The notes under the pieces: generated by a model
The model's database searches: none
The model's input: the letters and a program-made list of their open reading frames with translations, nothing else
Told to the model about the DNA's origin: nothing
Translations under genes and position numbers: made by a program
Shown here: positions 1 through 64,000 of the stretch, piece by piece
Layout of the letters: each line of letters starts with the position of its first letter
Numbering within the stretch: the stretch's first letter is position 1
NCBI GenBank assembly: GCA_963281255.1
Contig: OY725499.1
Coordinates: 3,367,148-3,431,147, forward strand
DNA from: Aphrocallistes beatrix
Taxonomy: Eukaryota; Porifera; Hexactinellida; Sceptrulophora; Aphrocallistidae
DNA length: 64,000 nt
Reading direction: 5' to 3'

Positions 1-577
1 TAAAAAAAGGGGCTTTTGGGGGCCTTTTTGGTCAGAACTATGTACAATTTTCAATATCATTTTCTCTAAGGGTGTTTATATTCTATTTTTAAAATTTGAC
101 CCATTGGGCTTTGACGTATATTTAACCTTGTGATATAATCATATAATTGTACAGAAAGCTCTTTACAATAAGTTCAGGGCAACTTTTTGTAAAATAAGCA
201 TAATTAAGATGGTAGAAGAGAGGTCACGAAAGGTGAAGGTGAAGGTGAACACAAATGTTTTTCTAATATCATTTTAAAATTGAATCGAATCGTTCAATAA
301 CTACAACCTGAATCACATTTCCAAGATATACAAATTACGAATCAAGTACATGTAGCACATGTTGGAATTATGGTCATCTAGATTTGTCACCTTAATTAAT
401 TTTAGACGGGAGGAAAGACAAAAAAGAATTATTTGTATTAGTTTTGAACACAAGTCAAAGCTCTAATACATTGTAATTTATACATAACTAGTAAAAAAAA
501 TGATTGAAACCATTATTATTTCCAATCAGATATAAAAAATAAAATAAAAAACTCTACTAACGAAATATAACAGCAGC
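1..577. other. AT-rich flank downstream of the helicase-like gene
   Basis: This stretch lies 3' of the minus-strand gene that stops at 578 and presumably holds its 3' UTR. I see no coding frame of useful length. A short GAAGGT-type direct repeat at about 226-245 is the only local structure. No canonical AATAAA was found on the minus strand close to the stop. Confidence 0.5.
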
Positions 578-3500
578 TCAATAATCTCCATCATCTCTCT
601 CGGTGGAAGCATCATTGGCATATTCGCTTGTGCTCGTAGGCATTTCAGACAATCGAGGGTACGTCCTACCTTGAGTACCTCTAGGAGGTGTAATTCTGCC
701 CATGGAATAATTGTCACTCGCTGGCTCACTGTCAGAGTACCAGCTCATCTCACTCCCCACCTCGCTCTCTCTACAACTAGCGGAGGAGGAGCAGCTATCT
801 CGTCTGGGATATTGTCTTTTACTCCGATTGGAAGTTTCGTAATTATTAGATAACATTTCTTCTGTTAGTTTGCAGAATTCATTTTCGTTCAACACATCAT
901 ACCGTTTCAACCACTCATCCCATAGCGGTGAACTGCAGAGTGTTTCACCATCTCCAATCCCGATCAGAATTAACTGTGCCCTGGTGAGCAACATGTTGAT
1001 TATATGCGGGTCCCCTGTAAGGCCTAGCTCAGCATTCGTATTACTCCTAACAGTGCTGAACACTACGACATTCCTCTCTCTGCCCTGAAAATCTTCTATA
1101 CTGCAAACATCCACATTAATCAGCGCAGATGCTAGTCTTTCCTTGATACACTGGACTTGTCCAGCATACGGAGTGAGTACGGTAATGTCGTTGAGAGAGA
1201 GAATGCCTAATGACATCAGTGCCTTCAACATCTCTACAACACCGTCCGCTTCGGTGGGATTCGAAATAGAGAATCCTGAACCAATTTCTGTAGACTCAAC
1301 ATGAATGAATACCACCGGTTTGTGAGTGTAGATAAATTTGAACACGGGAGATGGCCGTTTGCGTTCATCCACCGTTACACCGTTGCCCATCTTTCCCGAA
1401 TAAAACACCCTGGCTGGGAACTGAGCAATGTGTGGATGCATGCGATGCTGTTCTTCTAAGAACATAGGTCGTGCATGTTTGTAAAGTCTATGAAAGAGGG
1501 TAACTCTCAGAGCGTCAAAAGAAGGTATATCTTTAGAAGTGGGTTGTAGTGATGTTCCGATGGGAAGCGTTGGAGCCAACTGCTTCGGATCTCCAATTAA
1601 AACCAGTCTCTGACATGATTTCACTATGGGAATCAAAGACACAGGTTCTATCACGAGAGTTGCATCATCAATGAGTGTAAAAGTGAACTCAATCTCTTTC
1701 AATTCCCTACTCCCCGCATCAACACAGGTTGTAGCTATGACATCAGCCGAATTAAGAATTTCCTGTTTCAAACGATAAGGTTCAAATTGCTCTATCCTGT
1801 GTTGCACCTGAACTCGTTTCGTCAAGAGTTGTAAGTCTAATGTGTGCTCGTGGATGTCTGGAGAAACTAAACTCAGATTACCAACTCGTATAACAAACAG
1901 GTTTAGAGCTAACAGCTGGCGTGTCAGGATGTCAACAGTCTTATCAGTAGCAGCTGTTACTAGAATCTTACACTTGTAATCTTCATTCTGTTCATATAAA
2001 TGACACATTCGGTGGACAATCTCGGAGGCTACTACTGTTTTCCCAGACCCGGGATATCCGTGTATAAGAGTCAGCCTCTGACTAAGAGCTGCGGCAATAG
2101 CATCTTCTTGGCTACGGTTGAAATGGATTCTGTCTTTGCAAGTACTGCAATGATCTTTCTTGATTGGTGGATTATCTACAATCATTTCACTCCTGTTGTC
2201 TATAACCTCGTCAAGTAACGCTGTAGTAAACTCAGCATTGAGTTCCTCATTAGGGAGCACAGGCGGGAATGCATCTGGGGCTAGCAGGACGGGGGAGATA
2301 GGGGAGGAGGGCAGCTGCTGTAGAGCTCTGATGGACCGCTTGAAGCTCGTTACATTTCCTACTATAGTTAGGCCCCAGCATCCGATGCTTGACTGTGCTG
2401 ATCTCTTCACACAGTCAGGAACTGGCTCATGTATATCAACAGTGATTTGATTCTCATCTGCGCTACAGACGTTAACAATACGACCCAGTGCAATCGGATC
2501 GTTAGAATGCTCAGATCGAGGTGTAGGCAGGAGTCGTATCTTAACATAGGCCCCGGATACGAATCTACTGGAAAAAAACTTTTCAGTTCGGAAGAATGTT
2601 ACTTGAAGTAATTCGGGTTTCTCTTTTTTGATTGATTCTCCCTCTTCCTTATCCTCAATGCTTTCCACCTCCGGACCAACGGGAGAGTCTTGAGAGCACA
2701 TTGCCCTCAAACCGCAAACACTGCACTCCGTATCCACACTCTCTCCATACTCCCCTGCACTCGGAGACTTAGCTAGAAAGTGGGTAAGCAAAAGATATGC
2801 GAAGTAACACTTGTATAGATCCAACTGAGTCTCGTCAATTGGAGTGGGAGGCTTCTCACACGACCGAACTAAATCCTGGATCGTATTAGGCATTGGCGAG
2901 TCATCAGTGTCAGGCTGTTTAGAAGTTTTTGATAGCAGCATAGAATGTTTTAGGTATAACTTGTCTAACAGCTGATAGGATATGGATAGTGGGAGGAATG
3001 TCCACCATTCCCAGTGGGAAATAATTTCAAAGTATTGAGCTACAGTGTCCAGGTTAATGTTTCTTAATCCCTGGTCAATATGCAGTAATATGGCCTGATT
3101 CAGGTGAAGCTTCTGCAGACTCGAGTAGAGAAAGAGTAAATCTTTTGGAGTTTGAAATTGAATAAGAGGTGACTGTAGAATATTCATCAGACATCCGATT
3201 GTATCTTCTGTAGGTTTTATGTGTGAATTCTTAATAACGAAATTTGACAAGAGAGCGAGGACTTCATCTAATATTTTGTGTCGTGGAATGAGTTGCAACA
3301 CTTCATCATTTTGAATGGAAATAATCCGACTGAATTGCAGACAGTCTCCATTCTTAGCGAATTCCTTCAAGTCCTTCAGAGCAGCATCAGGAGCTAGTAC
3401 CCTGATTGGGTCAGTATCAAGAATTTCGATTTCTTTCGCAGTTTCCTCCTCACCAGGCACGTCCTCCAATACTTCATGAGGTAGAATTGAGTTAGTCGAG

Positions 3501-6500
3501 ATGTGTTCAATTGTCCAGCTTGGAATTTTGACGAATACTTCTGCTGAGTAGAAAGAGCATTTGTTGATATTCGCATAGTCTCTAGGAATTCCTCCTTTGA
3601 ACCGATTCAAGTCGATACTGATAATGTTGTGCTTTTGTGTGCCCTCCTTTCTATCGACAAATAATTTCCTCATATAGATGAAGGTATCGCAAATCTCTAG
3701 ATTCTGAAATACTTGAATGACGTCCTCAGTAAGTTTGAGATTGTACTCGCACTGTGTGACGTGACGCAGTGTAGATCCTAACTGAGGGGAATATATGCAA
3801 GTGGAGAGATAGCCAATGGGGATAATACCAGACTTCTCCTCTTTAAGAGGTCCAATGAAATGGAACGCCAACTTAACATCATTCAATACTAACTTGACGT
3901 CATGTTGCAGTTGTAGAACGAGCAGAGATTCAGGAAATTCCGTCAGAGCGCTGAGCAGATAATTCCAGTTGAAATCACTACTAGAAGCTTTGAAGTACAG
4001 CTTCCAACCATAAGTAGGAGAAGTGAGGTACAGGGGAAGGAGCATATCCCTGGTTAGGAGTCTGGACTTGTACAATGCATTCATGACCCTCTCAGCTGGG
4101 ATTCCGAGTTGAACAGCTTCTCTGCGCTCCACCAGTGTGAACATAGAGAAGTTGATGCTGTCTGAGAATTCACGCAGCATTCCTACCTTCTCACCTTCCT
4201 CCAAATCCTGCACACTGCACCACTTGCAGACCAGTGTGAATAGAGTGTATTCAGGGACTGCGCGGTTTTCATCTCCCAACAACGTCCTTATAAAAGCCTC
4301 ACTGATGGCTTGTACAGACTGACTGCTAGCTATCGCGTCCTCAATAACTTCTGCAATGAGCACGCGTCTACACCCCATCGCTGTTAGCTGCATTCTGTTC
4401 CAGAGCCTATCAGGGCGAGTTTTCAGAGGTCCCCGCGGAGGTAAGTATTCATGAGGTATCTTCACTTTATCCAATGAATGTGTGCTGAGAGATAACAGAG
4501 CTGCTAGTTTCTCGCACTCATTACAACCTGGCTCCTTTAAGTCCGCCCAAATTTGGAAGTAACCCCTGATCTGTGCGACCAAGTTCTCCTGCTCAGAGAA
4601 GAACTCTATCAGCATCTCTCTGGTGACGTCATGGTCAAGGGGTTCGCCTGGGAAATGGTAGTTCTTCGGTGCCACAGTTCTGGTCGGGATTAAGTCTCCA
4701 TCCCAGCACACGAAGTACTGGTCTCCTGCCAGGTCAGAGCCTCCCATCTCAGCGGCATGAGGCCGCTTAACCACAAGGCAGTCAATCAGGTAATTCAAAC
4801 ACTCATGCTCTACTGCGGTTAGTACCCGGAAGTCTCCGAGACTGTAGCACAGCCTCTTCCCGACCACGACCTGCGTTCCTGCTTTGACAGTCTCGGAAGT
4901 GCCATTATGTGAAATGCGAATAAAACACTCTCCATCCTTCAACACGTCCAGGGGGTCGCATACGCCGAACAACATCCGAGAATCTAGCAGAGGAACACTC
5001 AACTTCTCCATATTAAGAATCAGTTCATTCCGTACACGCTTCAGAGACAGCTGCACCCTATCCAGCTCCAAGTCTTGTGAAGATTCGCACAGAGCCGCGA
5101 TCTCAGAGTGATCCTTCCAATCCAGCATTAAGAGGGCAGATTCTCTGTCTCTCAACATGTTCTCTAAATGTCCATGGTACTGCTCCTGTCGCTTCAGGAA
5201 TACTTCGCTCCTCACTCCGAGGCAGGATAACAGCATGATGTGCTCCTTACTCAGGTGTCCGTACGAGTTGGGGCGGGAGTGTGCACACACCCAGAATGTC
5301 TGGAAGGCCCGTGTACCCGCTTCAAACTTCTCTGTGGACTTCCTGACATGGATAGTATCACTATCTACACGAGGCTCTTTGCTTACAACACACGTATACC
5401 CTAGAAACATGACCTGGAGTACAGATGGAATTCCATCCTCTGGAGATGAGACTTTAGCATTAGCTCCTTCAGCGATCTCTCCAGCTAGCTTAAGTCCTAC
5501 TCCTCCACACCCATCATGGCTAATAATAGCACCGACTGATTCCTCGACTTGATGGATCTTCCCACTGCACACTTCTACCCCCGAGTCTCTACCTGTTACG
5601 AACAGCTGACTGATTCCTCTCAGCTGCTCTGATATAATTCTAATATTAGAAAACTCTCCGAACTGAGTGAATAGCTTCTCAACATCTTCCACGCTGCCCT
5701 TCAACATGTAGCACTGCCTCGTGGTAACACCGCCAGGACTACAGCCTAGGAATTGGTACATGTCCCCATTCACCTGCACACCCTTGGTCAGGAGCTCTCG
5801 GATCAAGGAGCTGGTGAGTTTCCAGTGGAACTTGACACAGATGAAGTAATCCTCTCCGTAGGCGGCCATCACTCTGCAACTGGAAGAATCTTCCATAGGA
5901 ATGTAGCGCAGCTGTATTTCACTTGGGTTTATAAGAATTGTACGAATCATTTGCATCGTCTCCTCCTCACACAAGCGGTTCCTCTGCGCAGTCTCTTTGG
6001 ACAGGTAGAAGGAGAGACAGGGGTTGGAAATGAAACACCTCACAGGAACAGGGACCTCACCGTGAACAGCCTTTCTAAGAACTTCAATCCGTAGCTGGCG
6101 GTCTCTCTCTCCCAAATAGAAGTAGGGGATCTTAAGATTGGAGAGAAGCTCTCGAAGCCTACTGGTGAACTGCTCCTGCTCCTCTCTCCACTGGACCATT
6201 CGAAACCCGTCATCAGTGGTGGTTCCCAACGGACACACGATCACCACTAAACTCTGCCTATAGCGAGCGAAACACTGGATGGCCGCTTCAGATTTGGACA
6301 TTTCTGAAGCTAGCTCCTTGTTCTCCAACTGTGCGTAGACGATAGGGTCAGGCCCGCGGTCGGAGATGAAGAGACTCTCTTCTAGCTCAGTTTCCCACTT
6401 ATTCTGTTCCTCCAGGATTAGTCTCTGGAGTTCCAAGTATAACTCCTTCTCTGGAGTGTCACGAGATTTTAACAGATCTTCTCTGGATATGCTCCGCTCC

Positions 6501-6619
6501 TTCATCACATCTCTCGCGACCTCTGTTATCTGAGTGTACTCTTGGTGCATGGAGCACCAGTCTGCGGACAGAGTGGTCTTCCCGACCGAACTCGCTCCAC
6601 AGAGAATTATCTTAGACAT
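578..6619 (-). CDS. NadR/Ttd14-like P-loop kinase fused to an SF1 (UPF1/ZNFX1-like) helicase
   Basis: One uninterrupted 2013-codon frame. Seen at the N terminus: a Walker A motif GASSVGKT (residues 8-15) and a DRG motif (87-89), the arrangement of the AAA_28 / NadR-type nucleoside-kinase domain also found in Ttd14. The middle (about 200-1450) has no domain I recognise; it carries a CxxC-type cluster (CSVCGLRAMC) near 1300. The C-terminal third is a superfamily-1 helicase: CSTC followed by an FNRSQ Q-motif-like stretch, Walker A GYPGSGKT (1521-1528), Walker B-like LIDDAT (D1651-D1652), GDPKQLAP, EEQHRMHP, TPYAGQ, DFQGRE and LLTRAQ. The last 80 or so residues are Ser/Arg-rich and probably disordered. 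UPF1-like enzymes translocate on RNA or DNA using ATP, so an RNA surveillance or antiviral role like ZNFX1/HELZ2 is possible but inferred. The start ATG follows an acceptor-like tract. No intron is needed. Confidence 0.85.
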   Translation of the reverse strand: MSKIILCGASSVGKTTLSADWCSMHQEYTQITEVARDVMKERSISREDLLKSRDTPEKELYLELQRLILEEQNKWETELEESLFISDRGPDPIVYAQLENKELASEMSKSEAAIQCFARYRQSLVVIVCPLGTTTDDGFRMVQWREEQEQFTSRLRELLSNLKIPYFYLGERDRQLRIEVLRKAVHGEVPVPVRCFISNPCLSFYLSKETAQRNRLCEEETMQMIRTILINPSEIQLRYIPMEDSSSCRVMAAYGEDYFICVKFHWKLTSSLIRELLTKGVQVNGDMYQFLGCSPGGVTTRQCYMLKGSVEDVEKLFTQFGEFSNIRIISEQLRGISQLFVTGRDSGVEVCSGKIHQVEESVGAIISHDGCGGVGLKLAGEIAEGANAKVSSPEDGIPSVLQVMFLGYTCVVSKEPRVDSDTIHVRKSTEKFEAGTRAFQTFWVCAHSRPNSYGHLSKEHIMLLSCLGVRSEVFLKRQEQYHGHLENMLRDRESALLMLDWKDHSEIAALCESSQDLELDRVQLSLKRVRNELILNMEKLSVPLLDSRMLFGVCDPLDVLKDGECFIRISHNGTSETVKAGTQVVVGKRLCYSLGDFRVLTAVEHECLNYLIDCLVVKRPHAAEMGGSDLAGDQYFVCWDGDLIPTRTVAPKNYHFPGEPLDHDVTREMLIEFFSEQENLVAQIRGYFQIWADLKEPGCNECEKLAALLSLSTHSLDKVKIPHEYLPPRGPLKTRPDRLWNRMQLTAMGCRRVLIAEVIEDAIASSQSVQAISEAFIRTLLGDENRAVPEYTLFTLVCKWCSVQDLEEGEKVGMLREFSDSINFSMFTLVERREAVQLGIPAERVMNALYKSRLLTRDMLLPLYLTSPTYGWKLYFKASSSDFNWNYLLSALTEFPESLLVLQLQHDVKLVLNDVKLAFHFIGPLKEEKSGIIPIGYLSTCIYSPQLGSTLRHVTQCEYNLKLTEDVIQVFQNLEICDTFIYMRKLFVDRKEGTQKHNIISIDLNRFKGGIPRDYANINKCSFYSAEVFVKIPSWTIEHISTNSILPHEVLEDVPGEEETAKEIEILDTDPIRVLAPDAALKDLKEFAKNGDCLQFSRIISIQNDEVLQLIPRHKILDEVLALLSNFVIKNSHIKPTEDTIGCLMNILQSPLIQFQTPKDLLFLYSSLQKLHLNQAILLHIDQGLRNINLDTVAQYFEIISHWEWWTFLPLSISYQLLDKLYLKHSMLLSKTSKQPDTDDSPMPNTIQDLVRSCEKPPTPIDETQLDLYKCYFAYLLLTHFLAKSPSAGEYGESVDTECSVCGLRAMCSQDSPVGPEVESIEDKEEGESIKKEKPELLQVTFFRTEKFFSSRFVSGAYVKIRLLPTPRSEHSNDPIALGRIVNVCSADENQITVDIHEPVPDCVKRSAQSSIGCWGLTIVGNVTSFKRSIRALQQLPSSPISPVLLAPDAFPPVLPNEELNAEFTTALLDEVIDNRSEMIVDNPPIKKDHCSTCKDRIHFNRSQEDAIAAALSQRLTLIHGYPGSGKTVVASEIVHRMCHLYEQNEDYKCKILVTAATDKTVDILTRQLLALNLFVIRVGNLSLVSPDIHEHTLDLQLLTKRVQVQHRIEQFEPYRLKQEILNSADVIATTCVDAGSRELKEIEFTFTLIDDATLVIEPVSLIPIVKSCQRLVLIGDPKQLAPTLPIGTSLQPTSKDIPSFDALRVTLFHRLYKHARPMFLEEQHRMHPHIAQFPARVFYSGKMGNGVTVDERKRPSPVFKFIYTHKPVVFIHVESTEIGSGFSISNPTEADGVVEMLKALMSLGILSLNDITVLTPYAGQVQCIKERLASALINVDVCSIEDFQGRERNVVVFSTVRSNTNAELGLTGDPHIINMLLTRAQLILIGIGDGETLCSSPLWDEWLKRYDVLNENEFCKLTEEMLSNNYETSNRSKRQYPRRDSCSSSASCRESEVGSEMSWYSDSEPASDNYSMGRITPPRGTQGRTYPRLSEMPTSTSEYANDASTERDDGDY

Positions 6620-6717
6620 TCCGACACCAACTCTGAATTAAATCTAATTAAATCGTGAATAAATCCTTTAATGCAAGAGTACATTGTTACATTCCACACG
6701 CACTATATATATATGAA

Positions 6718-7258
6718 GAAATCCTTACTATTAAAACTCGATTAATGTATATATATATATATGTAACGAATTGATTGAAGAAACTGCCAGGCGCAGAAAG
6801 CTGATTTTTGGCATGTGGGAGTTTTTTGGCTATGGCTCCAGTAAGTTAGAGCTCAGACGAAAATGTCGACTCATCATGGAATTATGACGCGTCATTGTCA
6901 CTTTTTTATAATTAGAAATTTCAGTTTTTCAACCATAACTCAGCCATTTTAAGTGATAGAAGGCTGAGATTTTACTAAAATGTGTATATCAATATACCTC
7001 ACATATGATGCAACTATCATCAAAAATGATGACTCATCACTCTGTTATGACGTCATCATTACGCATCAAATTTTTTTAAAATTTGGTGACTTTTCGAGTG
7101 ATATCGATTTTAATTAACACTACTAAGATAGACATTTTTAGAGATGTTATCTCCCTTATAATTAACCAATGTGACCCCAGACGACCGAAGGGAGCCTCCG
7201 GCGGACACAAAGTGTCCGCCAGCCGCGCAGCGCAAGCAAGCGAAGCGCGCTTGTATAT
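6718..7258. mobile_element. Dispersed element with GC-rich palindromic terminus, copy 1
   Basis: This block is matched in reverse orientation by 41816-42400. Shared landmarks in order are AATCCTTACTAT..AAAACTCGATTAAT at the AT-rich end, a stretch with ATGACGTCAT and GTGATGAGTC, AAATTTGGTGACTTTTC, TTTAGAGATGTT, and a GC-rich terminal segment containing GCAAGCAAGCGAAGCGCGCT. No coding capacity is seen, so it is a non-autonomous element of unknown superfamily. A (TA)n run lies inside it near 6747-6762. It sits just upstream (5') of the helicase-like gene. Confidence 0.75.
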
Positions 7259-7263
7259 ATAAA

Positions 7264-7520
7264 TACTAAAAAAATTTGACCATAATGTTAATTTCCCATC
7301 ATAAAAAATTTGAGCATAATGTTAATTTCCTGACAAAAAAATTGAGCATAATGTTAATTTCCCGTCATAAAAAATTTGATCATAATGTTAATTTCCCGTC
7401 ATAAAAAATTTGAGCATAATGCTAATTTCCCGTCATAAAAAATTTGGGCATAATGTTAATTTCCCAACATAAAAAATTTGAGCATAGTTTGAGCATAATT
7501 AGAGCATAGTTTGAGCATAA
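7264..7520. repeat. Tandem array, unit of about 36 bp
   Basis: About six imperfect head-to-tail copies of a unit containing AAAAAATTTGAGCATAATG followed by TTAATTTCCCGTCAT, ending in shorter GAGCATAGTTT repeats. It abuts the GC-rich end of the dispersed element at 6718-7258. It then runs into a second short repeat (CCCGTCCCGGAAATTAGG twice, about 7548-7600). Confidence 0.85.
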
Positions 7521-7606
7521 TTTGAGCATATTAGGCATCTCGACTCGTCCCGTCCCGGAAATTAGGTACCTGATGGTTCCGTCCCGTCCCGGAAATTAGG
7601 CATGCC

Positions 7607-7740
7607 CGTCGACTCAGCTTTATAGAGGTACTTCGGTCAGAGGACATTCGGTTTCGATCAATTAAGCAGAGAATCCTATTAACCGAAAATATTTCGTATT
7701 ATATTATATGTGTGAGAGCTATTCCGGTCCCGCCAGTCGA
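7607..7740. mobile_element. Decayed pogo-type MITE
   Basis: Read in reverse, this matches the element at 29085-29246: GTCGACTGTAT at one end, then GTGTGAGAGCTATTC, AACCGAAAATATT, and GTCAGAGGACAT in order. The left terminus is degraded. The terminal CAGTCGAC next to TA fits a pogo/Tigger-like family. Confidence 0.65.
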
Positions 7741-7779
7741 CTGTATTTGTTAAATAACACTGAAAAATTGTTGATTTAA

Positions 7780-7848
7780 TTGAGGTTCGAACCCACGCCA
7801 CTTTGTTAACGACGCAACGCGCTAACCACTTGGTCATGAGGTCCAATG
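7780..7848 (-). tRNA. tRNA-Asn-like relic or tRNA-derived SINE head (probable pseudogene)
   Basis: Reading the minus strand there is a box-A-like ACCAAGTGGTTAGCGCGTT, then CGTTAAC where Asn tRNA carries its GTT anticodon, then a box-B GGTTCGAACC. Spacing between the boxes is about that of a tRNA. The predicted 5' acceptor strand (GGACCTC) has no complementary 3' partner, so a functional tRNA is unlikely. A tRNA-derived SINE or tRNA pseudogene is the better reading. Confidence 0.4.
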
Positions 7849-8149
7849 TTCTGAAAATTTGCTGTATATTTTTGTTACTCTAATTAAGGTATTTCTTGAT
7901 ACATTTGGAACGATTAAGTTACATACTTATCAACATTACTATATTTTTGTTGAATCCCTACACCTGATGCCTAAAACATGAATATTAGATGGAGAGATAG
8001 CTTCTACCACTGAATTGATTACAACTTCCGTTTAGATTGTACTCCTCGCTGAATTGTAATTGTAATTGTCTGGTACAGTGCACATGACTCTGTGTAGATA
8101 CACGCTGATATCCTGGGGAATGCTGTCACAATACCTGCTTTAGCTACAG

Positions 8150-8312
8150 GACTTTAATTTTGGAAAAAAACTTGGATCCTTTGGGAAGTACGTACTAACC
8201 GAGTTTGTACTACATAGAAATCTATATTATAGATGGACTTTGGTTCAGAGAAATGAGCACGTACTAAACCGAAGAACGTATTATCCGAGTACGTACTAAC
8301 TGAGTTTTACTG
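8150..8312. mobile_element. Decayed MITE with GTACGTACTAAC repeats
   Basis: Inverted and direct copies of GTACGTACTAACYGAGTTT lie at both ends, and the right end reads GAGTTTTACTG followed by TA. This resembles other pogo-type termini in the window, but the left end is worn. Confidence 0.4.
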
Positions 8313-8582
8313 TATTATCTAGTATTATCTCCTAGAAAATATGCTTGAATCGAATACCATTGACTGTTATAAAAAATCACTCAATAATGTTCTTAATAAT
8401 CGACCTCCACTGTATATTAACAAACAAATAAATTATAATTATCATTAGAAAACAAATTGAGTATCTTCATATACAACAAGACATCAAGCTGGACAGTGTA
8501 ACCTATGCATAACACATGTGCACAGGGGAGTTCCTAGTTGACATTAAAACTAATCACACAGAAAATATTTAAGTGTATGTGC

Positions 8583-16188
<7,606 letters not shown>

Positions 16189-18299
16189 ACTGTGAATAAT
16201 AGAGAGTACAAGTAGACACAAATATGTATAAGAACACTTCTAGCTAGGAGGTTGAATTTATAGAGGTTCAAAAGATAAAAACAAAACTTAATTTATTCAA
16301 CTACAAGTGTTACAACATTCAATGTTAGCATCTTATAAATCAAAATGATAAAGCTAAGCAAAAATAAGAGGTAATTATTTAATTTTATATGAGCCAAGAA
16401 TCATTGTTGCGGAGAAATTACAGTAAATGATTTGGTGGTATTAGATCGAATTAGCTAACGTGCGATGCCAGTTCACATGTATAATGCCAAAGCATATATG
16501 TTGTCATCAACAATAAAGGATTAGACCTTAAATTTTGACGTCAGAATAGCATTATGATTACAAATCTTAAAACGAATCAAATCGTTTCAACTGGGACAAA
16601 ATTCGGTCAAAAAAAGTTTTGGATGAAACAGAACAACCGTACGTTATCACGGTCATGGTCGCTAATTATGAAGCAAAAGGGGACCTAACAATTGTTCATA
16701 AGAGAGATCCTCCACATTAGTAAGCGAACTAGACCCAATACATCCTATGTAAACATGAAATAGGAACCAGGTCATTCCATTATAAACGAATGCTCATAAT
16801 AAGCGACTGACTATACTGACTCATTATTAACGTCAAATTTGCTTCACAAAGATTCTCGGACAAAGTGGATGGGTAGCTTTATCATTCTCATAATTTGCTA
16901 ACCTTTTGCCTGCCCGACAAAAAGTGGTAGCATGAGAGCCCACGAAGTAAACTCAGTTCCCTGTGTAGTCAGAGTCAGGAGGATCACATATACCAATAAC
17001 TACACTAAAAGTCTTATACAATGCCGAGAAAACAAGACATTATCACATTTCATATTCATAGTGACTTGTAACTGAGAATATCACCTATTATTCTCATTGA
17101 CAGGTCATTCAAGTTTTGAAGCATAAAAGTGGTAAGTATGTTCGGTCAGTAAAGTTAGAGGATCGTTTCAACAATTAAAGTAACTTCAAATACGAACGAA
17201 CTGAAATCATAAGGGCTGAATTACGGAAAAAAGATGGTACCAAATGACCACAGCCGATTTAGGAAAAATAGTATTACAAAATGACAAAAATTAAAAGCAA
17301 GAAAGGTGATTTATACGCAAATTAAATACGGATGGTGGCGGTGAATAGAAATACTTGTAGATACATAATATATTTAAGAATTTACAAAAGTATATAACTC
17401 GCCTCATGATGTGCTGTTGAGTTAGAGAAGTTGGAAAAGTCGGACAGATAGTAGAAAGTGAACTGAGATATTAGAGGCGACCGATTTAGCAAAATAAATA
17501 GTCTCTGTTGTACATTAAAATCCGTTACTAAATAGCTAGAAATTTAAATAAAATCTGAGAACACTGAACTAATAAACGGAGTAATGTACAGTAATAAATA
17601 GCCATTAAAATAACGTCGCTGATGTTATAGAGATGCCATGTGGATGCAAATGAGAAGAAGAATTCACTCTGGAGCGAACCCAGACATCGACATGTCAACC
17701 GTGAGAGATTTTAATCAAATGACTGTAGTGTTCTGTATAATTAATGGAATAAAGTTACAAACTTGATGAGCTAAGTACCTCTCAAGCAACTCCAAATAAG
17801 TCAATGGTAGTCTTATAGACAGTGCTATTCCGTGAAAATGAAGAAAACATCGCATACAGACGAACCGCGTGGAGATATAACCTAGTAGGGTATCGGTAAT
17901 AATATTCCAGCATGCGGCACCATTACAGAATAATCCAGTTATTAAATACAATACGATCATTCTTGTGCATATAGTATCGTGCACAATATGATAATACGCT
18001 ATACAGTTTTAGGAATCCGCTTATTAATATGAACCTTCGTTTATAATGGATTAACTTTCTGATCCCAATTACATTATTTACATAGGATTTGTATTGAATT
18101 AAGTTCGCTTAATTAATATCAAGTTTTTCTATTATGAACACATCTTTTGGTTCCCTGGTGGTCCACAGTCTTGTGTCAGAAGAATAGGTCATTCAAGTGA
18201 ACTGCTTGATGATAATGAAAAGAATGGGATAGCATATTTAATTGTATCGAATCGTATCTAATTACAGATTTGTCATAAACATCGCACAAAAAACGATTA
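16189..18299. other. Spacer upstream of Ena/VASP, no gene seen
   Basis: AT-rich sequence between the divergent Ena/VASP (minus) and SOS (plus) genes. Short open frames here have no coding-like composition and no recognisable domain. Ena promoter sequence presumably lies here, but no clear core element was identified. Confidence 0.5.
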
Positions 18300-18707
18300 C
18301 CGTATTTCCCTGAATAAGCGCCGGTTTGAATAAGCGCCGGGTCTAAAGGGTGAGCGAAATAAATAAGCGCCGGGTCTTGAATAAGCGCCGGGGCTCGAAT
18401 AAGCGTCGGACGCCGGGGCATTTTAGTTCTCTGAAAATCATATCAAACTAGTATTCTCAGTAGTGGCATAGATAGAAGTGCTTTTTGAAACATTACATTA
18501 TCCTTTTTTAATAGAACTAACATTCTCAGTTGTGGCAAAAATAAAAGTGCCAGTCAATGGAGTAAACAAAAAAAAGAGCACTGGGTCGAAATAGCGAATG
18601 AAAAAAATAAGCGCCGGGGCTTGAATAAGCGCCGGCTCGAATAAGCGCCGGGTCTAAAGGGTGCACGAAATAAATAAGCGCCCGGGCGCTTATTCGAAGC
18701 AATACGG
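18300..18707. mobile_element. CCGTATT...AATACGG MITE (AATAAGCGCCGG type), long copy
   Basis: It starts CCGTATTTCCCTGAATAAGC and ends GCTTATTCGAAGCAATACGG, with TA on each side. Many internal AATAAGCGCCGGG repeats occur. A short copy lies at 43627-43707. TA target use and these ends are typical of mariner/pogo-derived MITEs in marine invertebrates. Confidence 0.85.
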
Positions 18708-18944
18708 TATACGTGTGCATATTCAAAAATAAAATTATTTTAAGAAACATCAGTTGACACTGATTATTAACAAGCTTGCTTCCACTCGCGACTAGTGAGA
18801 CATTGTCCACATCTGACAGGTTGGTGCATCAGATCAGATCGGTGTTAGAAAAAATACATACAAAGAAAAAATACATACACATTAGTAGGGAAAAAAGTCT
18901 AGAAGAAAAATGTAATCACAATTCACAAAGCAACAGAGTAAAAA

Positions 18945-20640
18945 CTAACAGAGATACAACTGCTCGGTCAGTATGTTAGTCGCTTCAGAACTTTGAACAT
19001 ACTTTTCAATTTTCATTGACACTTGCCTGCGTACCTCTATCATGATATCCACCAGATGGTGGCAGTATCTCGCGGTTTTCAGGATGGAGTAGAAGGGGCT
19101 GATGAGAATCCTTCCTTCAGTAGCGTGGCTATAGGTTTGATAACCTTGCACTGTAGCTTGTGCGATGTAGAAACCAGCAAAATTAGCCACTTTCTCAACC
19201 CCTTGGGATGAAGGTGTGCATTGTGTGGGTTTAACAGATGAATCATCTGAAGGATCTTTCGAGTGTAGATTGTTTTTTTCATAATGGAATATCCCTGGTC
19301 TTGTTTCTCTCCCCTAGAAGCAAGGAAAATGAATACCTTTGGTTTTTCTACCAAACTGTAAAATTATTAGAATATCATTCTTTTCAATCGTATAATTATG
19401 ACGTGAATATTTCAATCTCATCCCCATGAGACATTATTATACAAAAAATGTATTGAAAGCCGAGTGATTGATGCGCGAATGTTTGCAAAAATTTGGAGAA
19501 TTTCAGTCTTGGTTGAATTTTCGTATGAACGTATCAAGAAATTCATAAATTTTCGATTAATCGACAGGAATCAACCTCAGAGCCTCTCCTCCTTGGCAAA
19601 CCTCTGAATAAATTGAATCTAAAATGTGAGTTTCAAAAAGGCAAGTAATTGTGCGGTTACTCCTACTATTTGACTTTAACACTCTGTAAAAGTTCTGAGC
19701 CCAGTCCTTGCCTCTGCTTGGAAAATTAAATAGAACCTTCTTTGTTTCAAATGAATGAATCTGAACTAATTCATCTCCGGTTAAACCTCCTGTGGTTAGC
19801 ATCTTCAAGATAGGTTTCGAATCAAATAAATTTAAGAAATCAGCACTGAACTTTCTAGAAATCCTTGTCCCAATTCAAAAGAAAAATCGAAAAGACATTG
19901 TGTTCTAATCGCAAATTTTATGATTTCCATCCCGCCTAGAATAGGATTAGGTTGTGACAAGCATTAGAGAGAAGTCCGAAAGATAGCCAAAGCGTGTAAA
20001 ATTGGTGTCCTCTTGAAAATATAGTTTTAACAGTGCAAGACTTTTTGACAATATGGTACAGGATCTACAATCGACTGCAGTTTCTTTTTCGAGTGAGAGA
20101 GTCGTTCATCCGTTTGAATTAATTCTGCGATTTTCCCTGGGGATTTATCACTTGATCGCATTTAGTGAGTACAATGATAATCCTAGATTTGCATGTACAC
20201 TCTTCATTGATAGCAGACTTGGCAGCTGAAAAGATGTTCGTATCCAAAACTGTAAAACTTAGAATAAGTCTTCTCTTTGATTTCACGTCTATCCACCCTG
20301 CCTTCCTCCTTTTTTTGCCCATCAAAATATCTATAATATCTAGACACAACCTCAAACAATTCACACCTTCGGTCATGATCCTGGTTCTGTTAGAATACCT
20401 TATTTACTGACGGGGAAACTTTCCACCGTCATGTATGCCACATTATCATCTCGCAGCACCTTCATCCTATCTTTAAAACTCAGATTCTGACTTTAATGAC
20501 TGCTTAGATCGGTTAGAGTGATGTCAGTTTCCTCGATTTAGTTAGTACTTCTCAACGCTTTCAACAAACGGGTTTTCCCAACCCCTTCAGTTCCCACTAT
20601 CATGAGTCTGAAAACTTGATATGCTGGATGCCTTACTGCA
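18945..20640 (-). pseudogene. Decayed P-loop GTPase-like gene
   Basis: Minus-strand fragments in order: a P-loop GTEGVGKT followed by RLLKALRS (about 20520-20600), then MKVLRDDNVAYMTVE, then an 85-aa frame with LILSFTVLDTN and a G4-like IVLTKCDQ (20119-20376), then frames at 19557-19808 and 18945-19354. In-frame stops occur within about 25 residues of the P-loop and frames shift between pieces, so no intact protein is possible. P-loop plus TKxD suggests a GTPase. The LMIVG start resembles Roc domains such as the one in the LRRK1-like gene of this window, but homology is not shown. It could alternatively be a fossil of a larger NTPase. Confidence 0.5.
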
Positions 20641-20854
20641 AGCTCTCTTGTAATTATCTATGAATTCCTTTCCTTGGAATAGTTGTTATAACACGTGTAT
20701 AACACGTGTTATAACAAGTGGCGCAGTGCAACTAATGTTCGCTCATTGTGGCATTCTATAGCAATTTTCTGTCTTGCTTTGCGGAATTATAGAAATCTTA
20801 TTAATGATAAATAAGTTAAATTGGAGCTTTAAGAAATCAGGGCTATGAGTAGTA

Positions 20855-21050
20855 CAGTAGGCTCTCCTAAAACGGACACTCCGAAAAGCGGGCAACCCTT
20901 CTACAACGGACAAACCTCGTGGAACGGAATGAAGTTACCATATACAATACGCATATAATACTTAGTTAAGCACTCTCCGAGAAGCGGACATCTCTCTACA
21001 ACGGACAAAAACCATGTCTCCAATGTGTCCGTTATTCGGAGACTCCACTG
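20855..21050. mobile_element. Pogo-type MITE, CAGTGGAGTCTCC ends
   Basis: The left end CAGTAGGCTCTCCTAAAACG and the right end CGTTATTCGGAGACTCCACTG-type sequence are inverted repeats flanked by TA. Internal ACAACGGACAAA repeats are present. Confidence 0.8.
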
Positions 21051-21086
21051 TAGTATATAGCAAGGGATCACCCTTGCTATATACTA
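21051..21086. repeat. Perfect 16-bp hairpin
   Basis: TAGTATATAGCAAGGG, loop ATCA, then CCCTTGCTATATACTA. The arms match perfectly and begin at the TA that flanks the MITE at 20855-21050. Confidence 0.95.
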
Positions 21087-21972
21087 CGGATACCGGACGA
21101 ATTACTCCGAACCCAAACTGTCTGTCCCAGACAGGAACATCTGTCAACCCTAAGAGCCGTACTATTCTCACTCGCAATCGCATAACTTCACGCTTTAACT
21201 GGTCCGGGACCAGAAACTTATTAACTACTTTGACTTCTTAAAGCAAGTAAGGTTATAACAACACTGATAAATGCAGACTAATCTTTTTATTTCAGAGCGA
21301 GTGTAAATGAGAACTTACTGGAACTGAAATAATATGTAGTCATTTTCTGAGGAGAAATGCTACCCATCTTTTAGTTCCGTATTATTATGTACAGTGATTG
21401 GAACACACAGGACAATCAGCGTTCGCACAACTGATTTTCAGCCATGACACTATCTTAAAGCTCTGTTAGAGAGAAATGAGTATTATTAATTTCAGATTCA
21501 TAGAAAAGCCCAGTGCGTTCAGGTAGTGAAATGAAATATAATATGTGCACATTATTAATTACATAAATCATCCTGATTTACTTGAAATTTTATATTATCT
21601 TTTAACCAGGAAGCAAAAAGTAGTGGAATAATTCAATTTCTGAAAAGTTTTTAGTTTCAGATAAGCAGTCTACCAAACCAGATCAACGTGTTGTTATGAG
21701 ATAGAAATAATAACCAACTTGGTAGGTATAAATAACAGATGTTGTGAAGTAGACTGATTTGTACCTTCAAAATTTGAACTTATATTGCCTATAACGGGGT
21801 CTAATTATCTGTGACTAGAGTACACTAGCTTGTATAACTTATGTGTTCAGGAAAGTCCAATTCTTGTTTTTATGAAGTAAAATGTCCACGTTTTGGTAAA
21901 AATCCTCTGACGACCCTATAGTTGTGTGACTTTTCGCACTGCTATTATGTTTGTGTTCCTCTATCAATAATA

Positions 21973-22143
21973 CAGGCCTCTTAACCGATCTCGTCGTGTG
22001 TCTCACGATTTTCGCTGTTATATGAGACCATTACTCACTATTATCTCGTAGAACCATTGTTCGTCATAGTACTATCTTACCATTTCTCACGATTTGCCAC
22101 ATGCCATCACACGATTGCGTTAAATTACAGGTTGAGAGGTCTG
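21973..22143. mobile_element. Short TIR element CAGGCCTCTCAACCT, copy 3
   Basis: It starts CAGGCCTCTTAACC and ends GGTTGAGAGGTCTG. The interior GATCTCGTCGTGTGTCTCAC is the reverse complement of sequence in copy 2. It is a longer, fuller copy of the family. Confidence 0.75.
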
Positions 22144-22241
22144 ATCATTATTACGCTACTTATTCAAACTCGATGTACTCTCGTTATTCAGGAATCACAT
22201 TTAGTGATCGAACTTGTAAAATGGGTGGGATCACCCTAATG

Positions 22242-22386
22242 CATTGGTTCCCAATCTGGGATCCACAGAACACGTCAAGAGGCCTGCGGGGGTCTGAAAT
22301 GTTCTACTACGCTTAATGGGAGGGGTCCACATAATGTAAAAAATTGCTATAGGGGGTCAATGACCAAAAAAGGTTGAAAATCGCTG
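22242..22386. mobile_element. hAT-type MITE with target duplication
   Basis: It begins CATTGGTTCCCAATCTGGGA and ends AAAGGTTGAAAATCGCTG, the ends of Charlie-like hAT MITEs. CCTAATG lies immediately on both sides, matching the length class of hAT target duplications (8 bp). Confidence 0.75.
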
Positions 22387-22533
22387 CCTAATGTCTCAAG
22401 ACCTCCGAATTCATTTTTCAAAATCCCATCAATACGTACATTCCCTGCATATAATATACCAAATTTACTTTTTGATTTTATATCGCAATGAAACATTTGT
22501 AGTTTATATACGTACGATCAGTATTTTATAAAG

Positions 22534-22719
22534 TCACATCTTATTCGCATAGTATATCCAATCGCAGCGCAAGACTCCACTGCCATTGTCCTGGCAATAA
22601 TTGGTACAATTCCTAGCCCACAGCCACAATACCATATAAAATAATGTTGCGGCAATGGCTGTCACAACTCCTACACAGATGCCAACCTTTGAGACTGAAA
22701 TCCGTGAGAATCGAGACAA
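22534..22719 (-). CDS. Possible small membrane-protein exon
   Basis: A 61-codon frame with a short basic N terminus, one strongly hydrophobic segment (VGICVGVVTAIAATLFYMV) and a short Cys-containing tail (NCTNYC, LRCDW). A GATTTCAG acceptor-like site lies next to its start, so it may be a terminal exon rather than a whole gene. No family was recognised. It could be chance. Confidence 0.2.
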   Translation of the reverse strand: MSRFSRISVSKVGICVGVVTAIAATLFYMVLWLWARNCTNYCQDNGSGVLRCDWIYYANKM

Positions 22720-23002
22720 AAATTATTTTGGTTCTCCAAAGCTTGGCCGTGCCCTTTCTTTCATAATCAGTACAAAAATATTTGAATGGACCGGGTAGAG
22801 AGATTAGGTTTCAACGGTCTATGGTTTTCGAGGATGTACGAATATTCCGAATCTCATACTTACAAAAATGTCAACTCTCACAAAAAATCCGTAACTCACA
22901 GATTTTCCGTGAGAATTGGCATGTCTGCCTACGCCACTGACTCTATGTACTCATCAATTTGATCTTTCTTTCTTACCAGCACAGAATGTATTTATTTTAG
23001 CC

Positions 23003-26000
23003 ATGGCGACGAAAGATTATAATTTTTACTCAGAAGACAATAAAGACAAATGGAGTCACTTACTCGCACAGCCTCTGAAGAGGGTAAGCTCTGTCACACT
23101 CTTGCATGCATATGCTACGTATACATGCCAACTTGAGCCATGATAAAAGCGGGAAGCAATAGAAAAGTATTATACTACATAGAATTAAAAAAGCGGGACA
23201 TAATGGGTAAATTTCATGTAAAAACTGGACACTCGTGAAAATTGATGAACATGCAGTGACATGCAGTTGACAATTCTATAACTCTTCCCAAGTAAACACC
23301 ATCCTATTTGGGAGGAAAGTGACAAAATTTGGATGCGTTTCCTGGACTCCCTTTTTCAAGAGACATTTTTTGTAAGCTAATTCTGAAATTGGAGGTTCCA
23401 TGGTATTTAGATCGATAAATGTTGAGTTTCTTATTAATTGTTTCGTCTCATTTTCTCGCTATTATCTGATATAACTCTACAGATAACATACCAAGTGCAC
23501 CCCACCCTGATAACAGAAGACAACGCACTCTTCTACCTAGAGCGCCTCCTGTACACACTCCTCCTCAAGCTCGTCATCACGCAACCCAAAACCGCACAAG
23601 ACGTCACGTACATAATCATGAACGCCTTCCCCTCCCCACTCTCTGACTGGGCCCTGCAGGAAGCGGAGACTATCGTGAACACCACCAGACTCATGAAGAA
23701 ACTGCCCATCAGTCTTCCTGTGGAGAAGCTTGGCTCGCTCATAGCCAAGGTTAGTGGCACTTTTTTATGAAATAGAATTTAATTTATTATTTGTATCTGT
23801 CCTTTTACCTCATACAGTCGTACTAGAAGGTAGACTAGCCCAGTACAGCTAAACCTCAGAAGTACGTCAATACAGGCTAGCACTGTCTAAGCTCTATCTC
23901 GTTATGGCATCGAATAGATCTGCTTTGTGTTCTATGTAATCTAACGAATTTCAATATTTACACACAATCAAATTTTAAACCCTCATTGACAATGACTTTT
24001 GCTTGTTCATTTTGGGCGGGGAAGCCATAGAAATGTGGGGTCCAAGCTATAAATAGAGTGGACCCCAGGTCATTGATGGGATTTATTAATTATCATACAA
24101 AGTCCTTATCATGAATCTCAATGGGGAGAAAATGTCATCGGAATGGTGGAGGGACTTATTAGTTATTATATTTCTAAACATAGCTTATCATCATGTTCAA
24201 TTTTCTCAAAAATTTGGCAAAATCGCTTTGACATTGATCTTTTGAGCTTATTTAATGTTGATCATAGAGGTACATATTATGCAGATACGAAATAGCGAAT
24301 TCTCTCTGCCACCAACTGTTAAATCTACGAGAGATGAATTTTACTCGATAGGTTAGATATAGGTTCCCACTGAATAAGTATGATTGTTTATTTGGAATTG
24401 CTCTGCCTCTCTTAGGAATTCTACCTTTCCAGTAAACTAGACCACAAGGTGGTGCTCTACCTCCTCACCGTCATAGACTACATGGCGGCCGACATTCTCA
24501 AGGTAGGCCAGTGCAGATCCATTCTTTCGCGGACATTCAACGCTTATGAATCGTTTATAACTGTTTTAGTTAGCAGGAAACTTTGTGAAGAACTCAGGAC
24601 GTAGCCGTATATTCGAGAGTGATATCAGAGTCTCGATGAATGCAGATCAGGTGCATAATCCTATTCTAACTATTATCAGATATTTTCTCTATTTAACCGC
24701 AATTAGAATAGAATTTATTTTGGAGGAGTAGCCTTTGTCATATATATCTACGCGTATATACCGTTCCTATATCCTGATCGAACTATAATAGTGTCTCTAA
24801 GAGCTCTTTGTCCATCGATTCAGTTAGTCCATAGATTTGGTAGGTCTCTGCTAGAGCATTATTTCTATTCTCTATTCCGGTATCCCTATCGCTATATTCC
24901 TCTCACACATGGAAGTGACGTTCAATTTCAAGGTAGTTTGGTATGCTTTTGATATCTGGGAAACCCCAGCCATTTCACCTTGTTGTCTTGATGTTAATGG
25001 ACAAGAGGATTCGACCTAATAGTTTGAGAGTAAAACTTTGCGGATATCTGTTGCACTAAGTTCCTGCTTAACCATTGGATAACACATCCAATTTAATGAT
25101 TTTAAATCCTATTACAGTGAATGTTTTCTAGGCACTGATGAGTCTGTTCAGTAAAGACATGGATCCTAAGACTATCTCCACCAGCAGTCTCTCTAGCCTC
25201 ACCGACTCTCTGCCGATGAACGGCGAGACAATCAACTTTCCCGACGCGATCAAAGAGATGGTCTCGTTAGAAGGTCAGTACATACGAGTCCTGCAGAAGA
25301 TACAGAAAATCCTAGCTCACTCCTTCCAGACGAAAGAGCCTAGAGTCTTCGAAGATTCGGTGAGTGAGCAGGGAAGGGTTTGATGGAACGGGCCTCGGGG
25401 CTGCCTCTAATAACACTCCCTACTCTAGATAGTAGAAGAAATATTCGGGAGTCTGGAGGGAGTCGTGGATCTGTCTCTCTCCATCCATGGTTCCCTGGAG
25501 GATGCGCTGGAGGTGGCGAGAGGGGAAGAGGACCAGGAGACTAACGTAGCGGCGGTGGGGACTGTGTTCAATGAGCACTCGTCAGCTTATGACTTCGAGG
25601 AGTACATTAGCTATGCTCGGAATTACGAAGGAATGGTGAAGACGTTGGATTCACAGTTTAAGATACCCTGGGTGCACAAATACTTTCAGGTTAGTTACGC
25701 CGCTTACTGTCAATGGAGTGGATTCGATATTTCTTGGATTTTATTTTATTAATCAATTGTATATTCTCACATTTCACCGAAAAGTCTGCTGGTGTTCTGT
25801 TTGCGTTCCATTTCTTAGTTATTTTTTCATTGAATTACATTATAATATATTTGTTTACAAAGCCGTCGGAAGCTCATACAAGTGTTAAGGCCATTGTCGT
25901 TATGCTAATCAAAAGTGGTGCGGCTCATCCATCTTATTATTGTCCATAGAACTAACACAGTTTTTTAAAAACGTGGTAAGGCCATGCGTTACCAACCGCA

Positions 26001-29000
26001 CCGCTTCCTACGGTCATGGTATTTTTGCGACATAATCTATTATATAATATTTATTTGGTGAACTAATTCCTTTAAACGAACCCTACTCTGTAACATAACA
26101 CGAGGTGTGCATAGGACTACTTCAGACGCTACGTGAAGAACTCCGAGAACGAGGTTGGGACGCTGGTGTGTGCAGTCCGCTACTTACTCCCCAAACTGCT
26201 GCTGGAGCCCATCAGACACATGGCCTACTACCTCCTGGAGATGATCCCCACCATGCTCAAGATATGCCCCTCCCCCTCCGAGCGACAGGAGTTCAAGGAC
26301 GCGCTGGACGGCATGAGCAAGTTCCAGACCGTGGCGGAGGTGTTGATCGGGAACAATAGTCTGCCCGTGGAAGCCCTCACAGTGGACTCCTACATCCTGA
26401 GCAGGAGGACCAGGAACAAGTCTTCCTTCCAGGAGATCAAGGAACTGCAGGTAGGAATGACCTGCGCTTATTTGTAGGAACATTTTAACTCCGTTCTCAT
26501 GTCACACAGCTGTTTTAAACTTTAATTAACCCTACTTGGACTTGGGGTCAAAGGTATAAATAGAAAATTCCCATTTTCACTTTCAATTAACTTTCACTTT
26601 CACTTAAACATTCCGAGTCCAATTTAAATTAACTGAAGTTGCAATGGTAGACTTCGCGATTATTCTCTTCTATGGTGTGGCTGTCATAACTGCTTCATTT
26701 TCAGGAAAAAATAGAAGGAGACACCAAGGACATGGTTCGATGTTCCCAGCTGATAAAGGAGGGCTATCTCTCCATGTATCAGGGCGGGTACAAGAAGGGG
26801 AGCAAGGCCCAAGAGAGGAAAGTGCTGCTATTCGACTGTCTGCTGCTCTGCTGTAAGCCCACCAACTACAACAAGAAGGAAATGCCCGAGTTCAAACTGA
26901 GGGAGAAGTTCGATCTTAAGAAGCTGCATCTGCTCGATAATCTGGATTCAGAAGGTGAGGTTGTGGACTTGTACTCTACATTTATAGATATTTTGCTTCA
27001 GTATCCAAGTGGCTATACTAAAGCAAAATATCTATAACACGTTGCTTGTTCATTTTATTGCTTGCAAGTTGCAATAACTTATTTTTTAAAAAGAATGGCA
27101 GTGTTAGGATCGTTACATTGACTACTTTTTTTAGGTCAAATTATGGCGAAATTCTGATAGAATTTGCTAAATTTATTCCGTAACTTTTGAAAATATTCGA
27201 AAATAGTCTTCTGTTTAATTAAGTCCTATGCTTTATCTGTGTCTGTTGTAGAGAGTATTTCCTCATTTCGAATTTAATTCCATTAATTAGAGACTCCGAC
27301 TGCGTTTGAGCTGCTGGACAGCAAGAGCAGCAAGATCTCGTTCCACGCCCCTTCGGAGGAGGAGAGGGAGAAGTGGGTCTCCGCCATCTCCTACGCCCTG
27401 ACGCAGGAGTTCATGGAGGCACGGCTAGAGGACCTGCTCAAGGAGGAGAGGAACTCCACGCAGATCGAGATGCCCAATCCAGCTACATACAAGTACGTCA
27501 TCTGACTCATCTCATATCTTGTTATGGGTAACTTTATGTTCGAATGTATCTACGCACCTCGACGAGTGTCCCATTCTCTCTAATTACTCAGTATGATACG
27601 GTAGAACCTGCACAATCCGGCACTCTTGGGAATAATATAAAATGTCAGAGAATATTAAATCGCTAGGCCGTCGGTTTAGAGGCCAGCTTCAACTGATGAC
27701 CCTAAAATGGTCGGATTACGGATTGATGAGGTCCAGAATATTTAGGCCATTTTATGTACAGAAATGATGTCGATTTTGCTGAATTCCGGAATATACAGGT
27801 TCAACTGAGTATGAAATCTTATTCAGTAACTAGATTCCTTTGGAACGTGCGAAGATCACAAGCAATTCAATCAATAATCGATTATGGAATCTATACGCTA
27901 CAATACTTGAACACAAATAATAACACAATACTAATTAGTATAATTCAGTATAAATAGTACGATTATATAATAATAATTCTCTATGCTAGGTTTTCAGAGC
28001 CCGATTCTGAGGGTAACATCGTGTTCGAGGAGGCGGGGGAGAACTTGCTCAACATCAGAAACCCTCCCATCCGTGCTGCCACCTTCCACAAGCTGGTGGA
28101 GAGACTGACCTACCACAAGTTCGCGGACCCAGCCCTCGTGAAGACGTTCCTCACCACCTACAGGTCCTTCTCCACGCCCATGGACCTGATGGAGGCGCTG
28201 ATAGAGCGGTACAACATCCCTGTGGTGGAAGGCAACGAGAGCTACGTCGTTACGTGGGGGCCTGAAGCTGTCAGGCAGAGTGAGAAGGTGGATGTTGTTT
28301 AAAATCGTATACAGTAGAACCTGCGAAATCCGACACCCTTTGGGGAACGAAAAAAAGTCGGATTATACAGTGTAATTCTACTGTCCAATGCCAGTTATGA
28401 TAGAAAACAATGTCGGATTGTGGAATGTGGAGGTCTTCCGGATTACACAGGTGTCGGATTATGGAGGTTCTACTGTATTCATAAATTTTGATCCTTGCAG
28501 CGCTCTTCCAATTGACATGAGAAAGAGGAAGAACCTTAGATTATTACATTTTTTGATTTTATGTAAAGAAGAGTGGAACTGAAAATATGTTTGAGAAGCG
28601 TTCATTAATATTCAACTGTTGATAATCGGCGATGTTTTTTAAATTTAAATATTGTAGCTCGTCAATCAAATTGAAAAACATCAACACACAGCTATCTATA
28701 CTCCCAAACTATTATTTTTAAAATTATGCAAATAGAATTACTTCTCTCATCTCTAGCTACGCCGCTACAAGAAGGAATACCTGAACCCGATAAAGCTCCG
28801 CGTTCTGAACGTGATACGCCACTGGATCGAGCACCACACGTACGACTTCGAGAGAGACCCTTCTCTGAAGGATAAACTGCTGTCATTCCTGGAGACGACG
28901 GGAGAAGACAGGAGAATGCAGAAATGGGTTGAAACAATCAGGTAGAGCATCTCACGTATAACTATCAATCCGAAGTCATTTATTATTCTTACTTCGTCTC

Positions 29001-32000
29001 CAGTTGCATTCCTAAAAGGGATCATTTATGAGAAATACATACTATATACATAAGTACATACATACATACATACATAAATATATACAGTTGACTCCGCTTA
29101 ATAGGGTCACTGTTTAATCGGGTCAACCGCTTAATCGGGCCACTTTTGGCAGGACCAGAATAGCTCTCACACATAGAAGCTAATACAAAATATTTTCGGT
29201 TAATATGTCCTCTGACCGATGTGACCCTATTAAGCGGAGTCGACTGTATGTGGTAGTAGTCATGAGTGATGAAATTACTGCCTACTCGTAGAATGAGTGA
29301 GCCAACTGGTCCTTGACTGGCTTTATATTTGTCACTAGAAATTAATAATTGCTCAGATTAATAACTGCTTTTACCATTATTCATGTACTAACTGAGTCTG
29401 TTTATCTTGGTTGAATTCTTGTAGACGGATACTGAACAACGAGACGATGATCTCTAGCTCCTTCAACTCAGATGCACTCCCCATCGAGTACGTGGGGGAT
29501 GGGCCCCCTGACCCTCCTTACAGCCTCTTCTCCTTCCACCCGGTGGAGGTAGCGCGGCAGATGACTCTCATTCAGTCCGAGTACTTCCGAGCTGTGAAGG
29601 TGAACGAGTTGATCGGGGGTGCGTTCAGTAAAGGGAATAAAGACGTGAAGGCGCCTAACATGGTGAAGCTAACCACACATTTTAACAACATGGCCTACTT
29701 CTTCCAGATGAGTCTAGTCAAGCTAGAGAACCTGGACGAGCGGGTAGCTCTCCTCTGCAGACTCATCGACATCATGCAGGTAAGTAACCCATACAGCCTG
29801 TATCCTATAGCAGCGGGAAATTCAATATTTGAAAAAATTGTTGTGTAAAGATCAGAACATTATATGATTATCTGTAATTACCACACAACACATTTTTACG
29901 CTTTCTATTTCTATATAAACTCCATCGATATATATATAACCCCAATTTTAGAAAATTATTACGATTTCGGTCAACGTTTTGATTAGAACAATTATGATTA
30001 TTTTTTTGTCATTTGGTATGAAAAGTAGAAAGTCACTTGTTTATTGAAAATATTAGTAAATTATCCGATCAACATAGTTCACTGCACTAATCTGATAGTG
30101 ACAATATAGCTCTATTTCTCTAAATAAATTGAACAAATCTCGACGTCAATCCTAGGCCTGTGTGGACTTGAACAACTTCTGCGGGATGATGATACTGATG
30201 ACTGCCTTCAACGCCACAGCTATCTGGAAGCTAGAGCACACTTGGAATCAGGTGGGGGCTAACAGGATGAAAATAGTTGAAGCTATGAGAGAAACTTCTA
30301 AGGACACAACGTACAAACTCCTGAGGAACAAACTCTTCACGATAGAGCCACCCTGTGTCCCGCATATTGGTGAGTTCAACGAGAGAAGATCTTCAGATCA
30401 TTCTAGGATTTCGTCTGTAAGACTCTTATACGCTTTCCTTCTAACGTTCTTGACTACGCAGGTATGTTCTTGACGCGGATAATCCACGTGGAGATCGGGA
30501 TGAAGGACACTCTGTCGGACTACCCTAACATGATCAACTTCACGAAGAGGAGGCGGTTCTGCGACATCGTGGGGGAGATCCAGCAGTACCAGAACCAGAG
30601 ATTCAACCTGACCGAGGAGAAGTCCATCCGGGAGTACCTCCTCTCTCAGACTCTGCTAGAAGGCTCCGATGCAGACGAAGTGGAGACTTTGATTCACGGA
30701 CATTCTATACGGATAGAGCCTAGGGACCAGCCGCCCCCCAAGCTTGTAAGTACAGCTCTTTGTCAAACTGGAATCCATTATGTTCTACCTAATGACATGA
30801 TGAGAAAAATATAGTTTTTTCTCTTTTATACATGACGTGACGATACGTTACGCATGTACGTATGCCCACACCATACCAGGGGTTCTTAAACTTTTTGACC
30901 CTACACTTTTTAGACTACCAAACTCGGAGAACACACCTATTTTCTAATATAATTATGAATGTCTATTTAAATCAAACAAATATATCAATGTGAAGGATGT
31001 AACTGTTTCTTTTCAACAAGTTTCTTCACATTTTCATCTGGTATTACGCCCCTCTAGGGGGGCGCGTCCCTAGTAAGAACCCCTGCTATATGGAACACCG
31101 ACAATTATGAATTGTCGTTGGTGCGAATTGTCGGTATCTCCTGCTCTATGCACAATATCGGTCCGATATTTCACGCTATTCCTACACATGGATATGCTAG
31201 ACACTTATTAGTAATGCTTTTTAATTTCGGTTTGTATTTACTATTAAATGCGGATATTCGATAGCCGAGGAAGTACCCTACCATGTCTCTGCACTCTCCG
31301 GGACATTTGCCTACTCGCGTCCGCAATCAAAAGAAACGCGGCGGAGGATTGCACATCTCCGAGTCCACCATGTCCTCTCTCGACACCATGTCATCCGACC
31401 TCAGCGCCTCCCCGATGACTAAGAGCAAGACCCTCCAGGGCATGTCCTCCCCCAGCCCCTTCTCCGAGATGGGGAGGACGGCAGACAATGGGAACGAAGA
31501 TGTGAGAGGGAGAGACGGCGCGCAGAATGGAGACTTTTTAGATTTAAAACCACCTGAAATCCCACCAAGACTCACAAAAAGGTTAATATGCACTATTATC
31601 CATAGTACAGCTATACTAATACATCGCATTTCTAGCATTGGAAAGTTCACAAATTATATCTAATCCGAAATAGGTCGAATCGCCTAACCGAACACTCAGA
31701 GTTAGTCAATTTCTACTCTCAGGCTTAACATGACTGATCTAGCTATTCTACGTACGTAGCATATAAGTACACATGTTCTCATGCTGTTAATAATTCAGGA
31801 CATCGGTTTGATTGTAGTGCAATATATCATATATGTTTCTTTAGCCGAATGGATTCTCAATCTCCCATCTCCAATTCTAACACATTCCCACGCACCTCTT
31901 CCTCTTCTAACGTGGAACCGCTCCCCCCACGCTTGGAGCACGCATCGAAACAAGCTCTCCAGAGCTCGGACGCCCCTATCCTCCCTCCTCGCAAACCGTC

Positions 32001-32100
32001 AGGTCCAAGCCCTAATGATACGCCCCCGCCCAGGCCCTACAAGCCCTCCCAATTAAATTCACAAGTCCCCAAACAGGAATACAGTATGGCAGACGTTTAA
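23003..32100 (+). CDS. Sos: Son of sevenless, Ras guanine nucleotide exchange factor (16 exons)
   Basis: Exons: 23003-23083, 23483-23749, 24416-24502, 24570-24650, 25132-25359, 25429-25689, 26115-26450, 26705-26954, 27291-27492, 27990-28287, 28757-28941, 29425-29779, 30156-30369, 30462-30745, 31265-31581, 31845-32100. Phases agree throughout and give 1233 aa. Domain order is that of SOS: N-terminal histone fold (about 28-172; [15 protein letters not shown]), DH (about 200-420), PH (about 450-600; [12 protein letters not shown]), RasGEF N/REM (about 605-740; LTTYRSF), Cdc25 catalytic domain (about 790-1040; [33 protein letters not shown]), and a proline-rich tail with Grb2-SH3-type PxxPxR sites (PEIPPR, PILPPR). 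SOS is recruited by Grb2 to activated receptor tyrosine kinases and loads Ras with GTP at the membrane. The start ATG is 2 nt after an acceptor (TTTATTTTAG), so the 5' end is spliced on. Confidence 0.96.
23120..23260. mobile_element. MITE family ATACATGCCAAC, copy 2
   Basis: It starts ATACATGCCAACTTGAGCCA and shares AAAGTATTATAC and GCGGGACATAATGG with copies 1 and 3. The right terminus is decayed. It lies in the first SOS intron. Confidence 0.6.
24013..24090. repeat. GGGGTCCA...TGGACCCC repeat, copy 1
   Basis: About 65 bp here, in the second SOS intron, match 62283-62341 in a FET-gene intron. Both contain the inverted pair GGGGTCCA / TGGACCCC followed by AGGTCATTG and a TTATTAAT end. It is a small dispersed element of unknown class. 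Confidence 0.65.
27600..27807. mobile_element. Decayed pogo-type MITE, GTAGAACCTGC ends
   Basis: The left end CGGTAGAACCTGCACAATCC matches the element at 28312. The right end is diverged (CCGGAATATACAGGTTC). It lies in the SOS intron between exons 9 and 10. Confidence 0.5.
28312..28475. mobile_element. Pogo-type MITE, CAGTAGAACC ends
   Basis: It starts CAGTAGAACCTGCGAAATCC and ends GGATTATGGAGGTTCTACTG, with TA on both sides. Internal GTCGGATT repeats are present. It is well preserved and sits in the intron between SOS exons 10 and 11. Confidence 0.85.
29085..29246. mobile_element. Pogo-type MITE, CAGTTGACTCCGC ends
   Basis: It starts CAGTTGACTCCGCTTAATAG and ends ATTAAGCGGAGTCGACTG, flanked by TA. 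A (CATA)n run precedes it. It is the same family as 7607-7740 and related to 14211 and 40250. It lies in the intron between SOS exons 11 and 12. Confidence 0.85.
30877..31085. mobile_element. hAT-type MITE, CAGGGGTTCTTA ends
   Basis: It starts CAGGGGTTCTTAAACTTTTT and ends GTAAGAACCCCTG. Flanks (ACCATAC and CTATATG) are only a partial match, so the target duplication is worn. It lies in the intron between SOS exons 14 and 15. Confidence 0.7.
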
Positions 32101-33077
32101 GCGCTCTTTCAATGTACATTTGCTTCGCCTTGAATTTCTTAACGCAGATTTAAGCGAGTTGGATGGATTTCACCTCTTTCTCCCGTGTATTTTTATAATT
32201 TTATTACCCTGCCATTGCGGTGCTATGATCTGCCTGTAGGTTTCTGGTGTGTATTGTGTTGTATAGTAGAGACTGTTGCACGTAGTCTTGTTATTGTATA
32301 TTTGATACAAGATCAATGAAATATAAAACAGGATTAACTCGACACTTTGGAATGGAGGGAGGCGAGAAGTTATAATAATGTGTTACTGAACGCTGTGTAT
32401 TGAATTCACAATGGCGTAGAAGGGGCAGGCCATGATAAAAATGGGATGAGGTGTTAAATTCCGTGGGACACAGTAGAAAAGTAATATACAGTATATGTAA
32501 TAAAAAAATGGGACATAATGGAAAAAATTAGATGTCAAAACGGGACGATTGGCATGTATGAATCACAAAAACCATAATTACCAAAGAATAACAATGAATG
32601 TTCTGAAGAACTCTAGGATCTAGATGATCAATTCCATTAAGTGGTTCCAAGCTGACTAGACCGATACGAATTGAGGGTACAAAATGACCCGAAAAAAACG
32701 CATTGACAAAAGCTAATTCAAATAAGGATTAGCTTAGGGAAGCATGAAACTAAAGCAATATGAGATAATAGATATTCCAAAAATATAATTTTTGCATTTG
32801 ATAATTACTGACAATAATTATGTAACATTTAAATGATAGGAAGAATATTCTGGTTGAAAGCACTAGGATGACGGATGAAACTGAGGCAACAATCTTCGTC
32901 CAGATTACTAATCAACTTCTGTAATTGGATATTTCTCTCTGTATCAGCCCCGTAGAAAGAATATGATTACGAAGACAACGTGCTTGAGAATATTAATTTA
33001 TATGATACTCTCTACTTAGGAATATTCTGCTTGACATATATAAGTACGTCTATGATCAGATTTCTCTGTTCTTTTAG
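32101..33077. other. SOS to LRRK1-like intergenic spacer
   Basis: Less than 1 kb separates the SOS stop from the LRRK1-like 5' acceptor. It contains the SOS 3' UTR (ATATAAA near 32317 is a possible weak poly(A) signal), a MITE at 32427-32562 and AT-rich sequence. No gene was recognised. Confidence 0.5.
32427..32562. mobile_element. MITE family ATACATGCCAAC, copy 3
   Basis: The left end is truncated (CCATGATAAAAATGGGATG). The right end, CGGGACGATTGGCATGTATG, is well kept and is the inverted form of copy 2's left end. It lies between SOS and the LRRK1-like gene. Confidence 0.65.
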
Positions 33078-33105
33078 GCATTGACCCAACGTCTAGTTCA
33101 CAAAA

Positions 33106-36100
33106 ATGTCCAGAAAAACGAGTTTGTTCGCTTCCTTACAAAATGTGACATTGGAACGAGACCTGTGTTGCATGGAAGCAGACCAAGCCAAGAAGGCTTT
33201 GGACCAAACCTCCTCCAACCACTTCAACCGCACCGTGTTGCACATAGCGTGTGAGCAGGGAAAGTTGGAAGTGGTGAAGTGTTGCTTAGAATTCGGTGCC
33301 AAACCTAATAAACTCTCCTCCCCTGCAGATCTGAAGAAAACACCTCTGCACGTGCTGATTCAGAAACACCCGAAAAACACGGCAGAAATAACTCAGCTCC
33401 TGATAGCCTACGGCGCCGACCCGACACTAGTAGACACGCAGAGACAGTCTGCACACGACTACGCCAATCAGCAGAATGACAAACAGCTGATCGAGATTCT
33501 CCGCAAAGCTGAGAGCATGCAGCTAATTGCAACCAAAAGCGCGCCCAAACAAGCTCCATACCTCCACTCGGACATAGAAAAGAAAGTGGAAGACTGCCAG
33601 GACAAGATAATGGAGCTCGTGAACAAGTTCGTCCTCAAAAGGCTCACACCTTTTGACCATGATAACTGGTCGCTTATCAACCGTGCCATCTTCCACTCCA
33701 ACTTTAACCTGGCCGCTGCCTTAGTCGAGTACACCTTAGAAATTCCGACCTGCAAACACCCGTACAACTTCTCTCCACTCCATCTCCTCGCGATATACCC
33801 GTGCATCAGTCTGTTCCAGGACACAATCAACAAGTTCCCTCGCCTCCTCTGCAGTAGAGATGCGGATCGGAACACGCCATTACACTTGGCTTGTCGCAAC
33901 GGAGGCATCGATCTGGTTAAAGTAATGTTAAAGTCAGACAAATCTATCTACATCGATCTCAACGCTAAGAACATACGAGGCTACACGGCACTGCACAACG
34001 CGGCTAGAGAAGGCCACACAGACATCGTGGAGCTCCTTCTGAAGATAAGACTGTCCAACAAGCACTGCTTATGGGACTACAAATCTAGAGTTACGATTGT
34101 AGACTCGAATAATAGAACTTTTCTTCTCAAAGCTATCCTTTCAGATCGAGTTGAGCTGGTCATCCTTCTCCTGACCCTTTATCCGGAGCTCATAAGGCCC
34201 ATCATAAACTGCCAGGACAGTGAAGGCAGATATTTCCTTCAGCTGGCTGTTGCCAAGGGACTCCATCAAGCACTGAGCTTATGCTTAGAACTGGAACCTA
34301 AAGTCACACTGACCGGGTTTTTAACGCTACAAGGCTACAAGAGCTTCGTATCCACTTGCCCTCCCGCTCTGGTTGAAAGTGTTCAAGAGGAGCCACAGGA
34401 ATTGGAGCAGAGTTTGCTGTATAGTATTCCTAACCATGATGACGCTGCCCTCACCTCTTCCATCCCGTCCAGCTACTCGAAGAACCTAAGCATCAACTCA
34501 CTCTCGAGCTCCCAGAGAGGCAGCTACAACACTAGCGGGAGCCTAGCCAGGAGCACAGGAGGCAGCTTAGAATCTAAAGGTTCTCACACTCAATCTCAAT
34601 CTCTCTCTCACAGTATTAGTAACTCATCATTGCATGAAGAAACTTCTCACACTGAGCACGTAGGTAAGGTTAGAGTGTTCGACCATTCAACTCAGTTCTC
34701 TCTGCAACCCTCTAATTACGTTACAATCCTTACGGAGTCGCTGTTGCACGAAGATCTCGCCATATTCGAAACTATAATCACATATATAATCTCAAAGAAA
34801 ATACCCCTCATAAACTTCCCAGATTTCTCGATAGCAACCTGCCTTGCAATACAACTGCAGAAGTGGAAGGCATTGGAGATGATACTGAGGTGTATTTACA
34901 ATGAGAGGATCGGCTACGAGGTCCGTTGGCATAAGTTGTTCCTAACGAACACAGCTCTCAGCTTCGTAATGCCGGATATAACCTCGTTCTACTTCCTCAC
35001 AGATCCAGACATGTCGTTTAACGACATAGTCGCACTCCTGATTACTAACAACGAGCTAACTGAAGTGCCAGAATTCACGTTACAGATGAAACAGTTGAAG
35101 AAACTATCTCTTGCTCACAACAAAATCACCAAAATCCCCCGTGCTCTCATCGCCAATGAAGAGCTGAGAGAGTTGGTGATGTCAGGAAATCCTTTGGAGA
35201 ACTTTCAAAACCTTTCTCAGGAAGTTCCCGTCCAACTATTCCGCTCGAAACTTCACAGGTTAGAGCTAGACAACTGCGGTCTAGACGTGTTCCCTGCGGT
35301 CATCGAAGAGCTAGGGGGGCTGCACCACCTCAACCTATCACACAACAACATCGAACTGATCCCCTCCTACATCTGGATGCACAGAGGCCTCCGACTGTTG
35401 AACCTCTCCCACAACCAATTGGGCCATCTGACAGAGAACGAGAGCTCTCGCTCTGTCTTGGTCAGACTGAGACCTCCCAGACAGGTGTCCACCTACTACG
35501 ACAAGAAGGTATCCCGACACCGATTCCAGACGCTACTCATCAGTTCTGATTCTGTTCCGGTCCGGAGTGTGCAGAGAACTTCCTTCGAGCACAGCATCAT
35601 CCCTGGTCTACAGTTGGATATGCAACAGAATTCGTCCGGCATATCGGAATTAGATCTGTCTTTCAATGAGTTTGACTCCTTCCCCACTAACATGGCGTGT
35701 CTGGTATCCTCTCTTAAGAAGCTAAACATGTCCAAGAACAGATTGAGTGATATTTTCCTTCCACTCATCCCATCCACTCTAATTGAACTGAATCTGGACG
35801 GAAACGACATCCACAACATCTCCACTGACTACCCTGACAGGGTGGTCAACTGCTTAACCGACGGACAACGCGCTCCCACACCCAGACCAGTGGCATTTGT
35901 ACCCTGCATGCACAGACAGCACGACGCATTGAATTGGCTTAAGACTCTATCCCTAGACAGGAATAAGATTGTAACGTTCCCACTGCTAATGAGTTCCAAG
36001 GACACCGAAGATAGTCTCATAACGAATACGGGCCACAACATTAATCAGGAACAGGAAGAAAAGAGATTGAGGTTTCCTGCTTTGGAGAATTTAAGTTTGG

Positions 36101-39100
36101 AGTATAATAATTTAATTTTTTTAACTCCACACATCCAGTACCAAGCTTCTATCCATGAGATCAATCTGGATGGAAATCCAGAGCTGGAAGGCTTACCATT
36201 CGAACTTGGCTACTTGAAATGTTTTAAAAGGTTGCAGCACATATCTGTCGCGGACTGTCCAAAGGTTGGGAACATTCCACCTCACATTTTCAACCAGGGC
36301 AGTATCAATACGTCTCTACTGATGCCTTACTTCAGAGCTCAATTGAAAGGTAGTGTGAAGAGCAATTTGGTCAAGTTAATGGTGATCGGGACTTTCAATC
36401 AAGGCAAGACAAGCCTACTTCGCAGGCTGAAAGGTCTAAGTCTCACTCAGCGCGTTCCCACTGAGGGCGTGGAAATAGATTCTTGGAAATGCGATTTCGG
36501 GAAGGGAAAGACGATAACCTTCGTAACATGGGACTTTGCGGGTCAAGAGGAGTACTACGCTACTCACCAATGTTTCTTAAGCACTGGAGCCCTCTACATA
36601 CTCTGTTTCTCTCTTGAAACTTTTTTTGACGCAGCTAAGAGCATGCAGGATATAGTCGAGTGGTTACAATCAATTGAACTGCGTGCCCCTCGATCTCCTG
36701 TGTTGATCGTAGGCACACATCTAGACAAAGTACCTGAAAATAAAGCCATGGAAATTAGAGATTTTCTTTACAACAGATTCGTCGAAAGAAGAAACATGAG
36801 CGAACGAATTCCAGATGTGATAGATGTGTTGTTGGTGTCATGTGTATACGATGCCCACTGGTTCTCTAAGCTGAAGAAGAAAATGGACACACTCAGGGAC
36901 ACTATACTCGATGTGGTAGGGCACCTGGCAATGGAGTATAATCTGTCGAGACAATGCATGACGTATGTATATAAAAAGAATTCTGAGCCGAAAGACCCGA
37001 AGTTGCTTCTGAATCAGCAAACACCGACAGACTATGAGAAGCTCCGCGAGAAGTTGTTCAGAGATAGCGCAGCTCTTGTGTCCGAAGGGAAACCTCCCAT
37101 TCTCCGAGACTCAGAGTTGAAGGCAACGGCAGAGCACATCATCGACAATCCTGACGATCTATTCGACGCAGTGGAACACCTGCACATGCAGGGGAGTATC
37201 CTGCACTTCAACACGCCCCTGTTGAAAGACGTCTACTTCCTGGACCCCAATTGGCTCTGCAAGCAGATGGCGCTGGTGATAGGAGCGCACACTGAGACGA
37301 ACAAATCCAACGGACTCGTTTCGCTCAACCATCTCGAGGAGACGCTAAAAGAAATGGAATGTTCGCACTTCTGGAACAAGTTTATTCGTTTGTTGGAACA
37401 ATTCCAGATCATGGTTCGGTTCTCAGAGGAGACTGTCCTCATCCCTTCACAGCTGCCGTTAGAGCCAGAGAGTGATGTCGGGGTTCTGAGGAATTTTCAA
37501 AAAAACTTAGCCCCTGAAAAGGACAAGAGCTATTACGTCCGCATCTGGCCACTGGAGTATGTGCCCCATGGGTTCTGGCCCCGTCTCCTCTGTCGTGTCG
37601 CCCAAGACCCAGTGATAATATCCCTGGTCAGCAGGAAATCTAACAGCGCTACCATATCTCTGCTGGGTGTTAAGGAAGATCTTTGCCGAACTAAGTCTGA
37701 AGTCACTCTACAGAGATACGATTCCGATATCAACTGGAATCTGTGGAGGAATGGCATCCAGCTCTTGGACAAGGATGGAACGATCCAATTCGAGGTGATT
37801 CAACTGTCAGAAGATTACCCGAGAATGCAAGACGGGGATACGGTTGTAGAGACAGAGGATCAGTTAAGGTTCTGGGTTGAGAAGAAGTTCCGGATTCTTT
37901 CTATCGTGCATATGGAACGGAGATTGGAGGAAGGACTCTACCACAGAGCTAGGACCTTGGCCTGCCAGCTCTTCATCCGCTTAGCCCAGCACATAAACTC
38001 CCTCTTCGAAGCTTGGTTCCCCGGAATCTTGAATCTGAACGGGGAAGTCCCCAGTTTCTACCCATGTCCGGACTGCTTCCTGAGTGACACGAAACGGGCT
38101 GCACCTGTTGTTACTGACCCAAATAGCAGCGCCAACTTTCTCAGATTCAAGAAGACCATTTGGAATTGCTTTCGGGAAGAAACCCTTTTCGACATGTTCA
38201 CTAAGAACGAGGAAGTGAGCTGCCACTGGCATGCAAAGGTCGACATCAGCAGACTGGCTCCGGATGTGAAGCTGCTGGACGTGGGTGCGGAGAGGATACT
38301 AAACCTCAGCACGCTGCGCATCCATCAGGGAAAGCAGCTGGGCGCAGGCAGCTACGGCGTGGTATATAAGGGAGAGATTTGGAATGAAGAGTTGAAGGAG
38401 GATCTTCCCTGTGCCATCAAGCTCTTCGCTACCAACACGATGGGGATGAGCTACGAGCATATTCTGGACAACATATCCCTGGTCGGACAGTGGAGTTCGT
38501 ATCAGGAGCTGCGGAAAGAACTGTCCCCAATGGTCCACCTGAAGCATAGGAACCTCGCGCTGTTGCTAGGCGTCACTGTCAATCCGTTGCAGATGATCAT
38601 GGGGCTAGCTCGTAAGGGTTCTCTCCTCAACATGATAAACCGGTACGCTGCGAAAGAGACCTTTTTCCACCCCTTCGTGGCGGCTAAGTCCATCTTGCAG
38701 ATAGCTTCCGGTCTCAACTACCTCCACTCCCACAACCTCGTGCATCTGGACCTGAAAGCTGCTAACGTGCTCGTGTGGGACTTCCCTGAGCCTGACGAGC
38801 AGAAGAAGGAATCGCTGGTGCATCTGAAGCTTGCCGACTACGGTACGGTCTTGCACTGTGACACGCTGGGGGTCCGTATGTCCAGTCTAGTCGGCACGCC
38901 AGGGTACATCGCACCAGAGGTGGTGCTCTATTCTGGTAAGCAGAGTTTCACTTCCAAAGCGGATGTGTTCTCGTTTGCAATGGTCATATACGAGATTCTA
39001 AGCTACAGGCCGCCCTTCATAAATTTTGACAACGCACACGATCAGCAGTGGGCACCCACGCAAGGACGTAGGCCTATTCTGCAGGGGAAAGAGAAGTACA

Positions 39101-40779
39101 GTCCCTGCCTGTTCCAGGATCTCATGCAGGCCTGCTGGGCTGCGGATCCTGATAACCGTCCGACAATGGCGGAATGCGAGGTGGTTGCGAACAATCCCCT
39201 CTTTCCTCACATCCGGAGCATAATGACCTTTGAGAACATGGTGCGGTTCACTTCCCATGCAGTCATAACTAATGATACAACGCGTAGCGCCATTGCTGGG
39301 AATATAGACGTGATGGAGATGGAAGGCGAAGAGGAGAATTCGATTCGGAGGTACTCTACCATGAATGCCGTACCCGTACCGCATAGAAGGCGAACACAGT
39401 CTGAGATAAACTTCAACAACACCCTGGCAGCAGAGAATACTCAGATATGGTTAGGGGCTTTCAACCACCCTTTCGCGAACAAGGTCGCGATAGTCCAGTA
39501 CCTACACGGTCAGATGGGTAACAGAGTCTGGTACGTAGACATTTTGCCAGCAGCCAGTGAAGCGAACGTCACTGTTCTCACCTCGGTGTATAGGCAAGTG
39601 TGGCTAGGCACGAGTACTGGTCGTTTGATTGTGATCGACGGGAATAACTTTAAAAAGCTGCCCTTGGAAATCTCTATTCTGAGTACTGCGGCGATTCATT
39701 CGATCAAACACGTTCAGATATGGAATATGGTGTTCATATCGTGTCGCTCTAATGAAGTGATGATCTTAAGAGACCAGCTGGAGTTCGATATCTCAGGAAA
39801 ATTCAACTTTAAAGTTATCAGCTTTATCGATTCGCAATATCCAGTGTACGCATTCCAGCTTGTACAGAAATCTGCTAGTTCCTGGGAGGTATGGGGGACG
39901 AAGGATTCATGTACGATCGAAGTGTTTCCGCTGTTAGCCAATGGTAAGTTAGGCCAGAATTTCACAAAACCACTGACCATGGACCCGACCGTTCGATACC
40001 AGCGATTCAACTGCATCGCTTCTTGCTTCAAAGAGGAAATCTCTGAGCAGAGTATCGATGGCTACGCAGTGGTGTGGATATCGGAATGGCAGCGGTCCAC
40101 TGCCTACGTGCTGGGAGCTGTCAGTCGTAGTTTGAGAGCAGGGGTGTGCATTCCTAAGGATCCGACGGATAGCGACGCGATCAAGGAGGTGAGTATGAAT
40201 GAGTATTTAATCCATTTAATAAACCACGAACTGTGAAAATCTCTTTATTAAGTCAACTCCGCTTAATCGGGACAAGTCTCCAGGAACGGAACGGTTCCCA
40301 TGGAAGCTAAATTTCATCGGTTAATTGGGAACTCCGCTTAATCGGGACAAAATATCCGGGACCAAAGGGTCCCGATTAAGCGGAGTCACCTGTAATTATA
40401 ATTCACAAATTCGTATGATTGAGAATCGATGCTTCGAGGATAAAGAAATTGTGGTCGTGTATATTATCCATGGTCAAATGTGTATTTATAGATTTCTTCA
40501 ATGTATAACGATGGCCGCGAGATTTTCATGGGAGTGAGTGATGGCTGTATTTATAAATACGACATGGTTACACGAATATTACTCAACAAGTATCAAATCC
40601 ATCAAACTAAAGTCAGGAAAATAATCCCTCTACCTCAGTTAGTTAACAGCTGTGTGTGTGCTGAGAAAGAATCGGATCATAACCAAATAATTATAACAGT
40701 TGGAAACGGGTTCTATCAGCATATCCCATCCAGCCAGAAGAATAAAGATTTATGTCTGGTGGCATTCAAGCTATTTTGA
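33106..40779 (+). CDS. LRRK1-like ROCO kinase (ankyrin-LRR-Roc-COR-kinase-WD40-like)
   Basis: Exons 33106-40188 and 40492-40779 (in phase) give 2456 aa. Domains in order: ankyrin repeats (about 40-330; TVLHIACEQG, TPLHLACRNG, TALHNAAREG), a Ser-rich linker (about 430-520), LRRs (about 640-1060; LSLAHNKITKIP, LNLSHNNI), Roc GTPase (P-loop GTFNQGKTS at 1095-1103, DFAGQEEYY, THLD), COR, a Ser/Thr kinase (GAGSYG from 1746, AIKLF, HLD with D1882, DYG at 1911-1913, GTPGYIAPE) and a C-terminal beta-propeller-like region. DYG in place of DFG is usual in LRRKs; the HRD arginine is Leu1881 here. N-terminal ankyrins with no armadillo region favour LRRK1 over LRRK2. LRRK1 works in endosomal and microtubule-linked signalling through Rab GTPases, so that role is inferred. 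AATAAA follows at 40832. An acceptor-like tract (GTTCTTTTAG) ends 28 nt before the ATG. Confidence 0.93.
40250..40392. mobile_element. Pogo-type MITE filling half of the LRRK1-like intron
   Basis: It starts AGTCAACTCCGCTTAATCGG and ends GATTAAGCGGAGTCACCTG, followed by TA. It matches the outer element at 14211-14910 without the nested insertion. It occupies 143 of the 303 bases of the only coding intron of the LRRK1-like gene. Confidence 0.85.
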
Positions 40780-40831
40780 TGTAAATATCGATGTACATAG
40801 TTTGCATACAATTAGTATATTTTCATCTTTT

Positions 40832-40837
40832 AATAAA
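40832..40837 (+). terminator. Poly(A) signal of the LRRK1-like gene
   Basis: AATAAA lies 53 nt after the stop codon, in an AT-rich region with a T-rich stretch just downstream. Position and sequence are canonical. Confidence 0.65.
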
Positions 40838-41815
40838 TTATTTTAATCTTTTGAACAAATGATCTTTTGAGTTTAATAGTATACTAATGACCACATATAC
40901 ATACGTATATGTACATATATATTGTTACCCAATTTATATGTAAATATTTTATCACCTTCCATCGTTCATATAACATCGAAAACAGCAGATTTTTTTAATC
41001 TATTCCGAATGGCAGTTTTATTTCAAAACGCAAGAATTCTCGTAAAAATTAACTAAGCCAAACCGTTAACTTCCGTGCGTGGATATATGTAGGTCAAATC
41101 AAATTAAATAATTAATCACGATTTGGATCTACGGCCACAGTGCAGCTATCTAATTGCTTTGGACAAAAACGCTTTTCTTTCTGAGATCAGGACTTTTTCA
41201 ACTTTGACTAAATTTAGTTAAAATGCAGAATACAAGAGAAAATCAGGTTGTAGGAAGTTGAAATTGAATGAAACTAGGGGTCAACAAATAGGATGTTTGT
41301 GTGAAGTTTCCTATTACAACAAGCGCACTTGAGTAGCACGGCTAGCGAATATTTCATATCCTCAGAGTCTCCCTGCGGCGCATGGGAATATCGACAAATT
41401 CAGAAGTCCCTACCTGTACCAAAAATTGATTACTTTCACTAATCAATTCTCAGTTATTGCTTTGAAGTATTGATAACAGTGATATTGTGGTGTCGTTTAT
41501 CATTGCGCATTTGTACTTAACAACATTGATAATTAAGTATGTCAGTGTATTCGAAATTACCACCTAATTAATTTGAGTAATTTTCATTTACAAAACTTGA
41601 TTTGAAATATAATTTTTATTTTTAGGTACAGAGGCGATGTAAATTTGCAGATTCAATGAATGATTTGCTCGAAATAATTTGAAATTAAAAGATTAATTTT
41701 ATTATTAATGATTAGTTCTAATTGTGTGTTGAATAACTTCGCTCTTAAAATTATAATGGAAATTACTCTCTCGGTTATTTATGCAATAATACATTTCATG
41801 AAATTAATAGTACAA
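40838..41815. other. AT-rich spacer
   Basis: No coding frame, repeat family or RNA gene was recognised between the LRRK1-like poly(A) signal and the dispersed element at 41816. Confidence 0.5.
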
Positions 41816-42400
41816 GCGCGCTTCGCTTGCTTGCGCTCCGCGGCTGGCGGGTACTTTGCAGGGGTTTATCTAGGTGCTCGTTCTGCACTTATAAGTACCA
41901 GCTTGGTATCGTCCGAGGAGCCAAGGTGCTTGTAGTGTGGTTCGATTTTGGTCCCGGGTTGCTATCACCCGTGGAATTACAAGATAAACCACTGTTTGGG
42001 TGCCATATAGCTTTTATCACCTCCAAAAAGTGCCGGATTGGAAAATCCTAGATAAACCCATGGTACTTTGTGTACACCGGAGACATCCTTTGGGTGCCTA
42101 GGCTCACATTGATTAATCATAAAGTAAAAAAACATCTCTAAATACGCCTGACTTACTGTTATAATCGATTTCACTTGAAAAGTCACCAAATTTGTCAATT
42201 TTCTTTTTTTTTAAATGTATAATGATGACGTCATATCAGAGTGATGAGTCACCATTTTTTTGATGATAGTTGTATCATATGTGAAGATTATTAATATACA
42301 GTCTATCACCTAAAATGGGTGAGTTATAGTCGAAATACTGAAATTTCGAATTATAAAAAAGGTACAACAAAGATTAATCGAGTTTTATAGTAAGGATTTA
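41816..42400. mobile_element. Dispersed element with GC-rich palindromic terminus, copy 2 (inverted)
   Basis: This is the reverse of the element at 6718-7258. It starts with AGCGCGCTTCGCTTGCTTGC and continues through AACATCTCTAAATA, GAAAAGTCACCAAATTT, ATGATGACGTCATA and GAGTGATGAGTC to TTAATCGAGTTTTATAGTAA. It carries extra sequence next to the GC-rich end (41850-42110) not seen in copy 1. Confidence 0.75.
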
Positions 42401-43626
42401 TTAGGTTTATATAAAAAATAAAAATGTAGACTCGAATACCAAAAATTCAAAGCAACGCTCTGGGAATCAGACGCTTTGTCACTCTACTCTCTTTCTTTAA
42501 AGACATTTCAGAACTTGAGATATTCAATACAGATACTCTGAGAGAAAGGGAAGTGGTTTTAATTGCTAATCTTAAGACCTCCCTGATTTACGAGTACAGA
42601 TATTTTATTGTTGTGAATTTGGTAACTACTCTCTCTAGTACTGAGGACGAATTTCCCAGGGGTAAGATTTCAGAATTCCGTATTATTAATTAATAAAATA
42701 ATTAAAAATTATTCAACCAATAGAGCCATTGTTTAATTAATGTATTGTTAAATACTACAAAATATTGTGGTAAACCATAACAAGGATTTCCTTGTAGATA
42801 CAGCCTCTCTCCATTCTTGTAATATTTCCATATTTTAAACTCCGCCCATTCCTGGCCCAGCTCTAAATCTAGATCCAATAACAGTGCATATGGTTTGTGC
42901 GTAAGGGGAGGTGCTTAGATAAAGACATCATGCTTAAGAGATCAACAGAAATACCACTCACGTACCAATTCACCAAATGAATCCATCTGAACTTACGACA
43001 TCAAGTCGGGTGCGTAACTCGAGCTCTTGTGCTTACAGTGTATTAAACCAGTATAATGGATTGAGACGCAGAGCAAGAACTATCTCTAAATCAAAAGGTA
43101 ATCTGACTGGTACCAAGCTATCAATATTAAAAGGATACGAGAACACAGGCAAAGATCAAAGTTGTGTCTGTCCTATTAAAGATAGGATGGTTATCAAGTT
43201 CAAATAAAATGCTAAAATTATAGATCATTTGAAAACCCATTGTCTGATGAGATAAGGCTTCTTGCTCTTCATAAAAGTTTTTACAAGTTACACACAACAT
43301 ATTATCATTTAAATTTTGTTCATCTTAAATGAACGAAAATTCGAATTTGATATTAAGAATCCCTATATGAGAACAACGGAGAAAACCTGCTGCTTACACA
43401 CAACCAGATTACTGTGCAAGTATCCTGGTTTGAATTGACACTGAAAGTATGTCACTTAATTAGAACATCTCAGGTGTTTGTGTGGCAATGTAGTGTATTA
43501 ATAGCTACATGGATACACGGCTTAATTTAATACCTATCAGCTTTTAAAATAACGGTAAAATTGTTATCCATATTTTATCATGCTACATTGTAACACAACA
43601 TTCAATTTACATATACATATTATATA

Positions 43627-43707
43627 CCGTATTTCTCCGAATAAACGCCGGGGGTTTCAATAGTATGAAAAAAGTAAGCGCCGGGGCGCTTATTCAGGGA
43701 AAGACGG
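43627..43707. mobile_element. CCGTATT...AGACGG MITE, short copy
   Basis: An 81-bp element that starts CCGTATTTCTCCGAATAAAC and ends TTATTCAGGGAAAGACGG, flanked by TA. It is an internally deleted relative of 18300-18707. Confidence 0.85.
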
Positions 43708-45469
43708 TATGTGATAATGACTCTAGCTATTATGCAAATAAAGTATTTAGACTTACTATAATGCATTCAAATAAACAAATGGTATTCTTATGAAGACTTG
43801 ATATCTTCGAAAAAGAGATAGTGGGAGTTCTTTTCGCTGATATCAAAATGTTGTGACGAATCACTTGAATGGCTACGTAACTTTATAATAGGAAGAGTGA
43901 ATACAGATTGATTGCGTCATAACTACTTGACTTCCTCTCTAGCTGCTATTGTTGCAAAGTAAACGGTAGCTTATGCATAATGATAACGGCGAATTATACT
44001 AGTAATGTCATATTTGTAAACTCAATACGTAGGACAGACTCAAAATTAAAGTACTAACTTGATCTGCTTGATTGACTAATAAAACAATGACTAATTGATT
44101 AAGAATAATTAATAAAAAATTAATTTAAACGAATAAAACTTTGCAATCAATCGTAAGGGAGATGGCACCACTATTTCTTAAAAAAATATGCTTAATTTTT
44201 AATGAAGTTGAATTAAAGCATAGAGCATTTCGTGATGGAACAGATCTGTAGATGAAGTTAGAGAAGTGAAGTTTAACGGAGATCATTCATTCGCTGGAAG
44301 TAAAAAATTGAATAATTAATTAAAAGCTGTGTGATGTGTTTATAGGATGAGACAATCAACATATGGTTCTATATTGTATTTGGATGTAGCAGCACTGCTG
44401 TGTTATTGTCGTGAGTAGATGGTAAAGTTGGGTGATATGAATATCGAAATAAAATGGATTTTAGCTTACTTTCGTTATACGTATTGTCAAGTTCCATAAT
44501 TAATTATGGTAACGAATTTTCGGTCGAACAAACGAATCTACAAAATAGATTGATTTAGTTTAGTATTGTAAATATCGAAAAAAAATCACTGCATTGGAGG
44601 TTGATGTGATTTACATTGAATAAGAAAATGAACTCCAAAGTATAAATTGATGAATTGGTTGTAACAGGAGAAATTATTCGAAGAAAGTTATATTTATTAA
44701 CTAATTTAAGGAAATTAATTAGAATAGAATAGAAAATTGGTTGTTTAATTTTGTTCCAAGTAAGTGAAAATTAAGGGGTATATTTGTCAGGTCATGATAC
44801 GATGTGTATGTAACAATTTAGTATAAATAATTGGCTGAGGTATGTGGAAGTTCCAGGAAGTAGGTAGAACTTTGTGGCTAAAATTTTTCATGAATATGGA
44901 TTTCCGTCTCTATATTTTACTTTTTCGGAAAGATTTATCATTTTGGTTGTCTCTGTTTTGTCCAGGTCTTTGTACCTTGCGGTACGTACTGTCGTATTCC
45001 AGCAAGACATCCAGAAGTCTTGGTTGAGGTTGCTAATATGTATAATGAATGCAAGTTCAAATATATTTTATTTGTAGTAATAATGTAATAATTATTTAGT
45101 GTCCATAAGGTTCTTGATAAACTGTTAAATCCACAGCCTTTCTTGCTTGTAACGGTTTCTATTAATTTCAATTATGTGAAAATGCTGAATTGCATTGCCT
45201 GCTGGTTTGACAGACTCGCCTCACGATCAATCCATAGGAAAGCCACTCCCACGAATAGTGACAGTGCAAGGATGAATGCAAATATAATTTCATCACCACT
45301 AAAAGTGTTAGAAAACAACTTAGACAGTTTCACAACTCAATTGACAGTGAGAAAGTAATCATCACTGATTGAATGACGCGAACTCATGTAATGCACTTGT
45401 TTAGGAAGTGGACTAGTCCATTTCATTATCTACTAACTATAGAGCTGACTTGCCGAAACTCTAGAAAAG

Positions 45470-45477
45470 TATATAAG
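45470..45477 (+). promoter_or_regulatory. TATA box of the LIM gene
   Basis: TATATAAG starts 88 nt before the LIM start codon. Transcription would begin about 45500, giving a 5' UTR of roughly 60 nt. A TTACAG at about 45510 could alternatively be a splice or trans-splice acceptor. Confidence 0.35.
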
Positions 45478-45557
45478 CCAGCTTATATAATGATAATGTT
45501 TAGGAGCTTACAGTTCTAAAGTATATCTACAAATTCATTTTTATTACCTATCGAAGT

Positions 45558-47891
45558 ATGTCGATTTACACACACACGATCCAACATTGTTTTCCGCAAG
45601 AAAACTTGATTCCTTTCCAAATATCTTCTTCACAGCAAGAAAAACACCAACATACAAACGAACCACAAACTAAGAGGAGTCATCACATCTTCAGTTTAAA
45701 AAACAGGAGCGAGTCAACAGAAAGCAAATCCAAACCTAAATCAAGATTCAGTATAAAAATAAAAGCCATTCTGAAGTCTCCAACCGCACCTCGTCACCAC
45801 ACAAAGCCTGTGAGATTGAGTTCAGGAAAGAAAGTCACTTGGAACGTGGATGAAGAACAGGTGCAACCAGGGGAGTGCCAAGATACTGGAGACGCCTGGC
45901 CTTCTGGCTCTGAAGAGGACCAACAGATCAACGTTCACCACATGGATCACGGCAGAAGTTACATCATTACACCGGATATGACCGATGAAAACTCGACACC
46001 TACACATATCCATCACAGAAGAGAAGAAGAGATTTTTGACCCAATTATCCCATTTCACACAAGAACAATAAACCCATTGAGAGCAGCGAATACACATCTA
46101 AAGGTTTCTCACAAACGAAGTTCGTCCCTTCCCGCAGATGACGTCACCCAGAACAAAAGCTATGGAACAAATCATAAGAGATTTGCAAGCTGCGATGCTC
46201 AGGACTTCCTCTCCGTCAATTCTTCCCATCAGGAGGCGCAATTGTATAAACAAGCAAACGTAGATTGGACGAAGAATCGAGTCAAAAGTAATGAACCTAG
46301 TAAAAAGCGTCTTGAGAATGAATTCTTCAGTTTATGGTCCGAAAACAACCCTGACCAATCTATTTTTGAAAATCTATCCCATTTCCTTGATGCCGAACCA
46401 GCTCCCACTACCAAAAGATTATCTTTCCCAATTTGTGATGATCAATTATCAATAATTGAAAGTGAAGCATCGAGTGTGCATACATTTTTCGAGAACGACG
46501 ATCGCTTGGAAGACGTAGAATCGCACTCCTTCCTTTATCCGCACTACATTCAGAACGCATCGCGGCAAGATGAATTTGATGTTCAAGGCAGTCGAACTCG
46601 GATGATGCTCCCTCCCATCCACCCACAACCTCCGCGAAAGAATAAAGAGAGCTACATCATCCTTCCCATGCAGAACTACGAGATAAGTACTGTGTGTGAG
46701 GTAACGCTCTCCAGCGAACTCGCCCTACTACCTTCAAACTCACTCACAGAAATAACGTTTGAAACGAAAACAGAACCGGAATCTATCTCTAAGAAAGTTT
46801 CTCCGATCATTTGCGAGATGTCGGACAGCCAGTACCCGCCCTTCTACATCAACTCCTCGACTTCTCTGCCACACCTCCACTACATGACAAAGTCCAACCC
46901 TAGAATGAGTTGCAAGCAATCCCCTCACAGTAGGAACACCACGCTACCTCGAGCTAAGCGCCAACACCATTCCCCCTACCAGCATGTCATCCCAGATGAG
47001 CACGATCGCGAGCATTATAAGCGCCTCTCTTCTACGCCTCAGAGCGGCTCCGGCTCCTACCTCGCTTGTGACAAGTCCACCGGCCAGTTGATCACGCCCA
47101 GCCTGAAGAGGGGCCCGTTCAAACGTGGTGGCGTAAAGAACGAATTATCTCTAAGACCCTCCACCTCGTTTACTCACCTCTACTCTCGCTCGCAGCCTCG
47201 CTCCATGGGAAACCTGAAAGGGAGCTCCTCTGAGAATTGCGTCCGGGACGAGTACTCCCACCCGAGTCCGTATATCTGCCAGACGGCTAAGGACACTACG
47301 CCAGCCTACATCCCGCAAGAAATGCAGACGCCCTATATGAATATCGACATGATCTCGTTCATTGACCAAGAAAACGAATATGCCGAGTTAGAGAGCAGCG
47401 AACAGACGGGCATCACCTATATTCCACCGCCTCGCTATTTCACACCTCGTCCATTGGGCATTTGTTGCGAGTGTAAAGAACACATTTACCCATCCGCATG
47501 CCAACCCATACGAATACACTCAAAAATGATGCACCCCGACTGTTTCAAATGCGTGGACTGCTATTCCCTTCTGCACGTGCTCTCATACCAGGTCCTAGAC
47601 GGGAAGTTCTACTGTCCGCGAGATTTCAAACGACGCATTACCTGTCATGTATGCAAGGTACCCATTGCCTCGTACCGCGGAAGAGAGAGTCCTGTCAATG
47701 TATACAATAAGTTTTTCCATCTTAACTGCTACCGCTGTACTTCATGCAATACACAGAATCAAAAGCTGTCTTTCGATGGCAGATGGCTGCTCTGTCTGCC
47801 TTGTGCACATGCCAGGCGACAACAACAGGTCATTAATCCCGTATCTGAGAAGGGACCTCGCCATCGAAAGTCACATATAACACTATTGTAA
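45558..47891 (+). CDS. Protein with two C-terminal LIM domains
   Basis: Single-exon frame of 777 aa. Residues 1-630 are Ser/Pro/His/Gln-rich and probably disordered, with basic patches near the N terminus (FSLKNRSESTESKSKPK, KKVTWNVDEE). Two LIM zinc-binding domains follow. LIM1 runs from Cys636 (CCEC, HPDCFKCVDC, CPRD) and LIM2 from Cys696 (CHVC, HLNCYRCTSC, CLPC). All eight metal ligands of each are visible. A 20-residue basic tail ends the protein. LIM pairs bind partner proteins, often at actin adhesions or in the nucleus. The layout (long disordered N terminus, LIMs at the C terminus) recalls zyxin/ajuba-type scaffolds, but those have three LIMs, so the family is not assigned. No intron is present, in contrast to SOS and Ena. 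Confidence 0.85.
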   Translation: MSIYTHTIQHCFPQENLIPFQISSSQQEKHQHTNEPQTKRSHHIFSLKNRSESTESKSKPKSRFSIKIKAILKSPTAPRHHTKPVRLSSGKKVTWNVDEEQVQPGECQDTGDAWPSGSEEDQQINVHHMDHGRSYIITPDMTDENSTPTHIHHRREEEIFDPIIPFHTRTINPLRAANTHLKVSHKRSSSLPADDVTQNKSYGTNHKRFASCDAQDFLSVNSSHQEAQLYKQANVDWTKNRVKSNEPSKKRLENEFFSLWSENNPDQSIFENLSHFLDAEPAPTTKRLSFPICDDQLSIIESEASSVHTFFENDDRLEDVESHSFLYPHYIQNASRQDEFDVQGSRTRMMLPPIHPQPPRKNKESYIILPMQNYEISTVCEVTLSSELALLPSNSLTEITFETKTEPESISKKVSPIICEMSDSQYPPFYINSSTSLPHLHYMTKSNPRMSCKQSPHSRNTTLPRAKRQHHSPYQHVIPDEHDREHYKRLSSTPQSGSGSYLACDKSTGQLITPSLKRGPFKRGGVKNELSLRPSTSFTHLYSRSQPRSMGNLKGSSSENCVRDEYSHPSPYICQTAKDTTPAYIPQEMQTPYMNIDMISFIDQENEYAELESSEQTGITYIPPPRYFTPRPLGICCECKEHIYPSACQPIRIHSKMMHPDCFKCVDCYSLLHVLSYQVLDGKFYCPRDFKRRITCHVCKVPIASYRGRESPVNVYNKFFHLNCYRCTSCNTQNQKLSFDGRWLLCLPCAHARRQQQVINPVSEKGPRHRKSHITLL

Positions 47892-50800
47892 TTCGCGAAA
47901 TCCTCAATTCAATACTCATTCAATTTTATTTGCTGTATATTTTAAATATTTTGAAGCTTTTTTTAAAGCTTCCTTTTCAGTTATATAAATAGTTAAATAT
48001 CACATTTCTGAATTAAAATCGAAAATTTAATCATTTGACTTCAAACAAAATACTCAATTTGGTAAATACAGCATAATTGGATTTATGAACTTTGTGAGAC
48101 TAAATTTCACAACCTTGCTTAAATTCGATTTTTGATTACAAAATTATTATACTATATTCAAAACTAATCATGGTTATGGTCGCTAGTTTAACCTGGTCGC
48201 AGATATCGTATGCAACTTTTAAACTTGAACTGAAAATATAAACAATAAATAAAGACATCGTAAATTCGATAAGGTGAGAACTGATTGTACTGTAAAACAC
48301 TCGTTATGATGACCCAAAATAAGAAATACAATAGTGCTTTCAATGAAAGTTGAACTAACCAAGGTTTCGTCATTATAGAACAATAATATTGCACAAGCAG
48401 TGCTATATATTTACAATTTTCTCATTATAATTTGTAATTGTGAAATTGAAAAGTTGCACAAATGCTGTGCACTTTCAACGTGATCAATAAGATAACAAAA
48501 AAAAATTAAATAAATCATAAAGCTTCCTTGTACCAGCCTCGAAACAATTATAACTACACTTACGAAATAAGTAAAACATTAAAGTATATTGTAACATTGA
48601 TTAAGTCTAGACCGCATTAAGCCTTTCAAGTTTTTTCTACGTATTCCTCGACAACTTTGTATTCTGTACTGGGCATGTACATGCAACTAAAGCTTGCCTT
48701 CAAGCCAAAATGCTGGGTGGCTATCCCAGTGACAATGGTACTAGTAGCATCCTAGATGATATGACGTCTCACAACTCACTGCTACCTTCATTCACTCCTG
48801 CATTGTTTATTGTTAATGAGTTACCCTGATTGTCATAGCGAGTAGGTGCAACTTTCAGAGTTCATTAAGGCAAATTAAGTTTAAAGTTTGGCATGTGTGT
48901 ATGAATCTACTTGTTAGACCACTTGGATTGATGCTGAACCTTGTACTCTCACTGTCACAGACATGACTAATTAATATTATACATCTCCAATGTACCTGCA
49001 CTCAACGAGTCTGGTTCAATGAGAATTGTACAAATCAATCGCAAATTCGTTAATTAATCAACGTTAGACCGATAGTTCGCTGGAAAACCAAGCAATTTAT
49101 TTGAATAGAGGAATGAGTGTATTTGATATTCAAGCAAGCAAACCTCAACTTAATTTAACATTTTGTCATTTCTTAATTTAAACATCTAAATTCATTAGAC
49201 TTAAAATAGTTATATGTAACATAATTAACATATCAGCGATGAAAATCGGTTTTGACTAATATAAAGCTACGAATTCACAGATAGAAGAGCTGAATAATCT
49301 GTGATGAATGAGCCAGGAAAAATATAGCAAAATTATCAATGTATCAATTCGCAAAGTTGTTATTGCTCAATCTGTCTGTTGAACCGTGGAAGTGCGTTGT
49401 ATTAATGATTTAATCGGGGTAAAGAATAATTAATCTGATCTAGTTGTAACTTTTTAATGCAAATTTGAATGATTCAATTCTTTCCCAAACCTAGAAAGCG
49501 CATAAGCGATCAAAATCGGTATTTGGCTTCCTCTAATGTAGTGTTTTGTCTATCGAAAAAATGAACTTCAAATCAACTCTGACGGAGACCAATTAATAAA
49601 ACTGAATATTACTCATAGCTCGACAGAAAGTTATCTGTACTCGCATGGCGGCATAAGGCAGTCTTAGATATGACAAAGTAGTTTAAATCTCATTGTCTAT
49701 GCACTCAATTAAAAATAGTCATTTAATTATTGTATTTACCTTTAGGAGCCCGGGCGATTATTAATTTTTGTACCGCTTACCACGTGAAGAAAAGAAAAAA
49801 AAATTTTGCACGCTATTTGGAGGGGAGGTGATTTTTCGAGCAATACTACTGCAATCGGATAGTAGAAGAGATATGCTAGAGAGAGACGCTTGCAATTGAT
49901 CGAATTTGAAGGTTTGCAATTGATGAAATGGATTGGGTTGACTGAATAAGGCCAAATAATATGCAAAACTGGAAGAAGGAAGTGAATAACAAGGTAGATA
50001 TACTACGAGTTGGTTTAAAATTAATTTAATTTTTAAAATATTCGGAACCAAAACCCCAATAATCTCCCTTGGTTACTTACAACCCCCCAAAATGCCTCCA
50101 ACCTGCTCCAATTCTTTATTTCACAAAATAAGCATCAATCTTCCTCTAGATCCAAATTCATTTGCTCATCTTACAAATCTTTAAATTCGATCAATTGCAA
50201 CGTCCTCGTTCGAGATTGTTCGAGAGCATTTCCTCGATCGCTGGAAGTCAAGAGGATATATTGGTAGAAGTGTATTTCACTATCCATTAACAGTATCAGA
50301 GTAATTTTTCTAAATTATCTCAACAAGATTGCCAGGAGAAAGTGGTGACTCGTGGGCTTCAGAGATAACATTCATATTATATGGTTAAGTGGTGCCATTG
50401 GTAATGTATCTGTAAAATACAGATGAGATTGACCCACTAATTGATGGGTCACTTCATATGAATATATCCATTTCTGACTGTTAATCTTGCCATGTTTGTT
50501 CTTGTGATAGATTATTCTCTCCGAATAAAAATTGATGAGATGTCCTACGCTCAAGTTCAGATAATACGCACTAATATGACAAAACGATTCGGTCAATGCT
50601 AACACAGTGCAAGCATATGCTCGCAACATGGCCAATGCTAGAACTCCACCTTAAAACCACCGACAAGTTATTGCTAAAAATCATGGCATCAGAGCACCTA
50701 GAAAGCAATGAATTTCACAAAAATCAGGATATGCCATCATCATGTTAATTAATTGAAATTACTATATTAGCCAACTGTACATTGTGGAGAATGGAATAGA

Positions 50801-51056
50801 GCACGTGGCCAAGTGGGATATGTAACCAAATTTCACCAAATGTTTTATTGGATAGATAGCCTACATATTTGAAATTCAAAAATCGGAGCAATCACGTTGC
50901 ATGGTGGTCTTCCAATAAATGTTAAAAGTTAAAGTGCAGTAATTTAATATAGATCTTGTGACCATCCCAAAGTAAGGAATAGGCTATTATTAGATATAAT
51001 CTGAATCTAATTTGAGATAAAACTTAATCTTCTTCCAGTTTCATCTATCCTTCAAG
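47892..51056. other. AT-rich spacer between the LIM and C45-like genes
   Basis: AATAAATAAA near 48244 could serve as the LIM gene's poly(A) signal. A 39-codon frame at 48710-48829 has coding-like composition, but nothing supports it as a gene. No transposon with clear ends was seen. Confidence 0.5.
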
Positions 51057-53091
51057 ATGCTCCTCGAACTGATCTTCATAGTGGCTATAGGCCTGAGCTT
51101 CACGAGCCCTGCACTCCTTCCAGGCATTTACACAGGTATCGGTCCAGCTATGCTACCAGACGGAGCACCGTCACAATGTCACGGCGCAGATAACGTAATC
51201 GTACCTTGGGAAGGCGAGCCTACATTAGTTCGTAAGGTCAAAAACGGCGCTCTCTTCCACATCAAGACAGACACAACAAAGTTGAGCTTAATTCACGTAC
51301 AAGGAACTCCCTATGAGATGGGCTATGCTCACGGTGAGCTCTTAGCCGATGAGATAAAGGATACGTTGAATACATTCATTAAGCACTTGATTAGTGAAGA
51401 GGAGGCGATATTACCTAAGATACGTTCGAACTGGTTGAAGAAAGCAGAAGATTTTCTGGTGAATCAGACAATAAACGAGTTACTAGACCTAACCTATGAC
51501 ACGCTATCCGTGTTCTCCAATAAGTCAGCCCCCTACTGGGAGGAGGAGTTTAAAGGCCTGGCAGACGGCAGTGGGGTAGACATAGTGGAACTGCGGCGAA
51601 TGCACGCATTACCTGAGCTAGTCAAGGCCGGGTGCTCGATGGTTGGAGCGTGGGGGGCAGCAGTGGACGGAATGGAGTTGTATCAACTCCGTGCCCTGGA
51701 CTGGGATACAGACGGCGGTCTGCAGAGACACCCGCTGGTCATGGTCTACCATCCGAAGGAAGGGAACGGACACGCATTCAGCATATTGACGTGGCCTGGG
51801 ATGGTTGGCGGTCTCACTGGCATGTCTTCAGCAGGCAAGTATCCGCACATAATCTTATACATTAAACACATGGGACATTAATGAGTGAAAATGAGTAGAA
51901 AAGAGCACACGGTGCGGTGGGTTGTGATATCGTACTTTGTCTGTGAAATCAGATGATAATTCAGCCATTATAGTTTACTTCAAAGGAATAACACTGAATT
52001 AATTAGGAATCTAATGTAATAACTTGTAAGATTATGCAATAATTGTCTAATTGAACTGCATCGCTAAAGTGAATATTAATCAATTTAAGCTAATTTAGAA
52101 TGCTAGATCTGTGCTAGAACATTGAATTGTCCCTAAGAGGCAAATTGATTTCAAGGTTCGTACTTTGTATATCTACATACTTAGTATCATACATTGTTGC
52201 ATAGGAATTGGATCTATTTGCCCATAAACATATGTCTATCTCCACATGGCCACCTTAGATAATTTTATGAAAGAGAACGGAGCATTTTGAATAAAAACAC
52301 GTGAGGGTAATCGCTGTAACATGAACTATATTTGTATTTCTTTTGTAGGAGGAATGCTATATAATTATCTATATGAAGCATAGTTAATTAGTCAATTCTA
52401 TTACGTCGAAACACAATGGGTATCAGGTGTATTTGCTATTTCGAATTAATTGGAGTTACTTATAATGTTAATTAATAAAGACCGTCTCCTTAATTTAGGA
52501 TTGGCAATATCGGAAATCGGAGCAGACATCCCTTTCGGGGAAGAATCCCGAGTAGGGTACTCTTTCTACTTTATGTTAAGGGACATCCTACAGTTTGACA
52601 AGAAGAGAGAAGATGCATTGAAGAGAATGGAGGATGCGTACAGAACCTGTTCAATCTGGGTGGGAGTAGGCGACCGCAACGAACTGGCATTTAACATTAC
52701 GGAATACTCATATTCTACGTGTAACATACTGGATGACGTCACTGTAGCTAAAGTAGAGCCAAAACGTATGATTCGAGAAGGCTGCGAGGGAGAGTGCATC
52801 ACTAACTACTTCGCAGAGAACGTGGCCTACTGGGGCATACATCTCGGCTGCTGGCAAGAAGAGATAGCGAAGTATAAAGCGAATATGAATGTACTGAATT
52901 TGATAAGAATGGTCGGCCGGGTAGAGACCGGGAACCTACACGCTGCTGTTTACGACCACAAAGAGTTCAAGATGTACGTGGCTAATGCGAAGCCTGCGTC
53001 CAACTGGGAAATAGAGGATGGAGGTCTTAATGCATATGATCAGCAGTTCATACAGTTGAATATGCTCGATCTGTTCAAATATATGCCTTGA
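51057..53091 (+). CDS. Secreted C45-family (dcd1/acyltransferase-like) Ntn hydrolase
   Basis: Exons 51057-51834 and 52499-53091 join in phase (SSA|GLAISEIG) to give 456 aa. It begins with a signal peptide (LLELIFIVAIGLSF, cleavage near residue 18-20). The family signature follows: QGTPYEMGYAHGELL (about 85-100), RRMHALPELVKAGCS with the predicted catalytic Cys193, then ALDWD and MVGGLTGMSSAG. In the C45/AAT family the chain is autocleaved before this cysteine, which becomes the N-terminal nucleophile for amide-bond chemistry. Dictyostelium dcd1 proteins are called acid-ceramidase-like, so the substrate is uncertain. N-glycosylation sites (NQT, NKS, NIT) fit a secreted or lysosomal protein. 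The intron has a GC donor (CAG|GCAAGT). An acceptor-like TTCTTCCAG lies 18 nt before the ATG. Confidence 0.88.
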
Positions 53092-54007
53092 AATACTCCC
53101 GAACACAAGAAACTGTATTATTACTAAGTTGTATTATTTGTTAACTATACGTATCTTAGGCTACTGTGTCAAATATATTTATGTAGCGATATAAGAAGAA
53201 TATTGATGTAATTATGAGTATTATGGTAGACTTCCTCTTCTTCCTGGATATCTTAATGATGGCGAATTACGGATCATAATCTTTGCTGATAGAGGGAAAA
53301 GTGGTTTGTTTTTGCCGAAATTGGCAGTGAATCTAAAATGGCAGTGTAATCTTACCACCGAATTGTGATCATGTGAGCTACAGCTGTCTCCGTTTGCAGA
53401 ATTGTGTCTTACGATGGTGTAATAACGGCTGATAGATAGAAATATGGTTGGATGACCGAGCGGTGAACAGACAGAAACAAATCGCAATTTATGACTTTGG
53501 ATATTGTTCAAATGTTCCATAAAACATTTCCAATAATTTTGAAGCGATATACTAATTAACAATCAATTCTGAATTTAAAATGCAAAAGCAGTGGTTTAAT
53601 TGAGCTCTTGTTGACGTTTCGCAATATCTAATCAAGGTGCGATTTATATGTTTATTGAATAATTCAAAATCGATAATTTGCAATTTAAACACACAGACGA
53701 GATACATTTCGTCGGACAAGCAATCATAATTAGAAACGTAAACTAAAAAGTCACAAACGCAAGAGTAATGAATACTGTTAACGTCACCAAATAACTAAGA
53801 TCATTAGAATATAGCTTTAATAATAGAGTTAGTAGGCTAGAACACAATTCGATAAATCACAGTTTATGAATCTATCCGAAAAGTACTAATACTATTGACC
53901 ATGATTGTAAGTAATAAAAGTTCGCATATAATTATTGAGAGCTACAAAACTAAATAGCAAACATATGATTCTCTAAGCGAGTGGATGGAAGGGATTATTA
54001 CTACAGA
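53092..54007. other. Convergent intergenic region
   Basis: This lies between the stops of the C45-like gene (plus) and the FET gene (minus). On the minus strand AATAAA occurs at 53651-53656, about 350 nt past the FET stop, and could be its poly(A) signal. Otherwise nothing was recognised. Confidence 0.45.
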
Positions 54008-57000
54008 TTAGTAGGGTTTGTACCTTCGGGGACCGCTACCTCGTGGCTGACCTCTGTCGCCACCACCACCTATAAGGAGAAAATTGAAATGGTTAAACGA
54101 GAAAGAAATGAGGGATGTCTAGTACTAACTCTGTTGAGCTGTGAAACTAATTAAAGTATCACTGAGTAGTGATCAGATAAGATTCATTATTTCATAAACA
54201 GTAGATGGAAGTATTCAAATCTGTATATGCAAACAATATCTATTAATTAGAGAGTAGATAATTCAATAGACAGAATCATTAATTGTAGATTTACCTACTG
54301 GAGTAATACGTATGGGTTAGGAAAACAGTTTTTACAGACTTGAATTACGCAAGGCGAAAAGTGAACTTTCTCCTAAACCTGGCCTTCATAAATTAATACG
54401 TAGAGGACATTGGCCTAAATATACGCGACACCTTGTGATGTAACAATACATGATCAAAATATAAATACACATTCCCAGAATCACAAGCAAGAGATGAAAA
54501 CATTGAGTCTATACGCCAGACTTAGATTATACAAAACGTAACAAGTTGGGTGGGCTTGAGCTAGAATAATTACAGTATAATCACGTCTCCGCTGCGTGTT
54601 GCAACTGTGAGATCATTTCTGTGTATAAACAACTGCTGAAGTGTGTGATATCTCAGTATAAGATAAACCGTGTTATAATACTTTTAGATAAAATCGATTA
54701 CTCAGCGGATATTCAAAATAAAGGTAAACAAAATATATAAACAACCAGCGTTAAATTCGAATGAAAGCAGTCAATAAGTTGTAACTTCAGATATATTTCC
54801 AAGCAAGACAGAATATATGTCTGCCTTTTTTCTCTTCCACAAAATGTGCAAAAGTAATACTATAAACTAATCATTGTCAAACCGCTTCGAAACGCTGTTT
54901 GGAATCTACATACTTGAATACCCAATACCGACTGTTGAAACACTATCTCTGCCAGTTTTTAAATATAATAAAACATCTCTCATATATATACGTATACACT
55001 TATGTAATGAAATTAACATTAATTATATAGTATTTTACAATTCCCAGGAATAACATTGAAAACAACGGTAGTTGTACAAACTTCTGATTCTTACTCGTAA
55101 ATTGATGTAAGAGTACAGCCATTAGTAATGTAGAGAAAATAAGTGAAATATTCACTCAGATATCTGAACTATTTCTAGACTCACCATTTGGCACTTACAT
55201 ACCATTTCACATCCCTATCACTTGCCAGAGACGAACAAATAAATCAAAATAATACTGTTTTAACAAATATCCAAGGGGTATATACGTATATGCTTTGATT
55301 GTTTTTGTGGAATTTTACTAATTCTAACTATTCAAAATTCAAACATTTATCTCACCTCTTGGAACGAATCCTCCTCTGCCGCGCGGCATTCCGCGCCCTC
55401 TGAAACCCCCACCGCCACCGCCACCCCGGCCCTTGGGGCTCCTAGGGGGACCATCTCCACCTCTGTTGAAGTCACCTCTGTGGCCGTCCATCCCTCTAGG
55501 GGGTCCACCCATTGGGAGATCCATTCTTGGTCCGAAATCTATATCTGGGGTTTCTCCCTCGGCTAGAATACAATGAACATTTATCATTATCGACTTCACA
55601 AACTCTATTTCTAGCAATCAAGCAGATTTAGCTCAACTGGATTGCAAGTAATTGGCCACATCTTATCAATACAGGATGATAATGTTGTGGGAAAAACATA
55701 ATCACGTGAGTATCATAAATGTATGTAAATAGAAAAAAGTTAATTAAATAATCTAAAGTGATTGCCCTTACAATACATCAAAGGATATTTGAAGTTAATA
55801 AAGGTTTGTTTGTGGATAGTAAATGGCTTAATGTGGTAGCAAGCAAGTTTCTAGACCGAACCACGTAGGTTTTCAAAGTAATCTTTTATATAAACAGATT
55901 GTGTATTTTTTATCAAAATTAAGAATAAATCATGGCCAAATAAAGCAAATTGGATAGATCTGGGATTGTGTACTAAAAATGCAAGACTGACTCGAAGAAA
56001 AAACATGTTTTGACCCAAGGAATCAGCAGGTGCAGAGCAGCTCTAGTTAGTTGCTGTTTTAAGTATAGTAATTAGACTCGTGATTCTAAGGTATCGCTTA
56101 CGCTTGGGATTCTGACATCTGTTACACTCTCTACGTCTTGCAAAGTTCAGGTTTCCACAAGTCGGACAGGTCCAGTCGCCTTCTCCTCTGCCCTGCATTC
56201 CTCCGCCATCTCTACCGCCCCTAAGGAAACAGATTTGTAGCCATTGGCACCCAAGGGTCTGCATCGTGGATTTTTGGTAAGGTTGCCTTTTTACGTCAAA
56301 CCTTGTTAAACTCAAAACCTTTATTATTTTCAATTCTGACTATATTTTATTACTGTTGTAGGAATAGCCAGCACAGGTGCATTATTACGCAATGGCCAGC
56401 TTGGACATAGAAAGTAGTCCTAGAGATTTTAATAATTGAACTTTTCTACCTCAGGACTATCACTCAAGCCAGCAATTAAAACCAAGTCAGCAAACCAGTC
56501 ATGTGCACATTGGAAAGTCAAGAGATTCTATGATCCAAGACTAATCTCAATACAAAGACATGTTTGACTCCAATGACTTAAATAGTTATTCTGACGGTGA
56601 TGAAATTTGTACCAGTTATCAAATAATACCACAATATTAAATATTAAAGTGAACCACAAAACTAAAAAATCCTGAGTTGTATGGCCAAACTACAAGTTAT
56701 TGTTTGTTAGTAGAAAATTATAATGACATCTTGAATACCCTGGTATAAATAATTATTTATTGTATGAATTAATGGAAATATCAAAGGTTGTATTGGAAAT
56801 CTTCCAATATGTAACTCCAGATAGTTTATTAAGCTAGGTTAATACTGGGATCTGAAGATCCCACATACGGATACCCTTCATGGATTCATAATAGCAGTCG
56901 GCATTATTCAAGTCTCTTCTATGTCTAATTCGAACTATTAATAATAACCAAATATGGCGTCCATAAGAACCTACTGCATTTTATTTAATTAAGACTCCTT

Positions 57001-60000
57001 GGAATCGAAAGTTTCGGGTGAACATTACAGGAATTTGAAGAACAATGATCAATTTCTACTTTTTACCAGATTTAAGGTTGAAGCCACTTTATACCCAATA
57101 AACAAATAAGATCCATACACCGATGGCGCCGTACAAGAGAGTAGGAAGGCTTGGACAGGTAATTGCATGTAATTCTTATCCAGATTGCCTCCCAGAATAT
57201 GCGAGTATACAAGATAAATACTTCCACAGCGAAGCATTAATGAACGAAGTCAAGTAGATTATAAATCGAATCAATTCCAGAATGCAAAGCATCTAAACCA
57301 AAGATTGATTACTCCTACATGTCAATCCGTACGCCGATGTATGCTATCTCGTACTGGTACTGGAAAGCAGTGATTAATCGGGTTTATTTTCATCACAACC
57401 ACTTTGATTGTGTTTAAGTTACATTTAATTGGAGTAGTATCCATATTTATTTACAATTACATTATTTACAGAAGTAATTACTTAAATTTTTGCTAATACA
57501 ATTAATGGCTTTCTATCGAATAAACTGAATGGCCTCATGGTTGAAGCAGATGGGTCTAAAACATGACTCCATACCGATTAGTTAACATTGGGCTGAACTA
57601 ACTTAAAATATTTCCTTGAGATTGCCTCATCTCAACATTATCTCAGATAACATCATTGTGACAGAAATGTGCAAAAAGAATTTTAAACACTCTCCACCAT
57701 CAGTTTAGCCACGCCTGTAAGACAGTTATCTAATGGTTGCACTAAATCTGTGCGTGGAAATTGATAATGTTAATCTGCATTAATGAATAAATCAATGGAT
57801 GAGTTGACATATAATATCATGAATACCTGAATTCCCAATCATCACACAAACATTGAAGATACGTATGATCACGGGAAGAGATGGTTATGTAAATTAGGAA
57901 ATGTACACCTGGAGAATAAATTTAAAAGAAACCATATTTTTCATTTGCGTATATTGTTGTCGACCATAAATACATTTGAACAAATAAGTTGCAAATAAGG
58001 AGATATGGAAGCTCATTTTCGGAGAACGCAATCAATTTATGAATTAAATATATTACAAACATATTGTATGGCTTTCATCCATTTATACGCTAGGTTTCGC
58101 CATATAAGGTTATTCATTACCAACCTTCAACCTTATACGATATTCTAGTCTTAGAAAGCCAGAGGCCAGCCTAAGTCCCAATATCAAAACTACAGACATG
58201 GAAAGTAAGTGTAGTTACTTAGTATTTATATTTTTTCTCTCTCACTACAATAAAATTAAGCAGTTTAATCATTATTCACAAATAACACCTTAAAATGGAA
58301 AACGAGAAGTGATTTCAGACCAGGGATTCATCAGACATTAAAATGTTGTCATAACAAAGTGTGGTACGTCTGATGCGTATCACTCGGTTCATTAAGCAAT
58401 TAGCTCAGTTCCTAATTGTTTCTACCACTGACACCTACACGCATTACATGATGAGCGAAAACACGTATCTTCTCGGGCAAATGCTAAAAGATATGCTGGT
58501 TTATCCTAATAGTGCAAGTGTGGGAAATAGCAGAGGCATTCAAACATTTTAAATTGAGGATTTTACTTCCATTTCATGACTAGCACAGAGGTAGAATAGA
58601 ACTGTGAATTCAATAGAGAATACCGCCGTTGATATCGGATCAAATTTAAAACATGATATTACAAAAATAAAAAATTAACATACGTATATCGACTGGCATA
58701 AATGCGATCATACAAGCACAGAAATAAAATAAAATAATTCAACGACATAAAAGCAGACAAACTGCACATTATAATGGGAACAAAAGCCGTTTGTGGCTGT
58801 CTGGAAATATAGATGACATTATATTACTAAACTTGTGTAAGGATTTTGTAACATTATTTTGTCTGTAGAAGTTAATTGATATGATTCACAACATGAACAT
58901 ATATTGATTCATGCTTTGAACTGATGAGAAATAAAATGAAAAATATAGGTAACTCTTGATATTATTGAAAGATATGAAAACTTGTTATTGCAGAGAATTT
59001 ACGTTCGTAGCGATACTCGAGTAGTATCTTAAAGATAGAGATACACGTATTAGCTTGTACAATCAGTTATACATAACAAGAAGGATGTATTTCCTTACAC
59101 TCGCACACAAACATAGAAATAATGTGCTTGTGAAATTCAATATCGCCAGGCATGGGGGCTACAAAAGAGACTAAATAAACACCTGCCATTAATTGAAGAA
59201 TTTTTGCATACACAGTACACTATTCTGATGATTCCTAAATTCTAAACTTTCCCGAATCAATTTAAACGACAACAACTATGAAGTTATAGGTAATCTTTTT
59301 GGCTTTGGTGGTAAATAGAATCTGTTAAAATAGACACTATTTTTGGAAATTAAACAATCCGAGCCATTCAGTCAATCGGTTTCTGCTGAGCTATACGCAT
59401 CCTGCATAAATTCATGAGTACTTGTAAACGGAGTAATTTAAACATTGAGACAGACAATGTGGCACAACAGTAATTATTAAATGAGTTAGACTATTCATTA
59501 AAAAGTATACAAAAAATTCAACCTTTGTAGTTTACATTAATGTAATCTGTCCTTGCATCAACGAATCATATAAACTTGAAAACCGAAGTTCAATTGCTCT
59601 TAGGTAAAATAAACTTTTTTTCAATGGGAGAGTCATAAAAGTTCAAATTAAGGATAATTAGTACAAATATAATATAAACATTAATTTAATGATGTTAGGT
59701 AAGATTAGATGAGCACAAATCCAACCACAATTAAGCATGACCGGTGCAGACCTAACCTCAAGGTAGAAAAGTTGCACTGATTCGTAATTATTGAACAAAA
59801 CACAACTGTGCTTATGTAGGCATATACTAGAGGTGAAGTTTTATACTAACTAATCGTGTCCTAATTATTAATATTCAGTTGTTGAGGTTAGTATTACATT
59901 GTAGCTTACACACTCACTTACACATGTAACTGTGTACCAATTTCTTGATTATAAATCACGCCCTTGAGCAGAAGAAGATTTAGTAGCTATCATAGGGAAG

Positions 60001-63000
60001 CTATACAATTATAGTAAAATGAACCATGGACGTTAAACAGCTGTAATACACTGTGAATTCATCACTAATGAATACTAATCTCTACAATTTACAAATAATA
60101 TAATTCTGCTCTATTTATCGAAGCTAGGTCGTGGTATGAACAGAAAAGAGGGGTTATAGATCTCAACTTCTGGAAAGGGAATGTATACAATTAGTAGAAT
60201 TGGAGACAACGAATAGAGAATTCGCAAGTAATGTTCGTCGCACAGACTAATATCCAAAAGAGAAATGAACCTGCAGGTAAAAATTCAGAAGATGTGGGCA
60301 TAATTGTAGCCGAAGTTTATAAATAAGATATCAATTATAATTGACCAGTAGACCACGTTAATTATATTATTGCTACCGTTTAAAGGGTTAAGTTACGACT
60401 ATTACGTATACTAGACAATCATTCCTCAAACTAAGACGGATCTAACAACTGCGGAGGAGAAGTATCGAGTAAGTGCGATGAACTCAATGATGAAGAGTTC
60501 AACATTTAAAATCTAAACAATAAAAATGTCGGTCAACAGACCGATAGCGCAGCTGCAGTAAAAGATGGCGATATGGATTCGAAATGTGAATATTCTGTGT
60601 ATCGGGGAACACTCACAGTAGAACTTTCGTTTTTATCATAAAGTGCTGAAAATATGGTGCGAATATAAGGTGTGAATGCTGCTATATCATGAACAAAGTT
60701 CATAGATTTAAACATTTTCATGAACCTTTGAGTTATGACATGAACATGGCATGGCCATGAACTTTGGTATGAACTTTTTACTTGTGGCAAGAACTTTTTA
60801 ATTTTGACATAAACATGGCAAGAACTTTTTACTTTTGGCATGAACATGCTAAGCAGTTCATCTGGTAACACTGTACGACCATTATTGTTGTGCAAACTTT
60901 TATTTGTCTCGGTCATTCAGAGAGTTTAGAGTCAGTATAACTGATATTATATGCATTTAGTTGGAGTTAATCTCTATTGATCAATAACACCAATGCTAGC
61001 TGTAATGTTAAAACCCTGTTGGATTTAATTGGCTAATAAAATTCGACACTTTCTGTTTTAAGATGTGAATATTTAACAAAAGTTGCATCCAAATCTCCTC
61101 CAAATACCTATAAGGAATATATGTCCAAATTTGGTGCAATTAGGTCCAGTAGAATTTCCAGGAACGAACAGACGTACGTGGGCTACACGCATTCTCTACG
61201 TAATAAGAACTGCACTGAAAAACAAAAACAAAGAAGGTGCTAATAAAAATTATCGGGGGTAGGAGTTAATTGACTCATCCAAGAAACAGCCTACACACTC
61301 CGATATACCTCTACTCCATCTACACGTAGCAATGACATTTGAGCATACTGGGATAATTATAAATTCAATTAACATTAAGTTAGCCTAAATAAGGATGGAG
61401 CCTAGTTAACGTTAAGTCTGTATTGAAGCTCATCAGGAGACAAACATAATATTTATGAATATTACCATATATCCCGTCCAGGACATTCAGCTAAAGCTTT
61501 TATAAAGAAGGATTTAATGAAATAAATAAATGTCAAACCTGCCACCAGGGCCTCCTCTGCTAAATCCTCCGCCTCCCCTGCTAAACATCCGGTCCCCACC
61601 CCCACGGCCGCCTCTATCATCTCTCCGGCCTCTGTCCGACATACGAGGGGCCCGCTTTTCGTACAGACCAACTCGGATGGGCACTCCGTTCAGTTCCTTC
61701 CCGTCGAACCACTCAATGGCGCTCTTGGCAGTGAAAGGATCGTCGTAGGTGATGAGTGCCTTCTCGCCTGACTCGTGGATGCGGATGAGGTCGTTGTTGT
61801 TGCGACGGTCCTTCTTGATTACACCGATCGTGGAGAACATGCTGGCGAGGTCGTGGATCTCTGTGTCCTGTGGGATGTCGAATATTTCGATCGTATCATT
61901 CGCAGGGTTGGAGTCTATGAAATACGCAGACGTAACAGAGATACTACAAAGAAGCTCTTCATCTAACCAATGCCAAATGACAAGAGATAATCGCATTCAA
62001 AAATCTAAGATTAATATGTACGCAACAGTGTAACAGTGAAAATGAACAAGACACCATGGATCTAGAATATAAATAAGCATCGAGATGGTTATAAACCCGA
62101 CGACTTAGATAAGATATGATGGTACGTATATGTATAATTACCTTGTGCAGGATCAGTAAAGCGAGTTGATCTTCCCATCGATCTGTCATCGCCTTCTAAA
62201 TCTCGTTCTCTCGGACCACGATTGAACCTAGAAAGAAGAGCATATTTCATACCGTATTATATTAATTATGATACCCATCAATAGAAATGCGGGGTCCATG
62301 TTATAAAGAATGGACCCCAGGTCATTGGCAGGATTATTAATATACTCTTCCAAGCAGCAATAAGAGTCAAGACTCAGCTCGGTTAGTACGGTGGGTCGAG
62401 TTCTCCATACAGTCATGTACTACATTTAGTGCTACCTGCTGTTCTGCTGTCTGTCCATGCGTGAGTTCGAGTCGTAGTGATGGTCATCGGAGCCGAATCT
62501 AGAACGATGGCCTCTGCTGTCACCTGCAAGAGACATCTATTAAATTCCGCTAGCTATCAATGCCAATTCAAAGATAAAAATAGAAATAAAATTGTTTCAA
62601 GGTTAAGATAAATAGGCAGCTTTTGATATATTTTAGTTCACAAAACTAGTATTTTAGATAAAACCCCAACTGACATCTAACAGAGTATTTTCTTACTCCA
62701 AGACATACATATATAAATAGTTTATATTCGAATAAGGTCGATTTTCAATCTACACTTGGCAGCGTTCTCTTACTTGAAAAGAGAAAAATAATATATTTGC
62801 TTTTGTAGTCTACTATCTTAAGCCACTTTGAAATAAATTCAGTAACTGTCGTAATGTGAGAGATAACAAATAGCATTGAGAAAGAGTAGACTCTGTATTG
62901 CATCTCCTCGCTAAGATAATTATAAAATCCCTGGAAACTATGTTCCAATACCAAATAGTATGTACCCCTATGTGCCTCACACATTGGTCTATAGCCCTTT

Positions 63001-63740
63001 TTGTTAGACGTATACACACACACACCAAATACCAACATTGCACAGGAAGCATTACAACATTAGATTATAAGATGTACAATAATGTGAAGTAGATAGAGCA
63101 GTTAGCCTATTCTATAGTGAAGTATGTATAGTATACCTAACGAGTTTCAAACAGGACAATAATTGATATACGTACGTACGTGTAATTCATAATAAATGAA
63201 AGTGTTAAGGGCAAACATTTCGACTAGAAACCGCGCGGAAATATTAAAATTATAAAATTATTCGATGATGACTACAGAATTTAAAAAAATGTATACTCCA
63301 CTACGATATTACATAAAACAGATTGAAATTAATGAATAACGTAAAAATATAATAGAAACATTTTTGTCAATGTATATCTAGAGTCTAGACAGACTGGATT
63401 GATATCATGGAGAAATAGTAGACCACTTAAGTATGACTGTTGTACCATCAATTACTTAATACGTAGATACACACCCCTTGTAAATTCAGGAATTTTAAAT
63501 CATTAAAATGAACATAACTTGATTGATGATAATATATTTGTAGGAGTGTGTTAAATTTTAATAGAAAACCTGGGAGCTCCGTACTTATCACGATATATTT
63601 AGCATCATTGTATAGGAGCGATATACAGTTACAGGATAGCAGCTAGCTCTAGCACTATGTGCAAAGAAGGTCCATACCAGGAGGCATGATGGACTTACCA
63701 TGAGAGGGAGGAGGGCCGTAATTCAATCCAGGAAAATTTC
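54008..63740 (-). CDS. FET-family RNA-binding protein (FUS/EWS/TAF15/cabeza-like), 3' part
   Basis: Exons, high to low: 63740-63699, 62523-62436, 62227-62142, 61914-61539, 56220-56102, 55562-55356, 54069-54008. All phases agree; the first exon seen starts in mid-codon, so the gene continues past 64000, where the usual low-complexity N terminus should lie. Domains: Arg/Asp/Ser-rich linker, an RRM (61914-about 61660; [31 protein letters not shown]), an RGG stretch, a RanBP2-type zinc finger ([20 protein letters not shown]), a second Gly/Arg-rich region with RGRG repeats, and a C terminus ending RRYKPY, a PY-type nuclear localisation signal like that of FUS. FET proteins bind RNA and act in transcription, splicing and condensates. 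An intron of 5.3 kb separates the RRM and zinc-finger exons. Confidence 0.93.
56221..61538. other. Large FET-gene intron
   Basis: This 5.3-kb intron is AT-rich and shows no convincing exon or transposon with clear ends. Around 60690-60850 there is a degenerate repeat built on ATGAACTTTTTACTTTT / GGCATGAACATG. An alternative exon cannot be excluded. Confidence 0.5.
62283..62341. repeat. GGGGTCCA...TGGACCCC repeat, copy 2
   Basis: It matches 24013-24090 over about 60 bp, including ATAGAAATGCGGGGTCCA, TGGACCCCAGGTCATTGG and a TTATTAAT end. It lies in the FET intron between exons at 62142-62227 and 62436-62523. Confidence 0.65.
62524..63698. other. FET-gene intron
   Basis: AT-rich intron with short self-complementary runs (TACGTACGTACG near 63172-63183). 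No exon, RNA gene or transposon was recognised. Confidence 0.5.
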
Positions 63741-64000
63741 CTAGAAAAAAATTTAGGGCCATTAAGATAAAGGAAGTATCAAGTTTTTCAACACAACATG
63801 CCAAATCCCTTCATGACAACTCTATGGGAGTACTGATCTACTATGGATTAAGAGTGGAGTAATTAAGGTTCGTTCGACTTTTGTTAGTATTTTATTTCTA
63901 TCAATCGACGGCATATACGCATCCTTTATTAATAAACGACCCTCCAAAGAGGAAGCTATAATTTTTGCTACCTTTTAGAAGTGTTTTATATATAAGATGT

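Follow-up and report, generated by a model that had tools for sequence, protein, structure and literature searches.

The 64,000-nucleotide stretch of Aphrocallistes beatrix DNA analysed here (the window) carries on its minus strand a coding frame (578-6619) for a 2013-residue protein, in which a kinase-like domain, the core of a cellular RNA-dependent RNA polymerase (RdRP), a region without family match, a UPF1-like helicase and a poorly conserved tail follow one another. The reading that we favour, with a probability of roughly two in three, is that the family to which this protein belongs would amplify small interfering RNAs (siRNAs) through its fused RdRP and helicase, the window copy being a retained pseudo-polymerase with a probably regulatory role.

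Domain layout of the encoded protein

The frame begins with an ATG at position 6619, ends with a stop codon at 578-580 and contains neither an intron nor an internal stop, as the sequence-only reading of this stretch had stated. Elsewhere in the window lie exons that we take to be SOS-like. The N-terminal residues 3-170 (6110-6613) match the AAA_28 (NadR-like) family of P-loop kinase-like domains (PF13521) at E 2.5e-16, scoring 60.8 bits where the cut-off is 27, and the motifs from which such a domain had been proposed, Walker A GASSVGKT (residues 8-15; 6575-6598) and DRG (residues 87-89), are both intact. The likeness to NadR ribosylnicotinamide kinase and the AAA_28 family is that of a P-loop domain with these two motifs; however, the NadR model TIGR01526 stays far below its cut-off on the window copy (E 2.5e-5; 23.7 bits against 341), and a profile of the kinase-like domain built from four family members found nothing significant among solved structures (best E 0.11 for Rab7; 0.32 for NadR). 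AAA_28 matches were also obtained in the paralogs L011 and L012, and none in L013 at E 0.001 in the Pfam search. We refer to the domain as a putative kinase.

Residues 239-711 (4487-5905) correspond to the cellular RdRP core PF05183, degenerate in this copy (E 6.1e-68; 230.4 bits against a cut-off of 23.8), so that the claim of about 1200 unassigned residues between kinase-like domain and helicase is not supported. RdRPs of this class make the double-stranded RNA (dsRNA) used in RNA interference (RNAi). A profile of the four paralogous RdRPs recovers solved RdRPs at E 8.5e-71 to 2.5e-66, the best relatives being of the RDR type, presumably from plants, and QDE-1 matching more weakly (1.4e-14); the difference from RDR-type enzymes is that the best aligned stretch covers only profile positions 82-551 of 860. 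The following segment, residues 712-1498 (2126-4486), comprises the end of the RdRP and the region without family match. Pairwise identity among the four copies is 41-64% over the intervals measured here (712-1050, 1051-1340 and 1341-1495), and an SKTG segment of the RdRP end is missing from the window copy. Some 775 residues of the window protein (about 725-1498) gave no family match in Pfam and structure profile searches; within residues 1045-1500 no Pfam family appeared up to E 10, and no match to a solved structure went below E 0.3. YL1 matched this last region in two of the four family members (best E 0.00088), a match that we regard as a probable composition effect.

The superfamily 1 (SF1) helicase core occupies approximately residues 1499-1908 (896-2125). 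AAA_12 and AAA_11 match this C-terminal part at E 8.1e-45 and 1.8e-34, and its best matches in the PDB are UPF1/NAM7 (1.4e-50), which confirms the helicase type first suggested. The four-member helicase profile finds UPF1/NAM7 structures at E 3e-78 and scores them at 263-267 bits, against 177 bits for ZNFX1, whereas a control locus of the same genome (L016) prefers ZNFX1, by 398 to 111 bits. The ZNFX1 domain PF25396, present in 7/7 of the loci L014-L020, is absent from the best 25 of 26 Pfam families for the window protein (E up to 1) and from the three paralogs (E up to 0.001). A helicase of the ZNFX1/Hrr1 type was rejected on the higher UPF1/NAM7 scores and the absence of PF25396 within these limits. 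Note also that the N-terminal zinc-binding domain of UPF1 is absent from the same best 25 of 26 families (E up to 1), and that the best NCBIfam helicase model, IGHMBP2 (TIGR00376), falls below its cut-off in all four family members, this library being prokaryotic and no UPF1 model having been noticed in it. Assignment of the helicase as UPF1-like, not ZNFX1-like, is supported by this comparison with solved structures. The protein ends in a tail (residues 1916-2013; 581-874) with 19-22% identity to the paralogs.

A four-copy family among nine RdRP loci

Within the genome searched (100.5 Mb, 28 contigs), three full-length paralogs (L011, L012 and L013; 2028-2069 residues) align end to end with the window protein at 44-51% identity. 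All four proteins start with MS[KR]II[LI]CGA, and in the three paralogs an in-frame stop lies directly upstream of that ATG. The assembly error that the sequence-only reading had named as a threat to the fusion, a join of neighbouring genes, is practically negligible as an explanation, with no sign found in its favour, since an identical domain order, alignable end to end, recurs at four loci on three contigs (two on C13, one each on C11 and C1). FastTree support within the family is low (0.261 and 0.821 for the RdRP, 0.225 and 0.710 for the helicase), and we therefore claim no branching order. That the protein as a whole came from a virus or a prokaryote finds no support in non-exhaustive scans with short peptide patterns: a first scan of viral contigs returned one match (L040), confined to the helicase part at 26% identity, a second with an RdRP query returned none, and neither did two scans of genome contigs.

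The genome holds nine PF05183 loci, and in each the RdRP shares its protein with a helicase, which is of either of two types. Four have the kinase-like, RdRP and UPF1-like helicase layout; the other five (the long class) combine a Dicer/RIG-I-type helicase, an RdRP and a nucleotidyltransferase for which support is weak. Genes of the Piwi-domain and Dicer-like kinds usually accompany RdRP-driven RNAi. Here there are 24 Piwi matches, ten of which lie within single frames 778-1016 residues long, and six of the nine Ribonuclease_3 matches form Dicer-like pairs in three frames of 1510-1538 residues. Many single-exon genes in Aphrocallistes and the absence of Wnt in glass sponges are described in the available text of two papers (PMC10282587, PMC10280926), in which the terms RdRP and RNA-dependent RNA polymerase have zero counts. 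A Wnt search of the present genome gave 0 matches, its controls having stayed silent as well.

Polymerase decay in an intact frame

The catalytic motif DxDGD is kept in all three paralogs and in 5/5 long-class RdRPs; in the window copy it reads D629-L-A-G-D633 (4721-4735), alanine replacing the middle aspartate. With this catalytic residue lost, the window copy most likely makes RNA no longer, and we regard it as a cellular RdRP by descent that is probably inactive as a polymerase. The PF05183 match of this copy is weaker than those of the paralogs (2.8e-110 to 4.7e-109), which have lost 2/43 (L011), 1/42 (L012) and 6/47 (L013) of the positions at which the eight remaining RdRPs do not vary. 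When L013 is taken as the outgroup, RdRP changes found only in the window copy outnumber those only in L011 by 112 to 37 (chi-square 37.8), the corresponding counts being 66 and 29 for the helicase and 12 and 9 for the kinase-like domain. When the five long-class RdRPs serve as outgroups, the window excess reaches a chi-square of 3.84 in 3/5 tests against L011 and 3/5 against L012, and in 0/5 against L013, whose RdRP branch, with the motif kept, is nearly as long as that of the window copy (0.64 versus 0.72).

Such decay could mean that the window holds a duplicate on its way to extinction, in which relaxed selection erodes RdRP and helicase and the frame has so far escaped a stop. The window copy has indeed lost 16/57 of the invariant RdRP columns and 13/72 of those of the helicase, where Walker A is GYPGSGKT (2036-2059) in place of the GPPGTGKT of all three paralogs and motif II is DDAT followed by L (1658-1669) in place of their DEATQ. 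However, we consider this unlikely, as the frame has remained intact despite an RdRP branch of about 0.7 substitutions per site: it has 0 stops in 2013 codons, whereas 20 neutral drift simulations of L011, each run to only 25% divergence (75% identity), accumulated a mean of 26.1 and at least 18 stops. Furthermore, dN (0.31-0.51) is below dS (at least 1.1) in the kinase-like, middle and helicase regions, with dS mostly near saturation, so that it is chiefly the intact frame that argues for selection on the window copy. This selection may have been relaxed recently. Two sister copies present the reverse of the window copy, an intact polymerase motif with damaged kinase motifs.

Known relatives and a possible role in RNA silencing

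RdRPs are described as patchy in animals, their role there being unsettled (PMC6396948, PMC6085071, in the text available). In the amphioxus candidate BL02069, likewise an animal protein, an AAA_12 helicase domain stands in the same chain as a cellular RdRP; compared by description only, this candidate differs in that no kinase-like domain is named for it, and its authors state that the catalytic site is conserved (PMC6396948, available text). The pairing of RdRP and helicase core was thus already known, and the proposal of an undescribed kinase-plus-helicase system is not supported, the core being a cellular RdRP. Among the matches listed from open-licence PMC papers, no earlier report of an AAA_28–RdRP–SF1 helicase protein was found, nor, in papers of that kind, of the kinase addition or of opposite domain decay. 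Small-RNA amplification by an RdRP and an SF1 helicase also has counterparts in the fission yeast RDRC (Rdp1, Hrr1 and Cid12) and in nematode ZNFX-1/EGO-1: the available text of PMC9276528 reports immunoprecipitation of ZNFX-1 together with EGO-1, and a joint function of Hrr1, an RdRP and Cid12. Those partners are separate proteins with a ZNFX1-type helicase, whereas the present family is fused and UPF1-like; as its helicase does not belong to the ZNFX1/Hrr1 group, it parallels the yeast complex in function alone.

The presence of an RdRP in an animal does not by itself imply RNAi, since the authors of the amphioxus study speculate, in the text available, that RdRPs there act otherwise (PMC6396948). 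The sponge family could accordingly serve RNA surveillance, as the UPF1 type of its helicase would fit, or antiviral sensing, its RdRP making dsRNA signals and not siRNA precursors. We hold this to be rather unlikely in a genome that combines Piwi-domain genes and Dicer-like frames with nine RdRP loci, four of one layout, which makes RNA silencing the better reading. Of the RNA surveillance or antiviral enzyme initially suggested, the RNA-related role stands, and the word enzyme is doubtful for the window copy, whose polymerase motif is broken.

Under RNA silencing, in those copies whose active site is intact, the helicase would remodel or clear the targeted RNA, the RdRP would copy it into dsRNA, and this would pass to Dicer and Argonaute, amplifying siRNAs much as partnered RdRPs and helicases do in yeast and nematodes, but here joined as one chain. 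The pseudo-polymerase of the window may have kept the ability to bind RNA or partners; retained with intact kinase-like motifs, it probably acts on the active sisters as a regulator, guide or competitor. A further, doubtful possibility is that the four copies divided the labour of an ancestral three-engine protein, the window copy keeping the kinase without polymerisation, two sisters keeping polymerase and helicase without the kinase, and one keeping all three. On that view the kinase would have a real part in making dsRNA in animals, for example by preparing RNA ends or nucleotides for use by the RdRP; we know of no such kinase role in any RdRP system.

Gene fusion points to activities that work together, and the nine helicase-fused RdRP loci of this sponge suggest such a partnership, to which the four-copy family brings a kinase-like domain that was not expected. 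Because sister copies show decay in opposite domains, they would provide natural separation-of-function variants.

A polymerase, a helicase and a kinase-like domain in one frame

The fusion gene in the window is indeed a single frame of 2013 codons without internal stops, as the sequence-only reading had proposed, and runs on the minus strand (578-6619; 2013 residues). Its predicted N-terminal kinase-like domain corresponds to Pfam AAA_28 (residues 3-170, E 2.5e-16) and its C-terminal helicase to AAA_11 (E 1.8e-34) and AAA_12 (E 8.1e-45), whereas the middle of the protein can no longer be called unassigned: residues 239-711 match PF05183, the RNA-dependent RNA polymerase (RdRP) of RNA silencing (Pfam scan, E 6.1e-68), which fills much of the gap. 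Sequence searches of solved structures matched residues 273-724 to RdRPs (best 1.4e-28) and residues 1499-1908 to UPF1 and NAM7 (best 1.4e-50), and an RdRP profile of the four paralogs described below gave a best match to a solved RdRP at 8.5e-71, with RDR2 at 2.3e-66 and QDE-1 at 1.4e-14. The label "UPF1-like" also holds for the helicase within a comparison limited to solved structures, where its four-member profile scored highest against NAM7/UPF1 (267-263 bits), followed by SEN1 (209), ZNFX1 (177) and SMUBP2 (169). L016, which is encoded in this genome and carries a ZNFX1 domain, served as control and scored 398 bits against ZNFX1 versus 111 against UPF1.

Besides the fusion family, seven single-frame ZNFX1-domain (PF25396) helicases (L014-L020) were found, two of which, L016 and L018, lie about 13 kb apart on contig C7. 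Twelve AAA_12 matches, of 36 in the whole genome, cluster in an array of SF1 helicase genes (G000:C1:11255663-11313868); eight of the twelve lie in frames measuring 1289-1465 aa, and a scan of one array gene, L025, detected no additional Pfam family at E values up to 1e-6. The window holds a second very long single exon (33109-40233, plus strand; 2375 aa), whose ankyrin repeats, leucine-rich repeats, Roc, COR-A and protein kinase domains make up a LRRK-like layout. Wnt gave no matches in the genome, where the search controls were likewise silent; its absence would fit a glass sponge.

Two classes of RdRP loci in the genome

PF05183 matches nine loci in the assembly that contains the window (28 contigs, 100.5 Mb); all nine candidates were scored, and their open frames range from 2019 to 2639 codons. 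Four are of the window type: the window copy (contig C13), L011 (2069 aa, C11), L012 (2043 aa, C1) and L013 (2028 aa, C13). The RdRP precedes AAA_11/AAA_12 in all three paralogs, and AAA_28 is detected in L011 and L012; L013 has no match at E 0.001, although its N-terminal region aligns to the window copy at 44% identity. Scoring 29 of 47 candidates for AAA_28 in the genome gave three matches, all within the fusion family; intron-split copies elsewhere could escape this search.

The five long-class loci are single-exon RdRP fusions of about 2600 aa (2576-2636 aa): L035 (1961-9709), L036 (1925-9691), L037 (1040-8947), L038 (1365-9092) and L039 (1867-9627). In the two scanned whole, a DEAD/Helicase_C helicase is followed by the RdRP and a nucleotidyltransferase-like segment, and the alignment shows the helicase motifs to be common to all five. 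Their five-member helicase profile matched (best 3.7e-74) Dicers, RIG-I-like proteins and AncD1D2, a reconstructed Dicer helicase. The nucleotidyltransferase assignment is tentative, since PF22600, matched in all five (best E 1.9e-6), scored 20.0-22.1 bits in two members, under the cut-off of 27, and the segment matched no solved structure up to E 0.1; a GSxSxxLCxxxSDLD motif is nevertheless present in all five members. These loci resemble the yeast-type RdRP complex in combining helicase, RdRP and the weakly supported nucleotidyltransferase, here within one chain.

Opposite decay of domains among the four copies

The RdRP catalytic motif reads DLAGD in the window copy versus D[LM]DGD in all three paralogs and all five long-class RdRPs, and an SKTG segment present in the paralogs is missing from it. 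Its helicase motif II (DDATL) and Walker A (GYPGSGKT) likewise differ from the DEATQ and GPPGTGKT of the three paralogs. The kinase-like Walker A and DRG are both kept in the window copy and L011, while L012 has GASSIGKT with DGG at the DRG position and L013 has lost both motifs (GANSADKA, EAG).

Domain decay differs among the copies, as counted by the invariant columns each has lost. Where all eight remaining RdRPs agree on a residue, the window copy has lost 16/57 columns, L011 2/43, L012 1/42 and L013 6/47. The helicase counts, taken over columns that are constant in the three remaining family members and the outgroups L010 and L009, were 13/72, 1/60, 0/59 and 1/60 in the same order; the kinase counts, over columns constant in the three remaining members, were 7/64, 2/59, 13/70 and 29/86. 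Polymerase and helicase have therefore decayed more than kinase in the window copy, and the reverse is seen in L012 and L013; based on four copies, these counts describe a pattern and do not amount to a statistical test. L013 is, moreover, divergent in general: of the RdRP columns on which the three remaining members agree, it has lost 61/232 (window copy, 100/271).

With L013 as outgroup, window-only versus L011-only changes numbered 112 versus 37 in the RdRP, 66 versus 29 in the helicase and 12 versus 9 in the kinase. With the five long-class outgroups, the RdRP excess of the window copy reached a chi-square of at least 3.84 in 3/5 tests against L011, 3/5 against L012 and 0/5 against L013; for the helicase (outgroup L010 or L009) it did so in 4/6. 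L013 and the window copy have RdRP branches of similar length (0.64 and 0.72), so the window copy stands out less by its rate than by the type of site it has lost.

Nei-Gojobori estimates between the window copy and L011 or L012 gave dN of 0.31-0.51 and dS from 1.1 to saturated. Neutral simulations ended at 75% identity (n=20) accumulated 26.1 stops on average and at least 18, versus none in the window frame, which indicates that, for the greater part of its past, the window copy has been maintained as protein-coding. Most probably it is now a pseudo-polymerase, kept in some other role, and its kinase-like motifs are intact.

RNA-silencing context

All 24 Piwi-domain matches in the genome pass the cut-off, and ten are encoded by single frames 778-1016 aa long; four consecutive matches lie on one strand at G000:C13:444877-459986. 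Of nine Ribonuclease_3 matches, six form pairs, one pair in each of three frames (1510-1538 aa), the arrangement expected of Dicers. In Porifera, RdRPs have been reported, with one in the sponge studied, according to an excerpt of PMC6085071, whereas the sponge Amphimedon is stated in a passage of PMC6211395 to lack RdRP genes. The pairing of RdRP and SF1 helicase is already known from an amphioxus RdRP bearing AAA_12, for which the authors speculate, in an excerpt of their report, on a role outside RNAi (PMC6396948); new here are the third, kinase-like domain, the four-copy family and the opposite decay of its domains. We read the fusion family as an RdRP–helicase machine in one chain, and infer that its role is most likely the synthesis of dsRNA for RNA silencing.
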